A stretch of 64,000 nt of DNA from Dyella sp. AtDHG13 (GTDB taxonomy: Bacteria; Pseudomonadota; Gammaproteobacteria; Xanthomonadales; Rhodanobacteraceae), in the NCBI RefSeq assembly GCF_003201105.1, contig NZ_QICJ01000015.1, positions 1 to 64,000 on the forward strand, read 5' to 3'. The notes under the pieces were generated by a model, which was not told the DNA's origin, made no database searches, and saw only the letters and a list, made by a program, of their open reading frames with translations. The position numbers and the translations under genes are program-made. This document shows, piece by piece, positions 1 to 64,000 of this stretch. Every line of letters begins with the position of its first letter. The first letter of the stretch is position 1.

Positions 1-92
1 GATCAAGGAACCCTTGCCAACCCATCACCGAGCGATAAGCTCGCAACCTTGGACTCTACGAAATAGGTTTTGGCCCTAAGCCCGGGGGCAGG

Positions 93-743
93 TCACAGCG
101 TGCCAGCGCCCATCCGCTCGTCCACACGCTGCGTGGCTGCCACCTCGAGCGCGATGGTGAGTGCGCGCACCACGTCGTCCTTGCTCATGCTTGGCGCATT
201 CGGGAAGCGCGCCGCCTGCGAGGGCAGGTAGGGAATATGGATGAAGCCTGCGCGCAGGTCGCGATGCGGGGCGGCCAGGTGCAGCATCAGGTAGGCGACG
301 TGGTTGCACACGAAGGTGCCCGCCGTGTTCGACAGCTCCGCCGGCAGGCCCTGCGCCAGCAGCGCCTTGAGCATGGCCTTGACCGGCAGGGTGCTGAAGT
401 ACGCCGCGGGGCCGCCGGCCACCACGGCCTCATCGATGGGTTGCTCGCCGGCGTTGTCCGGGATGCGCGCATCCTGCACGTTGATGGCCACGCGCTCGAT
501 GGAGAGCCGGCTGCGTCCGCCGGCCTGGCCGACGCCCAGCAGGATCGCCGGCCGTACCTCGTCCACCATGAGCGACAGCTCGCGCTGCGAATCGGCGAAT
601 GCGGTGGGCAGCAGGCGCGACACCACGAGGTGCCCGCCGATGTGCTTGCCGTCCAGCTCGCGCACGGCTTCCCACGAGGGGTTGATGTCTTCGTTGCCGA
701 ACGGCGTGAAGCCGGTGAGCAGGATGCGCGGTGGTTTCGTCAT
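93..743 (-). CDS. pcp: Pyroglutamyl-peptidase I
   Basis: Cytosolic cysteine peptidase (family C15) that removes N-terminal pyroglutamate from peptides and releases free 5-oxoproline. The 216-residue product has the usual family length. The expected Glu-Cys-His triad is visible: E83 in the SIERVAIN segment, C146 in GTFVCNHVAY and H169 in FIHIPYLP. The start is the ATG at 741-743, which opens directly into the conserved PRILLTGFTPFG strand; a longer in-frame extension upstream runs through the neighbouring gene and is rejected. It is the last gene of the operon, 29 bp after the DUF979 gene. Its product, 5-oxoproline, is the substrate of the PxpABC enzyme encoded upstream in the same operon. Confidence 0.95.
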   Translation of the reverse strand: MTKPPRILLTGFTPFGNEDINPSWEAVRELDGKHIGGHLVVSRLLPTAFADSQRELSLMVDEVRPAILLGVGQAGGRSRLSIERVAINVQDARIPDNAGEQPIDEAVVAGGPAAYFSTLPVKAMLKALLAQGLPAELSNTAGTFVCNHVAYLMLHLAAPHRDLRAGFIHIPYLPSQAARFPNAPSMSKDDVVRALTIALEVAATQRVDERMGAGTL

Positions 744-772
744 GGGCAAAGCTCTCGTGTCATGCGGCGTGC

Positions 773-1741
773 TCAGCGGAACACCAGCGCCCACATGGCG
801 AGGAAAGTGGCGGCGAAAATGCCCGCCGCGCTCCAGGCCTGGGCGCGGATTACGCCGTAAGGGTTGCGCAATTCCAGTAGGGCCGCGGGCACCAGGTTGT
901 AGTCGGCGGCCATGGGCGTGAGCAGCGTGCCGCAATAGCCGCACAGCATGCCCATGGAGCCAAGGATGGCTGGATGCGCGCCATAGCGATGCACCAGCAG
1001 CGGCAGGCCGATGCCCGCCATCATCACCGGGAACGCGGCGAACGCATTGCCCATGATCACGGTGAACAGCACCATGCCCAGCGCGAACACCAGCAGGCAG
1101 AGGAAGGCATTGCCTTCGGGCAGGATCATCTGCGCCAGCGCGGCGATGGCGGCGCCGACGCCGCTCTGCGTGAACACTTCGCCCAGCGCGGCCAGCAGCA
1201 GCGGCAGCAGCGCCGCCCAGCCGATGGCGTCGAGCAGGCGGCGGCCTTCCGATACGCCTTGAAGCACCGGCGCCTGCGCCACGCGCGCTGCCGCGAGCAG
1301 GGCGATCACGCAGGCCAGCATCAGGCCGGTCAAGGTCATCTGCGGTTTGGCTAACAATGCATGGCCGCCGATCGACAGGTGCTCGCCGACCAGCGCGACG
1401 ACCAGCGTGACCAGCGGAATCAATAGCGCCGGCACGAACAGCTTGTGGCCGAGCCGCAGCGCGGAAGCCAGTCGCGCCGACGCGCTCGCCGTTTCCGGAT
1501 GGGCCTTGCGGCGCATGCGCGGCGCGATCAGGGCCAGCGCGATCACCACGCAACCCGCCAGTTGCGCGGGCAGGGCGTTGCCGGCCTTCTGCGCGGCGAG
1601 CACCGCGTCGCCACCGGCGAACAGCAGGCCGAGCAAGCCCCAGAACGCCGCGCAATAGAACTGTCGCTCGCCAGCCTTGCGCCAGGACGTGTAGAACAGG
1701 AAGGCCGCGATCAGCCAGTAGGCGTATTCGATGCGCAGCAT
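773..1741 (-). CDS. DUF979 family membrane protein, putative 5-oxoproline permease subunit
   Basis: A 322-residue polytopic inner-membrane protein with about nine or ten hydrophobic segments spread over its whole length. It starts MLRIEYAYWL, two bases after the stop of the DUF969 gene. Conserved-looking loops include IMGNAFAAFPVMMAGIG and GYCGTLLTPMAADYN. The family is functionally uncharacterised but regularly sits beside DUF969 and pcp. The position here, between the oxoprolinase genes and pcp, makes a two-part 5-oxoproline (pyroglutamate) transporter with DUF969 the best guess. Family membership is judged from sequence and context; the transport role is inference. Confidence 0.85.
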   Translation of the reverse strand: MLRIEYAYWLIAAFLFYTSWRKAGERQFYCAAFWGLLGLLFAGGDAVLAAQKAGNALPAQLAGCVVIALALIAPRMRRKAHPETASASARLASALRLGHKLFVPALLIPLVTLVVALVGEHLSIGGHALLAKPQMTLTGLMLACVIALLAAARVAQAPVLQGVSEGRRLLDAIGWAALLPLLLAALGEVFTQSGVGAAIAALAQMILPEGNAFLCLLVFALGMVLFTVIMGNAFAAFPVMMAGIGLPLLVHRYGAHPAILGSMGMLCGYCGTLLTPMAADYNLVPAALLELRNPYGVIRAQAWSAAGIFAATFLAMWALVFR

Positions 1742-1743
1742 GC

Positions 1744-2436
1744 TCAGCCCTCCTGTGCGTTGCGCGCCGATGCGCGGCGCTGCAGCCGGCGCTGGAACAG
1801 CCAGATGCGCACCGACTGGATCACGAATGCAGCGATGGCCGTGGGCAAGGCCCACAGAGCAATCGACAGCGGCGTCAGGTCGATGCCGTGCTGGGCGTAG
1901 AAACCCTGGATCAGCAGCACCGCGCCGAGGGCGATGAACACGTCCTCGCCGAAAAAGCGGCCGATATTGTCGGTGGCCGCGGCGACGGCGCGTACCTCGT
2001 CGCGGTCGGCGGCGTCGAGTTCGGGATGGATCTTTTCCGCCGCCGCCTCGCCCATCGGCGCCAGCAGCGGGCGCACCGTCTGCGCTGCGCCGGCCACGCC
2101 GGTCAAGCCGAACATGGCCAACGCTTCGCGCACCAGCAGGTAGCCGATCAGCAACCGCGCCAGGGTCATGCCGCGCAATCGTCCCATCCATTGCTGCGCG
2201 TGTTCGCGCAGGCCCGCATGTTCGAGCAGGCCAATGGCGGGCAGGGTGAGCACGAACATCAGCAGCATGCGCGAGGACACGAAGCTCTTGCCCAGCAAGG
2301 CCAGCAGATCCGGCACGTGCAAACCGGCCAGCAGTCCGCTGACCAGCGCCGCGCCGACCACCACCGGCACCGGATTGAAGCGCAGGGCGAAGCCGATGAC
2401 GATCACCGCCACCCCCAACAGCGGCCAGTAGTTCAT
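1744..2436 (-). CDS. DUF969 family membrane protein, putative 5-oxoproline permease subunit
   Basis: A 230-residue membrane protein starting MNYWPLLGVAVIVIGFALRF, with about five or six hydrophobic segments. The ATG at 2434-2436 overlaps the pxpA stop in a TCAT (ATGA on the coding strand) arrangement, which implies translational coupling. A soluble-looking stretch EKIHPELDAADRDEVRAVAA precedes DNIGRFFGEDVFIALGAV. In established genome-context studies DUF969 and DUF979 co-occur with pcp and oxoprolinase genes. With its partner it is probably the substrate importer of this operon, though no direct motif proves this. Confidence 0.85.
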   Translation of the reverse strand: MNYWPLLGVAVIVIGFALRFNPVPVVVGAALVSGLLAGLHVPDLLALLGKSFVSSRMLLMFVLTLPAIGLLEHAGLREHAQQWMGRLRGMTLARLLIGYLLVREALAMFGLTGVAGAAQTVRPLLAPMGEAAAEKIHPELDAADRDEVRAVAAATDNIGRFFGEDVFIALGAVLLIQGFYAQHGIDLTPLSIALWALPTAIAAFVIQSVRIWLFQRRLQRRASARNAQEG

Positions 2437-3224
2437 GCGCGATGCTCCGTGGCGTGCGGCGCCGCGATGCCGATGTCGGCCGCTTCCAGCGCGGCGCGCA
2501 ATTGCCGCGCAAAGGCGACCGCATGCGCGCCGTCGCCATGCACGCACAAGGTATCGACCTGCAAGGCGATGACGCTGCCATCGACGGCGCGCACCTGTCC
2601 TTCGCGCGCCATGGCCATCGCCTGGGCAATCGCCTCGTCGCTTTCCTGGATCACCGCGTCGGGCTCGCGCCGCGGTTGCAGCGAGCCATCGGATCGATAG
2701 CGGCGGTCGGCAAACGCTTCGGACGCCACCGCCAATCCCAGCGCGACGCCGGCATCGACGAGGGCGGAATTCGCCAGCCCGAACAGGCGCAGCGTGGGAT
2801 CGAAATCGTGCACGGCGCGCGCGATGGCCGCGGCCAGCGCCGCGTCGCGCGCAGCCATGTTGTACAGCGCGCCGTGCGGCTTGACGTGGCGCAGGCGCGT
2901 GCCGGCGGCTTGCGCGAAGCCGTGCAGCGCGCCGATCTGATAGAGGGTGAGTGCATAGGCTTCGTTGGGCGTCACCGCCATCTCGCGCCGGCCGAAACCC
3001 TGCAGGTCAGGCAGCGAAACATGGGCGCCGATGGCGACATCGTGCTGCACGGCCATCGCGACGGTGCCGCGCATGATGTCGGGGTCGCCACCATGGAAGC
3101 CGCAGGCGATGTTGGCCGAGCTGACGATGGCGAGCAGCGCCGCGTCGTCGCCCATGCGCCAGGCGCCGAAGGATTCGCCCAGGTCGCTGTTGATGTCGAT
3201 GGTCTTGGCGAAGCGGTTTTTCAT
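2433..3224 (-). CDS. pxpA: 5-oxoprolinase subunit A (LamB/YcsF family)
   Basis: Subunit A of the prokaryotic ATP-dependent 5-oxoprolinase, which converts 5-oxoproline to L-glutamate with the PxpBC subcomplex. The 263-residue product carries the family signatures: IDINSDLGESFG near residue 9, the SANIACGFHGGDP segment, RHVKPHGALYN in the middle and LCVHGDGAHAV near the C-terminus. The start overlaps the pxpC stop by four bases, so the operon is translationally coupled. It acts in the cytosol. The name rests on clear family motifs plus the adjacent pxpB and pxpC genes. Confidence 0.95.
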   Translation of the reverse strand: MKNRFAKTIDINSDLGESFGAWRMGDDAALLAIVSSANIACGFHGGDPDIMRGTVAMAVQHDVAIGAHVSLPDLQGFGRREMAVTPNEAYALTLYQIGALHGFAQAAGTRLRHVKPHGALYNMAARDAALAAAIARAVHDFDPTLRLFGLANSALVDAGVALGLAVASEAFADRRYRSDGSLQPRREPDAVIQESDEAIAQAMAMAREGQVRAVDGSVIALQVDTLCVHGDGAHAVAFARQLRAALEAADIGIAAPHATEHRA

Positions 3225-4204
3225 GGCGATTCCAGCCGTTGGGCGATGCGTCGTATCAGTTGTTGCAGCGCGTCGTTCCGCGCGCGCAGGCGTTGCAGGG
3301 CGTCGTCCATGGCGATGGTCTCGAAGCATACGGCATCGCCCGGCCGGCGCTGCGCGATGCGCGGCAAGTCCACCACCGCGAGCTGGCCGATGCGCGGATA
3401 GCCGCCCGTCACCGGTGCCTCGGCCAGCAGCAGGATCGGCTGTCCCGATGGCGGCAATTGCAGCGTGCCGGGCAGGGTGGCTTCGGAGATCAGTTCGAGT
3501 GGATGCGACAGCTGCAGCGGCGCGCCATCCATGCGACAGCCGGTGCGATTGCTGTCCTTGCTCACCGCGAAGCGCTGCGTGAACAGCGCGCGCTGCGATG
3601 GCACATCCAGTGCGTCGTAATGATGGCCGCGCAGCAAGGCCAGCGGCGCGCGTGCATAGTCGAGCCACGGTTGCGGATCGAGCCCCCAGCGCAACGCCTG
3701 CACGGTGCGCCGCGAGCGGAACCATGGCGCGTGTTCCGCGTTTCCCGTATCGATGACGTCACCCGCCTGCAAGGCGCGTCCGTCCAGCGGGCCGGTGCGC
3801 GCGTGCAGGTCGGTGCTGCGGCTGCCCAGCACCGGCGCGACGGCAAAGCCGCCGCGAATGGCGAGGTAACTGCGGCAGCCGTGGCGCATGCCGCCCAGGC
3901 GCAGCGGCGTACCGGCCGGCAGGAAACAGGTGGTCCACGGCGGCAGCGGCTGGCCATCCGCGCGTGCATCGATGATGCCGCCGGTAAGCGCCACCACCGC
4001 GTCGCGCTGCAAGCGCAGCGTGGGGCCGGCCAGCGTGATCTCCAGCGCCGCTTCGTTCGCGTCGTTGCCGACCAGGGCATTGGCCAGGCGCCAGGCGGGT
4101 TCGTCCATCACGCCCGCGCGCCCCAGCCCCAGGTGTGCGTAGCCGCTGCGGCCGCCGTCCTGCAGGCTGCTGAGCAGGCCGGGTTTGATGACCTCGACAC
4201 TCAT
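3221..4204 (-). CDS. pxpC: 5-oxoprolinase subunit C (biotin-dependent carboxyltransferase-like)
   Basis: A 327-residue protein of the KipA/AHS2 (allophanate hydrolase C-terminal-like) family, which with PxpB forms the ATP-dependent part of 5-oxoprolinase. The N-terminal VIKPGLLSSLQDGGRSGYAH and the downstream SNRTGCRMDGAPLQ and GGYPRIGQLAVVDLPRIAQ blocks are characteristic. The start overlaps the end of pxpB by four bases (4201-4204). Some members are annotated as urea amidolyase-related, but the pxpA neighbour and pcp make oxoprolinase the better assignment. Confidence 0.94.
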   Translation of the reverse strand: MSVEVIKPGLLSSLQDGGRSGYAHLGLGRAGVMDEPAWRLANALVGNDANEAALEITLAGPTLRLQRDAVVALTGGIIDARADGQPLPPWTTCFLPAGTPLRLGGMRHGCRSYLAIRGGFAVAPVLGSRSTDLHARTGPLDGRALQAGDVIDTGNAEHAPWFRSRRTVQALRWGLDPQPWLDYARAPLALLRGHHYDALDVPSQRALFTQRFAVSKDSNRTGCRMDGAPLQLSHPLELISEATLPGTLQLPPSGQPILLLAEAPVTGGYPRIGQLAVVDLPRIAQRRPGDAVCFETIAMDDALQRLRARNDALQQLIRRIAQRLESP

Positions 4205-4983
4205 GGCGTCACGCCCGCTTCCGCGGCGAACTGCCGGTACGTGTCTTCATCGATAGGCTGAAAGCGCACGTGGTCGCCGGGTAGCAGCCGCGACGGTGGA
4301 TCGGCGTCGAGGTCGAACAGCCGCAGCGGCGTGCGGCCGAGTACATGCCAGCCGCCCGGCAGCGCCTGCGGATAGATGCCGGTCTGCAACCCGCCAATCG
4401 CAATGCTGCCGGCCGGCACGCTGATGCGCGGCTGGCTGCGGCGCGGCATGGCGAGGGCAGGATCGAGCCCGAGCAGATACGGGAAGCCCGGCGCAAAGCC
4501 CAGCATGGCCACGCGGTAGGTCGGCGCGCTGTGGCGTGCGATCACTTCGTCCGTCGACAGGCGCGCATGGGCGGCGATGTCGGCCAGGTCCATGCCGGCG
4601 TACCACACCGGCACTGTCACTTCGCGCGCGACGACGTTGGTCGACGCATCCTTCCGCCATGCCGCCTCGATCGCTGCGCGCAGGCGTTCCGCGGTCAACG
4701 GGCCGCCGTGCGCTTCCCATTCCGCAAGGTCGACACGCAGCAGCAGGCTCGCATACGCAGGCACGCATTCGACGTGAGGCAGATGCGCGCGCAGCCGCGC
4801 GGCGGCCTCGTGCACGCGCGCATTCACGGTGGCGTCGATGGTGTCGCCGAAGCGCCATAGCCAGGCGCCTTCCGCGAGCGCTTCAAGGCGGATGTCGGAC
4901 GGCATGCCGGTCATGGCGTCGCCGTCCGCGCGCGCCGGGGCGGGTGATGGATCGTGCGGGTCGGCGCCAGGGGGGTGCGTCAT
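4201..4983 (-). CDS. pxpB: 5-oxoprolinase subunit B (KipI/AHS1 family)
   Basis: First gene of the 5-oxoproline operon and partner of PxpC. The core contains LGFAPGFPYLLGLDP, SVPAGSIAIGGLQTGIYP and PGGWHVLGRTPLRLFD, all typical of the AHS1/KipI family. From the ATG at 4981-4983 the product is 260 residues with a proline-rich, probably disordered N-terminus. An internal ATG at 4912-4914 would give 237 residues, closer to the family length. Neither has a convincing ribosome-binding site, so the start is uncertain. The gene faces a 500 bp regulatory gap shared with the divergent sugar locus. Confidence 0.92.
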   Translation of the reverse strand: MTHPPGADPHDPSPAPARADGDAMTGMPSDIRLEALAEGAWLWRFGDTIDATVNARVHEAAARLRAHLPHVECVPAYASLLLRVDLAEWEAHGGPLTAERLRAAIEAAWRKDASTNVVAREVTVPVWYAGMDLADIAAHARLSTDEVIARHSAPTYRVAMLGFAPGFPYLLGLDPALAMPRRSQPRISVPAGSIAIGGLQTGIYPQALPGGWHVLGRTPLRLFDLDADPPSRLLPGDHVRFQPIDEDTYRQFAAEAGVTP

Positions 4984-5483
4984 CGTGGTGGACCATCGCG
5001 TGTTCGCGGGGAGTGTTGCAGAACGGCCCGCGTTTGCCGATCCGCGCGCAGGCGCTTCATATGGCCCGAGCACATCGCCGGAGCGCGAGCCTGCATCGGA
5101 AAATTCCGGACGAGTTGATGGCCTAACGTTGTCAATCCGCGACGCAGTCACCTGCCTGGGCAGCTGTAACAAGGCCGGAAATCCCCCCTTTCGGACTGCC
5201 ATTTGGCCGCATCGGGTCATGGCTCAACATCGTTGTCGTGGCGCATTGCGAAATGGCCTATTCGTCGCCCATAAACGACAAAAGATGCATGACAAACAAT
5301 GAATTACATGAAAACGAGGCGCGGGCAAAACGGCCCGCCTCAACGCCGCATGCTGCCCTGCCGCACAGGTCTTTCCTGCACATGACTTGTGGATTGTTGA
5401 CAACGTTGTCAGGCATTACCCAGACTCGGCCATCATGGATCGCGTTCACAGGAACGTGACACGAGGATGACGAGGGGATCGCA
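4984..5483. other. Divergent regulatory gap between pxpB and the sugar kinase gene
   Basis: No convincing gene is seen in these 500 bp. The middle (about 5160-5320) is clearly more A/T-rich than the flanks. The gap contains a perfect palindrome at 5398-5411 and a partial copy near 5121-5134 whose right half (GTTGTCA) matches exactly, with centres 277 bp apart. A bulged G/C hairpin lies at about 5316-5341. The promoters of both divergent transcription units must lie here, but I cannot place -35/-10 boxes with confidence. Confidence 0.6.
5398..5411. promoter_or_regulatory. Perfect 14 bp palindrome TGACAACGTTGTCA, probable operator
   Basis: The sequence TGACAACGTTGTCA is a perfect inverted repeat with a central CG, the form typical of LacI-family operators. 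It lies 73 bp before the GTG of the kinase gene, at the head of the amino-sugar locus. No LacI regulator gene is present in the window, so a factor encoded elsewhere would have to bind it. The operator role is inferred from symmetry and position only. Confidence 0.6.
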
Positions 5484-6506
5484 GTGGTCGAAGGGGTCAG
5501 CCACAGCGCACGCGAGTTCCTGGCGAACGAAGCCATGTTTCTCGCTGCGGACGTCGGAGGCACGCATGCCCGCATCGGGCTGGTGAGTCGCCAGCCGGAC
5601 GGCTCGCGCCCGGTGACGGTGTTGCAGTACCACCGCTATGCCTGCGCCGAGTGGCCGAGCCTCACGGCCGTGCTGCAGGACTTCGTCGGCCAGCTGGATC
5701 GCTCCGTGCGTGTGGACCGCTGCGCCGTCGCCAGCGCCGGCTACGTGCTGGGCGACGCCATCGTCAACGACAACCTGCCGTGGCCGGTCTCCATCCGCGA
5801 TATCCGCGACAGCCTCGGCATCGAGCAGCTCGCCGTCGTCAATGATTTCGAAGCCGTGGCCTATGCCACGCAGTTCCTGAGCACGGCCGACACCACCGCC
5901 GTGATCGAAAGCGAAGCGCCGCCGGCCGAAGGCCCTGTGCTGGTGATGGGCCCGGGCACCGGCCTGGGCTCGGCGGTGCTGCTGCCGGGCCATCCGCACG
6001 CCACCGTGCTTGCCACCGAAGCCGGCCAGATCGCGCTGGCGCCGGGCAACGAACGCGAGATCGAGATACTCCGCTACCTGGCGCGCGACCGCGCCTACGT
6101 GTCGTTCGAACACGCCCTGTCGGGCCCGGGCCTGCTCAACCTGTATCGCGCGCTGTGCGCGCTGCGCGGGCAGTCGCCGGTGCTGGCGCAGCCGGCGCAG
6201 GTCACGCAGGCGGCGCTGGAGCGCAGCGACGCGGCGGCGGTGGAAGCCCTGGACGTGTTCTGCGGCCTGCTGGGCAGCTTCGTGGGCGACCTGTGCCTGC
6301 TCTACGGCGCGCGCGGCGGCGTGTTCCTCGCCGGCGGCATTCTTCCGCAGATCCGCGACGTGCTGCTGACCAGCAGCTTCCGCCAGCGCTTTTTCAACAA
6401 GGGCGTGATGCGCGCCTTTCTGCAGCAGGTTCCCGTACGACTGATGGAGCACGGCCAGCACGGTGTGATCGGTGCGGCCGGCCTGTACCTGGACGGGCAT
6501 ACGTAA
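5484..6506 (+). CDS. Glucokinase-family sugar kinase (probable N-acetylglucosamine/glucose kinase)
   Basis: A 340-residue cytosolic ATP-dependent hexokinase of the bacterial glucokinase (Glk) family. Visible motifs are AADVGGTHARIG (about 21-32, phosphate binding), VVNDFEAVAYA with the probable catalytic base D121, GPGTGLGSAVL (156-166), TEAGQ (E179) and GVFLAGGILPQI near the C-terminus. The GTG at 5484 is preferred because a GAGGGG ribosome-binding site lies about six bases upstream; an ATG at 5535 lacks one. It is the first gene of a locus with a TonB-dependent receptor, a GH9 enzyme, GH20 and a NagX-like protein, so the physiological substrate may be GlcNAc rather than glucose. Substrate choice is inference. 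Confidence 0.88.
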   Translation: MVEGVSHSAREFLANEAMFLAADVGGTHARIGLVSRQPDGSRPVTVLQYHRYACAEWPSLTAVLQDFVGQLDRSVRVDRCAVASAGYVLGDAIVNDNLPWPVSIRDIRDSLGIEQLAVVNDFEAVAYATQFLSTADTTAVIESEAPPAEGPVLVMGPGTGLGSAVLLPGHPHATVLATEAGQIALAPGNEREIEILRYLARDRAYVSFEHALSGPGLLNLYRALCALRGQSPVLAQPAQVTQAALERSDAAAVEALDVFCGLLGSFVGDLCLLYGARGGVFLAGGILPQIRDVLLTSSFRQRFFNKGVMRAFLQQVPVRLMEHGQHGVIGAAGLYLDGHT

Positions 6507-6631
6507 GACCAGGGGAGAGCAACACCCGAGTAACAACCGTTGCATTGAGCCGGGCGCAAGCCCAGACCGCCACGCAGCAGCCGGACGACCCACAACTTCC
6601 GCTGCCGAAATGCCTTCGAGGGGAGGACACC

Positions 6632-9403
6632 ATGTCACATCGCAAGACGCTTCTAGCCGCCAGCATCGTTGCCGGACTCTGTCTGTCCGGTTCGCTTTAC
6701 GCGCAGACCGCCGCTCCGGCCTCCGGCCCGGCGCCGCAGTCGCAGTCGCAGTCGTCGGACCAGGCGCCTGACCAGTCCAAGGCCAAGGAGCTGGAAACCG
6801 TCACCGTCACCGGTATCCGCGCCAGCCTGCAGGCTTCGATGGACACCAAGCGCAACGCCGACGCCATCGTGGACGCCATCACGTCCGAAGACATCGGCAA
6901 GTTCCCGGCCAGCAACGTGGCCGAAGCGCTCGCCCAGGTGCCGGGCGTCACGCTCGACCGCCAGCTTGGCGCCACGCAGCGCGTGAGCATCAACGGCATG
7001 GATCCCAGCCTCAACCTGACCCTGCTCGATGGCCACCCGGTGGCCCAGGCGGTGTGGCTGTACGACGACGCGCCGAACCGCGGCTTCAACTACTCGCTGC
7101 TCGCGCCCGAAGTGGTCGGCCGCCTGGAGATCTACAAGAGCCCCGAAGCCCGCCTGCCCGAAGGCGCCCTCGGCGGCACCATCATCATGCACACGGTCAA
7201 GCCGCTCGACGTGCCGTCCAACACGGTCAGCGGTTCGTTCGGCGTGAACTACAACGACATGGTCAAGGACAGCCGTCCGTCCGGCTCGGTGTTCTACAGC
7301 TGGCACAACGACGACAAGACCTTCGGCGTCGACGTGTCCGCGCAGCACTACGAGCAGTTCCAGAACCGCCAGGGCCTGGAAAACTACGGCTACTCCTCGG
7401 TGGCCGACATCGTCAGCAAGAGCCCGGTGGCGGCGGCTGAAGTGGCGGCCGGCAAGATCAAGCTGAGCGACCAGATCCCGAACCAGATCAGCGTGTCCAA
7501 CTTCCAGCAGACCGAGAAGCGCGACAGCGTCACCTCGAACGTGCAGTGGAAGCCGATGGACAACCTGAGCTTCAACCTCGGCCTGATGTACGCCCGCGAC
7601 AACCTGAGCAACGTCAACCAGTCGCTGTACCCCTGGTCGCTGCACAACCCGGCCGGCATCACTTCGCTCAACGAAGGCCCGAACGGCATCATCACCAGCG
7701 GCAGCCAGGCCGGCACGCCGTGCCAGAACAACCTCAACTGCGTCAGCACGGCCGACACCTACGCCGACAACAACGCCCGCAAGTCGGTCATCACCACCAA
7801 GGGCGTGGATCTCTCCGGCGAGTACAAGGGTGACGGCTGGCGCCTGGACGGCCAGGCCGGCGTGAGCACCTCGCGCAACCCGATGCAGGCGGCCGTGAAG
7901 GAGATCTACTACGGCGGCGGCTTCGACTGGTCCATCAGCAAGGGCCCGCAGTACACCGACCCGACTACCGCCAACGACCCGAGCTACTGGGCCGACAACG
8001 GCTGGGGCGGCAACCTCGGCAAGGAGCTCTACAAGGCCAAGGACACCTACGGCCAGCTGGACTTCACCAAGGACTTCGACGGCTTCCTCAACAACATCCA
8101 GGCCGGCGTGCGCTATGCCAAGCACTGGGAAAGCCAGACGCTCAACGTCTACACCGGTCCGCAGGCGCTCACGCTCAACCAGATCGGCTTCGGCGGCCTT
8201 ACCGACCTCAATGGCGCCAAGAGCCTGGGGCTGAGCCAGACGGCCATCCAGCACGTGCAGACCGCCGGCGCCAACGCCATCTTCAACGCGGTCACCAGCA
8301 CGCCGGGCTTCGGTTCCACGCAGGATCCGAACTCGTACTGGGACAACACCTGGGCCACCACCCAGGAGAACGAGGCCGCCTACCTGCAGGCCAACTTCGG
8401 CACCGACACCGTGCACGGCAACCTGGGCGTGCGCTACGTGCACACCAAGAACGTCAGCAGCGGCTGGGTGATCCCGCAGCCGTGCGCCGCGGCGGACACC
8501 TGGGACTGCGCGTTCCCGAGCGGCTTCGGCTACGTCACGCAGGACAGCACGCACAACAACTGGCTGCCGTCGTTCAACATCGCCTGGAACGTCACGCCTG
8601 ACGTGATCCTGCGCGGTGCCGCGTCGGAAACCCTGGCCTACGCCCCGTACAACCAGATGGCGCCGTACTTCGCCGCCAACGACACGGTGCTCACGGCCGC
8701 GGCCGGCAACCCGAACATCAAGCCGTATCGTTCGGTGAACTTCGACGGTTCGGCGGAGTGGTACTTCAATCCGGAATCGCTGGTTGCCGTGTCGTTCTTC
8801 TACAAGCACGTGCTGAACTACATCGTCAACGCGGCCACCACGGAAGAGCGCCAGAACGGTTCGTGGACCCAGCCGGGCTTCGCCACCAACGCCGCGGCGC
8901 TGGTTGCCTCGGGCGCGTGTACGGCCTCGGGCATGTGCGCCTACGACGTCACCGCACCGGTCGACGGCGGCACCGCCAAGGTCAAGGGCGGCACCATCAG
9001 CTACCAGCAGACCTACGGCTACGGCTTCGGCCTGCGTGCCAACTACACGTACTCCGACGCGTCCACCAAGTCCGGCGGCGCGCTGCCGTACAACTCCAAG
9101 AACTCGTACACGGTCGCCCCGTACTACGAGCAGGGCCCGTACAGCGCCAGCCTGGCCTACACCTACCGTTCGAGCTACCTCGCCGGTGGTTACGTGGCCG
9201 GTGCGCCGTCGACCTACATCGACGGCTTCAAGGAACTGGACGCCACCCTGGGCTACGAGATCAACAAGAACTTCTCGCTCAGCCTGAACATGCTCAACCT
9301 GCTGAACTCCAAGTACTACGCGTACCTGGGCAGCAAGACGCAGATGTCCGCGGAATACGTGACCGGCCGCCAGTACATGCTGAAGGCCAACTTCAAGTTC
9401 TGA
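6632..9403 (+). CDS. TonB-dependent receptor, carbohydrate (probable chitooligosaccharide) type
   Basis: A 923-residue outer-membrane receptor for TonB-energised uptake. A signal peptide ends at about residue 25 (SGSLYAQ), followed by a Gln/Ser-rich linker. The plug domain begins near ETVTVTGIRASLQASMD, with DIGKFPASNVAEALAQVPGV typical of the Xanthomonas/Caulobacter receptor subfamily. The beta-barrel ends in LKANFKF with the expected terminal Phe. A GGGAGG site precedes the ATG at 6632. The gene lies 125 bp after the kinase and ends in a strong terminator, so the hydrolase genes may be read through or have their own promoter. The substrate is inferred from the GH20, GH9 and NagX neighbours. 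Confidence 0.95.
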   Translation: MSHRKTLLAASIVAGLCLSGSLYAQTAAPASGPAPQSQSQSSDQAPDQSKAKELETVTVTGIRASLQASMDTKRNADAIVDAITSEDIGKFPASNVAEALAQVPGVTLDRQLGATQRVSINGMDPSLNLTLLDGHPVAQAVWLYDDAPNRGFNYSLLAPEVVGRLEIYKSPEARLPEGALGGTIIMHTVKPLDVPSNTVSGSFGVNYNDMVKDSRPSGSVFYSWHNDDKTFGVDVSAQHYEQFQNRQGLENYGYSSVADIVSKSPVAAAEVAAGKIKLSDQIPNQISVSNFQQTEKRDSVTSNVQWKPMDNLSFNLGLMYARDNLSNVNQSLYPWSLHNPAGITSLNEGPNGIITSGSQAGTPCQNNLNCVSTADTYADNNARKSVITTKGVDLSGEYKGDGWRLDGQAGVSTSRNPMQAAVKEIYYGGGFDWSISKGPQYTDPTTANDPSYWADNGWGGNLGKELYKAKDTYGQLDFTKDFDGFLNNIQAGVRYAKHWESQTLNVYTGPQALTLNQIGFGGLTDLNGAKSLGLSQTAIQHVQTAGANAIFNAVTSTPGFGSTQDPNSYWDNTWATTQENEAAYLQANFGTDTVHGNLGVRYVHTKNVSSGWVIPQPCAAADTWDCAFPSGFGYVTQDSTHNNWLPSFNIAWNVTPDVILRGAASETLAYAPYNQMAPYFAANDTVLTAAAGNPNIKPYRSVNFDGSAEWYFNPESLVAVSFFYKHVLNYIVNAATTEERQNGSWTQPGFATNAAALVASGACTASGMCAYDVTAPVDGGTAKVKGGTISYQQTYGYGFGLRANYTYSDASTKSGGALPYNSKNSYTVAPYYEQGPYSASLAYTYRSSYLAGGYVAGAPSTYIDGFKELDATLGYEINKNFSLSLNMLNLLNSKYYAYLGSKTQMSAEYVTGRQYMLKANFKF

Positions 9404-9432
9404 TCCCGTGTAGTACTTTTTTCTCCCCGAAA

Positions 9433-9464
9433 CGGGCCCGGCGTGCTTGCCGGGCCCGCTTTTT
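9433..9464 (+). terminator. Rho-independent terminator after the first TonB-dependent receptor
   Basis: A perfect 10 bp stem (CGGGCCCGGC at 9433-9442 with GCCGGGCCCG at 9449-9458) and loop GTGCTT are followed by C and five T. It lies 30 bp after the receptor stop. It may attenuate rather than fully separate expression of the receptor from the downstream glycoside hydrolase genes. Confidence 0.9.
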
Positions 9465-9507
9465 CTTCGGGGGTCCGTACATCGAAACACCTGCTGGAGC
9501 CGATGGT

Positions 9508-11340
9508 ATGAAGCCCTGTCGCCGTCTCGCGGTTGTCCCCTTGCTGCTTGCCGCCAACGCGGCCGCCGCGTCGGATGCCAAGGTGCTGGTCGACCAGGTC
9601 GGCTACGACACCGGCGCCATCAAGCAGGCCATCGTCATGGGCGCGACGGGTGCCGCCCCGCAAGCCTTTCGCGTGGTGAATGCCGACACCGGCAACGTCG
9701 TGCTGCAAGGCACGACCACGGCCACCGCACCGGTCGCGCGATGGAACGGCAGCTACGCCGTTGCCGATTTCAGCAGCGTGCGCACGCCCGGCCACTACTA
9801 CGTCGAGTTGCCAATGGGCGGCCACGACGTGCGCTCGTGGACCTTCGACGTGCAGGACAACGTGCTGGAGCGCCACACGCTCTCCAACGTCGTGTATTAC
9901 TTCAAGGGCCAGCGATCCAGCGGGCTCATCGACAAGGCCGACACGCATCTGGCGCATCCCGACGGCTCGCCCGGCACGCTCGACATCCACGGCGGCTGGT
10001 ACGACGCCACCGGCGATTACGGCATCCACCTGTCGCACCAGAACCTCACCAGCTACTTCAATCCGCAGCAGGTGCCGCTGGCGGCGTGGAGCCTGCTGCG
10101 CACCTGGCAGCAGCTGGAAGCGCGCAAGGACAAGAACTTCCGCGAATACAACCGCCGCCTGCTCGACGAAGGCCTGTTCGGCGCCGACTTCCTCGTGCGC
10201 GACAAACGGCCGGACGGTTCGTTCTATCAATCCATCGATGGCCCCGGCCCCGGCAAGCTGCCGCAGGACCGCCTTATCGGCGACCCCAACTGGCGCACGC
10301 AGATCAAGCTGAAGCCCGGCGACCACACCGAGAACATCGAGCAGCCGGCGCACGGCCCGCACGCGTACGAAGCCAGTTTCCGCGGTGGCGGCGGCATGGC
10401 CATTGCCGCGCTGGCGCTGGCGGCGGGCACGGGCGTGGACGGCGACTTCGGCCGCCAGGATTACCTCAAGGCCGCCGAGGATGCCTACCGCTTTCTCGAC
10501 GCGCACAACCGCGAGCTGATCAACGACGGCAAGGAAAACATCGTCGACGACTACTGCGCGCTGCTGGCGGCCGTGGAGCTGTACCGCGCAACGCATGACG
10601 AGGCATGGCGCAAGGCCGCCGATGGCCGTGCCGATCGTTTGATGGCGCGGCTGATCACGCACGATGGCCATCGCGACTACTGGCGCGCCGACGACGGCAC
10701 GCGCCCGTTCTTCCATCCCGCCGACGCCGGGTTGCCGGTCGTCGCGCTGGTGGAATACGCCGCCATCACCGACGCCGAGCGGCAGGCGAAAGTGCGCGAC
10801 ACGGTGAAGCGTTCGCTGCAGGCCGAGCTTGCAGTCACGGCCGACACGAATAACCCCTTCGGCTACGCGCGGCAGCTGGTGCGCTACGGCGACGGCCGCG
10901 TGCGCACGGCGTTCTTCTTTCCGCACGACACGGAAGCCGCACCGTGGTGGCAGGGCGAGAACGCGCGCCTCGCGTCGCTGGCCGCTGCCGCGCGGCTCGC
11001 AGCACCGTTGTACGCAGGCGACGATGCCTTCCGCCGGCAGCTGCAGGCGTATGCGTGGAACCAGCTGCACTGGATCCTTGGCCGCAACCCGTATGACAGC
11101 AGCATGCTGATGGGCAGCGGTCACAACAATGCGCCGTACATGTTCTTCGACTCCTACGCGTACACCAACGCGCCCGGAGCGATCATCAACGGCATCACCT
11201 CCGGCCTCACCGACGACGACGGCATCGCCTTCGACCTGGGCTACGCCCAGACCGGCAAGGACGACGACTGGCGCTGGACCGAGCAATGGCTGCCGCACGA
11301 TGCGTGGTATCTGTTCGCCATCAGCCTTCCCCATGATTAA
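9508..11340 (+). CDS. GH9 family glycoside hydrolase, possible exo-beta-D-glucosaminidase
   Basis: A 610-residue exported enzyme. A signal peptide (about 1-21) is followed by an N-terminal Ig-like cellulase domain (VLVDQVGYDTGAIKQAIV) and a GH9 (alpha/alpha)6 catalytic domain. The GGWYDATGDYG motif supplies the paired catalytic Asp residues (D166 and D170), and E592 in WRWTEQWLPH near the C-terminus is the candidate general acid. GGAG lies nine bases before the ATG at 9508. GH9 is usually called cellulase, but this copy sits between an amino-sugar-type receptor and GH20/NagX genes. Some characterised GH9 enzymes of chitin loci are exo-beta-D-glucosaminidases, so that activity is the better guess. 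Confidence 0.88.
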   Translation: MKPCRRLAVVPLLLAANAAAASDAKVLVDQVGYDTGAIKQAIVMGATGAAPQAFRVVNADTGNVVLQGTTTATAPVARWNGSYAVADFSSVRTPGHYYVELPMGGHDVRSWTFDVQDNVLERHTLSNVVYYFKGQRSSGLIDKADTHLAHPDGSPGTLDIHGGWYDATGDYGIHLSHQNLTSYFNPQQVPLAAWSLLRTWQQLEARKDKNFREYNRRLLDEGLFGADFLVRDKRPDGSFYQSIDGPGPGKLPQDRLIGDPNWRTQIKLKPGDHTENIEQPAHGPHAYEASFRGGGGMAIAALALAAGTGVDGDFGRQDYLKAAEDAYRFLDAHNRELINDGKENIVDDYCALLAAVELYRATHDEAWRKAADGRADRLMARLITHDGHRDYWRADDGTRPFFHPADAGLPVVALVEYAAITDAERQAKVRDTVKRSLQAELAVTADTNNPFGYARQLVRYGDGRVRTAFFFPHDTEAAPWWQGENARLASLAAAARLAAPLYAGDDAFRRQLQAYAWNQLHWILGRNPYDSSMLMGSGHNNAPYMFFDSYAYTNAPGAIINGITSGLTDDDGIAFDLGYAQTGKDDDWRWTEQWLPHDAWYLFAISLPHD

Positions 11341-11371
11341 GGCAACACTGAACGTTGCAGCGAGAACCCTG

Positions 11372-13672
11372 ATGAAGAAGACACGCTACGCGCTCGCCCT
11401 TGCCCTGTGCGGCATCACCGCCTTCGCCCACGGCGCGGCGCCGGTGAACCTGATCCCCATGCCGGCACAGCTCAGCGTCTCCGGCGACACCTTCACTGTC
11501 AGCGCGCAGACGCCCATCGTGGTCGACGGCAGCGACGCCGACGCGCGCCGCACGGCGGAATACCTGGCCTCGCTTACCGCGCACACGCGCCACCTGCAGT
11601 TGCAGGTGAAAACCGGCGCGCCGGAGAACGGCGCCATCGTGCTCAAGCGCGATCCGCAGGCGCCGGTGGCGAACGAGGAAGGCTATGCGCTCGACGTCAC
11701 GCCGCAAGGCATCCGCGTGGTCGCCCGCGACGAGGCCGGCCTGTTCTACGGCGCCATCACCGCGTGGCAGCTGCTTACGCCCGCACCCGGCGAAGGCGAC
11801 GTGCACGTGCAGCCTGTGCATATCCGCGACCAGCCGCGCTTCGCGTGGCGCGGCCTGATGCTCGACTCCGCGCGCCACTTCCAGACGCCCGACGAAGTGC
11901 GCACGCTGATCGACCAGATGGCCCAGCACAAACTCAACGTGCTGCACTGGCACCTTGCCGACGACCAGGGCTGGCGCATCGAGATAAAGCGCTATCCGGA
12001 CCTCACGCGCATCGGCGCATGGCGCACGCCGCCCACCACCGGCAAGCAGCCCGCGCCCAAGCCCTACGGCGGCTTCTATACGCAGGACGACATCCGCGCC
12101 GTGGTGGCCTATGCCGCCGAGCGGCACATCACCGTGGTGCCGGAGATCGACATGCCCGGCCATGCGCAGGCGGCCATCGCCTCCTACCCGGAGCTGGGCG
12201 TCACCGGCACGCGTCCGCCGGTATCTGCGGATTGGGGCGTGAACCCGTACCTCTACAACGTCGACGACCACACCATTGAGTTCCTGCACAACGTGCTGGA
12301 CGAGGTGATGGCGCTGTTCCCGTCCACCTATATCCACGTGGGCGGCGACGAGGCGGTGAAGGACCAGTGGAAAGCCTCCGCCGCCGTGCAGGCGCGCATG
12401 CGTGCGCTGAACATCAAGACCGAAGACGCCATGCAAAGCTGGTTCATCGAACAGATGGGCAAGTACCTCGCCGCGCACAATCGCCGGCTGATCGGCTGGG
12501 ACGAAATCCTCGAAGGCGGCGTGCCGCCCAGCGCCACCGTGATGTCGTGGCGCGGCACCAAGGGCGCCATCGATGCGGCCAAGCTCGGCCACGACGTGGT
12601 GCTGGCGCCTGCGCCGCAGCTTTACATGGATTCCATGCAAAGCGACCGCGCGGACGAAACCACCGGCCGCCTGCCGTCGATGTCGCTGCAGAGCTACTAC
12701 ACGTTTGAAGCGGTGCCCAAGGAACTGAACGCCGCGCAGGCCAAGCACGTGCTCGGCATGCAGGCCACGATTTTCACCGAGCACATGCCCACGATGCGCC
12801 ATGTGGAGTACGCGGCCTTCCCGCGCATGGATGCCTTGGCCGAAGCGGCATGGACGCCGGTGAAGGTGCGCGACTGGCACGGTTTCCTCGAGCGCATGCC
12901 GTCGCAGCTCGCGCGTTATCGCGTGCAGGACATCGCCTATGCCGACAGCGCCTTCGCGCCGTCCATCGACGTGGATCGCAACGCCGCCATCGCCAGCGGC
13001 CGCGCCAGCGTCACGCTGTCCAACCAGGCCAGGTTCGGCAACGTGCACTACACCATCGACGGCAGCGAGCCGAGCGCGTCCTCGCCGCTGTACGTGCGCC
13101 CGTTCAACGTGAACCTGCCCACCACCGTCAAGGCCGTGGCCCTGGCCGACGACGGTACGCCGCTGGCCGCCGCGCGCACGCGCGTGCTCGACCTGCCTTC
13201 GCTGCGCACGCGCGGCACCGGCGAGCTGGAGAACTGCGCGGGCAGCGATTTCCGCCTGCGCGTGCAGCCCACGCCGGACGCCACCAGCATGGCGCCCACC
13301 TACCTCATCAACGTGTTCGACAACTGCCGCGTCTACAAGGCGGCGAAGCTCGACGGCATCGCCGGCATCCGCGTGGATACCGCCACCTTGCCGCGCAACT
13401 ACGCACTGGCGCACGACGCCAAGCTGGTGGTGTCGCACAAGGCAAGCACGCCGCAGGGCGAACTGGTCGTGCATCTGGACAGCTGCAAGGGCAGGGAAGT
13501 CGCCTCGCTGCCACTGCCCGCCGATGCGCCGGCCACCTTCACCTTGCAGGGCGCGCTGGCGAAGCAGGCCGGCACGCATGACCTGTGCCTGGTGTTCACC
13601 TCGCCAATCACCGGCCCCATCTGGGGCGTGGGCGCGGTGACGCTGTTGCCGGCGGACAAGGCCGCGCCCTGA
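11372..13672 (+). CDS. Beta-N-acetylhexosaminidase, GH20
   Basis: A 766-residue exported exo-enzyme that removes terminal GlcNAc/GalNAc from oligosaccharides by substrate-assisted catalysis. It has a signal peptide (MKKTRYALALALCGITAFAHGA), a GH20b N-terminal domain to about residue 150, and the GH20 barrel with LNVLHWHLADDQGWRIEIK and the catalytic pair D326-E327 in IHVGGDEAV. A chitobiase-type C-terminal domain (HYTIDGSEPSASSPLYVRPF) and a further roughly 120-residue tail follow. The ATG at 11372 is preferred over an in-frame ATG at 11333, which overlaps the GH9 stop, because it opens directly into the signal peptide. The next gene begins six bases after the stop. Confidence 0.95.
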   Translation: MKKTRYALALALCGITAFAHGAAPVNLIPMPAQLSVSGDTFTVSAQTPIVVDGSDADARRTAEYLASLTAHTRHLQLQVKTGAPENGAIVLKRDPQAPVANEEGYALDVTPQGIRVVARDEAGLFYGAITAWQLLTPAPGEGDVHVQPVHIRDQPRFAWRGLMLDSARHFQTPDEVRTLIDQMAQHKLNVLHWHLADDQGWRIEIKRYPDLTRIGAWRTPPTTGKQPAPKPYGGFYTQDDIRAVVAYAAERHITVVPEIDMPGHAQAAIASYPELGVTGTRPPVSADWGVNPYLYNVDDHTIEFLHNVLDEVMALFPSTYIHVGGDEAVKDQWKASAAVQARMRALNIKTEDAMQSWFIEQMGKYLAAHNRRLIGWDEILEGGVPPSATVMSWRGTKGAIDAAKLGHDVVLAPAPQLYMDSMQSDRADETTGRLPSMSLQSYYTFEAVPKELNAAQAKHVLGMQATIFTEHMPTMRHVEYAAFPRMDALAEAAWTPVKVRDWHGFLERMPSQLARYRVQDIAYADSAFAPSIDVDRNAAIASGRASVTLSNQARFGNVHYTIDGSEPSASSPLYVRPFNVNLPTTVKAVALADDGTPLAAARTRVLDLPSLRTRGTGELENCAGSDFRLRVQPTPDATSMAPTYLINVFDNCRVYKAAKLDGIAGIRVDTATLPRNYALAHDAKLVVSHKASTPQGELVVHLDSCKGREVASLPLPADAPATFTLQGALAKQAGTHDLCLVFTSPITGPIWGVGAVTLLPADKAAP

Positions 13673-13677
13673 ACGCC

Positions 13678-14742
13678 ATGCTCAAGCGCCTGGGCTCCGT
13701 CGATGCGCTGCGCGGCTGCACCGTGGCGTTGATGCTGCTGGTCAACGATCCCGGCGACTGGGTGCACACGTATTGGCCGCTGAAGCACGCGGAATGGAAC
13801 GGCTGCACGCCGACGGATCTGGTGTTTCCGTTCTTCCTGTTCGTGGTCGGCGTGTCCATCGCGCTGGCCATCGGGCCGCGCGTGGAGCAGGGCGCGGATT
13901 CGCATGCGCTGATGCAGGCCGCGCTCAAGCGTGCGCTGCGCATCGTGCTGCTGGGCCTGGCCATCAACGTGATCGCGTGGCTGCTCTTGCCGGGCGCGCA
14001 CCTGCGCTTGCTTGGCGTGTTGCAACGCATTGGCGTGTGTTTCGCCGGCGCGGCGCTGTTTGCGATCTACACGCCGCCGCGCGTGCAATGGGCGGCCATC
14101 GCTACGCTGCTGCTGGGCTATTGGGGCGTGCTGCTGGCCGGCGGTTCGCTGGAACCATTCGCCAATATCGCCAGCCGCACGGACTTCGCCCTTTTCGGCC
14201 ACACCGTCTACCAGATCGACCCGATCACCGGCCGCGGCCACGACCCGGAAGGGCTGCTGAGCAGCTTCCCTTCGCTCGCCACCAGCCTGCTCGGCCTGCG
14301 CGCCGGCCAATGGCTGCGCCAGCGCAACACCCGCGCGTTGATGCTCTCGGGCATCGCCTGGTTGCTGCTGGGCTTGGCGTGGTCGCTGGTGTTTCCGCTC
14401 AACAAGAACCTGTGGTCGTCCTCGTTCGTGCTGTGGACGGCCGGCTGGGCCACGCTGGCCCTGCTGCTGTTCCACTGGCTGATCGACCGGCGCGGCTGGC
14501 CAGCCATCGGCCGGCGCTTCGGCGTGAACGCCGTGGCCGCCTATGCCGGCTCGGAGCTGATGCAGATCCTGCTGCCGGCGCTCGGCGTGCAGGGCCCGCT
14601 CTACCAGCACGCATTCGCCGACTGGATCACGCCGCTGGCCGGGCCGTACATCGCCTCCCTGGCCTATGCCGTTGTCTTCGTCGCGATGTGGTGGGCGGTG
14701 GTGGCGGTCATGGACCGCCGTAAGCTCTATCTCAAGCTCTGA
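13678..14742 (+). CDS. DUF5009/NagX-like membrane protein (heparan-alpha-glucosaminide N-acetyltransferase family)
   Basis: A 354-residue polytopic membrane protein with about ten hydrophobic segments. The N-terminal RLGSVDALRGCTVALMLLVN and TPTDLVFPFFLFVVGVSIALA are diagnostic of the DUF5009 / HGSNAT-like family, known as NagX in amino-sugar regulons. The eukaryotic relative transfers acetyl from cytosolic acetyl-CoA to glucosamine on the far side of the membrane. A matching role here would be acetylation of glucosamine released by the GH9 enzyme; transport is the alternative. The ATG lies five bases after the GH20 stop, so the two genes are almost certainly co-transcribed. Confidence 0.88.
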   Translation: MLKRLGSVDALRGCTVALMLLVNDPGDWVHTYWPLKHAEWNGCTPTDLVFPFFLFVVGVSIALAIGPRVEQGADSHALMQAALKRALRIVLLGLAINVIAWLLLPGAHLRLLGVLQRIGVCFAGAALFAIYTPPRVQWAAIATLLLGYWGVLLAGGSLEPFANIASRTDFALFGHTVYQIDPITGRGHDPEGLLSSFPSLATSLLGLRAGQWLRQRNTRALMLSGIAWLLLGLAWSLVFPLNKNLWSSSFVLWTAGWATLALLLFHWLIDRRGWPAIGRRFGVNAVAAYAGSELMQILLPALGVQGPLYQHAFADWITPLAGPYIASLAYAVVFVAMWWAVVAVMDRRKLYLKL

Positions 14743-14768
14743 GGCGTGCCCACCTTCACGGGCACGCC
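14743..14768 (+). terminator. Possible terminator hairpin after the NagX gene
   Basis: A perfect 9 bp stem (GGCGTGCCC at 14743-14751 with GGGCACGCC at 14760-14768) begins at the first base after the stop codon. No T-run follows, so it may be a weak or Rho-assisted terminator, or only an mRNA-stabilising hairpin. Confidence 0.4.
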
Positions 14769-14843
14769 GTAGGCCTTCGCCGCACCCATCTCAAGCCCTC
14801 GCCCGGCGTGCCTGTTCCCGGCACATGGGCGTAAGCTGTGCTC

Positions 14844-14947
14844 GTCACCCGCGCCGTCTGCTCCATCTTCTTCCGGGCTGCGCGGGTGACCACGGCAGTG
14901 ATGCCGTGAGGCGCGGGCCGCCGGTGCTACCAACACCGACGACCCGC
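14844..14947 (+). ncRNA. Candidate structured RNA leader upstream of a small gene
   Basis: Three consecutive hairpins lie within 104 bases. A perfect 11 bp stem pairs GTCACCCGCGC (14844-14854) with GCGCGGGTGAC (14880-14890). Immediately adjacent is a 7 bp stem CACGGCA/TGCCGTG (14891-14908) capped by GTGA, a GNRA-type tetraloop. A 5 bp stem CGGTG/CACCG follows (14922-14938). Two alternative pairings exist: GCGGGT (14882-14887) with ACCCGC (14942-14947), and CCCGCGCC (14848-14855) with GGCGCGGG (about 14910-14917). Mutually exclusive helices just before the start at 14978 suggest a cis-regulatory leader. I do not recognise it as a named riboswitch class. Confidence 0.45.
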
Positions 14948-14977
14948 TAACCATAACCAACTGAAGCAGAGTTGATC

Positions 14978-15295
14978 ATGGCTAACCGCGATCATAAGGC
15001 AGGGCCACGTCCGTCGTTAGCTGACGACGGCAGCCAAACACCTTCACCGCACGACCCGGACGCTTCCGGGCTCGATCCGACACTCCCGTATGACCCGCAA
15101 ACCACGGCGCTCCGCGTGCTCACGTACCTGCGTGATCGCCTGGAAAAGCGTGAATGGCTGGTCATCTCGGGCATGCCGGGCGACCCCATCGTCGGGTCGT
15201 TGACGAGTGAAATGTCGGCGGCGCTCGATATTGCCGTGCACTGCATCGAGCTGTCCGCCGGCGCGCCATCCCATCGGCGCGTCGTGAACGCTTAA
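14978..15295 (+). CDS. Small hypothetical protein with structured 5' leader
   Basis: A 105-residue soluble protein of unknown function. The N-terminal 45 residues are rich in Pro, Ser and Asp and look disordered. The C-terminal half (TALRVLTYLRDRLEKREWLVISG and EMSAALDIAVHCIELSAG) is amphipathic and probably helical. An in-frame TTG at 14972 is possible, but ATG at 14978 is taken as the start; no strong ribosome-binding site is seen. The overall layout resembles small multi-copy proteins of pseudomonads (a disordered head with a helical tail behind a hairpin leader), but I cannot name a family. Confidence 0.6.
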   Translation: MANRDHKAGPRPSLADDGSQTPSPHDPDASGLDPTLPYDPQTTALRVLTYLRDRLEKREWLVISGMPGDPIVGSLTSEMSAALDIAVHCIELSAGAPSHRRVVNA

Positions 15296-15448
15296 CCCCG
15301 CCCGTTGATCGTCCCCGTGGCGCATCGGTTCACGGGTCGATGCGCCACACCTGGGGCGATCACGGACGGGTAGATTCCCCTACACGCCACATCGCAAATC
15401 TACGCAGCGCACGCTTGCCCGCACCCGACAGCAGCCGTGCCATCGCGC

Positions 15449-15805
15449 CTAGGCGGGCAGGCTCACCACCGCCTTGAAGCCGCCAAAGATCATGCGCTTG
15501 CCGTCGAACGGGCAGTCGGCCGCGGCCTCCATGCGCGGGTCCTTCATGAACTTCGCCATGCCGGCATCGCGCGTGGCCTTGTCCGGCCATTCCACCCAGG
15601 AAAACACCACCGCTTCGTCCTGCTGCGCCTGTACCGCGCGGCGGAAATCGGTGAGCTTGCCATCGGGCACGTCATCGCCCCAGCACTCCACCACCCGCGT
15701 GGCCCCGTACTCCATGAAAATGGCGTCAAAGGTACGCGCATGCTCGATAAACCGCTCGCGGTTGGCATGGGGCACGGCGATCACGAAACCATCGATGTAC
15801 GACAT
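15449..15805 (-). CDS. DUF1428 family protein (YbaA-like)
   Basis: A 118-residue cytosolic protein with the dimeric alpha/beta-barrel fold expected of DUF1428. The start MSYIDGFVIAVPHANRERF and the blocks GATRVVECWGDDVPDGKLTDF, VFSWVEWPDKATRDAGMAK and PFDGKRMIFGGFK match the family along its full length. A GAGGAGAG site precedes the ATG at 15803-15805; a longer in-frame start at 15850 is not needed. The family has no established biochemical role. It stands alone at the left edge of the accessory region. Confidence 0.9.
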   Translation of the reverse strand: MSYIDGFVIAVPHANRERFIEHARTFDAIFMEYGATRVVECWGDDVPDGKLTDFRRAVQAQQDEAVVFSWVEWPDKATRDAGMAKFMKDPRMEAAADCPFDGKRMIFGGFKAVVSLPA

Positions 15806-15962
15806 GACGCTCTCCTCGGCAGAAACGGCGACCGACAGGGCCGCCTTCACCTAAGCGACGAACGGGCGCCTGCGGGATCGACATGGGCCTTGCGGAGCAT
15901 GCGGCCCGCTGGCGGCGCTGCCTTGCAACACCCGGTGACCGAAGATGCGGCCTCGTCCGCCT

Positions 15963-16271
15963 CTACCACCATGGCCGCACCAGCAGCGCGGCGATAGCCA
16001 GCACCAGACCCAGCAAGCCGACAAGGCGGCTGCCCCGGCCACTACGTCCCGCCGGCATGGCACGAAACGCACGATAGACGTCCGAAAGGGTTGCGTTGCT
16101 ACTCACGTTGGGAAGAGCCCCAAAGACTTCGTACCATCCGAAGCACAGCATTGCGCAGGACAACAGGTAGGACCGCGGCGGTTCAAAAAGCAGCAGCGAA
16201 ACAGGCCCCATCACCAGCGCGACGAAGACGCCCCAGACCTTGTTCCATGCGAGTCCGCGTTCCTTTTCCAC
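15963..16271 (-). CDS. Small hypothetical membrane protein
   Basis: A 102-residue protein with three hydrophobic stretches: VWGVFVALVMGPVSLLLF, YLLSCAMLCFGWYEVFGAL and LVGLLGLVLAIAALLV. The start is a GTG preceded by a GGAAGGGG site. It follows the next hypothetical gene by 23 bp and is probably in the same transcript. No family is recognised. A short connector SDVYRAFRAMPAGRSGRGSR between the last two segments is likely cytosolic. Confidence 0.6.
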   Translation of the reverse strand: MEKERGLAWNKVWGVFVALVMGPVSLLLFEPPRSYLLSCAMLCFGWYEVFGALPNVSSNATLSDVYRAFRAMPAGRSGRGSRLVGLLGLVLAIAALLVRPWW

Positions 16272-16294
16272 GCCCTATCGCCCCTTCCGCATCA

Positions 16295-16642
16295 TCAACC
16301 GAAGTGGCTGTGAATAAGCTTCACCACCGTCTGACGGTCATGCTCAATCCCCGACGAACGATATTGCTCCGTATCCCGACTCGCCCAGCCATCGATCACC
16401 CGAACACCCGCCGCGCAACCATCCAGCTTGATGGCAAAGATGTGCGCCCCCGTCCAACTGCGATGAAAGTGCAGCCAGCCATCCTCGAAGTAGATGAACC
16501 ACCTGTCATCCATATCGACGGGAACATGGCCACCGCGCATGCGGGCGGCGACAGCGTCCGAGAAAATATCCGGCACATCCAGGCGTTCGCGCTTTTCGGG
16601 AGCGGGTAACGTTTTCCAGGAAGCGCGGGTGACTGGGTCCAT
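16295..16642 (-). CDS. Hypothetical protein (WFIYFEDGWLHFHRSWTG motif)
   Basis: A 115-residue soluble protein. It has a distinctive aromatic core at about 47-66 (RWFIYFEDGWLHFHRSWTG) followed by HIFAIKLDG and RVIDGWASRDTEQYRS, which reads like a compact beta-rich domain. An AGGAG site lies nine bases before the ATG at 16640-16642, which supports a real gene. The order with its neighbours (SUKH-like gene upstream, membrane protein downstream, all on the minus strand) suggests a small accessory operon. No function can be assigned. Confidence 0.6.
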   Translation of the reverse strand: MDPVTRASWKTLPAPEKRERLDVPDIFSDAVAARMRGGHVPVDMDDRWFIYFEDGWLHFHRSWTGAHIFAIKLDGCAAGVRVIDGWASRDTEQYRSSGIEHDRQTVVKLIHSHFG

Positions 16643-16719
16643 TATTCAAAGCTCCTGCGGGTATCCGGCGATTGACCACCGATCCGAGGTCCGTTTTAGG
16701 TCGAAAGCAGACGGCTGAT

Positions 16720-17361
16720 CTACGTCCGCTCGCTGTCGATCTCGTCCAGTTCATCGGCCCACATTGCCCCCTCATCGAGAGCCGTTGGATCGTAGGATCG
16801 CAGGTGTTCGCGCATCGTATCCACTGCCTCCCTCGGCACCTGTCCATATACGAAAGTAGAGCCGTTGCGCTTGGCGGCCTCTTGAATCATCTCGCGAAAT
16901 CGCAAAAGCGTCTCGGACAGGGCCAAGACGTCCTTGTTGATATAACAAGGTCGAAAGCCATCGTCATGGTTCAGATAAACAACTGATCCTGACAGCGCTA
17001 TGGCGATAGAGTCCCCGGAACCGTTGGAGCCAATGACGTAAAAGTTGCCGAATTTGCCGTCTTTCAATCGCCATAGCTGATCGACGGTTGGGAGGGGACC
17101 TGACTTGGGTGGCCGAAAGTCTAGGAAAGGCGCAACCGATGCGGGTAACCCAACATCTCGAAGGAAAGCCGCGGCCGTTGTGGACAGACCATGATGGATA
17201 CCGATGTGCCTCGCCAGGCACATGTGTGGAAGCCATGGGCGCGATTTGCACCCATAACTGCTGACATCCGCCCCGCGCGTCGCCACAGCGCCAATCCGCA
17301 GCGCTTCATAAGAATACTGACACCGACAGGAGTCACTGCACTGACGAGTGCGATGAGACAT
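16720..17361 (-). CDS. SUKH-superfamily (SMI1/KNR4-like) immunity-type protein
   Basis: The region from about residue 55 to 180 fits the SUKH fold: GLSTTAAAFLRDVGLPASVAP, then LWRLKDGKFGNFYVIGSNGSG, SIAIALSGSVVYLNHDDGFRPC and INKDVLALSETLLRFREMIQ. SUKH proteins usually act as immunity proteins for polymorphic or contact-dependent toxins. The start is uncertain: ATG at 17359-17361 has GGAG four bases upstream and gives 213 residues with a Cys-rich head, while ATG at 17221-17223 gives 167 residues and starts nearer the domain. No cognate toxin gene is seen nearby, so it may be an orphan immunity gene. Confidence 0.6.
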   Translation of the reverse strand: MSHRTRQCSDSCRCQYSYEALRIGAVATRGADVSSYGCKSRPWLPHMCLARHIGIHHGLSTTAAAFLRDVGLPASVAPFLDFRPPKSGPLPTVDQLWRLKDGKFGNFYVIGSNGSGDSIAIALSGSVVYLNHDDGFRPCYINKDVLALSETLLRFREMIQEAAKRNGSTFVYGQVPREAVDTMREHLRSYDPTALDEGAMWADELDEIDSERT

Positions 17362-17444
17362 CTTGCTCCAACCGTCTCTCACAGTCTGAAGAGCTCGGAT
17401 GCGCATGGTTAGCGCACCAATCAAGTTCGGATATGGAGAAAGCT

Positions 17445-18008
17445 ATGAAACTTGCGCTATTAGTAGCGGCTGGACTCGCTTTCGGCTCATGTTCTCTGAG
17501 CACATTGGCTCAAACTGCGATTACTGGCGAAAGCCAACTGGTCAATCAATTCCTGACACGCGAAAGCACGGACAACCAGCTTGCGTTACAGTTTGCACCA
17601 ATACATTCCGTGCTCGATGTAAATCGGATATTGCTCTCGTCAAAGGTATCGGGAACAGCGTTCGACAAGCTCTCTCCTGCCGCCAAGCAGCGATTCCTGG
17701 CCAGTTTGACCTTCAATGAAAATGGCCTCACAGGCTTTAGCTACGCCGATATCGAGCGGGAACTAACCCCTAGCGATATCTATCAGTTGCTGAGCCTATT
17801 CGGCGTTCAACGACTGGCGCCGACCGCTTCCAAGGGGGCTCGAATCGATACCGCAACTGATGCTTTGATTCATGCGTCACCCATGACCTGCGGCCCGGGC
17901 CACACCGTGGATCCCGGCAGTGGTGGCTGTGACCACGATGGGTATCGCTGTCAGTCTCGCGGAACCTGTCTCCAAACGATGCAGGCGATCTGTACCAGTA
18001 ACTGCTAA
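17445..18008 (+). CDS. Secreted hypothetical protein with Cys-rich C-terminus
   Basis: A 187-residue exported protein. A signal peptide MKLALLVAAGLAFGSCSLST..LAQ is followed by a helical middle region (AKQRFLASLTFNENGLTGFSYADIERELTPSDIYQLLSLFGV). The last about 40 residues contain six cysteines in a Gly/Asp-rich setting (TCGPGH, GGCDHDGYRC, GTCLQ, AICTSNC). The ATG at 17445 has GGAG seven bases upstream; an ATG at 17433 is also in frame. The C-terminus ends exactly on a Cys. It lies 60 bp before a secreted thioredoxin-fold gene, so disulfide chemistry may link the two. No family is recognised. Confidence 0.7.
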   Translation: MKLALLVAAGLAFGSCSLSTLAQTAITGESQLVNQFLTRESTDNQLALQFAPIHSVLDVNRILLSSKVSGTAFDKLSPAAKQRFLASLTFNENGLTGFSYADIERELTPSDIYQLLSLFGVQRLAPTASKGARIDTATDALIHASPMTCGPGHTVDPGSGGCDHDGYRCQSRGTCLQTMQAICTSNC

Positions 18009-18068
18009 TTTCCCATGGAATCGATGCACGCCGCTTCGTTGGCGTGCATCTTCAAACAGGAGTAAGCG

Positions 18069-19041
18069 GTGATCCGACATTTCACCAAGCATGCGCTAAC
18101 GGCCAGCATGGTCTTGGCGCTGACCCTTGCCACAGGAACCGCATTGAAGGTGACGGCCGCGCCGGCATCTGTCGCCGATACAACGACCATCCAAGACGCT
18201 TACAACCAAATTAATGCGTTGAATCTCGACGCCGTCGATGTGCCGATCAAGGCGCAACGTATCGCTGCGTTGTACGAAGAAAAAATCTCGCCATTTCAAA
18301 TAGCCGGAAAGCTTGCGAAATTGGGCATCGATGACCTCACTTTGATCTTCCGGGCCGCAGATACAGCTTCGTTCTACCTAGTTGAACAGCGGTACGTCAC
18401 GGACATGGAGCTTGATTTGCAAGCTCTGGAGTCGCGTGGCGCAGCCAAGGACGTCGACTTTGCTGAGTTGTACGGCGCATACATAGAACTACGGCAATTC
18501 GATAAGGCAGTGAGCCTGAAAGATGCGCACCCCGGCATGACAGTTCCTGCGCTGCCCAAGCTCTCAATAATGGACATGAGCCCCGGCGAGCAAGAAGTGC
18601 TCCAGGTGTCGCCCATCGACGGCTCTGTTTCAAGTGCTCACGTTGATGTTAGTAAAGGCCCCATGATCGTCGTCGTGGGACACCCGTATTGTCATTTTTT
18701 TTTCGCAAAATGCTGTCGCGGTCATTGAAGGCAATCCAACACTCAACGACGTTTTTCGTAGACGCGCTATTTGGATCACTCCACCCTCGCGAAACCTGGA
18801 CAACCAAGCCGTTCAAGAGTGGAACGACAACCACGCTTCCATCAAGTTCGATATCGCCTACTCCCGAGACTCCTGGAAAGGCATATCAACCTGGGAGACA
18901 CCGGTTTTCTATTTCTATCGCGACGGAGTGTTGAAGGACACCGTGATCGGCTGGCCCAAAGGCGGAAACCTTCCCGCACTGCAGAAGGGCATGCAGTCGA
19001 TCGGCATCTTGAATGCGAATGCGGCAAAAACAAGTAATTAG
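18069..19041 (+). CDS. Secreted thioredoxin-fold protein, frame broken at a T9 run
   Basis: From the GTG at 18069 (AGGAG upstream) a signal peptide leads into a helical domain, then PMIVVVGHPYCHF, where a thioredoxin-like fold begins. In the deposited frame translation stops at 18726-18728. One base of offset after the nine T at 18695-18703 opens a further 110 or so codons to a TAG at 19039-19041: NAVAVIEGNPTLNDVF, SRDSWKGISTWETPVFYFYR and GVLKDTVIGWPKGGN. These supply the missing cis-Pro strand (TPVFYFY) of the fold. Eight T would fuse the frames. The break could be a recent mutation, a sequencing error in the homopolymer, or polymerase slippage. Only one Cys lies at the expected active-site turn. 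Confidence 0.7.
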
Positions 19042-19509
19042 CATTGCCTATTCGGAGTCGGCTCAGCGGGCCTGAGCGCAGAGTTCCGCCCCATCGATAC
19101 ACCTGTGGAGCGAAGCCACCATACAATCGCACTCGCAGTTTCACTGGGCTCTATCTGAGCCAGTTGTTGATGTCCGCCCTGTCCGCGGAAGCGGATCCAT
19201 ACACCAGCGCCCAAGAGCAACCCGGTGGTCGAATGCATGCTGCCCCATCTTGCATCGATAACCAGGTGCATTAACGAAAAATGCGAATCCAACGGCTACA
19301 CCAGTCACGGCGTGCGGTTTCAGTGCTCTCTCCGAGCTCCCAAGACGGGAAGCGCCCCATGGGAGTCAACCTGCGGATGGCGAATCGGGAAAGTGTCGCG
19401 TCGATTCCCATTGTGCGTCACGACGGGCTCGACACCACGGACGACCTGCCGCGGGACGGTCGTTGCGTCACCGACTATTGGTTCTGAATCGCGTTCCTTG
19501 AGGGAGCGT
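19042..19509. other. Gene-poor gap at the right end of the accessory region
   Basis: Open frames here are short and overlap the LysR gene or lack initiation signals. A 68-codon plus-strand frame at 19281-19487, ending GRCVTDYWF, has no ribosome-binding site that I can see. No terminator, repeat or RNA gene is recognised. The segment could hold decayed remains of an accessory gene. Confidence 0.4.
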
Positions 19510-20385
19510 CTAGCCGTTCGCTTCTGCCATCAACCACACCCGGAATGCATCCATCGCCGCGGTGGCGGGTGTCGACGATGCGCGCACCAGGTAGTAGCTG
19601 CCATCGGCCTTCATGGCCTGGGAGCCGATACGCACCAGCCGGCCGGAAGCCAGCGCGTCTTGCACCAGCACGCTGCGTCCCAGCGCGATGCCTTGGCCCG
19701 ACTCCGCCGCTTGCAGCAGCAGGGAGGAGTCGCTGTAGAGCGGGCCAGACGGGTTTGCTGCAAGGGCGCCGCCGATCTGGTCCTGCCAGTGGCTCCAGCT
19801 GAAGAAGTCGTCACGCAGCAGCATGTCCTGCGTCATGTCTTGCAGGCTGCGCACATTGCGCTTCTCGAGGAAGGCCGGAGACGCCACGGGGAAAACGGTT
19901 TCGTCGAAGAGTGCTTCGCACGTCAGTCCCGGCCAGTTCCCTTTGCCGTAGCGGATGGCGAAATCGACCTCGTCGGCTTCCAGGTCGATCAGGTCGGCTG
20001 TGGCGTGCAGCTTGAAGTCCACGTCGGGGTGGGCGCCGAGAAAACCGGCGAGCCTGGGCATCAGCCATCGGCTCACCAGGGATGGCGGTGCGCTGAGCGA
20101 TAGCCGGTTGGTAGGCTGGCTGCGTAGCGAGCGGCCGGTGGCCGAGAGTTTCTCGAGGAACTCGGCAACGACTTCCCGCAGCATGTCGCCGGCTTTGGTG
20201 AGGGCGACGTCGCGATGGTTTCGCAGGAGCAGACGGGTGCCGTAGAACGCTTCCAGTGCGCGTATCTGGTGGCTGACCGCGCTGACGGTCAGGTGAAGTT
20301 CCTCCGCGGCCCCGGTAAAGCTTCGCAGGCGGCTGACGCTTTCGAAGGTGCGGAGCGTGTGCATGGGCGGCAAGGCGAAAGGCAT
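19510..20385 (-). CDS. LysR-family transcriptional regulator (GcvA-like)
   Basis: A 291-residue regulator. The N-terminal winged helix-turn-helix is clear (LRTFESVSRLRSFTGAAEELHLTVSAVSHQIRALE), followed by the linker helix and a substrate-binding domain (LSLSAPPSLVSRWLMPRLAGFL, and ADEVDFAIRYGKGNWPGL typical of the GcvA subgroup). It is divergently transcribed from a secreted alpha/beta-hydrolase gene, with a 172 bp shared gap containing a GTTGAA/TTCAAC inverted repeat. Regulation of that hydrolase is therefore likely. The effector is unknown. Confidence 0.93.
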   Translation of the reverse strand: MPFALPPMHTLRTFESVSRLRSFTGAAEELHLTVSAVSHQIRALEAFYGTRLLLRNHRDVALTKAGDMLREVVAEFLEKLSATGRSLRSQPTNRLSLSAPPSLVSRWLMPRLAGFLGAHPDVDFKLHATADLIDLEADEVDFAIRYGKGNWPGLTCEALFDETVFPVASPAFLEKRNVRSLQDMTQDMLLRDDFFSWSHWQDQIGGALAANPSGPLYSDSSLLLQAAESGQGIALGRSVLVQDALASGRLVRIGSQAMKADGSYYLVRASSTPATAAMDAFRVWLMAEANG

Positions 20386-20397
20386 GGCGTGTCCAAG

Positions 20398-20414
20398 GTT
20401 GAAGGGCGTTCAAC
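20398..20414. promoter_or_regulatory. Inverted repeat GTTGAA-N5-TTCAAC, candidate LysR binding site
   Basis: GTTGAAGGGCGTTCAAC has perfect 6 bp arms and lies 13 bp outside the LysR start codon, a common place for an autoregulatory recognition site. A looser TTGAA...TTCA repeat follows directly at about 20420-20437 and could be the activation site for the divergent hydrolase gene. Assignment is by symmetry and position. Confidence 0.5.
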
Positions 20415-20557
20415 GGCGCTTGAAAAAATATCGATTCACGCGGGCGCGCGCCACCCGAATACTGGCAACGCCATGGGATCAGGCCGCCTTGTCGCGAGGC
20501 GGGCACGTCGCATGGCGTTGTCACGCCCTGCCATTCCGTATGCCCGATGGAGACTAT

Positions 20558-21499
20558 ATGCGACTTGCCGTGCTTCTATCCTTCCTGCTGTTGTGCGCGT
20601 TGGCGCCGTCCTCGCAGGCCACGCCGCTGCACGAGGGTTGGCAACCCGTCGATGGTCTGCAGATCTTCTACCGCGAAGGCGGCAATCCCGACGACCCGAC
20701 GGTGGTGTTTCTTCACGGGAACCCGCTGTCATCCCTCATGTACGTCGACGTGATGGAGACGTTGGCCCGTACCGGCCACGTGCATGTCATCGCCATGGAC
20801 TATCCGTCCTTCGGCTACTCGGATGCGCCGGACCACCAGCGCTACGCCTATACGTTCGATCACCTCGCGCAGACGGTGGACGGCTTTCTGAAGGCGCGTC
20901 ACATCACGCGCTACAGCCTTTACATGCAGGATTACGGCGTGCCCGTGGGCTTCCGCCTGATGACTATGCATCCGGACTCCATCGCCGCCGTGATGGTGCA
21001 GAACGGGGTGATTCACCTCGATGGCTTTCCTTCCGCGCAGGATCCGCAGGGAGAGCTGCGGCAGCATTGGGAGCATCGCAACGCTGCCGTGGACAGCCGC
21101 CGCGCCGCCTATGTGCGATCCCTGCCTTATCCCAGCGCCGCCGACCGGGACGACGAGGATCACGCCGGCCCGGACGCGCTGATGCAGATGACCGCCGCCG
21201 CGCAGCGACCAGGCATCATCGATGCGCGAAACGATCTGTGGTTCGACTACGGCAACAACGTGAAGCGCTACCCCGCGTGGCAATCACTGCTCAAGCGGCT
21301 GAACGTTCCGGTGCTTGTCCTGTGGGGCAACAAGGATCAGTTCTTCACCACGCCGGGCGCGTTTGCCTATAAGCGCGATGCACCGCAGGCGGAGATTCAT
21401 ATCCTCGACTCCACGCATTTCGCCACGCTCGATGCGCCCGATACGGTGGCTGGTCTGGTGAATGAATTTCTCGCGGCGCATCGTGATGCGTTGAAATAA
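20558..21499 (+). CDS. Secreted alpha/beta hydrolase (haloalkane dehalogenase/epoxide hydrolase-like)
   Basis: A 313-residue exported hydrolase with a signal peptide ending near SSQA (about 21). Fold motifs include VVFLHGNPLSSLMY (oxyanion loop HGNP), the nucleophile elbow YMQDYGVPVGFRL with Asp as nucleophile, and a C-terminal ILDSTHFATLDAP carrying the catalytic His. An Asp nucleophile places it with haloalkane dehalogenases and epoxide hydrolases. However, Tyr replaces the halide-binding Trp that normally follows the Asp in dehalogenases, so dehalogenase activity is doubtful. GGAG lies upstream of ATG 20558. It is probably controlled by the divergent LysR protein. Confidence 0.85.
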   Translation: MRLAVLLSFLLLCALAPSSQATPLHEGWQPVDGLQIFYREGGNPDDPTVVFLHGNPLSSLMYVDVMETLARTGHVHVIAMDYPSFGYSDAPDHQRYAYTFDHLAQTVDGFLKARHITRYSLYMQDYGVPVGFRLMTMHPDSIAAVMVQNGVIHLDGFPSAQDPQGELRQHWEHRNAAVDSRRAAYVRSLPYPSAADRDDEDHAGPDALMQMTAAAQRPGIIDARNDLWFDYGNNVKRYPAWQSLLKRLNVPVLVLWGNKDQFFTTPGAFAYKRDAPQAEIHILDSTHFATLDAPDTVAGLVNEFLAAHRDALK

Positions 21500-21529
21500 T
21501 CGCGGCACGCCGGTGCACCGATGCCGATG

Positions 21530-23014
21530 TTAAAGCAAGCCCAACTGCGTCGCCTTCAAGGTAGCCGCAGCGCGGGTGGTGCACTCCAGCTTGCGGAAGG
21601 CGCTTTCGACGTGCGTGCGCACGGTGCTGGGGCTGATGCCCAGCTTGCGCGCGGCTTCCTTGTTACTGGCGCCCAGGCTGATCCAGCGCAGCACGTCGCG
21701 TTCGCGCGGCGTCAGCAGGCTGGTCAGCGCGGCGACGGCCGGTTTGTTTCGGTTCGCGCGCGGGCCTTTGAAGAGCGCGCGCACCACATCGGCGTCGTGG
21801 CGTCCGGCGGCGGCTTCCGCCTGCATCACGGCCTGGGCGGCGCTTTCATCCATGGCTTCGCGCCAGGGCCGGGCCGCGCGCAAGGCCGCCCATGCGGTGG
21901 CTGCGGAGAGGATGCGCCCTTCGATGGGGATGTTTCCGCTCGTGGCTTCCCGGTAGTAGCCGGAGCCGTCCGGCCGTTCGTACGCATAGGACGCGATGTC
22001 GGCCTCGCCGGCCAGGCTGCCGAGTTGGCGCGCCGCGCGTCCGGACCAGTAGGGGACAAGGCGCACGCGCTCCCACTCCGGGTCCAGCAGTTTGCCGGGC
22101 GTATCCCAGACCATGTTCGGTACGGCGGCGCGGCCGATGCCATGGATAAGCGCGGCCCGGTACACCTTCTGCTGGCGGGCTTCGTCCAGTTCCAGCGCGA
22201 TGGCCGTGTCCCTGGCCAGCTGCGCGACGCGCCGGGAATGCCCGGTCATCCACGGCAGTTTCAGGTCGATGACGTCGGCCAGTATTTCCAGCGACGTGGT
22301 GCGGCCAGCGAACACGTCGCCGAGCGAACAGGCGCCGCATAACGTGGGGTCGCTCTCCAGTTCCGCCAGCCAGTGCGCGGCGTTGGCGATCAGCAAGGAG
22401 GCAAGGCCGACGGAGTAGAGCACGTCGGCGCGTTGTCCGATGAGCTCGCAGGCCTGCTCGAAACCATAGAGGCGATGGAAAACGTCCAGGTCGCCGGCGA
22501 GCGATGCCATGTAGACCGAGGCGGGAATCTGCTCGCCCTGCAAACCATCCGGCGCGCCGGCGCCGTTGTAGCTTTCGAACAGATGGCGCAGCGCGAATTG
22601 CGCGGGGTCGCTGAGGCCCAGCTCCCTGGCGATGTCCCCGGAGACTTCGCAATGGATACGCGACAGCGAGTGGAACGCCGAGCCGTTCCCCTTGGTGCCG
22701 GCGCGAAAGCCGCTGCCGGGCGAGCGAATGGCAAGCAGCGCCTTGCGCGCGCTGACGTCATCGCCGACCAATCGCGCCAGCTCCGGCGCATTGGCGGTGC
22801 AGCCGGACCAGCGCAGCAGCGCGACGGTGGCTGCCTCCGCGCAGGCTTCCTCATCGGCGCCGGCCGCCTTGGCCAGTTGCCCGGCGATCCATGCGGCGCG
22901 CGGGGAGTGATCGGTGGGCTGGCCCATGGCCAGGTCGCCCACGAACGCGATCGAGCGGATCACGTCGAGCAGGGCAACGGCGGACACCTCTGCGTCAGAT
23001 TGGGACAGGTTCAT
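21530..23014 (-). CDS. LuxR-type regulator with degenerate HD-GYP-like domain
   Basis: A 494-residue protein. The N-terminal two-thirds is HD/HD-GYP-like (MTGHSRRVAQLARDTAIALEL, ALIHGIGRAAVPNMVWDTPG, YERPDGSGYYREATSGNIPIEGRIL). The C-terminal about 65 residues are a LuxR/GerE helix-turn-helix (LTPRERDVLRWISLGASNKEAARKLGISPSTVRTHV). The signature His-Asp is His-Gly and GYP reads GYY, so phosphodiesterase activity is probably lost and the domain may only sense. An ATG at 23057-23059 would add 15 residues; neither start has a clear ribosome-binding site. It is convergent with the LysR-linked hydrolase gene. Confidence 0.85.
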   Translation of the reverse strand: MNLSQSDAEVSAVALLDVIRSIAFVGDLAMGQPTDHSPRAAWIAGQLAKAAGADEEACAEAATVALLRWSGCTANAPELARLVGDDVSARKALLAIRSPGSGFRAGTKGNGSAFHSLSRIHCEVSGDIARELGLSDPAQFALRHLFESYNGAGAPDGLQGEQIPASVYMASLAGDLDVFHRLYGFEQACELIGQRADVLYSVGLASLLIANAAHWLAELESDPTLCGACSLGDVFAGRTTSLEILADVIDLKLPWMTGHSRRVAQLARDTAIALELDEARQQKVYRAALIHGIGRAAVPNMVWDTPGKLLDPEWERVRLVPYWSGRAARQLGSLAGEADIASYAYERPDGSGYYREATSGNIPIEGRILSAATAWAALRAARPWREAMDESAAQAVMQAEAAAGRHDADVVRALFKGPRANRNKPAVAALTSLLTPRERDVLRWISLGASNKEAARKLGISPSTVRTHVESAFRKLECTTRAAATLKATQLGLL

Positions 23015-23181
23015 GGGCAGGGAGCATAGCGCCAGGGTTCTCGCCACGGCCTCGGTCATTCATCCGATGGTTTGCGCGGATACCGGCGCGCAAGCTGCGC
23101 TCCAAGGTCGACCGCACGACGTGTCCGCCTTCCGCGATGTACGTCCCGCTTCCTTTCGTCAAATAACCTTTGGAGATTCTG

Positions 23182-23961
23182 ATGAAGATCAAAGCTTTCG
23201 GTCTCGCCGCCCTGGCCGCCATGACCCTCGCATCCGCCGCCCACGCCGCCACCGACGTGGCGCCCGCCTCCCAGGACACCATCAGGAATGTCGTGCTGGT
23301 GCACGGCGGCTTCGTGGATGGTTCCGGCTGGCAGAAGGTGTACGACATCCTCAGGAAGGACGGCTACAACGTCACCATCGTCCAGAACCCCACCACCTCG
23401 CTGCCCGACGACGTCGCCGTCACCAAGCGCGCCATTGCCCAGCAGAACGGCCCGGTGGTGCTGGTCGGGCACTCGTACGGCGGCGTGGTGGTGTCCGAAG
23501 CCGGCACCGACCCCAAGGTGCAGCGCCTGGTGTACATCGCCGCCTTTGCGCCGGATACGGGCGAGTCGGTGCAGAGCCTGATCGCCAACCCGCCGCCGGG
23601 CGCAGCGCAGCCGCCGATCCTGCCGCCGCAGGATGGCTTCCTGTTCCTGGATCGCGCGAAGTTCGCGGCCGCCTTCGCTGGCGACGTGTCCCCCGCCGAA
23701 GCCAGCTTCATGGCCGATTCGCAGGTGCCGTGGGGTGTCCAGGCGCTGGCCGGGCAGGTGACGGTGCCGGCGTGGAAGTCCAAGCCCAGCTGGTATCTGG
23801 TGACCCGCGACGACCGCATGATCCCGCAGCAGGCGCAGCACATGATGGCCAAGCGCGCAGGCGCGACAGTGGTGGAAACCGCAGGCAGCCATGCCATCTA
23901 TGTCTCCAAGCCGGAAGTCGTCGCCAAGCTCATCGAGCAGGCCTCGCACGGCAAGAAGTGA
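23182..23961 (+). CDS. Secreted alpha/beta hydrolase (serine esterase-like)
   Basis: A 259-residue exported alpha/beta-hydrolase of the short EstA/salicylate-esterase-like group. A signal peptide (MKIKAFGLAALAAMTLASAAHA) is followed by VVLVHGGFVDGSGWQKVYDIL, the nucleophile elbow VGHSYGGVV with the catalytic Ser, DDRMIPQQAQHMM (candidate Asp) and TAGSHAIYVSKPE (candidate His). GGAG lies well placed before ATG 23182. It is divergent from the LuxR-HD gene with a 167 bp gap and may be its target. The substrate is unknown. Confidence 0.88.
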   Translation: MKIKAFGLAALAAMTLASAAHAATDVAPASQDTIRNVVLVHGGFVDGSGWQKVYDILRKDGYNVTIVQNPTTSLPDDVAVTKRAIAQQNGPVVLVGHSYGGVVVSEAGTDPKVQRLVYIAAFAPDTGESVQSLIANPPPGAAQPPILPPQDGFLFLDRAKFAAAFAGDVSPAEASFMADSQVPWGVQALAGQVTVPAWKSKPSWYLVTRDDRMIPQQAQHMMAKRAGATVVETAGSHAIYVSKPEVVAKLIEQASHGKK

Positions 23962-24237
23962 TCGCAGGGAAGGAGCGGGGCGCGATGGCGCTCCGCTCTC
24001 CTGTTTGGACGGCTATACCGCAAAGGGCGAATGCGCGTTTCTGCAACGCAACAAGCATCGCGCTGCGAAACCGGGTTACAGTCCAGCCGAGTTATCGGGG
24101 CCATTACGACATGGCCTTTTTTTGGACATCGAAGCTGGATCGATCCAAATACGTGTTTCGCGCACGTCGGCCAGCGTCCATGGGTTGCGGCAACGCGAGC
24201 GGAGCGAAGGGTGAACAGAGCTGACAGGAAGGCAGTC

Positions 24238-26040
24238 ATGCGGTGTCTGCTGGCCGGCATGGCCATGGCGGTGTTGTCGCAAGGCGTGACGGCTGCGCCG
24301 GCAGCCTCTCCCATGGTCGATGGGACCACGCCGGTGCGGCGCCCGCTGGACGAACCGCAACCGCCACCCGGCCCCGGACCCAGCGCCGCGACGATCGATG
24401 CATGGCAGGACCGCAAGTTCGGCATGTTCATCCACTTTGGCTTGTATTCGCTCGCGGGTGGCATGTGGGACGGCCATCGCGTGGACAACGGCTACAGCGA
24501 GCAGATTCTCGCGAACGCGCCGATACCGCCCGCGCAATACGAAGCGCTGGCGGGCCGCTTCGATCCCGTGAACTTCGATGCCGACGCCATCGCCGCGCTC
24601 GCCAAGGCCGCGGGCATGAAGTTCATCGTGGTCACGGCCAAGCACCACGACGGCTTCAATCTTTTCCAGACGGCGCAGACGCCGTACAACACGGTGGACG
24701 GCACGCCGTATCACCAGGACATCGTCAAGCAGCTGGCGGATGCCTGCGCGCGGGCGGGCCTGAAGTTCGGCGTCTACTACTCCACGATCGACTGGCACCA
24801 TCCGGGCGGCAACACGTATATCGAAGGCAACAGCAATCCGATCACGCCGGCGCAGGAGGCATTCAACGTTGCGCAGCTGAAGGAGCTGATGAGCCACTAC
24901 GGCCCCATCTCGGAAATCTGGTTCGACATGGGCAAGCCCACGCCCGCGCAGAGCACGCACTTCGCGCAGACCGTGCACGCCCTGCAGCCGCAGACGATGA
25001 TCTCCGGGCGCGTCTGGAACAGCCGCGGCGATTTCGCCGTGATGGGCGACAACAGCGAGCCCGAAGTGGGCATGGAACTGCCGTGGCAGGCGCCCGCGTC
25101 GATGTTCCCCGAGACCTGGGGCTATCGATCCTGGCAGCAGCGGAACGATCTGCCCGGCAAGATCCGCGAGAACATCACGCGACTGGTGCGCGTGGTTAGC
25201 CAGGGCGGCAACTACATCCTCAATATCGGGCCCGAAGGCGACGGCTCCGTGGTGCCGTATGAAGCGCAGGTGCTGCATGGCATCGGCGCGTGGCTGAAGC
25301 GCAACGGCGAGGCCATCTACAACACGCGCAAGCAGCCCTTCGACACGCTGGATTTTGGCTACGCGACGCTGGGATCGCACGCGATCTACCTGTTCGTGGC
25401 GAAGCCGCCCGCGGATCACCAGCTTCGCCTTCCCGGCCTCATCGACACCGAACTCGGCCGTGCTTATCGGCTCGGCGCGCCCGAAACCGCAGTGGACGTG
25501 CGCCACGACGACGGCGGCGCAAGCATCCCGCTGGATCGTTTCGCCCTGGAGCCATCGAATTCCGGCGACGCGAAAGCGGATTACTTCATGCCCGTCATCG
25601 TGCTGCCTTTCAAGGGCACGTTGCACGTGCGCTCGAAGGCCATCGCCGCCGCAAGCGACGGCCGCTTCCGTCTGCAGCCCGAACAAGCCTCGCACTATCT
25701 CAACTACAACGGCGAAGGCTATGAAGATCCCGCCACGCTCTACAAGCTGACGTGGAAAATCGATGCCCAGGCATCGGATTACACGTGCATCGTCAGCTAC
25801 GCGCCGCTGCCGCAACGCACGCGCGTGGATCTATGGATCGACGGCAAGCGCTATCCGCTGGAACTGCCGGGCGCCGCATCGGGCACGAAGGAGATCGCCA
25901 GTCAGGCGATCCATGTGCAGCGAAATCGCGCGGCGCAGCCGTATGTGATGCAGGTGGAGATCACCCCGCCGTCGCCGTTCGAGCAGGGCAGCCGCTTGCC
26001 GGTAGCCATCCATGCCGTGGAGCTTCCACCAACGCGTTGA
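24238..26040 (+). CDS. Alpha-L-fucosidase, GH29
   Basis: A 600-residue exported retaining alpha-L-fucosidase. After a signal peptide (about 1-20) and a Pro-rich linker, the GH29 barrel shows WQDRKFGMFIHFGLYSLAGG, FIVVTAKHHDGFNLF, YYSTIDWHHPGG and the nucleophile segment EIWFDMG. Met replaces the usual Gly immediately after the nucleophile Asp. MISGRVWNSRGDF and GNYILNIGPEGDG complete the active-site region, and a C-terminal beta-sandwich follows. AGGAAGG precedes ATG 24238. It is not adjacent to a fucose transporter or isomerase, so it may serve extracellular or periplasmic glycan trimming. Confidence 0.93.
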   Translation: MRCLLAGMAMAVLSQGVTAAPAASPMVDGTTPVRRPLDEPQPPPGPGPSAATIDAWQDRKFGMFIHFGLYSLAGGMWDGHRVDNGYSEQILANAPIPPAQYEALAGRFDPVNFDADAIAALAKAAGMKFIVVTAKHHDGFNLFQTAQTPYNTVDGTPYHQDIVKQLADACARAGLKFGVYYSTIDWHHPGGNTYIEGNSNPITPAQEAFNVAQLKELMSHYGPISEIWFDMGKPTPAQSTHFAQTVHALQPQTMISGRVWNSRGDFAVMGDNSEPEVGMELPWQAPASMFPETWGYRSWQQRNDLPGKIRENITRLVRVVSQGGNYILNIGPEGDGSVVPYEAQVLHGIGAWLKRNGEAIYNTRKQPFDTLDFGYATLGSHAIYLFVAKPPADHQLRLPGLIDTELGRAYRLGAPETAVDVRHDDGGASIPLDRFALEPSNSGDAKADYFMPVIVLPFKGTLHVRSKAIAAASDGRFRLQPEQASHYLNYNGEGYEDPATLYKLTWKIDAQASDYTCIVSYAPLPQRTRVDLWIDGKRYPLELPGAASGTKEIASQAIHVQRNRAAQPYVMQVEITPPSPFEQGSRLPVAIHAVELPPTR

Positions 26041-26060
26041 CCGTAGCGACCGTAGCCGAC

Positions 26061-26173
26061 GTAGCCCGGATGGAGCGCAGCGGAATCCGGGATCGCGCGG
26101 TGCATGGTGCCTAGGCGCGAAGACAACCGCAGGCTTCGCCCTCCCGGATTCCGCTCCGCTCCATCCGGGCTAC
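26061..26173. repeat. Inverted doublet of GTAG-headed REP elements (REPIN-like)
   Basis: Two 32-base arms (26061-26092 and 26142-26173) are inverted copies with a single mismatch, separated by 49 bases. Each begins with the tetranucleotide GTAG and contains a CCCGGAT...ATCCGGG imperfect palindrome, the hallmark of REP sequences mobilised by RAYT transposases. The doublet fills the gap between the convergent fucosidase and VOC genes and could also form a terminator-like structure. Confidence 0.85.
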
Positions 26174-26184
26174 GAAGGGCATTT

Positions 26185-26637
26185 CTAGCGCTTGGGTTCC
26201 CAGAGCTCGACCTTGTTGCCCTCGGGATCGAGGATCCACGCAAAGCGGCCGTTCGGATCCTTGTCATCGCGCTTGATCACCGTGACGTTCTTGGCCTTCA
26301 ACCGCGCGAGCAGGGCGTCCATGTCGTCGACGGCGTAGTTGATCATCAGGCCGCTCTCCGAGGGTGCGAAGTATTTCGTCGTCGCGGGGAACGCGTTCCA
26401 CGCCAGCACGGGCGGGTGCTTGGGCGCGTCGTAGTGCAGCGCCGCGCCGCCCCAGGCTTCCACCGGCAGGCCGAGCACGTCGCGATACCACGCGGCGAGC
26501 GCCTTGGGATCCTTGGCCTTGAAGAAGATGCCGCCGACGCCAGTGACGTGTCCCGGCGGTGGCGCGGAGTCGGCCGATGCCGTGCCGACCATGGAAAGCA
26601 GGCTCAGACCCAGCAAGAGTATCCATCGCCGCTCCAT
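26185..26637 (-). CDS. Exported VOC-superfamily (glyoxalase-like) protein
   Basis: A 150-residue protein with a signal peptide (MERRWILLLGLSLLSMVGTASA) and a single VOC domain: VTGVGGIFFKAKDPKALAAWYRDVLGLPV, then SGLMINYAVDDMDALLARLKAK and GRFAWILDPEGNKVELWEP. The pattern matches glyoxalase/bleomycin-resistance-type proteins, but a signal peptide is less usual and implies a periplasmic site. GGGAG lies eight bases before the ATG at 26635-26637. The metal or substrate is unknown. Confidence 0.88.
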   Translation of the reverse strand: MERRWILLLGLSLLSMVGTASADSAPPPGHVTGVGGIFFKAKDPKALAAWYRDVLGLPVEAWGGAALHYDAPKHPPVLAWNAFPATTKYFAPSESGLMINYAVDDMDALLARLKAKNVTVIKRDDKDPNGRFAWILDPEGNKVELWEPKR

Positions 26638-26849
26638 CGATATGCTCCCGGTTTGTGTGAGTGCCCCATGCTGGCTTCGTGTCCGCGCGGGGCGCTGGCG
26701 GACGCGACGACGGTTGGTTGCGCGAACGAGCGGTAAAAGCTGTGTGCAAGAAATTGCGGCAAATCGGTTTTTGCCGAGGGCTCGGCCTGGCAAGCCCGCA
26801 GGATATCCCACTCGCTCGACGCCCGGCATGCATCACGACGATGCCGTAT

Positions 26850-27914
26850 TCAAGGCGCTCCGGCGCTCGACGCTGCCGCAGGCGGCTCGGCCGCGGCGCG
26901 CCTGGCGGTGTCCGCGGGACACCATGTCTTCAAGCGCTTGCCCGCGCGGTACAGGTCGATGCACTCGCGCATCTCGGCCTTGAAGGCCAGGTCGGGCGTA
27001 TCCACCGGGCAACCGTAGGACAGCGGTTTGCCGGCCCGGTACTCGTCGATGCAGCTCGACAAGGGCGGCGTCGCGGGAGGATTCGGATTCCTGACCAGCG
27101 GCGCGGGCGGCAGGTTGAGCCGCTCGTCCTTGTTTTTCTCGGAAGGGGGCAGGGGTGGCGCGCCGCACAGCAGGTTGGTCGCGGTGCTTCGCTTGGCGGG
27201 ATCGCAGGTACTCTTCACCACTTCGTTGATCACATCGCCGATATGGCGTCCCACCGCGCCGCCGGCTGTTTCGTTCGGCGGCGGGAAGTATTTCTCGAAC
27301 CGCGTGGCCTTGTACTTCATGCGGTTGCTGTCGTGTTGCATGATCTGGCGATCGTCCGCAGGCTTGGCTTGATCGGTGCTCGCGCTTGCGGTCGCCGTGC
27401 TCGATGCGGTGGACGGCGGGATCCGGATGGAACCGTCTTTCGCGAACAGGCTGATCGAGGACGGCGTTGCCACGGTGGCCGCCGTGGCGGGAACCGCCTG
27501 GTGATCCTGCACCACCATCGCGTCGCGGCGAGGCGGCTCATGCGTGACCGGCGCGACGCGGGCGGCCGGCGCTTTCGGTGTCGGGGCGGATGGCGCGGGA
27601 AGCTCGGGCAGCGCCGGAGGCGGCGCGATGCGCGGTTCGCTGGAATGATCGATCAGGCGCACGATCAACGCCTGCTCCCTGTTCATTTCGACGATGCGCG
27701 GCGCCCGGGGTTGCATCTCGTACCACAGCGCCAGCGCGAACAGCGCGTGCAACACCACTACGATCAGCAGTGCCAGCGTCAGCGCCGGGCGGGTCAGCGG
27801 TGGTTGTCGCCAGCGCCGGCGGCCCAGGATTTCCTGTGTCTCGCTGTCGAGCCACGCCAGGCCGCGCGTGCGATCGCGGTCCTGCCGCTGCCGGGTCAAT
27901 CCAGAACGCTGCAT
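26850..27914 (-). CDS. Hypothetical single-pass membrane protein, proline-rich
   Basis: A 354-residue protein. A charged cytosolic head is followed by one membrane segment (ALTLALLIVVVLHALFALALW), a long Pro/Ala/Thr-rich periplasmic linker, and a C-terminal region with two similar repeats, SSCIDEYRAGKPLSYGCPVDTP and RECIDLYRAGKRLKTWCPADT, each carrying two Cys. The TonB-like layout (TM plus Pro-rich linker) is suggestive, but no TonB C-terminal domain is seen. The ATG at 27912-27914 has AAGGGTG upstream; a start at 27962 is possible. No function assigned. Confidence 0.75.
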   Translation of the reverse strand: MQRSGLTRQRQDRDRTRGLAWLDSETQEILGRRRWRQPPLTRPALTLALLIVVVLHALFALALWYEMQPRAPRIVEMNREQALIVRLIDHSSEPRIAPPPALPELPAPSAPTPKAPAARVAPVTHEPPRRDAMVVQDHQAVPATAATVATPSSISLFAKDGSIRIPPSTASSTATASASTDQAKPADDRQIMQHDSNRMKYKATRFEKYFPPPNETAGGAVGRHIGDVINEVVKSTCDPAKRSTATNLLCGAPPLPPSEKNKDERLNLPPAPLVRNPNPPATPPLSSCIDEYRAGKPLSYGCPVDTPDLAFKAEMRECIDLYRAGKRLKTWCPADTARRAAAEPPAAASSAGAP

Positions 27915-28065
27915 GTCACCCTTGACCCAAGCCCGTTGCCCCCACGAAACATGCGCATGCATGTCTGCGCGCGTTGCGACCAGCCTGAGTAGACCGGCTC
28001 TTTGCTTCAGGGTTCCCTTGATCCGGTGACGTTAGAACCTGCGAATGCACGTGCACTACTGCGCG

Positions 28066-29421
28066 CTAGATCTTGCCGTCCTGCGCATCCGCCACGTTCA
28101 CGCGGTTGCCGCCGTCTTTCTTGACGCGGTACATCGCGGCGTCGGCCGCGCGCATCAGCTCGCGCGTGCTCTGCCCATGCAGTGGATAAGTGGCAACGCC
28201 CACACTGGTCGACGCGCGCAGCGTGCGGTCGGCCAGCCGGAAAGGCGCATGGATGGCCGCACGCAGCTTCTCCGCCACACTGATGCTGTCGGCAATCGAT
28301 TGCAGCCGGCACAGCAGCACCACGAACTCGTCGCCGCCCATGCGGCCCACCACGTCGCCTTCGCGCAGGTGGCCGCGTATGCGCTGCGCGACTTCGCACA
28401 GCAGCAGGTCGCCGGTGTGGTGTCCGAAGCGGTCGTTCACCTGCTTGAACTTGTCCAGGTCGATATAGAGCAGGGCGAGGTTGCCGCCGAAGCGCGACAC
28501 GTTCTCCAGCGCGGCTTCAAACTGCTGGTGGAACAGGTCGCGGTTGGCGAGGTCGGTGAGCGGGTCGTGGCGCGCGATGTGATGCAGCCGTTCTTCCGCC
28601 TGCTTGCGCTCGATGGCCGCCGCCACCTGGGTGGACACGAACTGCAGCAGTTCCTTGTCCGAATCGGTGTAGCGCGTGGCATCGGAATAGCTCTGCACTA
28701 CCAAAGCGCCCACCGTGGCGCCCTGCGAACACAGCGGTACGCCCAGCCAGTGCCGCGCGTCGGTGCCGATGATGGGCAGCGATGGATCGGACGGTGCATT
28801 CGGTGTGACCAGCAAGGCCTGTCCGCTGCGAATCAATTGTGCGGTGAGCGTACCCGAGTCCAGGCTGAGGGAGGGCGGCGTGTGGTCGCGCTCGTCCACG
28901 AAGTAGGGAAAGCTCAGTTCCGCGTGCTGCGGGTCGTACAGCGCGACAAAGAAATTGTTGGCCGGCAGCAGTGTGCCGATGATGCGGTGGATCTCTTCAT
29001 AGAGCGCCGGCAGGTTGTCCGCGGTGTGGGCGGCCTCGGAGATCGCGTGCAGCGCCGACGTCATGGACTCGGCGCGCTTGAGCGCGGTGATGTCGCGCGC
29101 CACGGCGATGCGCACGCGGTCCGCCTCCGACCAGCGCGCCGACCACATGATGTGCACGACGGCGCCGTCCTTGCGGATGTAGCGGTTCTGGAAGTGCGAT
29201 TGCGGATGACCAGCCATGATGGCCGCGGCCACCTCCAGCGTGGCTTCGCGGTCGTCGGGATGCACCAGTTCGATCATGCGCCGGCCGATCACTTCCTCGG
29301 GCCGGTAGCCGAAGATGCGCTCGTACGAGGCGCTGACGAACACGTAGCGACCCTCCGCGTCGACGACGCAGATGGCGTCCCACAGGAGGTCCATGATCTT
29401 GCTGAGTGCGACAGGTTCCAT
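28066..29421 (-). CDS. Diguanylate cyclase with PAS and GAF sensor domains
   Basis: A 451-residue cytosolic signalling protein. A PAS domain (about 10-120, AICVVDAEGRYVFVSASYERIFGY) with PAC-like tail is followed by a GAF domain (about 130-275) and a GGDEF domain (about 280-445). The active-site motif is intact (GRMGGDEFVVLL). An R-x-x-D inhibitory site (REGD) lies five residues upstream, so product inhibition by c-di-GMP is expected. No membrane segment is present; PAS and GAF probably sense a soluble ligand or redox state. It stands alone, 108 bp from the divergently oriented group's Lrp gene. Confidence 0.94.
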   Translation of the reverse strand: MEPVALSKIMDLLWDAICVVDAEGRYVFVSASYERIFGYRPEEVIGRRMIELVHPDDREATLEVAAAIMAGHPQSHFQNRYIRKDGAVVHIMWSARWSEADRVRIAVARDITALKRAESMTSALHAISEAAHTADNLPALYEEIHRIIGTLLPANNFFVALYDPQHAELSFPYFVDERDHTPPSLSLDSGTLTAQLIRSGQALLVTPNAPSDPSLPIIGTDARHWLGVPLCSQGATVGALVVQSYSDATRYTDSDKELLQFVSTQVAAAIERKQAEERLHHIARHDPLTDLANRDLFHQQFEAALENVSRFGGNLALLYIDLDKFKQVNDRFGHHTGDLLLCEVAQRIRGHLREGDVVGRMGGDEFVVLLCRLQSIADSISVAEKLRAAIHAPFRLADRTLRASTSVGVATYPLHGQSTRELMRAADAAMYRVKKDGGNRVNVADAQDGKI

Positions 29422-29537
29422 GGGCGTCTGGACGGCTGAGTCTGCGGGTGCTGGTGGTTTCCAGCGTCAGCAAGATGTGTGCCGTCCTGTTGGCCGCTTC
29501 CCTCCGCGCCGCGATGGGCAGCGCGGAAGGACGGGAA

Positions 29538-30053
29538 CTACTCCTCCAGCAGGGCGCGCGCCGTGTTCCACATGGTGCGGGTCAGCGGGCGGTTCTCGTG
29601 GGGCGTCTGCAGCACCACCAGGGTGGTCGTGCTGATGCTGGCGTGGATCTTCAGCAGGCGGTCCAGCACGGTTTCCAGGTGGGGAATGGACATGGCGACC
29701 ACGCGCAGCAGGGCCGAGTCCTCGCCGGCCAGGCGGCGGCAATCCAGCACTTCGGGGATATCCGCGACCAGTGCGCCGACGCGGGCGCAGATGCCGCCGT
29801 CGCAGCGCAGGCGGATCATCGCGTCGATCTCGTAGCCCAGCTTGCGCGGGTTGAGCACGGCGCGGTAGCCGGCGATGACGCCGGCTTCTTCCAGCCGCCG
29901 CACGCGCTCGGCCACGGCCGGCGCGGAGAGCTTCACCTTGCGTCCCAGTTCGGCGTAGCCCAGGCGGGCGTCCTGTTGCAGGGCCTCCAGCAGCAGCCAG
30001 TCCGTGGCGTCCCAGATCGGTTTCGATTCAAAGGTGGCAGCGTTCATGGACAT
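29538..30053 (-). CDS. Lrp/AsnC-family transcriptional regulator
   Basis: A 171-residue regulator with an N-terminal helix-turn-helix (LLLEALQQDARLGYAELGRKVKLSAPAVAERVRRLEEAG) and the C-terminal RAM effector domain (MIRLRCDGGICARVGALVADIPEVLDCRRLAGEDSALLRVV). ATGs at 30053 and 30047 are both possible. It is divergent from a DMT-family exporter with about 100 bp between, a standard arrangement for an amino-acid-responsive regulator and its exporter. A TTTCG...CGAAA inverted repeat lies at 30053-30070. Confidence 0.93.
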   Translation of the reverse strand: MSMNAATFESKPIWDATDWLLLEALQQDARLGYAELGRKVKLSAPAVAERVRRLEEAGVIAGYRAVLNPRKLGYEIDAMIRLRCDGGICARVGALVADIPEVLDCRRLAGEDSALLRVVAMSIPHLETVLDRLLKIHASISTTTLVVLQTPHENRPLTRTMWNTARALLEE

Positions 30054-30155
30054 TTCGTTCGTTGGCGAAACATCGCCATCCTACGCTGATTCATCATTCA
30101 AGCGCACCGCGCCGAACCTTACGATGCGCAGCATTCCCCATCGGAAAACCGTCCC

Positions 30156-31076
30156 ATGCAAACCCCGGAACGCCTGGACGGGCGTGCCCTTGCCTATATC
30201 GGCATCGCCCTGCTCACCTGGTCGTCGGCCTATGCCGCGATCGCCTATGCCCTGGCCTCGTTCACGCCGGGCGAAGTGGCGCTGGCGCGCCTGGCCATCG
30301 GCTCGCTGTGCTTTGCCGTGCTGCTGGCGGTCAAGCGCGTGCCGCTGCCGGCCCGGCGCGACTGGCCGGTGCTGACGCTGCTCGGCATCATCGGCCTCAC
30401 CGTGTACCACTTGTGCCTCAATACGGCGGAAACCCGCGTGGCCAGCGGCACGGCGGCCATCCTGATCTCGCTGGTGCCGGCAACCACGGCGGCGCTGTCG
30501 GCCATCTGGCTGCGCGAGCGCCTGTCGCCGCGCACGCTGACCGGGCTGGGCGTGGCCCTGGTGGGCGTGGTCGTGGTGGTGCTCACCAGCGGCAAGGACG
30601 TGAAGGTGGAACCCATGGCCGCGATGGTGCTGGTCAGCGTGGTGGCATGCTCCATCTTCTTCGTGGGGCAGAAGCCGCTGTTCGCCCGAAACAGCATGCT
30701 GGGCGTCACCGGCTTCACCTTCTTCGCCGGCACGCTGGGCGCGCTGCCGTTTGGCCTTGGGTTACCGCAGGCGCTGGCGCACGCACCGTCTGCGCACATC
30801 GCCGCGCTGCTGTGGCTGGGCATTGCGCCTACCTTCATCGGCTACATCGCCTGGAACGCCGCGCTGCATCGTGCGCCTGCCTCGCAGGTGAGCAGCTTCA
30901 TCTACTTCTCGCCGCCCATCGCCGTGCTGATCGGCTGGGTGTGGCTGGGCGAGCGCCCGACCTTGCTGACCCTGGTGGGCGGTGTGATCACCGTGGGCGG
31001 CGTGGTGCTGGCCAATGCGCGCCGGCGCGCTGCGGCGCCCGCATCCGTGGCGGCCACTCCTGCCAAACAGTGCTGA
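30156..31076 (+). CDS. DMT-superfamily EamA transporter
   Basis: A 306-residue inner-membrane protein with ten hydrophobic segments arranged as two EamA repeats, for example ALAYIGIALLTWSSAYAAIAYAL in the first and FIGYIAWNAALHRAPASQVSSF with PPIAVLIGWVWLGERPTLL in the second. Members export amino acids or other small metabolites. The divergent Lrp-type regulator supports an amino-acid-related substrate. The stop is four bases before the next ATG, so the cupin gene is co-transcribed. Confidence 0.92.
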   Translation: MQTPERLDGRALAYIGIALLTWSSAYAAIAYALASFTPGEVALARLAIGSLCFAVLLAVKRVPLPARRDWPVLTLLGIIGLTVYHLCLNTAETRVASGTAAILISLVPATTAALSAIWLRERLSPRTLTGLGVALVGVVVVVLTSGKDVKVEPMAAMVLVSVVACSIFFVGQKPLFARNSMLGVTGFTFFAGTLGALPFGLGLPQALAHAPSAHIAALLWLGIAPTFIGYIAWNAALHRAPASQVSSFIYFSPPIAVLIGWVWLGERPTLLTLVGGVITVGGVVLANARRRAAAPASVAATPAKQC

Positions 31077-31080
31077 AGCC

Positions 31081-31377
31081 ATGACGCCGATCCGTTTGCT
31101 GGATGCGGCCTCGCAGTTGCCGCAAGCCTGGTCCTCGCGCGTGTTCGCGCAGTTCGGCGGCGCGCGCCTGAAGCTGGTGCGCATGGACGAAACGGCCTAT
31201 CCGGAAGAAGTGCACGACGATGACGAAGGCCTGCTCGTGCTCGATGGCGTGATGGTGCTGCGCATCCACGGCAGCACCGTGCGCGTGGGCGCGGGCGAGC
31301 TGTGCGTGATCCCTGCGGGCACGCCGCACAGCGTGGAGGCCGGCAGCCATGGCACGCTGCTGATCCTCGACACCTGA
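31081..31377 (+). CDS. Small cupin-domain protein
   Basis: A 98-residue single-domain cupin. The barrel motifs are visible as YPEEVHDDDEGLLVLDGVMVLRIHG and VRVGAGELCVIPAGTPHSVEAG, with His residues in positions expected to bind a metal. It starts at ATG 31081, four bases after the transporter stop. It may modify or sense the exported metabolite, but nothing in the sequence fixes its substrate. Confidence 0.88.
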   Translation: MTPIRLLDAASQLPQAWSSRVFAQFGGARLKLVRMDETAYPEEVHDDDEGLLVLDGVMVLRIHGSTVRVGAGELCVIPAGTPHSVEAGSHGTLLILDT

Positions 31378-31384
31378 GGCCCGA

Positions 31385-32038
31385 TCAGGCCGCTTCCACC
31401 ACGGCATCGCTGCGACGTCGCGCCTGCCACCGGCCAAGCGCGACGAGCAGCAGTGCCACCACGACAAACGCCACCAGCACGGCGACGGCATCGATCAGCA
31501 CTTGCAGGTAGCCCAGGGATTTCACGTCGAGAAACGGGTAGGGATACCAGCCATTCACGGCGCCGCGCAGCAGCACGTAGGCGAAGTAGCCCGCCGGATA
31601 GCTTTGCCAGGCGATCACCTGCGACCAGCGCAGGCTGCCCTTGGGCACCGCCAGCCACCAGTACAGCAGATAGAGCGGCGGCATGATGTCGTGCACGATC
31701 ATGTCGGCCACCAGCATCCAGCCCGACGGGTTCCACAACTGGCGCAGCATCAGGTTGTAGACGGCGCTGACGATCACGATGCTCATCGCCGCCGCCGTCT
31801 GCACGCCCGGTCGCTGCAGGAACCGCGGCAGCGCGCTGCGCGTATCGAACGACGCGGCGGTCAGCACGCCGGCGACCAGCCCGTTGGTGAGGATGGTGAA
31901 GTAGCCCAGGTACACCCATACGCCTTGCCACGCCGTATCGCCGCGATCCAGCGAGAGGCGAACGGAAAACCACAGCTGCAGCGCCAGCCCGAACGCGCCA
32001 AGCAGGGCGGCGAAGGCGGCAAGAGGGCGATGGCGCAT
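31385..32038 (-). CDS. Pr6Pr family membrane protein
   Basis: A 217-residue polytopic membrane protein with six hydrophobic segments. VWVYLGYFTILTNGLVAGVL, MIVHDIMPPLYLLYWW and a final segment around IDAVAVLVAFVVVALLLVALGRW fit the Pr6Pr/FAR-17a-like family, which has no firm bacterial function. ATG at 32036-32038 is chosen; a GTG six bases further out is in frame. It is convergent with the cupin gene, with only seven bases between stops. Confidence 0.82.
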   Translation of the reverse strand: MRHRPLAAFAALLGAFGLALQLWFSVRLSLDRGDTAWQGVWVYLGYFTILTNGLVAGVLTAASFDTRSALPRFLQRPGVQTAAAMSIVIVSAVYNLMLRQLWNPSGWMLVADMIVHDIMPPLYLLYWWLAVPKGSLRWSQVIAWQSYPAGYFAYVLLRGAVNGWYPYPFLDVKSLGYLQVLIDAVAVLVAFVVVALLLVALGRWQARRRSDAVVEAA

Positions 32039-32160
32039 GCTCACGATGGGGTGGCTCGCGTGGGGTGAATTCGCACTATGCCACTGGGTGGCGATGGGTG
32101 CTGTATCGCAAGAAGTTGTTGGGGTGCGTCGTGGTGGTGGGCTGAAGTGCTCCAGGTTTC

Positions 32161-32198
32161 CTCACCGTCATCCCAGCTTTCGCTGGGATGACGGTGAG
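32161..32198. repeat. REP-like palindrome with 17 bp perfect stem
   Basis: CTCACCGTCATCCCAGC (32161-32177), loop TTTC and the exact reverse complement (32182-32198) form a 38-base hairpin. Its core GTCATCCC...GGGATGAC is the same family as the doublet at 36376-36502. It lies between the Pr6Pr and DUF2269 genes. Confidence 0.8.
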
Positions 32199-32243
32199 GT
32201 GAGACACGGGCGAGGAACGGTGAAGCGCTTAGACCAAGCCGCT

Positions 32244-32720
32244 TCAACCCCACAGCGCCGGCTTCGCCACCATCATCCAGAAGATGCCCATCACGGCCAG
32301 AAACGCCGGCCAGCCCAGCGCAAACCACCAGCGCATCCACACCGCGCAACACGCCGGCAACGGCTGGCCGGTGCGCACGGCGAGCGCGGCCGCATTGCGC
32401 ACGCGCATCTGCAGCACCACCACCGGTATCCAGCAAAGGCCCGTCAGCGCATACAGCACCATCGCCGCGACCAGCCAAGGGCTGTTCCACGGAAAACCCA
32501 TCAGGTGCACCAGTGCGATGCCGGTGATGGGCTGCACGATCACCGCTGGCGTGGTGAAGCACCAGTCCGCGCGCACGGTGAGCCGCGACGCTGCCGCAAT
32601 GGCCTGCACGTTGCCGGTGCGCCAGGTGAACCACATGAAGAACGCCGTGCCCAGGCCCGTGCCGAACAGCAGCGTGGACGACAGGATGTGCACCAGTTTC
32701 AGCAGCACATAGGCCGTCAT
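32244..32720 (-). CDS. DUF2269 family membrane protein
   Basis: A 158-residue membrane protein with four hydrophobic segments (AYVLLKLVHILSSTLLFGTGLG at the start, WLVAAMVLYALTGLCWIPVVVLQ, and a last WFALGWPAFLAVMGIFWMMV). The conserved His in LVHI near the N-terminus fits DUF2269. Its ATG overlaps the SDR-DoxX stop by four bases, so the two are translationally coupled and probably work on the same membrane process. Confidence 0.88.
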   Translation of the reverse strand: MTAYVLLKLVHILSSTLLFGTGLGTAFFMWFTWRTGNVQAIAAASRLTVRADWCFTTPAVIVQPITGIALVHLMGFPWNSPWLVAAMVLYALTGLCWIPVVVLQMRVRNAAALAVRTGQPLPACCAVWMRWWFALGWPAFLAVMGIFWMMVAKPALWG

Positions 32721-34012
32721 CGCTTTTCCTCCGTGAGCAGCAGAGCGGCGATGGCCGCCATCAGCGGCACGTTCTTCAGCAGGCCGCCCAGCGGATCGAG
32801 CCAGTGCGCTGGCCACATCGCGCCAATGCCGACGGTGTAGCCCAGCAGCATCAGCAGCATGCCGCCCAGCACGAGCCGCGGCCGCCAGCGCAGCAGGCAC
32901 AGCGCGCCGAGCAGCAGATCGAGCGTGGCGGTGGCCCGCGCAAGCACCAGCGAGGCTTCTGCGGACAACGGTCCGCCCTGCGCGGAGGCGGCGACGGCAT
33001 CGGCCGAAAGCGTCCAGCCGACCACGCCCGACGCCAGCCACAACAGGGCCAGCGTCACGCGCAGCAGCGGCAGCGCGAGGTAGAGGCGCGCGTGCCAGCG
33101 GTCCTGTACATGGCTGGGCGCTTCGGCCAGGGCGCGCTCCAGCGTGCGAGGCGACAGGTTGAGCCGTTCGCGCATGGTTGTCAGTGCGCCGGCGTCACCG
33201 AGATTGCCGTGCTCCAGCATGCGCTGCATGGTTTCGCCGAGCGGGCCTTGTCCAAGGCGCTCGCCGATGCGGCAGGCGATGCGCACCAGCGACGTCGGCA
33301 CGATCCACAGCCGCGCCGCGCGCAGACCGAGCCAGCGGCGCCAGTGCTGCAGGTATTCCGCCAGCCCCATCGCCTTTGGGCCGACCAGTTGCAGGATCTC
33401 CGCGCCGTCAGCGCGCCGTGATAGTGCGGCCACCACCGCCAGCGCGACGTCCTCCGCCGCGATGGGTTGCACGCAAGGCGTCACGGCGGCGCGCGGCACG
33501 GCGATGACGCCGGGCATGGCCGCCATGGCGCGCAACAGCGAGGTGCCGCCATACGAACCGCGCGCGCTGTAGACCAACGAAGGGCGCAGGATCGTGGCGT
33601 TCAAGGGCATGGACGCGAGCAACGCGTCGCCGCGATGCTTGCTGGCGATGAACTCGCCATCGTCGGCGTGCCCCAGGGCGGAGATCTGCACGACATGACG
33701 CATGCCCGCGCGCACGCAGGCTTCATACAAGGCTTGCGGGGCGCGCACGTGGACCGTGTCGAAACGGTCGCTGCCGTGTTCGCGCAGGATGCCGGCGCAG
33801 TTCACCACCACATCGATGCCTTCCAACCGCGGCAGCCACGTTTCCGGCGCCACGTCGCGCGACATGTCGCAGGCCACGGCGCGCAAACCGGGAAAACGCG
33901 AATCCACGCGCGCGCCGCGTACCGCGCACACCACCTCGTGGCCGGCGGCGGAGAGTGCAGCGACGATATGCGAACCGATGAAGCCGTAAGCCCCGGTGAC
34001 CAGAACGCGCAT
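32717..34012 (-). CDS. SDR-DoxX fusion protein (NAD(P)-binding domain plus DoxX-like membrane domain)
   Basis: A 431-residue two-domain protein. Residues 1 to about 290 are an atypical extended SDR with the dinucleotide motif VTGAYGFIGSHIVAAL and VVNCAGILRE. Residues about 305-431 carry four hydrophobic segments of DoxX-like type (LLRVTLALLWLASGVVGW, DLLLGALCLLRW, LVLGGMLLMLLGYTVGIGAMW). DoxX proteins are linked to thiol or quinone redox processes, so a membrane-tethered reductase is plausible. It is coupled to the DUF2269 gene by a four-base overlap. Confidence 0.88.
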   Translation of the reverse strand: MRVLVTGAYGFIGSHIVAALSAAGHEVVCAVRGARVDSRFPGLRAVACDMSRDVAPETWLPRLEGIDVVVNCAGILREHGSDRFDTVHVRAPQALYEACVRAGMRHVVQISALGHADDGEFIASKHRGDALLASMPLNATILRPSLVYSARGSYGGTSLLRAMAAMPGVIAVPRAAVTPCVQPIAAEDVALAVVAALSRRADGAEILQLVGPKAMGLAEYLQHWRRWLGLRAARLWIVPTSLVRIACRIGERLGQGPLGETMQRMLEHGNLGDAGALTTMRERLNLSPRTLERALAEAPSHVQDRWHARLYLALPLLRVTLALLWLASGVVGWTLSADAVAASAQGGPLSAEASLVLARATATLDLLLGALCLLRWRPRLVLGGMLLMLLGYTVGIGAMWPAHWLDPLGGLLKNVPLMAAIAALLLTEEKR

Positions 34013-34048
34013 GAGATGGCCTCTTCCAATGAGGACCGCGGGTGAACG

Positions 34049-34801
34049 CTAGAACTTGTACGCGCGGTGGATGGCGACGATGCCGTTGCTGAGATTGCGC
34101 ACGTCCACGCGGCCGAAGCCCGCGCGTTCCATCATGCCCTTCAGCGTCTGCTGGTCCGGATGCTTGCGGATCGATTCCGCAAGGTACTGGTAGCTGTCGG
34201 CGTCACCGGCAAAGAGCTGGCCGAGCTTGGGCAGCACCTTGAACGAATGGAAATCGTAGAGCTTGCTGAAGAGGTCGCTCTGCACGCGCGAGAACTCCAG
34301 CACCAGCGCGCGGCCGCCCGGCTTGAGCACGCGGCAGATGTCCGCCAGCGCCTTGTCCTTGTCGGTGACGTTGCGCAGGCCGAAGGCCATGGTCACCGCG
34401 TCGAAGCTGTTGTCCGGGAACGGCAGGCATTCGGCATTGAGCTGCGCCCAGCGCAGGCCCGAGACCAGGCCGCGATCGGTCAGGCGGTCACGCCCCACGC
34501 CGAGCATCGCGGCATTGATGTCGCCCACCACCACCTCGCCCTCGCCGCCGACCACCGGCTTGAGCAGCGCGGCGATGTCGCCCGTGCCGCCGGCCAGGTC
34601 GAGCACGCGATCACCCCGGCGCACGCCGCTGATCGCCACGAAATGGCGCTTCCACAGGCGATGGATGCCGAACGACATCAGGTCGTTCATCAGGTCGTAG
34701 TTGCGCGCGACGGAGGTGAACACCTGGCCGACGAGCTTCTGCTTGTCGGCGACGGGCACGTCGCGGAAACCGAAATGGGTGGTCTGGGGTTGGTCGCTCA
34801 T
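34049..34801 (-). CDS. ubiE: Ubiquinone/menaquinone biosynthesis C-methyltransferase UbiE
   Basis: A 250-residue SAM-dependent methyltransferase that methylates the demethylated quinone ring in ubiquinone (and menaquinone) biosynthesis. It has the UbiE signature [21 protein letters not shown], the SAM loop [35 protein letters not shown] and LEFSRVQ. Length and motifs fit the family throughout. The start [12 protein letters not shown] is typical. It lies between the SDR-DoxX gene and an exported amidohydrolase and probably has its own promoter. Confidence 0.96.
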
Positions 34802-34889
34802 GGGCTAATGGTAACGGATTGGGGGCATGGGATTCCTGGTGGGCGGCTGTTTCTCCTCGTGCCCCTCCAGCGGAAGGACCGGCGGCGCG

Positions 34890-36251
34890 TCACATCGCCG
34901 GCCTGCCACTCTCCTTGTAGATCGTCCCTTCCTTCATCACGAACTCCACCTTCTGCATCACGGTGATGTCGTCCAGCGGATTGCCCGGCACCGCGATCAC
35001 GTCCGCGACGCGGCCCACCGCGATCTGCCCCAGCTGGTCCTGCTTGTGCAGCAGTTCGGCGGCGTGGGTGGTGGCGGCCTGCAGCACGAACATCGGCGGC
35101 ATGCCGGCCTGCACCATGTATTCGAACTCCTTGGCGTTCTGGCCGTGCGGGTAGACGGCGGCGTCGGTGCCGAAGGCGATCTTCACGCCGGCCTTGTACG
35201 CCTTGCCGGCGGTGGCCTGGATGATGGGGCCGACCTGCATCGCCTTGGCGGCGACCTGGGGCGGGTAGTAGCCGGGTTTGGCGGCCATTTCCTGCACGTA
35301 TTTGCCGGCGATGATGGTGGGCACGTACCAGGTGCCGTGTTCCTTCATCAGCTTCATGTCCTCGTCGTTCATGAAGGTGCCATGTTCGATGGAGTCGACG
35401 CCGCCGAGCACGGCGCGGCGGATCGCTTCGGCGCCGTGCGCGTGCGCGGCCACGGTGAAGCCGTAGTCGTGGGCGGCGCTCACGATGGCCTTGATCTCCT
35501 CGATGGTCATCTGCGCGTTGTCGGCGCTGCTGCTTTCATCGAGCACGCCGCCGGATGGCATGATCTTGATGACGTCTACGCCGTCCTTGTAGTGCTGGCG
35601 GATGGCTTTGTAGGCGTCGTCGACGTTGTTGATGATGCCGTCCTTCGGGCCGGGGTCGCCGGCGAGGTCGGAACGATAGCCGTCGGTGGGGTCGGCATGG
35701 CCGCCGGTGGTGCCGATGGCCTTGCCGGCAGTGAAGATGCGCGGGCCGGGCACGATGCCGGCATTGATCGCGTTGCGCAACGCGATGGATTCGTTGGCCT
35801 GGTCGCCCACATTGCGCACGGTGGTGAAGCCGGCGAGCAGGGTGCGCCTGGCGTAGACGGTGGAGCGAATGGCGTAGTCGGCGACATTCCAGCGGAACTG
35901 GTCGGTGTAGCCGGTGGGGCTGGTTTCGCCGGTGAGGTGGGTGTGCGAATCGATCAGGCCGGGCAGGCAGGTGGCGTCGGCCATGATGGCGACGTGGACG
36001 TTCGCGCCGGTCGCCGCGGCCGCATCCTGCGAGGGCTTGGGGTCCGCGCCGGGCCTGATCTCCTTGATGCGCTTGCCTTCGATGACCAGCGTCGTCGGAC
36101 CCAGCATCTTTCCTGCCGCCGCATCGAGCATGCGCGCGCATTGCAGCACGGTAATGGTCTGTGCGGGCTGCGCGGTCTGGGCCGGTTCGGCGGCGAGGGC
36201 GGCGGGCAGCGCAAGGGCTGCGGCGATGGCGAAGGCAACGCGCTTGGTCAT
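34890..36251 (-). CDS. Exported metal-dependent amidohydrolase (prolidase/imidazolonepropionase-like)
   Basis: A 453-residue amidohydrolase with a signal peptide (MTKRVAFAIAAALALPAALA). Metal-binding elements are GLIDSHTHLTG, the IKIMPSGG segment (candidate carboxylated Lys), AAHAHGAEAI, SIEHGTF and FGTDAAVYPHG. The set matches the Xaa-Pro-dipeptidase-like exported amidohydrolases. Substrates are probably small N-acyl amino acids or dipeptides in the periplasm; I cannot tell which. An inverted repeat pair fills the space upstream. Confidence 0.9.
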   Translation of the reverse strand: MTKRVAFAIAAALALPAALAAEPAQTAQPAQTITVLQCARMLDAAAGKMLGPTTLVIEGKRIKEIRPGADPKPSQDAAAATGANVHVAIMADATCLPGLIDSHTHLTGETSPTGYTDQFRWNVADYAIRSTVYARRTLLAGFTTVRNVGDQANESIALRNAINAGIVPGPRIFTAGKAIGTTGGHADPTDGYRSDLAGDPGPKDGIINNVDDAYKAIRQHYKDGVDVIKIMPSGGVLDESSSADNAQMTIEEIKAIVSAAHDYGFTVAAHAHGAEAIRRAVLGGVDSIEHGTFMNDEDMKLMKEHGTWYVPTIIAGKYVQEMAAKPGYYPPQVAAKAMQVGPIIQATAGKAYKAGVKIAFGTDAAVYPHGQNAKEFEYMVQAGMPPMFVLQAATTHAAELLHKQDQLGQIAVGRVADVIAVPGNPLDDITVMQKVEFVMKEGTIYKESGRPAM

Positions 36252-36375
36252 GATGAGGCTCCCCGGATGGAGCGGCCATCATAGGGTCAGTGGGGCCGGG
36301 TGGGCCCATGACGAACTGCCTATGGAGGGAAGGCCCACAACACGGGCTTCCATATGCCGTGCGCGGCAAAAGAGC

Positions 36376-36502
36376 CGTCATCCCGGCGCAGGCCGGGATC
36401 CAGTAGCCGTATCGCCAGGTTTTCGCCAAAGCGCGGACCGCTGGATGCTCTGCGAAAACCGAATCGCATCGCTACTGGATCCCGGCCTGCGCCGGGATGA
36501 CG
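36376..36502. repeat. Perfect 32-base inverted repeat pair (REP doublet)
   Basis: The arms 36376-36407 and 36471-36502 are exact reverse complements, separated by 63 bases. Each arm itself folds (GTCATCCCGGC GCAG GCCGGGAT). The pair fills the gap between the amidohydrolase start and the plsB stop and may also act as a terminator for plsB. Confidence 0.85.
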
Positions 36503-36519
36503 AGCGTAGAAGCGGGAGA

Positions 36520-39162
36520 CTAACGCTTATCGTGCGGCTCGCCGGCCTCTTCCTCCACCACCGTCGCCTCCACCAGCGCATGCTCATGATGCTCGGCCGC
36601 CACATGGCGTTCGTGCAGCGCCTCGCTGGTGGCGTCAGTGGGCAGCGGCTTTTCCGCCGGCGCTTCCTTCTCGCCATCGCCACCAGGGGTGATCTTGAGG
36701 ATGGAGTGGCGCACTTCGCGGGCCAGGATCACGCGCGCGTCGCGCACCATGTCTTCCAGGCCCTTGTCGTAGTCGAGCTTGCCGGCGTCGTCGGTCCACA
36801 CGATGCGGTTTTCGCGCAGCTTCTGGATGAAGCCGCGGAACAGCGCCTTGTCGAAGAACTCCGGTGCGGACAGTTCGTTGAGCAGGCTCAGGCGCTGCGC
36901 GGTGAGCGTGCAGGCGTTTTCCAGTTCCGCTGAAGTGAGCGTGTGCGGGCCGTTCTTCACCAAGGCGGCGATGGTGATGTAGTAGCGCTCGAAGGCCTGG
37001 ATCAGGCTGCGCGCGATGATCTTGAGCTGGAAGGCCGCATCGTCCTGGCCGGGGCCGCGCTCCAGCACGCGGCCTTCGCCGGTGGCTTCCAGCAGACCGC
37101 GGCGCACGAAGAAGTCGATGGTCGCCTGCAACTGCTGGCAGAAGCCATCGGCATCCCACGGCAGGAACAGTTCGCCCTGGATGAACGGGTAGATGATGCG
37201 GCCCAGGCGCAGCACCGAGGCGCGCGACATGCGGCGGTTGTTGAGGAAGCATGAGGCCACCCACGCCGCCGTGGCGGTGAGGTGCAGCACGTTGTTGCGG
37301 AAGTAGCTGAGCAGCACCGCCTGCTCGTCCTCGGTGACCAGCACGTCGCCCAGCGGATGGCGCACGCGGCGGATCCAGCCCATCTGCTCGCCGTAGGCGA
37401 TGATGCCGGCCGGGTCCATCGAGGTCATGGTCATGCGGTCGGAGTAGGGCAGCTCTTCCAGCAGCGCCTTCATCAGTTCCAGCTGCGAGAGCAGGTCGTT
37501 CTCCGCCATCGCGTGCTTGGGCGTGGCGAGCAGGGCCAGCGCGAGCAGGTTGATGGGGTTCACATCCGCGGCGCGGTTGATGTTGATCTGGATCTTATCG
37601 GCCAGCTGATCCACCACGCGGCCCAGCCATTCGGGCTTGGCCTCCGGATCGTCGATGGCGGCGCGCCAGTCGGCGCTGGCGGCATCGAGCAGCGGGTTGA
37701 GCTCGATCGGCTCGCCGAAGTTCAGCGCCACGTGGCCGTAGCGCTGGCGCAGCACCTTCAGGCCGCGCAGCAGGCCGAGCAGCGATTCCTTCTCCTTGGG
37801 CTTGCCGGAGAGTTCGCCGATGTAGCTCTTGCCTTCCATCAGCTTCTCGTAGCCGATGTACACCGGCTGGAACAGCACCGGGCGGCGCGGCGCGCGCAGG
37901 AAGGCGCGCACCGTCATGGCCAGCATGCCGGCGCGCGGCGCCAGCAGGCGGCCCGTGCGCGAGCGGCCGCCTTCGATGAAGTATTCCATCGGTACGCCGC
38001 GGTCGATCAGCTGCGCCACGTACTCGTTGAATACCACCGAATACAGCGCATTGCCCTTGAAGCTGCGGCGCAGGAAGAACGCGCCGCCGCGGCGCAGGAT
38101 GGGGCCGATCACCGGCAGGTTGAGGTTCACGCCGGCGGCGATGTGCGGCACCACCACGCCGGACATGTGCAGCTGGTAGGACAGCAGCAGGTAGTCGGCA
38201 TGGCTGCGATGGCAGGGCACGTACACCACTTCGTGGCCGGGCGCGGCGGCGCGTGCCTTCTCGAAGTGGTGCATGGCGATGCCGTCGTACAGCTTGTTCC
38301 AGAAGTTGGAGAGCAGGAACGACGCCGAACGCACCACCGGGTGCGAGTAGTCGGCGGCGATCTCCATCATCATGTCGTGCGCGCGGCGCCACGCCTTGGC
38401 CTGGCTGATGTTTTCCTTGGTGGCGGTCGCGGCAATGGCGGCGCGCACCGGTTCGGCGTTCAACACCGAGTCGACCACGGTGCGGCGGTGCGACAGGTCG
38501 GGACCGATCACGGCCGCGCGGATGCGGCGGAAATGCGTGCGCAGCACGCGCCCTATCTTGCGGGTGAGGCGTTCCGGGCGCAGGTCGCCCGACTCGTTGA
38601 CCACCGTGCGCAACGAAACCGGCGCGGAGAAATGCACCACCGTGTCGCGACCGTTGAGCAGCAGGGCCAGCATGCGGCGGAAGCGGCCGACCACCACCCA
38701 GTTTTCCGAGAACAGCACGCTGAACCAGCCCGATTCGCGGGTGGGCGCGCGGCCGACGTAGATGGACACGGGCACGATCTGCACGTCGCGTTCCGGGTCG
38801 CCTTCCATCAGGCGGACCAGCTGGCCCAGCGCGTCGGTGGGCGAACGCTTGCGGCTGCTTCCGAGGATCAGGCTGTCGCGGCGGGCCAGGGCCACCACCG
38901 AGCGCTTGCGGCGCGTTCCCGCCAGCGGTTGCAGGGGCGTGGGCAGGCCGGCTTCGCGGCAGGCGCGTTCCAGAATCAGGCCGTCGGTGAGGCCGTCGCG
39001 CTCGATCACGTAGCACACCGGCACGCCCGGCTCGAGCAGCGTGGCGGGTTCGGCGGGATCGCGGCGGATGCGCACCCAGGGTTCGAGCAACTGCCCGGCC
39101 AGGTTGAACCACCAGGGCGCGCGGCTACGGGCGGAGGTGTCCGTGGTCGACATATTCAGCAT
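36520..39162 (-). CDS. plsB: Glycerol-3-phosphate 1-O-acyltransferase PlsB
   Basis: An 880-residue membrane-associated enzyme that acylates glycerol-3-phosphate at position 1, the first step of phospholipid synthesis. The catalytic HX4D motif is present (PCHRSHADYLLLSY), with the FFLRRSF, EGGRSRTG and PVYIGYEKLMEG blocks in order behind it. The C-terminus is charged, with an EKEAPAEKPLP tail. ATGs at 39160-39162 and 39151-39153 are both possible, differing by three residues. It is flanked by repeats and probably forms its own unit. Confidence 0.97.
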   Translation of the reverse strand: MLNMSTTDTSARSRAPWWFNLAGQLLEPWVRIRRDPAEPATLLEPGVPVCYVIERDGLTDGLILERACREAGLPTPLQPLAGTRRKRSVVALARRDSLILGSSRKRSPTDALGQLVRLMEGDPERDVQIVPVSIYVGRAPTRESGWFSVLFSENWVVVGRFRRMLALLLNGRDTVVHFSAPVSLRTVVNESGDLRPERLTRKIGRVLRTHFRRIRAAVIGPDLSHRRTVVDSVLNAEPVRAAIAATATKENISQAKAWRRAHDMMMEIAADYSHPVVRSASFLLSNFWNKLYDGIAMHHFEKARAAAPGHEVVYVPCHRSHADYLLLSYQLHMSGVVVPHIAAGVNLNLPVIGPILRRGGAFFLRRSFKGNALYSVVFNEYVAQLIDRGVPMEYFIEGGRSRTGRLLAPRAGMLAMTVRAFLRAPRRPVLFQPVYIGYEKLMEGKSYIGELSGKPKEKESLLGLLRGLKVLRQRYGHVALNFGEPIELNPLLDAASADWRAAIDDPEAKPEWLGRVVDQLADKIQININRAADVNPINLLALALLATPKHAMAENDLLSQLELMKALLEELPYSDRMTMTSMDPAGIIAYGEQMGWIRRVRHPLGDVLVTEDEQAVLLSYFRNNVLHLTATAAWVASCFLNNRRMSRASVLRLGRIIYPFIQGELFLPWDADGFCQQLQATIDFFVRRGLLEATGEGRVLERGPGQDDAAFQLKIIARSLIQAFERYYITIAALVKNGPHTLTSAELENACTLTAQRLSLLNELSAPEFFDKALFRGFIQKLRENRIVWTDDAGKLDYDKGLEDMVRDARVILAREVRHSILKITPGGDGEKEAPAEKPLPTDATSEALHERHVAAEHHEHALVEATVVEEEAGEPHDKR

Positions 39163-39249
39163 TTACTGATTGTAACTGGTGGGCCGGGTTTATCCGGTTT
39201 TTGCGGGTTGCAAGTGTTTCCCCCTGCGACCCGGCCAGAGTGCCCGCGC

Positions 39250-39276
39250 ATCGCTCCGGCCTTTTACCGGAGCGAT
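39250..39276. terminator. Hairpin between plsB and the next gene, possible terminator
   Basis: A perfect 10 bp stem (ATCGCTCCGG at 39250-39259 with CCGGAGCGAT at 39267-39276) and a 7-base loop lie 27 bp after the stop of the minus-strand gene at 39304. There is no clear T-run on either side, so terminator function is uncertain. Confidence 0.4.
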
Positions 39277-39303
39277 CGTAAACAAGGTGTTCTGCCGCCC
39301 GGC

Positions 39304-40290
39304 TCAGTGCTTGCCGGCGGGCGCCGGCGTCATCGCCTGGATGGCGGCGGCGGTGGCGGCCGGCGCGGGCACGCTGCCCGCGGGTGCCGGCGGTGCGAGC
39401 AGGCGCTCGTGGGCCTCGCGCACGTTCTGCAGCATGTCCTGGCTGTACCAGCGGCCGCCCTGTTCGATCAGGTCCGACTCGGTGGAAAGCGGCTGGCCGA
39501 GCAGGGTGTAGTCGATGCGCACGTGGGCATGGCCGTTGCGGTTGTCCACCGTGGTGATCTTCACCGAGTCCAGCGTCTCGTCGATCGACAGGCCATAGAT
39601 GGCCAGCGCCTGTTTGATGCCGAGGAAGCCGATGCTGTACTTCTGCATGGCCGTGTCGAAGTCCATGGCCTTCAGCTGCTCCGGCGTCTTCAGGTCGAGC
39701 TTGCGCGCGGTGGCCACGGCCACGCCGATGGCCTGCTTGGCGCGGGCCTGGTCGAACCATGGCACTTTCTGCGCCCACGGCGCGAGCACGTTGATCACCG
39801 CCGTGGCCTGCTGCTTCTGCACGTTGGTGAGTTCCTTGCTCTGCGACACGCCGGTGGCGGCAATGGCCTGGAAGATGCCGATCATCACCGGCACCTGGTC
39901 CTGGTACTGCGCCTGCAACTGCGCCAGCTTGGGCCGGGCCAGGGCGTAGAGCTTGGTTTCCGCGTCCGGTTCGGTGAGCTGCTGCATGTTCTTGACGAAG
40001 TCGGCGCGCTCTTCGGGCGTCAGCGGATGTTCGTCAGGACGCGGGCGGGTCCAGTCGGCGCGCAGCGTGTCGTAGTCCGCCGGCGGCAGGGCATGCTTCC
40101 AGAAGCCGGCGAAGTCGCCCACCTTGATCAGCGCCAGCGACTGCTGGACCGACTGCTCCGGCGTGTCGCCGCCCACCACCACGGGCGGCGGCCCGGGCTT
40201 GTGCGTGGTCATGAACAACGCGGTGGCCGTGGCCAGCGCCAGCAGGGCAATAAACGCACCAACGGCGTAGAAGACGGATGAGCGACGCAT
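39304..40290 (-). CDS. Hypothetical membrane-anchored protein
   Basis: A 328-residue protein with one N-terminal membrane segment (VFYAVGAFIALLALATATALFM) and a large soluble periplasmic region. The latter is mostly helical (EQSVQQSLALIKVGDFAGFWKHAL, PEERADFVKNMQQLTEP) with a short strand-rich part (HAHVRIDYTLLGQPL) that resembles lumazine-binding or DUF4878-type lipoprotein tails. It ends in a Pro/Ala-rich stretch. The ATG at 40288-40290 is taken; longer frames run into low-complexity sequence. Function unknown. Confidence 0.75.
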   Translation of the reverse strand: MRRSSVFYAVGAFIALLALATATALFMTTHKPGPPPVVVGGDTPEQSVQQSLALIKVGDFAGFWKHALPPADYDTLRADWTRPRPDEHPLTPEERADFVKNMQQLTEPDAETKLYALARPKLAQLQAQYQDQVPVMIGIFQAIAATGVSQSKELTNVQKQQATAVINVLAPWAQKVPWFDQARAKQAIGVAVATARKLDLKTPEQLKAMDFDTAMQKYSIGFLGIKQALAIYGLSIDETLDSVKITTVDNRNGHAHVRIDYTLLGQPLSTESDLIEQGGRWYSQDMLQNVREAHERLLAPPAPAGSVPAPAATAAAIQAMTPAPAGKH

Positions 40291-40626
40291 GGGGTCTCGT
40301 TGTCGAATGGCCCGGCGGCCTGCGCGGGGCGGTCGGCGGAGCGTAAGGGCCGCGGCTCCAGGTGAACAAGAGCCGGAACCCGGGATTGAGAGGCGGCTCA
40401 AGTACTCCTTAGAGCCTGTTCATGGGCAGGGAGCGGGAGCGCCAAAAGAAAACCCCGCGGGCGTTGGGCCTCGCGGGGTAATCCGGCAGAGCCGGAAGGG
40501 AAATGGCCTTGCCTGCGGAATTATCAAGGTCAGCAGGTGTTGGCGGGGAGGATCTTACTTCCCCGTTAAACTTAAAGCAATACGTTAGCTTGTGCTGCGT
40601 AAGTCTTTGTTTTTATTGAATCGCAA
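40291..40626. other. Intergenic gap with a minus-strand terminator
   Basis: No gene is supported in these 336 bp. A terminator for the phosphatase gene lies at 40445-40479, and a smaller hairpin (GGGGAAGTAAGATCCTCCCC on the minus strand) lies at about 40535-40555. The segment next to the phosphatase stop (about 40560-40625) is A/T-rich. The promoter of the hypothetical membrane-anchored gene should lie near 40300-40400. Confidence 0.5.
40445..40479 (-). terminator. Rho-independent terminator on the minus strand
   Basis: Read on the minus strand, CCCCGCG and CGCGGGG form a 7 bp G/C stem over a 12-base loop, followed by TTTTCTTTT. It lies about 150 bp after the acid phosphatase gene, so that transcript would have a long 3' untranslated region. 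Confidence 0.7.
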
Positions 40627-41526
40627 TTAGTTGAAACGCAGCGACTGGATCTTCTGGCGGCGGCGCTCGTCGCGCGGGGCCGTCCAGTCATTATTAAACA
40701 ATGCCGGCTCCCATGCGCCATAGGTCGGGTTGGGCAGCACGAACCAGCGGGTGCCGATCCAGTCCATATAGGGCTTCATGGCCTTCTGGCGACCCTCGGC
40801 GTTGTTGGCGAGTACGGTGACAAAATCGCCGATCTGGTCGCCAAACTGCATCAACACGCGGTATTTGTGGCTGATCAGCTGCCGGCGGCAGCCCTTCTCC
40901 GTGCCGATCTGCTCGCAGTCCTCGACAAACGTGCCCAGGCCGAGGAAGGCATCCGGGCCCGACACCGGCAGGCCTTCCTTGCGCAGGTTGGCCAGCGTGG
41001 CCTGATCCAGATCCTTGGCGCGGTTGGAGATGTAGATCACCGCGATGCCGTGCTCGGCGGCGAACTGGGTAAAGGCCACCACGCCGGGCAAGGCGCGGGC
41101 GCGCTGCTCGTTGCACCAGGCGGCCCAGTCGGCTTCGTTGTACTCGCCGCCGCTCTTCACCAGGCGGGCCTGGTAGGGCGAGTTGTCCAGCACGGTTTCG
41201 TCGATGTCGAGCACCACGGCCGGCTTGAGGCCCTTGGCCGGGGCGACGCGGTCGTCCTTGGGCAGGGCGTCCCACTGCTTGTCGGCCAGCGCCGCCAGCA
41301 GGCGCGACTGGGCGTCGCGATAGGTCTGCAGGTAGATCAGGTCGTGCTCGATCGCCGTCTGGCTCCAGGCCACCGCATTGAGGTTGTCGTCGGCGGGCGT
41401 GGTGGCGACGGGGACCGTAATTGGCGCCGAGGAGGCGGCCGGTGCGGCGGGCTTGGTGGGCGAGCCGCTGGTGCAACCGGCAAGCAGGATCAAGGCGGCA
41501 AGCGCCGCCGGCAGACGTACGGACAT
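40627..41526 (-). CDS. Lipoprotein e(P4)-type 5'-nucleotidase/acid phosphatase (HAD superfamily)
   Basis: A 299-residue outer-membrane or periplasmic lipoprotein. The signal peptide ends in a lipobox LAGC with C18 as lipidation site. The HAD core has motif I VVLDIDETVLDNSPYQ (both nucleophile Asp residues), an IAVIYISNRAKD motif II region and FGDQIGDFVTVL as the C-terminal acidic motif. The family hydrolyses nucleoside monophosphates (and NMN in Haemophilus) at the cell surface for nucleoside scavenging. ATG 41524-41526 opens straight into the signal peptide. Confidence 0.93.
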   Translation of the reverse strand: MSVRLPAALAALILLAGCTSGSPTKPAAPAASSAPITVPVATTPADDNLNAVAWSQTAIEHDLIYLQTYRDAQSRLLAALADKQWDALPKDDRVAPAKGLKPAVVLDIDETVLDNSPYQARLVKSGGEYNEADWAAWCNEQRARALPGVVAFTQFAAEHGIAVIYISNRAKDLDQATLANLRKEGLPVSGPDAFLGLGTFVEDCEQIGTEKGCRRQLISHKYRVLMQFGDQIGDFVTVLANNAEGRQKAMKPYMDWIGTRWFVLPNPTYGAWEPALFNNDWTAPRDERRRQKIQSLRFN

Positions 41527-41697
41527 GGTGGATTCCCGGATAAACAAAGCGCGCAGAATCGAACAAGTTTACGACAGAGGCATGTCCATGCCCTTGGCGT
41601 AGGCGCTCGACGTCGCCAAGTGTAGGAAAGAAGCCGGGGCTGGCAGCGCTCAGGCGCTGCTGACAGACTCCGCCCATCCCCCGTCGCACGAAATTGC

Positions 41698-42726
41698 ATG
41701 GAACCCGCCCCGATCGCTCCCGCGCCGTCACCCGCCATCCGCATCGCGAGCTACGTGCTGGCGGCCATCGCCCTCGTCCTGGTGCTGGGGCTGCGCCTGC
41801 TGCCGGCGCTGTTTGCGGGCCTGCTGGTCTACGAACTGGTGCAGTCCACCGCGCCCCTGCTGGGCAAGCGCGTACCCAGCGATCGCGCCCGCGTGCTGGT
41901 GGTGGCCCTGCTGGGCACCATCGTGGTCGGCTTGCTAGTGTTGTTGATCCTCGGCGCGGTGAGCTTCCTGCGCAACGAAATCGGCAACCCGGAATTGCTC
42001 TGGCAACAGCAGCTGATGCCGCTGGTGGAAAAGGCGCGCGAGCAATTGCCAGCCACGGTCGTCGGCTGGCTGCCCGACAGCGTGGACGATCTGCGCGTGA
42101 TGGCGATGGAACTGACCCGCAAGCATTCCGTGAGCCTGCAGACCATCGGCAAGGAAGCGGCGCGCGTGTTCGTGCACATCCTGATCGGCATGGTGCTGGG
42201 CGCCATCGTGGCGCTCAGCCGCACGCGGCCCGCGCACCAGGTCGGCCCACTCGCCGCGGCGCTCGGCCTGCGCGCGCAGCGCCTGGCGGAGGCGTTCCAC
42301 AACATCGTGTTCGCGCAGATCAAGATCTCCCTGCTCAACACCGCATTCACCGCCATCTTCCTGCTCGGCGTGCTGCCGTTGATGGACATCCATGTGCCGC
42401 TGGCGAAAACGCTGGTGGTAGTCACCTTCATCGCCGGGCTGCTGCCTGTCATCGGCAACCTCATCTCCAACACCGCCATCACCATCGCGGGACTTTCCAT
42501 TTCCCTCGGCGTCGGCGTCGCTGCGCTCGGCTTCCTCATCCTCATCCACAAGCTCGAGTACTTCCTCAACGCACGCATCGTCGGCGGCCAGATCCGCGCC
42601 CGCGCATGGGAACTGCTGGTGGCGATGCTGCTGATGGAAGCCGCCTTCGGACTCGCCGGCCTCATCGCCGCGCCGATCTACTACGCCTATCTGAAGAGCG
42701 AGCTGGAGGCGGAGCGGTTGATCTGA
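41698..42726 (+). CDS. AI-2E family transporter
   Basis: A 342-residue polytopic membrane protein with seven or eight hydrophobic segments. The C-terminal LVVVTFIAGLLPVIGNLISNTAITIAGLS and ALGFLILIHKLEYFLNARIVGG are characteristic of the AI-2E/PerM/YdiK family. Family members include exporters of autoinducer-2 and Na+/H+ antiporters, so substrate is open. The start is ATG 41698; the stop is followed by a strong terminator. Confidence 0.9.
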   Translation: MEPAPIAPAPSPAIRIASYVLAAIALVLVLGLRLLPALFAGLLVYELVQSTAPLLGKRVPSDRARVLVVALLGTIVVGLLVLLILGAVSFLRNEIGNPELLWQQQLMPLVEKAREQLPATVVGWLPDSVDDLRVMAMELTRKHSVSLQTIGKEAARVFVHILIGMVLGAIVALSRTRPAHQVGPLAAALGLRAQRLAEAFHNIVFAQIKISLLNTAFTAIFLLGVLPLMDIHVPLAKTLVVVTFIAGLLPVIGNLISNTAITIAGLSISLGVGVAALGFLILIHKLEYFLNARIVGGQIRARAWELLVAMLLMEAAFGLAGLIAAPIYYAYLKSELEAERLI

Positions 42727-42774
42727 TCTGCCGACGATCCGATCACGCGGCCTTGCCTAGCTGACAAGAGAGAG

Positions 42775-42810
42775 AAGCCCTGCCATTCCGTGGCAGGGCT
42801 TCTTGCTTTT
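42775..42810 (+). terminator. Rho-independent terminator after the AI-2E gene
   Basis: AAGCCCTGCCA (42775-42785) and TGGCAGGGCTT (42791-42801) form a perfect 11 bp stem with loop TTCCG, followed by CTTGCTTTT. Confidence 0.88.
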
Positions 42811-43122
42811 GGCGCGCAGAAGGAGGCGCCGGAGCCTCTTGAGATGCAATTGTAGGAAAAGCCCTACATGCTTCCTGTCACATTTTCTCGCGAATTTTGC
42901 GGAAAATCATGCACTTGCGATATCGCAAAAACAAACGGTTGAGTAAAAATTTTGTTCCGTGCTACACCTGATCTTGCGGCCAATTCAGCTAGCCGTAACT
43001 CAATGGGGTGCCGCTGTCGTAAGGATTTTTCTACGACGGAACCGTGTCGGGAGGGAGCCGCCACGTGTTCTGAAGTGCGGCAGCAACGATCGGGACATCA
43101 TTGCTTTACTTGGGGAGACAAC
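42811..43122 (+). promoter_or_regulatory. Upstream region of the second TonB-dependent receptor
   Basis: This A/T-rich stretch has no gene. It contains a perfect 14 bp palindrome TTGCGATATCGCAA at 42915-42928. Just downstream lies a plausible sigma-70 pair, TTGAGT at 42939-42944 and GCTACA at 42961-42966, with 16 bases between. A palindrome abutting the -35 box suggests repression or activation by a dimeric regulator. The remaining leader of about 150 bases ends with GGGGAG before the ATG at 43123. Confidence 0.5.
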
Positions 43123-45945
43123 ATGTTGAAGTCTAAGCTCACGGTTGCCGTGCTGGCAGCCATGGCGTTGGCCTATTCGCACGCTTATGCGGCCACCGCA
43201 ACGCCCGACCCGCAAGATACGTCGAGTTCGCAGGACACCGCGCAGAGCGACAAGGCCAAGAAGCTCGAGGCCGTGACCGTCACCGGTTCGCTCATTCCGC
43301 AATCGCAGATCGAAACGTCGGCGCCGGTCACCACGATCACCGCCGAAGACATGAAGGTGCGCGGCTTCAACTCCGTCGCCGAAGCGTTGCAGCAATCCTC
43401 GTTCGCCACCGGTAGCGTGCAGGGCGCCAGTACATCCGCGAGCTTCACCCAGGGTGCGCAGACGCTCAGCATATTCGGCCTGCCAGTGGGCTTCGTGAAG
43501 TACCTCATCGACGGTCGCCCGTTGGGCAACTTCCCGGCGCTGTACAACGGCAGCGATTCGTTCAACAACCTCAGCGGCATCCCGATGGACATGGTCGATC
43601 ATATCGACATCCTGCCAGGTGGCCAGTCGTCGCTGTACGGTTCGGACGCCATCGCCGGCGTGATCAACATCGTGCTCAAGAAGAAGATCGATGCGCCGAC
43701 CATCGATGCCCGTTACGGCTGGTATTCCGGTGGCGGCGGCGCCGATCGCCGCATCAGCTTCGCCGACAGCTGGAACGTGGGCAAACTCAATATTCTCGCC
43801 GGCGGACAGTTCGAGAGTTCGCAGCCGATCTGGGCCTTCGATCGCGACCTGACCAAGCAGTACTTCACCAAGGGCACCAGCGCCGCCACGGCCTCGCGCG
43901 ACTTCCTGGTGTACAGCCCGTTCTCCGGTCACTACTACTTTGAAGATCCGGACAACTGCTCCAACACCACCAGCCTGTTCCACGGCACGGAAGGCCTGCA
44001 GCATCGCAGCGGCGGACGCACCTATTGCGGCACGTTCTATTCGCCGGGCTACCGCACGCTGAAGAACGACGCCAAGACGGCCAACGTCTATACGCACGCC
44101 ACGTTCGACGTGAACGAGAACCTGCAGCTGTACGGTGATTTCCTCTACAACTACCAGGAGCAGAAGTTCACCTCGGGTGCGCAGTACACCTGGTGGGGCA
44201 GCAGCGACTTCGGCAACGCCTTCTACGATCCGAATCTCGACGACTTCGTGTCGCTGCAGCGCGCATTCGCGCCGGAGGAAGTGGGCGGCTTCCACAACAT
44301 CATGGACAAGCAGACGGAGAACTCCTACATGCTGACCCTGGGTGCCAAGGGCACCTTCGGCCAGTCCAACTGGGATTACGACCTCGGCTTCACCCACTCG
44401 GACGACAAATTGGAAGTGCGCAACTTCGACCGCTTCGCCGGCGCGATGGACGCCTACTTCCAGAAGAACGTGCTGGGTCCGCAGCAGGGCCTGGACCCGT
44501 ACTACAACAGTTATCCGGTCTTTTCGCCGAACTACGCGAATTTCTACAAGACCATTTCGCCGGCCGATTTCAAGGCCATGACCGGCTACACCACGACCAA
44601 TGCGAAGACCTGGGACAACATGATCCGCGGCCAGGTCACCAACAGTTCGCTGTTCGTGCTGCCGGGTGGCGACGCCGGTATCGCGGTGGTGGCCGAAGGC
44701 GGCAACCAGGGTTGGTCCTACGTTCCCGACCAGCGCCTGCTCGATGGCGACATCTGGGGTCGTTCGGACGTGCAGGGCGGTGGCCACCGCTCGCGCTACG
44801 CGCTCACCACCGAGTTGCGCCTGCCGCTGCTCAACCAGCTGACGCTGGACGCCGCGGGCCGTTACGACAGCTACAGCGTCGATGGCCACGACGTGAGCCA
44901 TGGCACCTACAACCTGGGCCTGGAATACCGGCCGTTCGAATCCTTGCTGCTGCGCGGCCGCTATGGCACGGCATTCAAGGTGCCCACGCTGTCGGACGAG
45001 TTCCAGGGCGAGAGCGGCTACTACGCCTTCGTTCCCGACTATCTCAACTGCGCCCGGCTGGGCCATTCGCCCGCGGACATTGCCAACTGCCCGGCGCCGT
45101 ACGACAACACCCAGTACCACGGCGAGCAGTCGGGCAATACGGCGTTGAAGCCGATCACTGCCAACGTGTGGAGCTACGGCTTCGTGTGGTCGCCAGTCGC
45201 ACGCATGTCCTTCAGCGTGGACTACTACCACTACAACATCACCAATGAGGTGGCGATCGAAGACGCCGACAAGCTCTCGCAGGCGGAATACCTGTGCGAT
45301 ATCGGCACGCTCGACAAGAACTCTCCCACGTGCGCGAATGCGTTCGCCAAGATCACCCGCAACATCTCGACCAATCCGGCGCTGCTGGGCCAGATCCAGT
45401 CGATCCTGACGCCGAAGGTGAACGTGGCGAGCGAGCGCGACAATGCGCTCGTTGCCGAGTTCAGCTACGGCTGGAGCATGGGCAGCCTGGGCAACATGTC
45501 TTTCGACACCTCCTACAGCGACGTGCTCAAGCACCAGATCCAGCAGTACCCGGGCGACCCGCTGATCGACGTGCTGCGCCATCCGTACTACAGCACCGAC
45601 TTCAAGACCAAGGTCAACGGCTCGCTGACGTGGACGCCGAACGACCAGTGGAGCGGCACGGTGTATTTCAACCGTTACGGTTCGACGCCGAACTACCTGG
45701 CGACCGTGGCCGACAACTATACGGTGGCAGGCACCGGCAGGCTGGCTCCGTGGATCATCTACAACGCCAGCGTGACCTACAACCCGATCAAGAACCTGGG
45801 TCTGTCGTTCCTGGTCAACAACGTGTTCAACAAGATGCCGCCGGAAGATCACAGCTACCCGGGCACCACGGCATCGGCGTACAACGACACGAACTACAAC
45901 GTGTACGGCCGCGCGTACTACGTCGAAGCGAACTACAAGTTCTAA
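43123..45945 (+). CDS. TonB-dependent receptor (second, substrate unknown)
   Basis: A 940-residue outer-membrane receptor. A signal peptide (MLKSKLTVAVLAAMALAYSHAYA) and a linker lead to the plug (LEAVTVTGSLIPQSQIETSAP) with SLYGSDAIAGVINIVLKK, followed by the barrel and a C-terminal ARAYYVEANYKF ending in Phe. A GGGGAG site precedes ATG 43123. This lineage (GSLIP/R..., SLYGSDAIAGVINI) is often expanded in Xanthomonadales and sphingomonads and is linked to peptides, siderophores or plant/animal compounds. It is convergent with a TPR-sulfotransferase gene and shares its terminator. Confidence 0.94.
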   Translation: MLKSKLTVAVLAAMALAYSHAYAATATPDPQDTSSSQDTAQSDKAKKLEAVTVTGSLIPQSQIETSAPVTTITAEDMKVRGFNSVAEALQQSSFATGSVQGASTSASFTQGAQTLSIFGLPVGFVKYLIDGRPLGNFPALYNGSDSFNNLSGIPMDMVDHIDILPGGQSSLYGSDAIAGVINIVLKKKIDAPTIDARYGWYSGGGGADRRISFADSWNVGKLNILAGGQFESSQPIWAFDRDLTKQYFTKGTSAATASRDFLVYSPFSGHYYFEDPDNCSNTTSLFHGTEGLQHRSGGRTYCGTFYSPGYRTLKNDAKTANVYTHATFDVNENLQLYGDFLYNYQEQKFTSGAQYTWWGSSDFGNAFYDPNLDDFVSLQRAFAPEEVGGFHNIMDKQTENSYMLTLGAKGTFGQSNWDYDLGFTHSDDKLEVRNFDRFAGAMDAYFQKNVLGPQQGLDPYYNSYPVFSPNYANFYKTISPADFKAMTGYTTTNAKTWDNMIRGQVTNSSLFVLPGGDAGIAVVAEGGNQGWSYVPDQRLLDGDIWGRSDVQGGGHRSRYALTTELRLPLLNQLTLDAAGRYDSYSVDGHDVSHGTYNLGLEYRPFESLLLRGRYGTAFKVPTLSDEFQGESGYYAFVPDYLNCARLGHSPADIANCPAPYDNTQYHGEQSGNTALKPITANVWSYGFVWSPVARMSFSVDYYHYNITNEVAIEDADKLSQAEYLCDIGTLDKNSPTCANAFAKITRNISTNPALLGQIQSILTPKVNVASERDNALVAEFSYGWSMGSLGNMSFDTSYSDVLKHQIQQYPGDPLIDVLRHPYYSTDFKTKVNGSLTWTPNDQWSGTVYFNRYGSTPNYLATVADNYTVAGTGRLAPWIIYNASVTYNPIKNLGLSFLVNNVFNKMPPEDHSYPGTTASAYNDTNYNVYGRAYYVEANYKF

Positions 45946-45967
45946 GCCGCTTCCGACGTTGCCATGC

Positions 45968-45997
45968 AAAAAGGCCCCGCACGTGCGGGGCCTTTTT
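45968..45997. terminator. Bidirectional terminator
   Basis: AAAAAGGCCCCGCACG and its mirror form a perfect 30-base palindrome with A5 on one side and T5 on the other, so it works on both strands. It lies between the stops of the second receptor and the TPR-sulfotransferase. Confidence 0.93.
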
Positions 45998-46013
45998 GTT
46001 GCACGGTTCATCT

Positions 46014-47591
46014 TCAGTCACGAACGGCGATGCCCTCGTGTTCAAGCAAGAGGCGCAGGGCATCCATGGGTGCGCCGTAGCGCTTCCAGCGTTGCAGCGA
46101 CCGACGGTTCATGGGCTCGCGCACTTGTACGGCGCTTGCGGTCGACACCGGCGAACTGTTTTCGTGGAAATGGAGGCAGGCGTCGTTCCAGTCCAGGCCG
46201 CAGAAGTCGATGATGCGTCGCGACTGGCCCGCCTGGTCGTCGACGAGCGCCTCGTAGTCGACTTCGAGGATGCGACCGGGCAGCACGCGCTGCCAATGGG
46301 CCATCAGGCGATCGAATCCCACGTAGTAGTGCCCGGTGTCCTCTAGGTCGAACGAGTAGTCATAGTGCGGTGTCGTCAGGCTGAAAAGCTGCCTGAAATT
46401 GCTCAGGCAGGTGTCCATGGGGTCGCGCCGCAGGCAGATGATCCGTGCGTTTGGCAATGCACGTGCGATGAAGCCTGCATAGAGGAAGTTCTGCGGCAGC
46501 TTGTCGATGAAGCGCGGACGAGCGCCGGTGCCCGGCCGTGTGCTCGCGATGTAATGTCGCCCCAGTTGTGCCGGGTCCACCGAGAGCGCACGCATAATGG
46601 TGTCTTCATCCAGCAGCAGCGGCGTGCGGCTGCCCGACAGACGCTTCAGGACCAGGCCGAAATTCTGCAGCTCGCTCGCCGTCTGTACGTCAGGATGATT
46701 GCTGACGATGCGTTCTACCAGCGTGGTCCCGGAGCGGGGCATGCCGATGATGAACAACGGCTCGCCGCTGTCGTGTCCCTCGGCGGCGGCATCCGTTCCA
46801 GGAAAGGCCTTGATCAGCGCGTCGAAGAGCGCACGGTCGCGTTCGCGGCGATAGCCGCGTCCCCGCCCGCCGGCTGCCTTGCCCTTGGAAAGGTGATCGA
46901 ATGCGGCGCCATAGTCCCCCAGATCCTCGCACTCCTTGGCCAGCGCCAGCTGCATGTACATCCGCGCCAAGTCATTGTCGGCGGCGTCGGCAAGCCGTTG
47001 CTCCAGGCGGTCGCGGTGATGGCGCTGAGGCGTCTGTCGCCGCGCGTGCGCCAGGGTGAAGTGCGCGCGCCAGGCGCTCGGATCGAGCGCTATGCAGGTT
47101 TCCAGTTCGCGCTCGGCGTCGTCCAGGCGCCCCATGGCGATCAGTGACGATGCCAGGTTGTAGTGGTAGTGCGCGCTATGCGGAGCCAGCGTGGTGGCGC
47201 GGGTGAACGCCTCGCATGCTTTCTGGTGCGCGTTGGCCAGCGTGTAGACCACGCCCAGTGTATCGAGCTGCATGGCGTCGGCGGGCGCCAGCGCCAATGT
47301 GCGATCAGCCTCGGCAAGAGCCTCCGCGGTGAGATGGCAAGCAGACAGTATCCGCGCGAACTGGCTGCCGTAGAGGCTGTTGCCAGGTTCCAGCGTGGCC
47401 GCATAGCCCATGTGCCGCGCAGCGGCCTGAAGCTGCCCGAGCTCCAGGGACGCCACGCCGAGCATGTAGTGCAGCCCGGCGTTCTCCGACATTGTGCGCA
47501 GCAGCGGCATGCCAAGTTGGAGCACGCGCTGCCATTCCCGCCCGTTGAACGCGGAAAGGGTCTGATCGTAGATCTTGGCTAGGTCGGTCAT
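46014..47591 (-). CDS. TPR-repeat sulfotransferase
   Basis: A 525-residue protein. The N-terminal about 200 residues are TPR repeats (LHYMLGVASLELGQLQAAARHM, HSAHYHYNLASSLIAMGRLDDAERELETCIALDP). The C-terminal half is a PAPS-dependent sulfotransferase domain with the 5'-phosphosulfate loop LFIIGMPRSGTTLVERIVSNHP and a RIICLRRDPMDTCLSNF 3'-phosphate element. No signal peptide is seen, so it is cytosolic. Such proteins are repeatedly found next to TonB-dependent receptors in these bacteria. The acceptor is unknown. Confidence 0.92.
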   Translation of the reverse strand: MTDLAKIYDQTLSAFNGREWQRVLQLGMPLLRTMSENAGLHYMLGVASLELGQLQAAARHMGYAATLEPGNSLYGSQFARILSACHLTAEALAEADRTLALAPADAMQLDTLGVVYTLANAHQKACEAFTRATTLAPHSAHYHYNLASSLIAMGRLDDAERELETCIALDPSAWRAHFTLAHARRQTPQRHHRDRLEQRLADAADNDLARMYMQLALAKECEDLGDYGAAFDHLSKGKAAGGRGRGYRRERDRALFDALIKAFPGTDAAAEGHDSGEPLFIIGMPRSGTTLVERIVSNHPDVQTASELQNFGLVLKRLSGSRTPLLLDEDTIMRALSVDPAQLGRHYIASTRPGTGARPRFIDKLPQNFLYAGFIARALPNARIICLRRDPMDTCLSNFRQLFSLTTPHYDYSFDLEDTGHYYVGFDRLMAHWQRVLPGRILEVDYEALVDDQAGQSRRIIDFCGLDWNDACLHFHENSSPVSTASAVQVREPMNRRSLQRWKRYGAPMDALRLLLEHEGIAVRD

Positions 47592-47648
47592 GGCTGCCGG
47601 TGGCGGAGGGCGCGCGAAACCGGATAGTAACCGCAGGCCGCCAATGCG

Positions 47649-49628
47649 CTATCCCGCCAGCATCGCCTTGATCTTCGCCATGTGCGACTCCGCCGTCTCG
47701 CGCACCACTTCCTTGTCCGCGTCCGGGTCCTTGCCTTGCCAGTGCAGGTCGTCCTGCGGCAGTTCGTGGAGGAAGCGGCTGGGCTGGTTGCTGTGCACTT
47801 CGCCGTAGCGCTTGGTCTTGGCGGACCAGGACAGGGTGAGCATTTCCTTGGCGCGGGTGATGCCTACGTACATGAGGCGGCGTTCTTCATCGATGCGGCC
47901 TTCGTCGATGGCGCCGTCGTGCGGCAGGGTGCCTTCCTCGCAGCCGACGATGAAGACGAAGCGGAATTCCAGGCCCTTGGCCGCGTGCAGGGTCATCATG
48001 CGCACGGCGTTGCCGGGTTCGTCGCGGTCGGCGTGGGTGAGCAGGGCGAGCTGGGCGGCAAGGTCGCCGGTGGTGTTGTCGTTGCGCTGCATGGCGCGGA
48101 ACCACTCGGCGAGCTCGCGCAGGTTGCCCAGGCGCCGCTCGCGCAGCGTGGCATCGGTGGTGCTGGCGGCGATCTGGGCGGCGTAGCCGGTGCGTTCGAG
48201 CACGGTGTTCACCAGATCGGCGGCGCTCTGGTGCAGCGACGCGCTGCGCAGCTCGTCCATCAGCTGGGTGAAGGAGGCCAGCGCCGAGGCCGGCCGCGGC
48301 GACAGCTGGCGTAGCACTGCATCGCTGCGGGCGGCTTCCAGCAGGGGCGCGTGACGCGTCTGCGCGATCTCGCCCAGCTTTTCCAGCGTGGTGGCGCCGA
48401 TCTCGCGCTTGGGCACGTTCACCACGCGCAGGAAGGCCGCGTCATCGCTGGGGTTGGTCAGCAGGCGCAGGTAGCACAGCAGGTCTTTCACTTCCGCGCG
48501 GTCGAGAAAGCTCAGCGCGCCAGACAGGTGATAGGGCACGCGCGCCAGGCGCAGCGCCTTTTCCAGCGGACGCGCCTGGAAATTGCCGCGATAGAGGATG
48601 GCGATGTCGTGCCAGCGCGCCTTGTGTTTCTCGGCCAGCGTGGCGGCGATGGCGGCCACGCGCTCGGCCTCGTGCTCGTTTTCCTTGCATTCCAGCACGC
48701 GGATCTGCGGGCCTTCCGGGTGCTCGCTCCACAGCTTCTTTTCATGAAGATGCGGATTGTTGGCGATCAGCTTGTTGGCGGCGCGCAGGATGCGCTTGCC
48801 GCAGCGGTAGTTCTGTTCCAGCTTGATCACGCGCAGGTTCGGCCAGTCCTTGCCGAGCTGGTCGATGTTCTCCGGGTTCGCGCCACGCCACGCATAGATC
48901 GACTGGTCATCGTCACCCACGCAGGTGAAGCTGCCGCGTTCGCCGGCCAGCGCCTTGAGCAGGCGGTACTGCGCGTCGTTGGTGTCCTGGTACTCGTCCA
49001 CCAGCAGGTAGCGCAGGCGCTCGCGCCAGACGGTGCGGCATTCCTCGTCGGTTTCCAGGATGCGCAGCGGCAGGCGGATCAGGTCGTCGAAGTCCACCGC
49101 GTTGAACGCGTTCAGGCGCTGCTGGTAGAGCTGGTAGATGGTCGCGGCATCGAGCTCGCGCGGGCTGCGCGCGGCGGCCAGGGCTTCCTCGGGCGACAGC
49201 GCGGCGTTCTTCGCGCGGCTGACCAGGTTGCGGATGGCGAACAGCGCATCGGGCTTGATGCCCTTGGGCGCCAGCTCCTTGATGATGCCTTCGCTGTCGT
49301 CGGCGTCGAGTACCGAAAAGCCCTTGCGCAGGCCCGCGCGCGCGTGCTCCATCTGCAGGAACTTCAGGCCCAGCGCGTGGAAGGTGCACACGGTCAGCGC
49401 GGCGGCGTCCTCGGTGCTGATCAGCTTGGCCACGCGCTCGCGCATTTCCTTCGCCGCCTTGTTGGTGAAGGTGATGGCGGCGATGCGCGAGGGCGCGAGC
49501 TTCTTGCGTGCGATGAGATAGGCGATCTTCTGCGTGATCACCGAGGTCTTGCCAGAACCTGCGCCAGCCAATACCAGCAGCGGGCCGTCGCAGTGTTCGA
49601 CGGCGGCCAATTGTTGGGGGTTGAGCAT
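47649..49628 (-). CDS. rep: ATP-dependent DNA helicase Rep (UvrD/Rep family)
   Basis: A 659-residue superfamily 1A 3'-5' helicase. It starts MLNPQQLAAVEHCDGPLLVLAGAGSGKT, with the Walker A at about 22-29. Further motifs are AAITFTNKAAKEMRERV, LLVDEYQDTNDAQYRLL (motif II DEYQDT), VGDDDQSIYAWRGANPENI (motif III) and MTLHAAKGLEFRFVFIVGCEEG (motifs V-VI region). Its length and the Rep-type start distinguish it from the longer UvrD. It assists replication restart and clears proteins from DNA. Confidence 0.95.
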   Translation of the reverse strand: MLNPQQLAAVEHCDGPLLVLAGAGSGKTSVITQKIAYLIARKKLAPSRIAAITFTNKAAKEMRERVAKLISTEDAAALTVCTFHALGLKFLQMEHARAGLRKGFSVLDADDSEGIIKELAPKGIKPDALFAIRNLVSRAKNAALSPEEALAAARSPRELDAATIYQLYQQRLNAFNAVDFDDLIRLPLRILETDEECRTVWRERLRYLLVDEYQDTNDAQYRLLKALAGERGSFTCVGDDDQSIYAWRGANPENIDQLGKDWPNLRVIKLEQNYRCGKRILRAANKLIANNPHLHEKKLWSEHPEGPQIRVLECKENEHEAERVAAIAATLAEKHKARWHDIAILYRGNFQARPLEKALRLARVPYHLSGALSFLDRAEVKDLLCYLRLLTNPSDDAAFLRVVNVPKREIGATTLEKLGEIAQTRHAPLLEAARSDAVLRQLSPRPASALASFTQLMDELRSASLHQSAADLVNTVLERTGYAAQIAASTTDATLRERRLGNLRELAEWFRAMQRNDNTTGDLAAQLALLTHADRDEPGNAVRMMTLHAAKGLEFRFVFIVGCEEGTLPHDGAIDEGRIDEERRLMYVGITRAKEMLTLSWSAKTKRYGEVHSNQPSRFLHELPQDDLHWQGKDPDADKEVVRETAESHMAKIKAMLAG

Positions 49629-49773
49629 AGGAAACGCGTCGGCGAAGGCGGCGCACGATGGTAGCAGAGCCGGATACCCCGGCCGGAGCGTGTCGTATAT
49701 TCTTGCGATGGGGCCCGGCCGCCGGCCCTGGCAAGCCTTGCAGGCGGCGCCACATCACCAGGGAGCGCGTGAT

Positions 49774-50577
49774 ATGACGAAGACGGCATGCTTTGTGGTT
49801 TCCCTTGGCCTGCTGATCGGCCTGCCTTGCCTTGCACGGGCCCAGGAAGGCCAGACCCCGCTGACTGCCGCGGACAAGGCCAGGCTGGAGCGCCAGCAGC
49901 AGGTGCTGAGCGAGCCCGACATCGTTTGGGCCCATCCGGACCTACGCTATCGGGAGCTGGGCACTGAGGCCTACCGCAGCGGCAGCAAGCAGCGCGCGCT
50001 GGGCATGCTGCTGGAGGCGTCGCGCTACGGGGACAAGCCCTCGCAGGCGATGATCGCCGCCATGTACTGGAACGGCGATGGCGTGGATGTCGATCGCCCG
50101 CGCGCCTATGCGTGGATGGATCTCGCCGCCGACCGCGGCTACCGCGACCTGATCGTCCAGCGCGAGCTGTACTGGAGCCGCCTCAACGACGCCGAGCGCG
50201 AGGAAGCCCTGAAGATCGGACAGGAGGTCTACGCCGAGTATTCGGACGAGCAAGGCCGTCGGCGGCTGGCGCTTCAGCTCGGCCGTGGCGGCCGCCGGAT
50301 CACGGGCAGCCACGCCGGCTACGTCGGCAACGGCATGGCCTCGGGCGCCTACAGCTCGCTCATGACCCTGGATCGCGCCTCCGGCGCGCATCTGGACCTG
50401 GATGCCAACCGGTTCAACCTCCAGGACCTTTACGGCAGCACGCTCTGGAACGCCGACCAGTACCTCAGCCTGAAGGATCGCCAGTGGCAGCTGAAGGGGC
50501 CGCTGCAGGGCAATGTCGAGGTGGGGCCGCTGCAGGCCGTGCGTCCTTCCGCCAGCGAGACGCAACCGCCCGCGTAA
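49774..50577 (+). CDS. Exported Sel1-repeat-like protein
   Basis: A 267-residue protein with a signal peptide (MTKTACFVVSLGLLIGLPCLARA). A Sel1/TPR-like region follows (AYRSGSKQRALGMLLEASRYGDKPSQAMIAAMYWNGDGVDVDRPRAYAWMDLAADRGY), then an unassigned C-terminal part with HLDLDANRFNLQDLYGSTLWNADQYL. GGGAG lies upstream of the ATG at 49774. Sel1 repeats scaffold protein contacts; the partner is unknown. Confidence 0.85.
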   Translation: MTKTACFVVSLGLLIGLPCLARAQEGQTPLTAADKARLERQQQVLSEPDIVWAHPDLRYRELGTEAYRSGSKQRALGMLLEASRYGDKPSQAMIAAMYWNGDGVDVDRPRAYAWMDLAADRGYRDLIVQRELYWSRLNDAEREEALKIGQEVYAEYSDEQGRRRLALQLGRGGRRITGSHAGYVGNGMASGAYSSLMTLDRASGAHLDLDANRFNLQDLYGSTLWNADQYLSLKDRQWQLKGPLQGNVEVGPLQAVRPSASETQPPA

Positions 50578-50655
50578 TCGCGCGGCCCGGTTGCGCCATC
50601 AGGCGGCGCGGCCCGCCATAATCCGTGCCCGTTCTTCAATGCGTAAGGATGCAGC

Positions 50656-51996
50656 ATGGTAGAGACAAGCCCGGACGTCGCGGAGCAGTGCGACGTGATC
50701 GTCATCGGTGGCGGCCCCGCCGGCAGCACGGCGGCGACGCTGCTGGCGCGGCGCGGCCATCGCGTGATTGCCCTGGAAAAGGACAGGCACCCGCGTTTCC
50801 ACATCGGCGAATCGCTATTGCCGATGAACCTGCCGATCTTCGAGCGGCTGGGCGTCATGGAAAAAGTGCGGGCGCTGGGCGTCTACAAGCCTGGCGCGGA
50901 TTTCGAGGCGGGCAACGAACGCGGCTACAACACCTTCGATTTTTCGCGCGCGCTGGGCAGCAGCCCGCCGCATGCCTTCCAGGTGTGGCGCCAGGATTTC
51001 GACCGCATGCTCTACGAGCACGCCCGCGAACAGGGCGCCGACGCGCGGGAAGGCCAGGAAGTGCGCAGCGTGGAAGAACTGGGCCATCACGACTGGCGCG
51101 TGCAGGTCGCCACGGATGACGGCAGGCAATACGCCATTCGCGCTCGCTACGTTGTCGATGCGTCCGGTCGCGATGCCTTTCTCGCCGGCAAGCGCAAGCT
51201 CAAGCGCAAGAACCCCGAACATCAGAGCGCCGCGATCTTCGGGCATTTCCGTGGCGCGGAGCGGCGTCCGGGCGCGGACGCGGGCAACATAAGCATCTAC
51301 CGCTTCGAGCATGGCTGGATGTGGATGATTCCGCTGCCCGACGGTGTGATGAGCGTCGGCGCGGTGTGCCGCCCGGACTACCTCAAGCAGCGACGCGGCC
51401 GCACCGTGGAATTCCTGCGGGAGACGTTGAAGAAGAACGCCGGCCTGTGGCGGCGCATCGAGCACGCCGAGCTGATCGACAACGAAGTGCGCGTGACGGG
51501 CAACTACTCCTACGACTCCGCGCGCATGGGCGGCCCCGGCTGGATCCTGGTGGGCGATGCGTTCGCCTTTCTCGATCCGGTGTTCTCCTCCGGCGTCTAC
51601 CTGGCGATGAGCGGCGCCGAGCAGGCAGTGGAAGTGGTCGACACGGCGCTGCGCGAACCGCGCCGCGAAGCAGCATTGCAGCGCCGCCTGGAACGGCGGC
51701 AGCGCCGCGGCATGCGTCGCTTCGCGTTCTTCATCTACCGCTTCAACGGCCCGATCATGCGCGAGCTGTTCTGGTCGCCGAACAACGTGTTCCAGATCGA
51801 GCAGGGCGTGATCTCCATGCTCGCCGGCGATGTGTTCGACTCGTTCAAGGTGTGGTCGCGCATCCTTGCCTTCCGCGCCGTATACAACGTGATGGCGGTG
51901 CTGGGCTGGCGGCGCTGGAACGCGGAGCGGCGCTACCGGCTCGCCCAGGCACGCACGCAGTTCACCGGAGGCACGACGCCGCTGGACAAGGAGTGA
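50656..51996 (+). CDS. Flavin-dependent halogenase-family FAD protein
   Basis: A 446-residue FAD enzyme. It has the FAD-binding GGGPAGS (18-24), the active-site lead HIGESLLPMNLPIFERLG, K78 in VYKPGADF as candidate catalytic Lys, and an exact W-x-W-x-I-P motif at 221-226, the signature that separates halogenases from ordinary monooxygenases. FLDPVFSSGVYLAM follows. Relatives acting on carrier-bound aromatics occur in aryl-polyene (xanthomonadin-type) pathways, but no such genes are beside it here. An active halogenase is possible; a hydroxylase/reductase role cannot be ruled out. Confidence 0.87.
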   Translation: MVETSPDVAEQCDVIVIGGGPAGSTAATLLARRGHRVIALEKDRHPRFHIGESLLPMNLPIFERLGVMEKVRALGVYKPGADFEAGNERGYNTFDFSRALGSSPPHAFQVWRQDFDRMLYEHAREQGADAREGQEVRSVEELGHHDWRVQVATDDGRQYAIRARYVVDASGRDAFLAGKRKLKRKNPEHQSAAIFGHFRGAERRPGADAGNISIYRFEHGWMWMIPLPDGVMSVGAVCRPDYLKQRRGRTVEFLRETLKKNAGLWRRIEHAELIDNEVRVTGNYSYDSARMGGPGWILVGDAFAFLDPVFSSGVYLAMSGAEQAVEVVDTALREPRREAALQRRLERRQRRGMRRFAFFIYRFNGPIMRELFWSPNNVFQIEQGVISMLAGDVFDSFKVWSRILAFRAVYNVMAVLGWRRWNAERRYRLAQARTQFTGGTTPLDKE

Positions 51997-52094
51997 GCGC
52001 CGCGGCTGGGCCCGCCGGAACCGGCCCGCGCGGATAATCGTCGGAACAGAGTTGGCGCGCGCAGTACTATGTGCGCTCGTTACCGGGACATTCC

Positions 52095-52727
52095 ATGGCC
52101 AAGCTGTACTTCTATTACTCGGCAATGAATGCCGGCAAGACCACGACGCTGCTGCAGAGCGCCTACAACTACCACGAGCGCGGCATGCGCACGGTCATCC
52201 TCACGCCCGCGCTGGACAACCGCTACGGCGACGGCGTGGTGGCCTCGCGCATCGGCCTGAAGGCCAACGCGCGCCGCTTCGGCGCGGAAGAGGATCTGCT
52301 GGCGCTGGTGCAGGCGGACATGGCCGCGCGCGGCCCCCTGCATTGCGTGTTCGTGGACGAGGCGCAATTCCTGAGCAAGGCCCAGGTGTGGCAGCTCAGT
52401 GACGTGGTGGACAAGCTCAACATCCCGGTGCTGGCCTTCGGCCTGCGCACGGATTTCCGCGGCGAGCTGTTCGAGGGCAGCCGCTACCTGCTGGCCTGGG
52501 CGGACAACCTCGAGGAAATCAAGACCATCTGCCATACCGGCCGCAAGGCCACCATGGTGGTGCGCGTGGATGAACAGGGCCGCGCGGTCACCGAAGGTCC
52601 CCAGGTTGAGATCGGCGGCAACGACCGCTATGTCTCCGTGAGCCGCGCCGAGTTCAAGAACATTACGGAAGGGCACGGCAGGATAGAACTGCAGCAGCCC
52701 GTGCTGCCGCTGGGCGAGGGGCACTGA
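52095..52727 (+). CDS. tdk: Thymidine kinase (type II)
   Basis: A 210-residue salvage enzyme that phosphorylates thymidine. It has the P-loop [15 protein letters not shown], Walker [12 protein letters not shown] and the lasso region [15 protein letters not shown]. Compared with the usual zinc site (CxxC...CxxH/C), the first pair reads ICHTG and the later Cys is Ser (YVSVSR), so the structural zinc site appears incomplete. ATG 52095 opens directly into the first strand. The stop is 27 bp before the next gene. Confidence 0.95.
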
Positions 52728-52754
52728 GCCTCTTCCACTCACCTAAGGACCGGT

Positions 52755-53513
52755 ATGACCAAGATCCCCTTTCCCGCCTGGCAACGCCCGCACTGGCAAT
52801 CGAGCAACGAAGAGATCCTGCTGCAGTTCTTCGTGTTCGGCAAATTCCAGTCCGGACGCGCTCCCTCGCTGGATTACGGTAGCGAAGGCCTGCCCGAAGG
52901 CGTGGAACTGACCAGCCACAACCACACCCAGTTGCGCCAGTGGGAAGGCTATCCGCTCAAGGGCAGCGTCGGCCGCATGTTCAAGGACGACTCGCCGGAA
53001 GCCTACCGGCAGGCCCTCGATGCGCCCGAAGTGCTGGTGATTCGCGGCCGTCTTCCCGACAGCGCCGACACCGGCTACCTGCGCGACACCCTGGGCGTGC
53101 TCGCCGCGCTGCTCGACGTGGGCGGCGTGGCCATCCTCGATCCGCAGACGCTCAACCTTTACGACGCCGACACTTGGCGCCGCCAGTTTGTCGTGCGCGA
53201 TGGCGCGCCCATCCGCAACCACCTGCTGATCCTCCGCGACGCGGAAGAGAAGCAAGGCCACTACTGGGTGCACACGCGCGGCATGCGCAAATTCGGCCGC
53301 CCCGACATCAGCATCCGCAACGTGCCGGAAGCCGACAGCGATCGGGCGGGCATGCTGTGCGAGCGGCTGGTGGAACTGGAGGCGCTGGGTGCGCGCTTCG
53401 AGGAGGGGCAGGAGTTGGAGGCGGACGGGATGACGTTTGTCGCCGCGTTGGGGGGTGGGGTGGAGGATGCGGAGTTCAACAATACGTTTGTTGAGTTTCG
53501 CTGGCCGGAGTGA
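52755..53513 (+). CDS. Hypothetical protein
   Basis: A 252-residue soluble protein without a signal peptide or membrane segment. It begins with PFPAWQRPHWQSSNEEILLQFFVFGKF and has a conserved-looking middle (GVLAALLDVGGVAILDPQTLNLYDADTWR) and HYWVHTRGMRKFGRPDISIRNVP. The latter resembles DUF4261-type proteins but I am not certain of the family. The sequence is typical in base composition. It follows tdk by 27 bp and may be co-transcribed. Confidence 0.8.
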   Translation: MTKIPFPAWQRPHWQSSNEEILLQFFVFGKFQSGRAPSLDYGSEGLPEGVELTSHNHTQLRQWEGYPLKGSVGRMFKDDSPEAYRQALDAPEVLVIRGRLPDSADTGYLRDTLGVLAALLDVGGVAILDPQTLNLYDADTWRRQFVVRDGAPIRNHLLILRDAEEKQGHYWVHTRGMRKFGRPDISIRNVPEADSDRAGMLCERLVELEALGARFEEGQELEADGMTFVAALGGGVEDAEFNNTFVEFRWPE

Positions 53514-54278
53514 TGTTGGGTCCTCTCTCCTTTGGGGAGAGGGTTGGGGCATTTCCGCCTTTATGGTGGCATTGCCACCTTTGCGGTGATGAGCGCCGGG
53601 TGCTCGCCTCACCGCTTCATTCTTTAGCCGTCATCCCTGCGGAGGCAGGACAAGCGCGAAGCGCGCAGAACGCCCGTAGGGCGGCCCCGAAGGGGCGAGC
53701 GAAGCGAGTCATCCAGCGACTTTATGCTCGGTTGTCGCGTAGAGGTTGATCGGCTCTTACCAGCGTTTCAGCGACCTGGCCGCCTACGCGGCGGGCGTTC
53801 CGACCTCCTGCCGGAGGCCGGGTTACTTTCTCTTGCTTGCCCAAGAGAAAGTAACCAAAGAGAAGGGCCCCCCGGAATCGGCGCCTATCGGGCTGAAGCC
53901 CGATAGGTTCGCGGACGGGCTGCGGGGTTTGTCGACAGGGCATCCTGCCCTGACGACAAACTGGCTCGCATCCCTGCGAGCCACCCTTCGGGCTATTCCT
54001 CCACCCGTCCGCCGCCTCATACGGGGCCCGGAAGATCAAGAGCATGAGCCGACGGCTCGTGCCGCTGCGCGGCACATCGCGTCGCGGCAGGCGCGGAGCG
54101 CCTCCTGTCTTCGCAGGAATGACGATGAAAGCATGAGCGATAAGGCCAGGTTATGAAAACCAAGCTGGGCGCAATCGATGTGATTGGCGCTTGCATCGCA
54201 AAGCGGGAGATGCCGCACTCACAAATCAGCAAGGAAAGCGCGTTCCGGTGTCACTCACGCCAAATCCCATCAACCCAA
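53514..54278. repeat. Repeat-rich intergenic region
   Basis: No gene is supported in these 765 bp; the open frames present cross strong hairpins and lack initiation signals. A perfect 15 bp stem with 6-base loop lies at 53821-53856 (GGTTACTTTCTCTTG and its complement), an intergenic element common in Xanthomonadales. An imperfect inverted pair (53628-53650 and 54103-54125, core GTCATYCCTGCG) brackets about 450 bases and belongs to the same REP-like class as 32161 and 36376. Further small hairpins occur around 53885-53910 and 53935-53960. Confidence 0.75.
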
Positions 54279-55106
54279 TTACCTCTGACACCTCGGACAC
54301 CAAAACGTCGACCGCTGCCCGAGCACCACCTGCCGCACCGGCGTGCCGCACACCCGGCACGGCTCATCCTCGCGCCCATACACCTGCAGCTCGCGAAAGA
54401 AGTACCCCGGTGCGCCATCGGGGTTGATGAAGTCGCGCAAGGTGGTGCCGCCGCGTTCGATGGCCCAGGCCAGGATGCGTTTCACCTCGGCGGCCAGTCG
54501 CGCGTAGCGCGCGCGTGAGATCGAACCTGCGGGCTTGCGTGGGTCGATGCCGGCGGCGAACAGGGCTTCGCTGGCGTAGATGTTGCCGACGCCGACCACG
54601 ATGGCGTTGTCCATCAGAAACAGCTTCACCGCGGCGGTGCGGCCGCGCGAGAGTTTCCACAGCAGGTCGCCATCGAAATCATCGGTGAGGGGTTCGGGGC
54701 CGAGGTCGGCGAGCAGTTCGTGGGTTTCGCCGGCCGGCTGCCACAGCAGGCAGCCGAAGCGGCGGGCGTCGGTGAAGCGCAGTACGCGCGGGCCTTCAGT
54801 CGCAGTGGGCTCCAGGGCGATGTCCACGTGATCGTGCTTGCCGACCAGCGCATCCGGTGGAAGCACGCGCAGCACGCCGGTCATGCCGAGGTGGAGCAGG
54901 GCGCTGCCGATGGAGGTGTGCAGCAACAGGTATTTCGCGCGTCGCTCGACATCGACGATGCGCTGTCCCGGCAGCTGCGTGCTGATCTCCGGCGGAATCG
55001 GCCAGCGCAGGTCGGGGCGGCGCAGGGTCACGGCGGTGACGCGACGGCCGATCAGGTGCGGGGCGATGCCTCGGCGGGTGGTTTCGACTTCGGGGAGTTC
55101 GGGCAC
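54279..55106 (-). CDS. mutM: Formamidopyrimidine-DNA glycosylase (Fpg/MutM)
   Basis: A 275-residue bifunctional DNA repair enzyme that excises oxidised purines such as 8-oxoguanine. It begins [13 protein letters not shown], with Pro2/Glu3 as catalytic N-terminus, and has [14 protein letters not shown] (beta-lyase Lys), [23 protein letters not shown] and a C-terminal zinc finger CRVCG...FWCPRCQR. All key residues are present. Confidence 0.97.
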
Positions 55107-55182
55107 TGCGGATCTCGATGGAAAATGCGGCCGCGCTATTTCGCGCGACCGCGTCGTGTCGATGGCGACGCTTGTCGCCGCC

Positions 55183-56592
55183 TCAGCTCCAGTCGTTATG
55201 GAAACTGCCGGGCTTGTCCACGCGCTCGAAGGTGTGTGCGCCGAAGTAGTCGCGCTGCGCCTGCAGCAGATTCGCCGGCAGTTGTTCCGAGCGGTAGCCG
55301 TCGTAGTACGCGATGGCAGAGGAGAAGCACGGAACCGCTACGCCGGCCTTTACCGCGGCGGCGACCACCTCGCGCAGCGCGCCCTGGTATTCGGCGGCGA
55401 TATCGCGGAAGTACGGGTCGAGCAGCAGGTTCCTCACTTGCGGGTCGCGCTCGTACGCGTCGGTGATCTTCTGCAGGAAGCGCGCGCGGATGATGCAGCC
55501 GGCGCGGAAGATGCGCGCGATGGTGCCGTAGGGCAGGTTCCACTGGTATTCGTCGGATGCGGCGCGCAGCTGTGCGAAGCCCTGGGCGTAGGAGACGATC
55601 TTGCTCAGGTACAGCGCGCGGCGCACGGATTCGATGAAGGCCTTGCGGTCGCCGTCGAACTTATGGGGTGCCGGACCCTTCAGTACCTTGCTGGCAGCGA
55701 CGCGTTCGTCCTTCAGCGCGGACAGCAGGCGCGCGAATACCGATTCGGTGATCAGCGGCAGCGGCACGCCAAGGTCCAGCGCGCTCTGGCTGGTCCACTT
55801 GCCGGTACCCTTCTGCGCGGCACGGTCGAGGATGATGTCGACCATCGCCTTGCCGGTGTCCTTGTCCTTCTTGGTGAAGATGTCGGCTGTGATGCTGATG
55901 AGGTAGCTGTCGAGCTCGCCCTTGTTCCAGTCCGCGTAGACCTCGGCGAGTTCCTCGTTGGACAGGCCGAGCACGTCGCGCAGCACGGCATAGCTTTCCG
56001 CGATGAGCTGCATGTCGCCGTACTCGATGCCGTTGTGCACCATCTTCACGTAATGGCCGGCGCCGTTCGGACCCATGTAGGCCACGCAGGGTTCGCCGTC
56101 GGGTGCGCGTGCGGCGATTTCGGTGAGGATGGGCGCCACCAGGTCATACGCTTCGCGCGGACCGCCCGGCATGATGGACGGGCCGTGCAGCGCGCCTTCC
56201 TCGCCGCCGGATACACCGGTGCCGATGAAGTGCAGGCCGGCCGCGCTCATCTCGCTTTCGCGGCGCATGGTGTCCTTGAAGAACGTGTTGCCGCCGTCGA
56301 TGACGATGTCGCCCTTGTCGAGCAGCGGCTTCAGCTGCGCCAGCGTGGCGTCGGTGGGTTCGCCGGCCTTCACCATCAGCAGGATCCTGCGCGGCTTTTC
56401 CAGCGAGTCGACGAATTCCTCGAGCGTGTAGGTGGGCGCCAGGCGCTTGCCGGGATTCTGCGCAACGACCTCATCCGTACGGTCGCGATGCCGGTTGTAG
56501 ATCGACACGGCGTGGCCGCGACTTTCGATATTGAGGGCAAGGTTGCTGCCCATCACTGCCATGCCTACGACGCCGATCGCCTGCTTGCTCAT
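55183..56592 (-). CDS. gnd: 6-phosphogluconate dehydrogenase, decarboxylating
   Basis: A 469-residue enzyme of the oxidative pentose phosphate pathway, making ribulose-5-phosphate, CO2 and NADPH. It has the nucleotide loop [40 protein letters not shown] (substrate site), [20 protein letters not shown] (catalytic Lys) and a C-terminal [14 protein letters not shown]-like segment. The ATG at 56590-56592 has AGGAGCG upstream; in-frame extensions are spurious. It appears monocistronic. Confidence 0.97.
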
Positions 56593-56714
56593 CTGCTCGC
56601 TCCTGTGGAGGGTTGGATTCCATATGGGGAGTCCACGCGTCGGTGCAAGGTACGCTGCCGGGCGAAGAATAAGGTGAAGGCAGGGCGTTGGCGTTCGCGC
56701 GTGCCCGCAACGCT

Positions 56715-57221
56715 TCAGCGGGTCATGCCGGCGTTCACCGCATGGCTGTCCGACGCCGGCGCGCGCGGCGTATAGCGCAGGGAAATCAGCGCGATGCGGT
56801 CGCCGACACGCACGTAGCGCTGCGGCCCGGTGACCGATGTTTCGCCGAATTCCAGCCGCTGGCCGTCCAGTGTGAGCACGGCGACGGGTGCGGCCAGCCC
56901 GATGCGGGCCGGGTCGAAATCGCTGGCGGGACGCCAGTTCAGAACGGCGGCGCTGGCCGTGTCGGCCAGTTCGCCCAGCCGGCCGTCGTCCGCGCGCGTG
57001 GGCGTGCCGTCGATGCGCCACCAGTGGCCGTCACGCCGCGCGTAGTGCGATGGCGCGCCCTGGCCGATGACGAGCTCGATGCGCGAGATGGCGGAAGGAT
57101 CGAGCGGCAGCAATGTTCCCGGCGCCGCGGCTGCATCGCGCCCCCATTGCCAGCCGGCGGCGGCGATCAGGACCAGGGCGCACGCACCGAGCCCGGCCAG
57201 TTGGCGCGTGGAGCGCTTCAT
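56715..57221 (-). CDS. DUF4340-like protein, accessory to the Gld-type ABC operon
   Basis: A 168-residue protein with one N-terminal membrane segment ([20 protein letters not shown]) and a periplasmic domain ([46 protein letters not shown]) that fits DUF4340. The start overlaps the previous gene by four bases. DUF4340 proteins commonly end Gld-like ABC operons; function is unknown. Confidence 0.82.
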
Positions 57222-58576
57222 GCGCGGCGACGACGCCAGGCGATCCAGCCGCCGGCGATCAGCAACAGCAGCGGCACGACCACCAGGAAGCCGAACGACA
57301 CCGTGCTCAACTGGGCCAGTGTCATGTTTAGGCGACGATCCGGCGCGCCCGTCGCCTGCGGCAGGTTGACCAGCACGTCGTCGCCCAGCAGCCAGTCGAA
57401 CACGCGGCGTCCCAGCTCGCGGTTACCGTCGGTGCCGAGGTAAGCGTTGGAGAGGAAGTCGCCGTCGCCGATCACCACCGCGCGCTGCTCGGCCTTGTCG
57501 GGACTGGGCGAGAGACGGGAGAGCGCGAAGCCGAAATCCAGCGGGCCCTTCAGTTCGCCCGCGCTGGCATCGAAGCGGATGGTGGAGGTGCCGGTGTTGC
57601 TGATCGGCTTGAATTCGGTCCAGCTCTGCGGGCTCGAACGCAGGAACGGCACGGCATGCCACGCCGTCTGCGAGGCGAGCGCCAGCGCGGAAACCTGCTG
57701 GAACTGCGTGTTGAGGCGGAAGCCATGCGTGATCGCCTGCTCCGGATAATCGCCCAGCGCGAGCACGCGCGGATCGTTCAGCCCGATCGCCGTGCCCTGG
57801 CCGTCGACCAGCACGCCCGGCAACAGGTGCAGGCCCAGCGCATCCGCCAGCGGCATCAGGTGCAGGTCGTCGTTGGTCGGCTCGGTGAGCCACAGCAGGT
57901 TGCCGCCTTCGGTCACGTAGTCGGTGAGCGCCTTGACCGCGCCGTACGACAGCGCGTGCTGCGGACTGGCCAGCACCACGAGATCCGTGTGCATCGGCAC
58001 GCTGGCGACCTGCGCGAAGTTGAGCGGCACCGCGCGTATGCCGCTGTCCTGCATCTGCGCGACGAACAGGCCCAGGTCGGCGTTGCCGCCGTCGGAAGGG
58101 CTGCGTTCGCCATCGCCGGAAACGAAGGCGACGATGCGGTCGGCGCCGCGCAAGAGGCGCTTGAGCGCATTGGTGAGGCTGCGGTTGTCCAGCGCATCGA
58201 GGCGTTGCTCGTGTCCCCGGTAATGCAGGATCAGCATGCCGTTGGTGGTGATGCCGAGCTCGCGCATCGCCGCCGGGTCCTGCTGCGGATCGACGAAACG
58301 CAGGCTGAGGTCGGGCTTGGCGCGCTGGTAGCGCTGCAGGAAGGCGGCGATGTTGCTGCGCACGTCGCCCTGCGGATTGGCGTAGCTGACGATGTCGACC
58401 GGCCCGTCGAGCGCCTTGAGCACGGCGAGCGATTCGGCCGGCAGCGAGGCGCGGCCGCCGTAGGTCCAGTCGGCTACATGGTCGTAGCGTGCGGAGAAAT
58501 AGCCGATGGCGCCCGCGCAGGCGAGCACCAGCAGGGCGAACAACCAGCCATGGAGTCGTCGGAACGTGCGTGTCAT
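57218..58576 (-). CDS. GldG-like ABC-type substrate-binding/auxiliary protein
   Basis: A 452-residue membrane protein: an N-terminal segment (LHGWLFALLVLACAGAIGYFS), a long periplasmic region (PVDIVSYANPQGDVRSNIAAFLQRYQRAKPDL, IVAFVSGDGERSPSD, VKALTDYVTEGGNLLWL) and a C-terminal anchor (FGFLVVVPLLLLIAGGWIAWRRR). This is the GldG/IFT52-like arrangement. Its ATG at 58574-58576 overlaps the permease stop. Confidence 0.9.
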   Translation of the reverse strand: MTRTFRRLHGWLFALLVLACAGAIGYFSARYDHVADWTYGGRASLPAESLAVLKALDGPVDIVSYANPQGDVRSNIAAFLQRYQRAKPDLSLRFVDPQQDPAAMRELGITTNGMLILHYRGHEQRLDALDNRSLTNALKRLLRGADRIVAFVSGDGERSPSDGGNADLGLFVAQMQDSGIRAVPLNFAQVASVPMHTDLVVLASPQHALSYGAVKALTDYVTEGGNLLWLTEPTNDDLHLMPLADALGLHLLPGVLVDGQGTAIGLNDPRVLALGDYPEQAITHGFRLNTQFQQVSALALASQTAWHAVPFLRSSPQSWTEFKPISNTGTSTIRFDASAGELKGPLDFGFALSRLSPSPDKAEQRAVVIGDGDFLSNAYLGTDGNRELGRRVFDWLLGDDVLVNLPQATGAPDRRLNMTLAQLSTVSFGFLVVVPLLLLIAGGWIAWRRRRA

Positions 58577-59370
58577 CAGCCGCGCCCCCGTTCCGCGCCC
58601 AGCCGCTGCGTGGCAAGTATCAGCGCCACCGCGATCACCAGCAGAAACCATGCGACGTCCGCGCTGGAGACGAGGCCGCGGATCAGCGAATCCAGATGCG
58701 TGCTCATCGCGAGCCAGTTGACGAAACCGTTGTCGACGCCGGCCATCAGGGCGCCGACATTCAGGCTGACCAGGGCCAGCCCCAGCATCAGGCTGGCCGC
58801 GGCGGCGATGGCGGGATGCGAGGCGTAGGCCGAGCAGGCGATGCCGATGGCGCACAGCGCCGCCAGCATCAGCAGCAGGCCCAGTGCGGCGGCGGCGAGC
58901 TTGCCCCAGTCCAGCGTCATGCCATGGGCCAGGCTGAGCGGCATGGCCAGCACCAGCAGCAGCCAGAGCGCCAGCCACACCAGCAGCGCGAGGAACTTGC
59001 CCATCACCATGTCGAACGGCGATTGCCCCATGGCGAACCACAGCGGCAAGGTGCCGTGGCTGCGCTCGCCGGCCAGCGTGGACATGGTAAGCAGCGGCAC
59101 CACCACGAGGGCCAGCTCGGCCAGGCCGAAGGGCAGCATGGGCAGGATGCCGCTGGTGAGGATGCTGCTGAGCATCGGCACGGCGACGATGTCGGTATAA
59201 CCCGGCCCGGCGGGCTGGGCAGCCCACGCGATCTGATGGGTGGCGAAGATCTGCACCAGCAGCATGAAGCGGCCGGCCAGCTGCGCCACCGTCAGGGCGG
59301 CGAGCACCCAGGCCAGCGGACGCACGAACAGGCGGCGCAGCTCCAGCCGCGTCACGGCGAATACGCTCAT
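58576..59370 (-). CDS. ABC-2 type permease (GldF-like)
   Basis: A 264-residue permease with six hydrophobic segments, starting MSVFAVTRLELRRLFVRPLAWVLAALTVAQL. TLAGERSHGTLPLWFAMGQSPFDMVMGKF is the characteristic ABC-2 coupling region. ATG 59368-59370 overlaps the ATPase stop by four bases and its stop shares a base with the next start. Confidence 0.92.
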   Translation of the reverse strand: MSVFAVTRLELRRLFVRPLAWVLAALTVAQLAGRFMLLVQIFATHQIAWAAQPAGPGYTDIVAVPMLSSILTSGILPMLPFGLAELALVVVPLLTMSTLAGERSHGTLPLWFAMGQSPFDMVMGKFLALLVWLALWLLLVLAMPLSLAHGMTLDWGKLAAAALGLLLMLAALCAIGIACSAYASHPAIAAAASLMLGLALVSLNVGALMAGVDNGFVNWLAMSTHLDSLIRGLVSSADVAWFLLVIAVALILATQRLGAERGRG

Positions 59371-60104
59371 GCGGCCTGCGCCCCGCGCATGGCGATATCG
59401 AAGAAGGTCTGTTCCAGCATCTTGTGGTCGTCGTCGGTGATGGGGCCGTCGTAGCGCAGCTGCCCCTCGTGCAGGATCGCCACGCGATCGCAGGCCGCGG
59501 TGACCTCCGCCAGCAGGTGCGTGGAAAGAATTACCGCGGTGCCCGCGGCCGCCTGTTCGCGGATCACCCCGCGCAGCGCCGCGACCTGCACCGGGTCCAG
59601 CGCGTTGGCGGGCTCGTCCAGCACCAGCAGCGAGGGTTCGTGCAGCAGTGCGCAGGCCAGGCCCAGCCGCTGGCGCTGCCCTTGCGAGAGCACGCCGGCC
59701 AGCCGACGCGACAGCGTGCCCAGTTCCAGGCGTTCGACGATGCGCTGGCGCGCCTTCGCCAGTGCCGCGCCGTGGATGCCGCGCAGGCGACCGTGCGCGT
59801 CCAGATGTTCCAGCACGGTCAATTCCGGCCACAGCGGGGCACGTTCCGGCAGCCAGCCGATGGCGCGGCGCGCCAGTTCCGGATGTTCCAGGAAGTCCCT
59901 TCCGTTCAGCCGGATGGCGCCGCCGTCCGGTATCAGCGCCCCTGCGATCATGGCCAGCGTGGTGCTCTTGCCCGCGCCGTTCACCCCCAGCAAACCCAGC
60001 ACCTGACCCGCGTCCAGGGTCAGACTGAGATCGGCGACGGCCGGGCGTCCCGCCCGATGTCGGGTGGTGTGATCCAGTTGCAATACGACGGTAGGCGCGG
60101 TCAT
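59367..60104 (-). CDS. ABC transporter ATP-binding protein (GldA-like)
   Basis: A 245-residue ATPase, first gene of a four-gene operon. Walker A is LLGVNGAGKSTTL, the signature LSQGQRQRLGLA, Walker B LLVLDEPANALDP, and the switch His lies in ILSTHLLAEV. With the permease, GldG-like and DUF4340 proteins it resembles the gliding-type Gld export system, which also occurs in non-gliding bacteria. The substrate is unknown. Confidence 0.94.
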   Translation of the reverse strand: MTAPTVVLQLDHTTRHRAGRPAVADLSLTLDAGQVLGLLGVNGAGKSTTLAMIAGALIPDGGAIRLNGRDFLEHPELARRAIGWLPERAPLWPELTVLEHLDAHGRLRGIHGAALAKARQRIVERLELGTLSRRLAGVLSQGQRQRLGLACALLHEPSLLVLDEPANALDPVQVAALRGVIREQAAAGTAVILSTHLLAEVTAACDRVAILHEGQLRYDGPITDDDHKMLEQTFFDIAMRGAQAA

Positions 60105-60278
60105 TGCATGATTGTCACGGCGGCCCCATCTTCACACAACGGGGAGGGCGCGCCGCTGGGCGCTACAGCACATTAACTTCGCGGCCTCAAAGGGGTGCGA
60201 CAATTATTTGCTGGTCCATGCTGGCGGGTACGGAAACCCCTCGATTAGACTGAAATTTCATACACCTGGGTGTTTCCC

Positions 60279-61475
60279 ATGCTCGACGCAGTACTCAACT
60301 TCCTCTCCAACGGCCTGACGCACGCCAGCTGGGGAACCATCGTGATCTACATGCTGGTCATGACGCAGCTCACCATCTTCACGGTGACGCTGTATCTGCA
60401 CCGCTGCCAGACCCATCGCGGCGTGGACCTGCACTGGTCCATCTCGCACTTCTTCCGCTTCTGGGGCTGGCTCACCACGGGCATGGTCACCAAGGAGTGG
60501 GTGGCGGTGCACCGCAAGCACCACGCCAAGGTGGAGACCGAGGAAGATCCGCACAGCCCGCAGATCTATGGCATCAAGAAGGTCTTCTGGGACGGCGTGT
60601 CGCTGTACCGCGATGCCAGCGAAGTGAAGGAAGACCTGGAGAAGTACGGCCGCGGCACGCCCGACGACTGGATCGAGCGCAAGCTCTACGCCGGCCATCC
60701 GTACTGGGGTCCTGCGCTGATGCTGATCATCGACCTTGCCCTGTTCGGCGTCATCGGCGCCGCGCTGTGGGCCGTGCAGATGATCTGGATTCCGTTCTGG
60801 GCCGCCGGCTTCGTCAACGGCATCGGCCATTGGTGGGGCTACCGCAACTTCGAAAGCGCCGACACCGCGACCAACCTCATTCCGTGGGGCTTCTGGATCG
60901 GCGGCGAAGAGCTGCACAACAACCACCACGCCTTTCCGAGCTCGGCCAAGTTCGCCCTGCGCAAGTGGGAGTTCGACATCGGCTGGTTCGTGATCTGCGG
61001 CCTGCAGAAGGTGGGCCTGGCCAAGGTGCTGCGCGTCGCGCCGACGCTGGATGTTCGCCCGAACGTGCACCTGCCGGACGCCGAGACGCTCAAGGGCGTT
61101 CTCACGCATCGTTTCGCCGCGATGACCGACTACTACCGCAACGTGATCATGCCGACCCTGCGCGACGAAGCGCAGCACGCCGGCGAGAGCATCAAGTCGG
61201 TGCCGCGCCGCATGCGCCGCGCGCTGGCCGACGGTGGCCGCTGGCTGGACAACGAAGGCCGCGACCGCATGCAGGCGGTACTGGCCAAGCGTCCGACCCT
61301 GAGCACCGTGTGCGATTTCCGTAACCGCCTCGCCGCCCTGATGGAGCAGCGTGGCGCGGATCAGGCGCTCAAGGGCCTGCAGCAGTGGATTGCCGAGGCG
61401 GAGCAGAGCGGTATTCGCGCGCTGCAGGAGTTTGCCGGTCGCCTGAAGAGCTATTCGGTGGCCAGCGCGGCTTGA
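60279..61475 (+). CDS. Fatty acid desaturase (acyl-CoA/acyl-lipid delta-9 type)
   Basis: A 398-residue membrane di-iron desaturase. The three His boxes are H41-x4-H46 (HRCQTH), HRKHH (78-82) and HNNHH, each in the expected spacing. Membrane segments flank them. The last about 80 residues (FRNRLAALMEQRGADQALKGLQQW...IRALQEFAGRLKSY) form a helical tail that resembles the C-terminus of ISL3-type transposases, as in other members of this lineage. ATG 60279 is preferred over a GTG at 60270. It ends before a good terminator. Confidence 0.93.
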   Translation: MLDAVLNFLSNGLTHASWGTIVIYMLVMTQLTIFTVTLYLHRCQTHRGVDLHWSISHFFRFWGWLTTGMVTKEWVAVHRKHHAKVETEEDPHSPQIYGIKKVFWDGVSLYRDASEVKEDLEKYGRGTPDDWIERKLYAGHPYWGPALMLIIDLALFGVIGAALWAVQMIWIPFWAAGFVNGIGHWWGYRNFESADTATNLIPWGFWIGGEELHNNHHAFPSSAKFALRKWEFDIGWFVICGLQKVGLAKVLRVAPTLDVRPNVHLPDAETLKGVLTHRFAAMTDYYRNVIMPTLRDEAQHAGESIKSVPRRMRRALADGGRWLDNEGRDRMQAVLAKRPTLSTVCDFRNRLAALMEQRGADQALKGLQQWIAEAEQSGIRALQEFAGRLKSYSVASAA

Positions 61476-61499
61476 TCGCCGGCTAAGCGTTACGTGAAA

Positions 61500-61525
61500 A
61501 GCCCGCCGAAAGGCGGGCTTTTTTT
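61500..61525 (+). terminator. Rho-independent terminator after the desaturase gene
   Basis: AGCCCGCC (61500-61507), tetraloop GAAA and GGCGGGCT (61512-61519) are followed by a run of T. It sits 24 bp after the desaturase stop and 36 bp before the stop of the convergent helicase gene. Confidence 0.92.
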
Positions 61526-61561
61526 GTGGGCGAATAAGCGAAAAGGGATCAAGCGCGACGA

Positions 61562-64000
<2,439 letters not shown>

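What the first reader, a model, noticed from the sequence alone, without database searches (positions are those of the whole stretch)
17445..19041. Secreted Cys-rich protein paired with a secreted thioredoxin-fold protein
A signal peptide protein ending in a six-Cys tail lies 60 bp before a second exported protein whose C-terminal half has a thioredoxin-like core (PYCHF turn, TPVFYFY cis-Pro strand). The pair could form an oxidative-folding cassette in which the second protein shapes or reduces the first. I know of no described system with this pairing.
Basis: inference. Interest (0 to 1): 0.6.

Follow-up and report, generated by a model that had tools for sequence, protein, structure and literature searches.

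The report
Secreted Cys-tail protein with thioredoxin partner
Two neighbouring genes for exported proteins, one ending in a cysteine-rich tail and one carrying a thioredoxin-like domain with a single active cysteine, belong to an uncharacterised pair that is usually found together and in many relatives is fused into one protein that lacks the tail; in this genome the second gene is broken by a frameshift.

Summary
The pair is real, but gene B is not intact here. Gene A (17445-18008) encodes an exported 187-aa protein with a six-Cys tail. Neither matches a Pfam family above cut-off. In a 398-genome sample of the order, A occurs in 74, B in 99, both in 69; 75 of 81 A places are fused to B or directly upstream of it, and two fusions have reversed order. 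B combines TPR-like helices with a ResA/TlpA/CcmG-like thioredoxin domain: its Cys is conserved in 111 of 112 relatives, its cis-Pro in 112 of 112, but only 7 have a second Cys. A four-Cys tail occurs in 42 of 44 separate A places beside B, 0 of 46 fusions and 0 of 4 A cores without B. Separate pairs are GC-poor and 23 of 40 have a stem-loop between the genes. Best reading: one exported thiol-chemistry module in which the tail is the handle through which separate A engages B's monothiol site. Here the module is probably inactive.

The parts
17445..18008 (+). Gene A: exported 187-aa protein; signal peptide, small mostly helical domain, Cys tail
   Evidence: profile matches in 52 of 233 family genomes, this one included; predicted structure pLDDT 82.6, pTM 0.74
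17889..18005 (+). Six-Cys tail (residues 149-187); the last four Cys (169, 175, 183, 187) lie on or next to a predicted beta hairpin
   Evidence: the four Cys are invariant in 6 of 6 rows of A1 and 15 of 15 rows of A5, but 13 rows of A5 were picked to have at least four Cys
18023..18050 (+). Stem-loop between A and B: 10-bp perfect stem (18023-18032 with 18041-18050)
   Evidence: sequence; energy -20.0, z -3.8
18069..18728 (+). Gene B as read: GTG start, signal peptide, helical (TPR-like) part, start of the thioredoxin-like domain, then a premature stop after the frameshift
18695..18703 (+). Nine-T run that shifts B's frame inside the C-H-F-S active-site motif
18697..19041 (+). Rest of B's thioredoxin-like domain in a different frame (cis-Pro strand TPVFYFY), open to its stop
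17139..17264 (+). 41-aa ORF with a second copy of the Cys tail (DHDGYRC...C...IC..C) without the A domain; probably a relic of a duplicated A
   Evidence: overlaps the start region of the SUKH-4 gene on the other strand

Best explanation
A and B are the two halves of one exported thiol-chemistry module found in the order to which the window belongs. B is a TPR-like helical domain joined to a ResA/TlpA/CcmG-like thioredoxin domain with one catalytic Cys (mostly CxF[S/T/A]) and no resolving Cys, so it should capture a thiol or disulfide partner in a mixed disulfide (hold or isomerise it) rather than cycle as an oxidase. A is a small domain that works with B; its four-Cys hairpin tail is the handle by which a separate A is bound or processed at B's active site. 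When A and B are one polypeptide the handle is not needed and is absent. Shown: linkage, fusion in both orders, conserved Cys and cis-Pro, tail only in separate genes. Inferred: a mixed disulfide between tail and B, location outside the cytoplasm, and A made in excess of B because of the stem-loop. In this genome B is frameshifted, so the module is probably recently inactivated.
For: Linkage: order sample of 398 genomes, A in 74, B in 99, both in 69, Fisher p 7.5e-47; of 81 A places 36 share an open frame with B, 39 lie upstream on the same strand, 6 are alone. Reversed fusions (B then A) in G390 and G342. On a tree of 112 B proteins the fused label needs 8 changes (gains or losses), at least 4 forced by well-supported branches (quick tree). 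Tail motif in 42 of 44 separate A places next to B (38 genomes; window's own not counted; one of the 42, G122, is a tail-only ORF), 0 of 46 fused, 0 of 4 A cores without B. The two tailless separate cases are G474, which looks like a frameshifted fusion, and G086. Active-site Cys 111 of 112, cis-Pro 112 of 112; CxxS 79, CxxA 17, CxxT 7, CxxC 7, CxxV 1 of 111. Fold: VIA-align Z about 9 to 10.6 to ResA, CcmG and other thioredoxin-like chains over 120-130 residues; helical part matches TPR chains at Z under 9. Stem-loop at z <= -2 in 23 of 40 A-B gaps against 4 of 40 upstream of A and 4 of 40 in A coding sequence.
Against: B's Cys is conserved in fused and A-less forms too, so it must do something besides engage the tail. 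B without a detected A occurs in 30 of 99 genomes; 26 such loci were checked for an upstream tail and one, G423, has it. G086 is a separate pair without a tail. Joining A to B by deletion could remove the tail mechanically; only the two reversed fusions, one tight clade, speak against that. 37 of the 45 fused rows of the tree fall in one 39-row group, so 0 of 46 is far from 46 independent events, and the changes may be losses as well as gains of fusion. 17 of 40 gaps show no significant stem-loop. No complex could be predicted and no thiol state measured. Fold scores are modest: no Foldseek match at E <= 0.001 (best 0.0039), and the TPR-like part is within what unrelated helical models reach (note). 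The modelled B is a relative's, not the window's.
Confidence: 0.45

Rival explanations
1. A is a secreted disulfide-rich effector or bacteriocin-like protein (N-terminal domain plus Cys-hairpin cargo) and B is its dedicated foldase or holdase; fused forms are derived versions that have lost the cargo. This is closest to the first reader's idea.
For: Separate pairs are patchy (A in 3 and B in 5 of the 20 genomes of the genus seen) and GC-poor relative to their flanks in 29 of 29 loci; one pair lies beside an integrase and a UmuD-like gene on a viral-collection contig. The stem-loop between the genes suggests more A than B. A cores without B lack the tail in 4 of 4 cases. The sublancin operon gives a precedent (passages).
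Against: Fused tailless A-B proteins are common (46 examined) and keep both the A core and, in the 45 aligned, B's Cys, so A core plus B has a function without cargo. No gene besides A/B was shared by more than 4 of 33 loci. No activity is known.
Confidence: 0.25
2. Conflict module: A's tail is harmful to other or own cells and B gives immunity; A cannot persist intact without B, while B can persist alone.
For: A core without B is tailless (4 of 4), whereas B without A is common. Mobile signature as above. A SUKH-4 gene, a family named as immunity proteins, lies next to the window pair.
Against: Many cases are A-B fusions with a conserved B active site, unusual for toxin-immunity pairs. SUKH-4 was not a shared neighbour. 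A conserved catalytic-type Cys and cis-Pro are unexpected in an immunity protein.
Confidence: 0.1
3. B is an ordinary envelope redox or scaffold protein; A's tail is a self-contained disulfide hairpin with no link to B's chemistry, and fusions lack it because the deletion that joins the genes removes it.
For: In 34 of 36 fusions of the order sample A lies N-terminal to B, where a joining deletion would remove A's C-terminus. The tail is predicted as a small hairpin.
Against: Reversed fusions also lack it; A cores without B lack it.
Confidence: 0.2

Closest known systems
TlpA/ResA/CcmG-type envelope thioredoxin-fold proteins
   Same: Predicted fold of B's C-terminal domain, apparent export, conserved active-site Cys and cis-Pro
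   Different: No CxxC in 104 of 111 relatives; no Pfam hit; extra helical domain and a partner A
CxxS trapping proteins of the PDI group (TMX5 with CRFS; ERp44)
   Same: One Cys followed by x-x-S in a thioredoxin-like site; TMX5 forms mixed disulfides with clients (passages of PMC11443168). That ERp44 itself has CRFS is recalled.
   Different: Eukaryotic, ER; no homology claimed; no mixed disulfide has been shown here
Sublancin operon with BdbA/BdbB (SP-beta prophage, Bacillus subtilis)
   Same: Small Cys-containing secreted product encoded with thiol-disulfide oxidoreductases on a mobile element (passages of PMC6391423)
   Different: Bacillus glycopeptide with a leader-processing transporter and a glycosyltransferase; no such shared neighbour of A-B was seen
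DsbL-DsbI-ASST operon
   Same: Specialised thioredoxin-fold enzyme encoded with its periplasmic client (passages of PMC3526765)
   Different: Enzyme client and a redox partner DsbI; called a dithiol oxidase system in a title in that paper's reference list

Membership tests
TlpA/ResA/CcmG-like thioredoxin-fold group | Thioredoxin fold | tested here: met
   Model of the G172 fused relative, residues 312-450, Z about 9-10.6 to ResA, CcmG and other thioredoxin-like chains, though no Foldseek match at E <= 0.001; cis-Pro stretch aligns to thioredoxin h, E 8e-4. A relative, not the window protein, was modelled.
TlpA/ResA/CcmG-like thioredoxin-fold group | CxxC active site | tested here: not met
   CxxC in 7 of 111 relatives; window motif begins C-H-F and then shifts frame
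TlpA/ResA/CcmG-like thioredoxin-fold group | Match to a curated Pfam family | tested here: not met
   No thioredoxin-type Pfam family for the window pieces (E up to 1) or for ten relatives (E up to 0.1)
Dedicated oxidoreductase-client operon (DsbL/ASST, BdbB/sublancin) | Enzyme and client genes adjacent and co-inherited | tested here: met
Dedicated oxidoreductase-client operon (DsbL/ASST, BdbB/sublancin) | Enzyme changes the client's disulfides | not testable with these tools
   needs biochemistry
CxxS trapping proteins (TMX5-like mode) | Single catalytic Cys, C-x-x-S | tested here: met
   79 CxxS and 104 non-CxxC of 111 relatives
CxxS trapping proteins (TMX5-like mode) | Stable mixed disulfides with clients | not testable with these tools
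   needs non-reducing gels or mass spectrometry
Bacteriocin operon of the sublancin kind | Dedicated transporter or leader-processing gene nearby | tested here: inconclusive
   No gene family besides A/B was shared by more than 4 of the 33 loci compared; the ORFs were not annotated one by one

The most novel reading that the evidence does not exclude
The four-Cys hairpin is a reversible redox tether: it docks a separate A onto B's monothiol thioredoxin site, doing through a disulfide what gene fusion does through a peptide bond. The fused state has changed at least four times on the B tree, one fused clade has the reversed domain order, and the tail is absent whenever A and B are one chain or an A core has no B.
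Probability: 0.25. Interest if true: 0.7.

Novelty: new variant of a known kind. Interest (0 to 1): 0.5.

Why it matters
If right, this is an uncharacterised two-protein thiol module with a built-in natural experiment: dozens of separate pairs with a Cys tail and dozens of tailless fusions. That makes it directly testable whether a Cys-rich tail serves as a covalent, redox-switchable connector or client of a monothiol thioredoxin domain outside the cytoplasm, and it would give a hypothesis for two protein families without a Pfam model in the searches made here.

Tried and rejected
Rejected: B as an intact gene in this window. B as a Dsb-type oxidase or Trx-type reductase (no second Cys in 104 of 111). 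SUKH-4 as part of the module (not a shared neighbour among 33 loci). The Acidobacteria hit L039: only a 33-residue match, and no A-B pair was recognised among the ORFs listed around it. Plasmid and phage collections: no match for one B relative each. PHROGs: nothing for A; a weak hit of unknown function for one B relative (E 0.0024). A linker pair CxxxxC-PES as the fused form's replacement for the tail: present in some fused proteins, absent in others. PDB matches for the A model: none usable; this does not show a new fold. A His-Pro just before the Cys is common in B of separate pairs (24 of 41) and A-less B (17 of 25) and rare in fusions (3 of 45), but it may simply follow descent and was not used as evidence. 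Literature: searches (thioredoxin, CxxS, monothiol, Xanthomonadales, periplasmic; first 10 of 75 listed; thioredoxin-like, Lysobacter, cysteine-rich, gene fusion, secreted protein; 2 listed; CXXS motif, TlpA, tetratricopeptide, Xanthomonas, uncharacterized; 0) showed no title about this pair; (ERp44 terms) gave 0. For these only listings and abstract starts were seen; of three papers passages were seen. The taxon names in these searches were guesses; no call names the window's organism. Unreliable detail: with 45-base windows and simple shuffles G035's gap has a strong stem-loop (z -5.2), with 40-base windows it does not (z -1.1); the count used is one search's.

Full report
What is there. Gene A (17445-18008, +) encodes 187 aa: a signal peptide by eye, a small domain and a six-Cys tail. 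Sixty bp later gene B starts with GTG at 18069. The break is at a run of nine T (18695-18703). It is the longest A/T run in the 64-kb window (next 7). At the same site 111 of 111 relatives with the active-site Cys have T runs of 5 or less. Everything downstream of the break is still open, so the damage looks recent; a sequencing error, phase variation or slippage cannot be excluded. In the same genus G005 carries B only in pieces, with a stop inside one of them.

Families. Neither A nor B matches a Pfam family above its cut-off; the window pieces match no NCBIfam family above its cut-off either. With single-sequence queries, 10 of 61 genomes (own included) have A and 13 of 61 have B. With profiles, 52 of 233 genomes of the family have A, 62 have B, and 50 have both. 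In an even sample of 398 genomes of the order the numbers are 74, 99 and 69 (Fisher p 7.5e-47). Of 81 A places in that sample 36 share B's open frame, 39 are on the same strand upstream of B, and 6 are alone. B without a detected A occurs in 30 genomes, a few of them fragments; of 26 A-less B loci examined for an upstream tail one, G423, has it in the same open frame. In a sample of 398 genomes of the phylum only 3 had matches, all in the same order. One pair was found on an IMG/VR contig beside an integrase.

Structure. The A model (pLDDT 82.6, pTM 0.74) is mostly helical and ends in a hairpin that carries most of the last four Cys; no usable PDB match. A model of a natural A-B fusion from G172 (pLDDT 85.2, pTM 0.68) gives the A domain, a helical TPR-like region (about 172-295) and a thioredoxin-like domain (about 312-450) whose best matches are ResA, CcmG and other thioredoxin-like chains at Z about 9 to 10.6, although no Foldseek match reaches E 0.001. 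In 112 B proteins the catalytic Cys is present in 111 and the cis-Pro in 112; only 7 of 111 have a second Cys. The one exception, G030, has no detected A.

The tail pattern. A four-Cys tail motif is present in 42 of 44 separate A places next to B (38 genomes, window not counted), in 0 of 46 fused proteins, and in 0 of 4 A cores in genomes without B. One exception (G474) looks like a frameshifted fusion; the other (G086) is a tailless separate gene whose neighbour on the tree is a fusion (G081). One of the 42, G122, and a further place without B, G123, are tail-only ORFs. Fusion status changes 8 times on the B tree, at least 4 times across well-supported branches (quick tree, careful search unfinished; changes may be gains or losses, and 37 of 45 fused rows fall in one group). 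Two fusions have B first and A second (G390, G342); their A part ends freely at the C-terminus yet has no tail. This is the main argument that tail loss is not just a by-product of the joining deletion; it rests on one clade.

Other features. In 23 of 40 separate pairs the gap between A's stop and the B match holds a stem-loop stronger than dinucleotide shuffles (z <= -2), against 4 of 40 just upstream of A and 4 of 40 inside A. In the window it is a 10-bp perfect stem at 18023-18050. A likely meaning is more A than B. Separate pairs have lower GC than their flanks in 29 of 29 loci (mean difference -9.2 points); fused genes do not to the same degree (4 loci, mean +0.4 points; 27 loci with short flanks, mean -1.3 points). 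The window pair has 53.3% GC against 66.0% for the window. No third gene is shared by more than 4 of 33 compared loci. So separate pairs behave like mobile two-gene cassettes and many fused ones more like resident genes.

Interpretation. The linkage, fusion and reversed order are strong evidence that A and B act together. The conserved Cys and cis-Pro argue for thiol chemistry; lack of a second Cys argues for holding, trapping or isomerising a partner. The tail's presence only in separate genes suggests that it is what B, or B's active site, engages. A mixed disulfide is inferred, not shown.

Noticed in passing
17139-17264 (+): A 41-aa ORF carrying only a Cys-tail copy, overlapping the 5' end of a SUKH-4 gene on the other strand; tail-only ORFs also occur in G122 (59 codons, just upstream of B) and G123 (38 codons, no B detected by the profile search).
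   Followed up: partly
16720-17424 (-): SUKH-4 immunity-type protein (PF14435, E 1.5e-13) in the same low-GC patch as A-B; no polymorphic toxin gene was looked for.
   Followed up: no
16000-19500: GC drops to 53-60% in a 66% GC window, which points to acquired DNA.
   Followed up: partly
L241 1754-5477: An A-B pair with a 4-Cys tail beside an integrase and a UmuD-like gene on a contig of the viral collection.
   Followed up: partly
L218, L219, L220: Fused relatives of one genus (G295, G309, G317) have CxFC, a dithiol site, in place of CxFS.
   Followed up: no
L112, L168: Second or partial A copies before one B (G145, G466), a sign of duplication of A.
   Followed up: no
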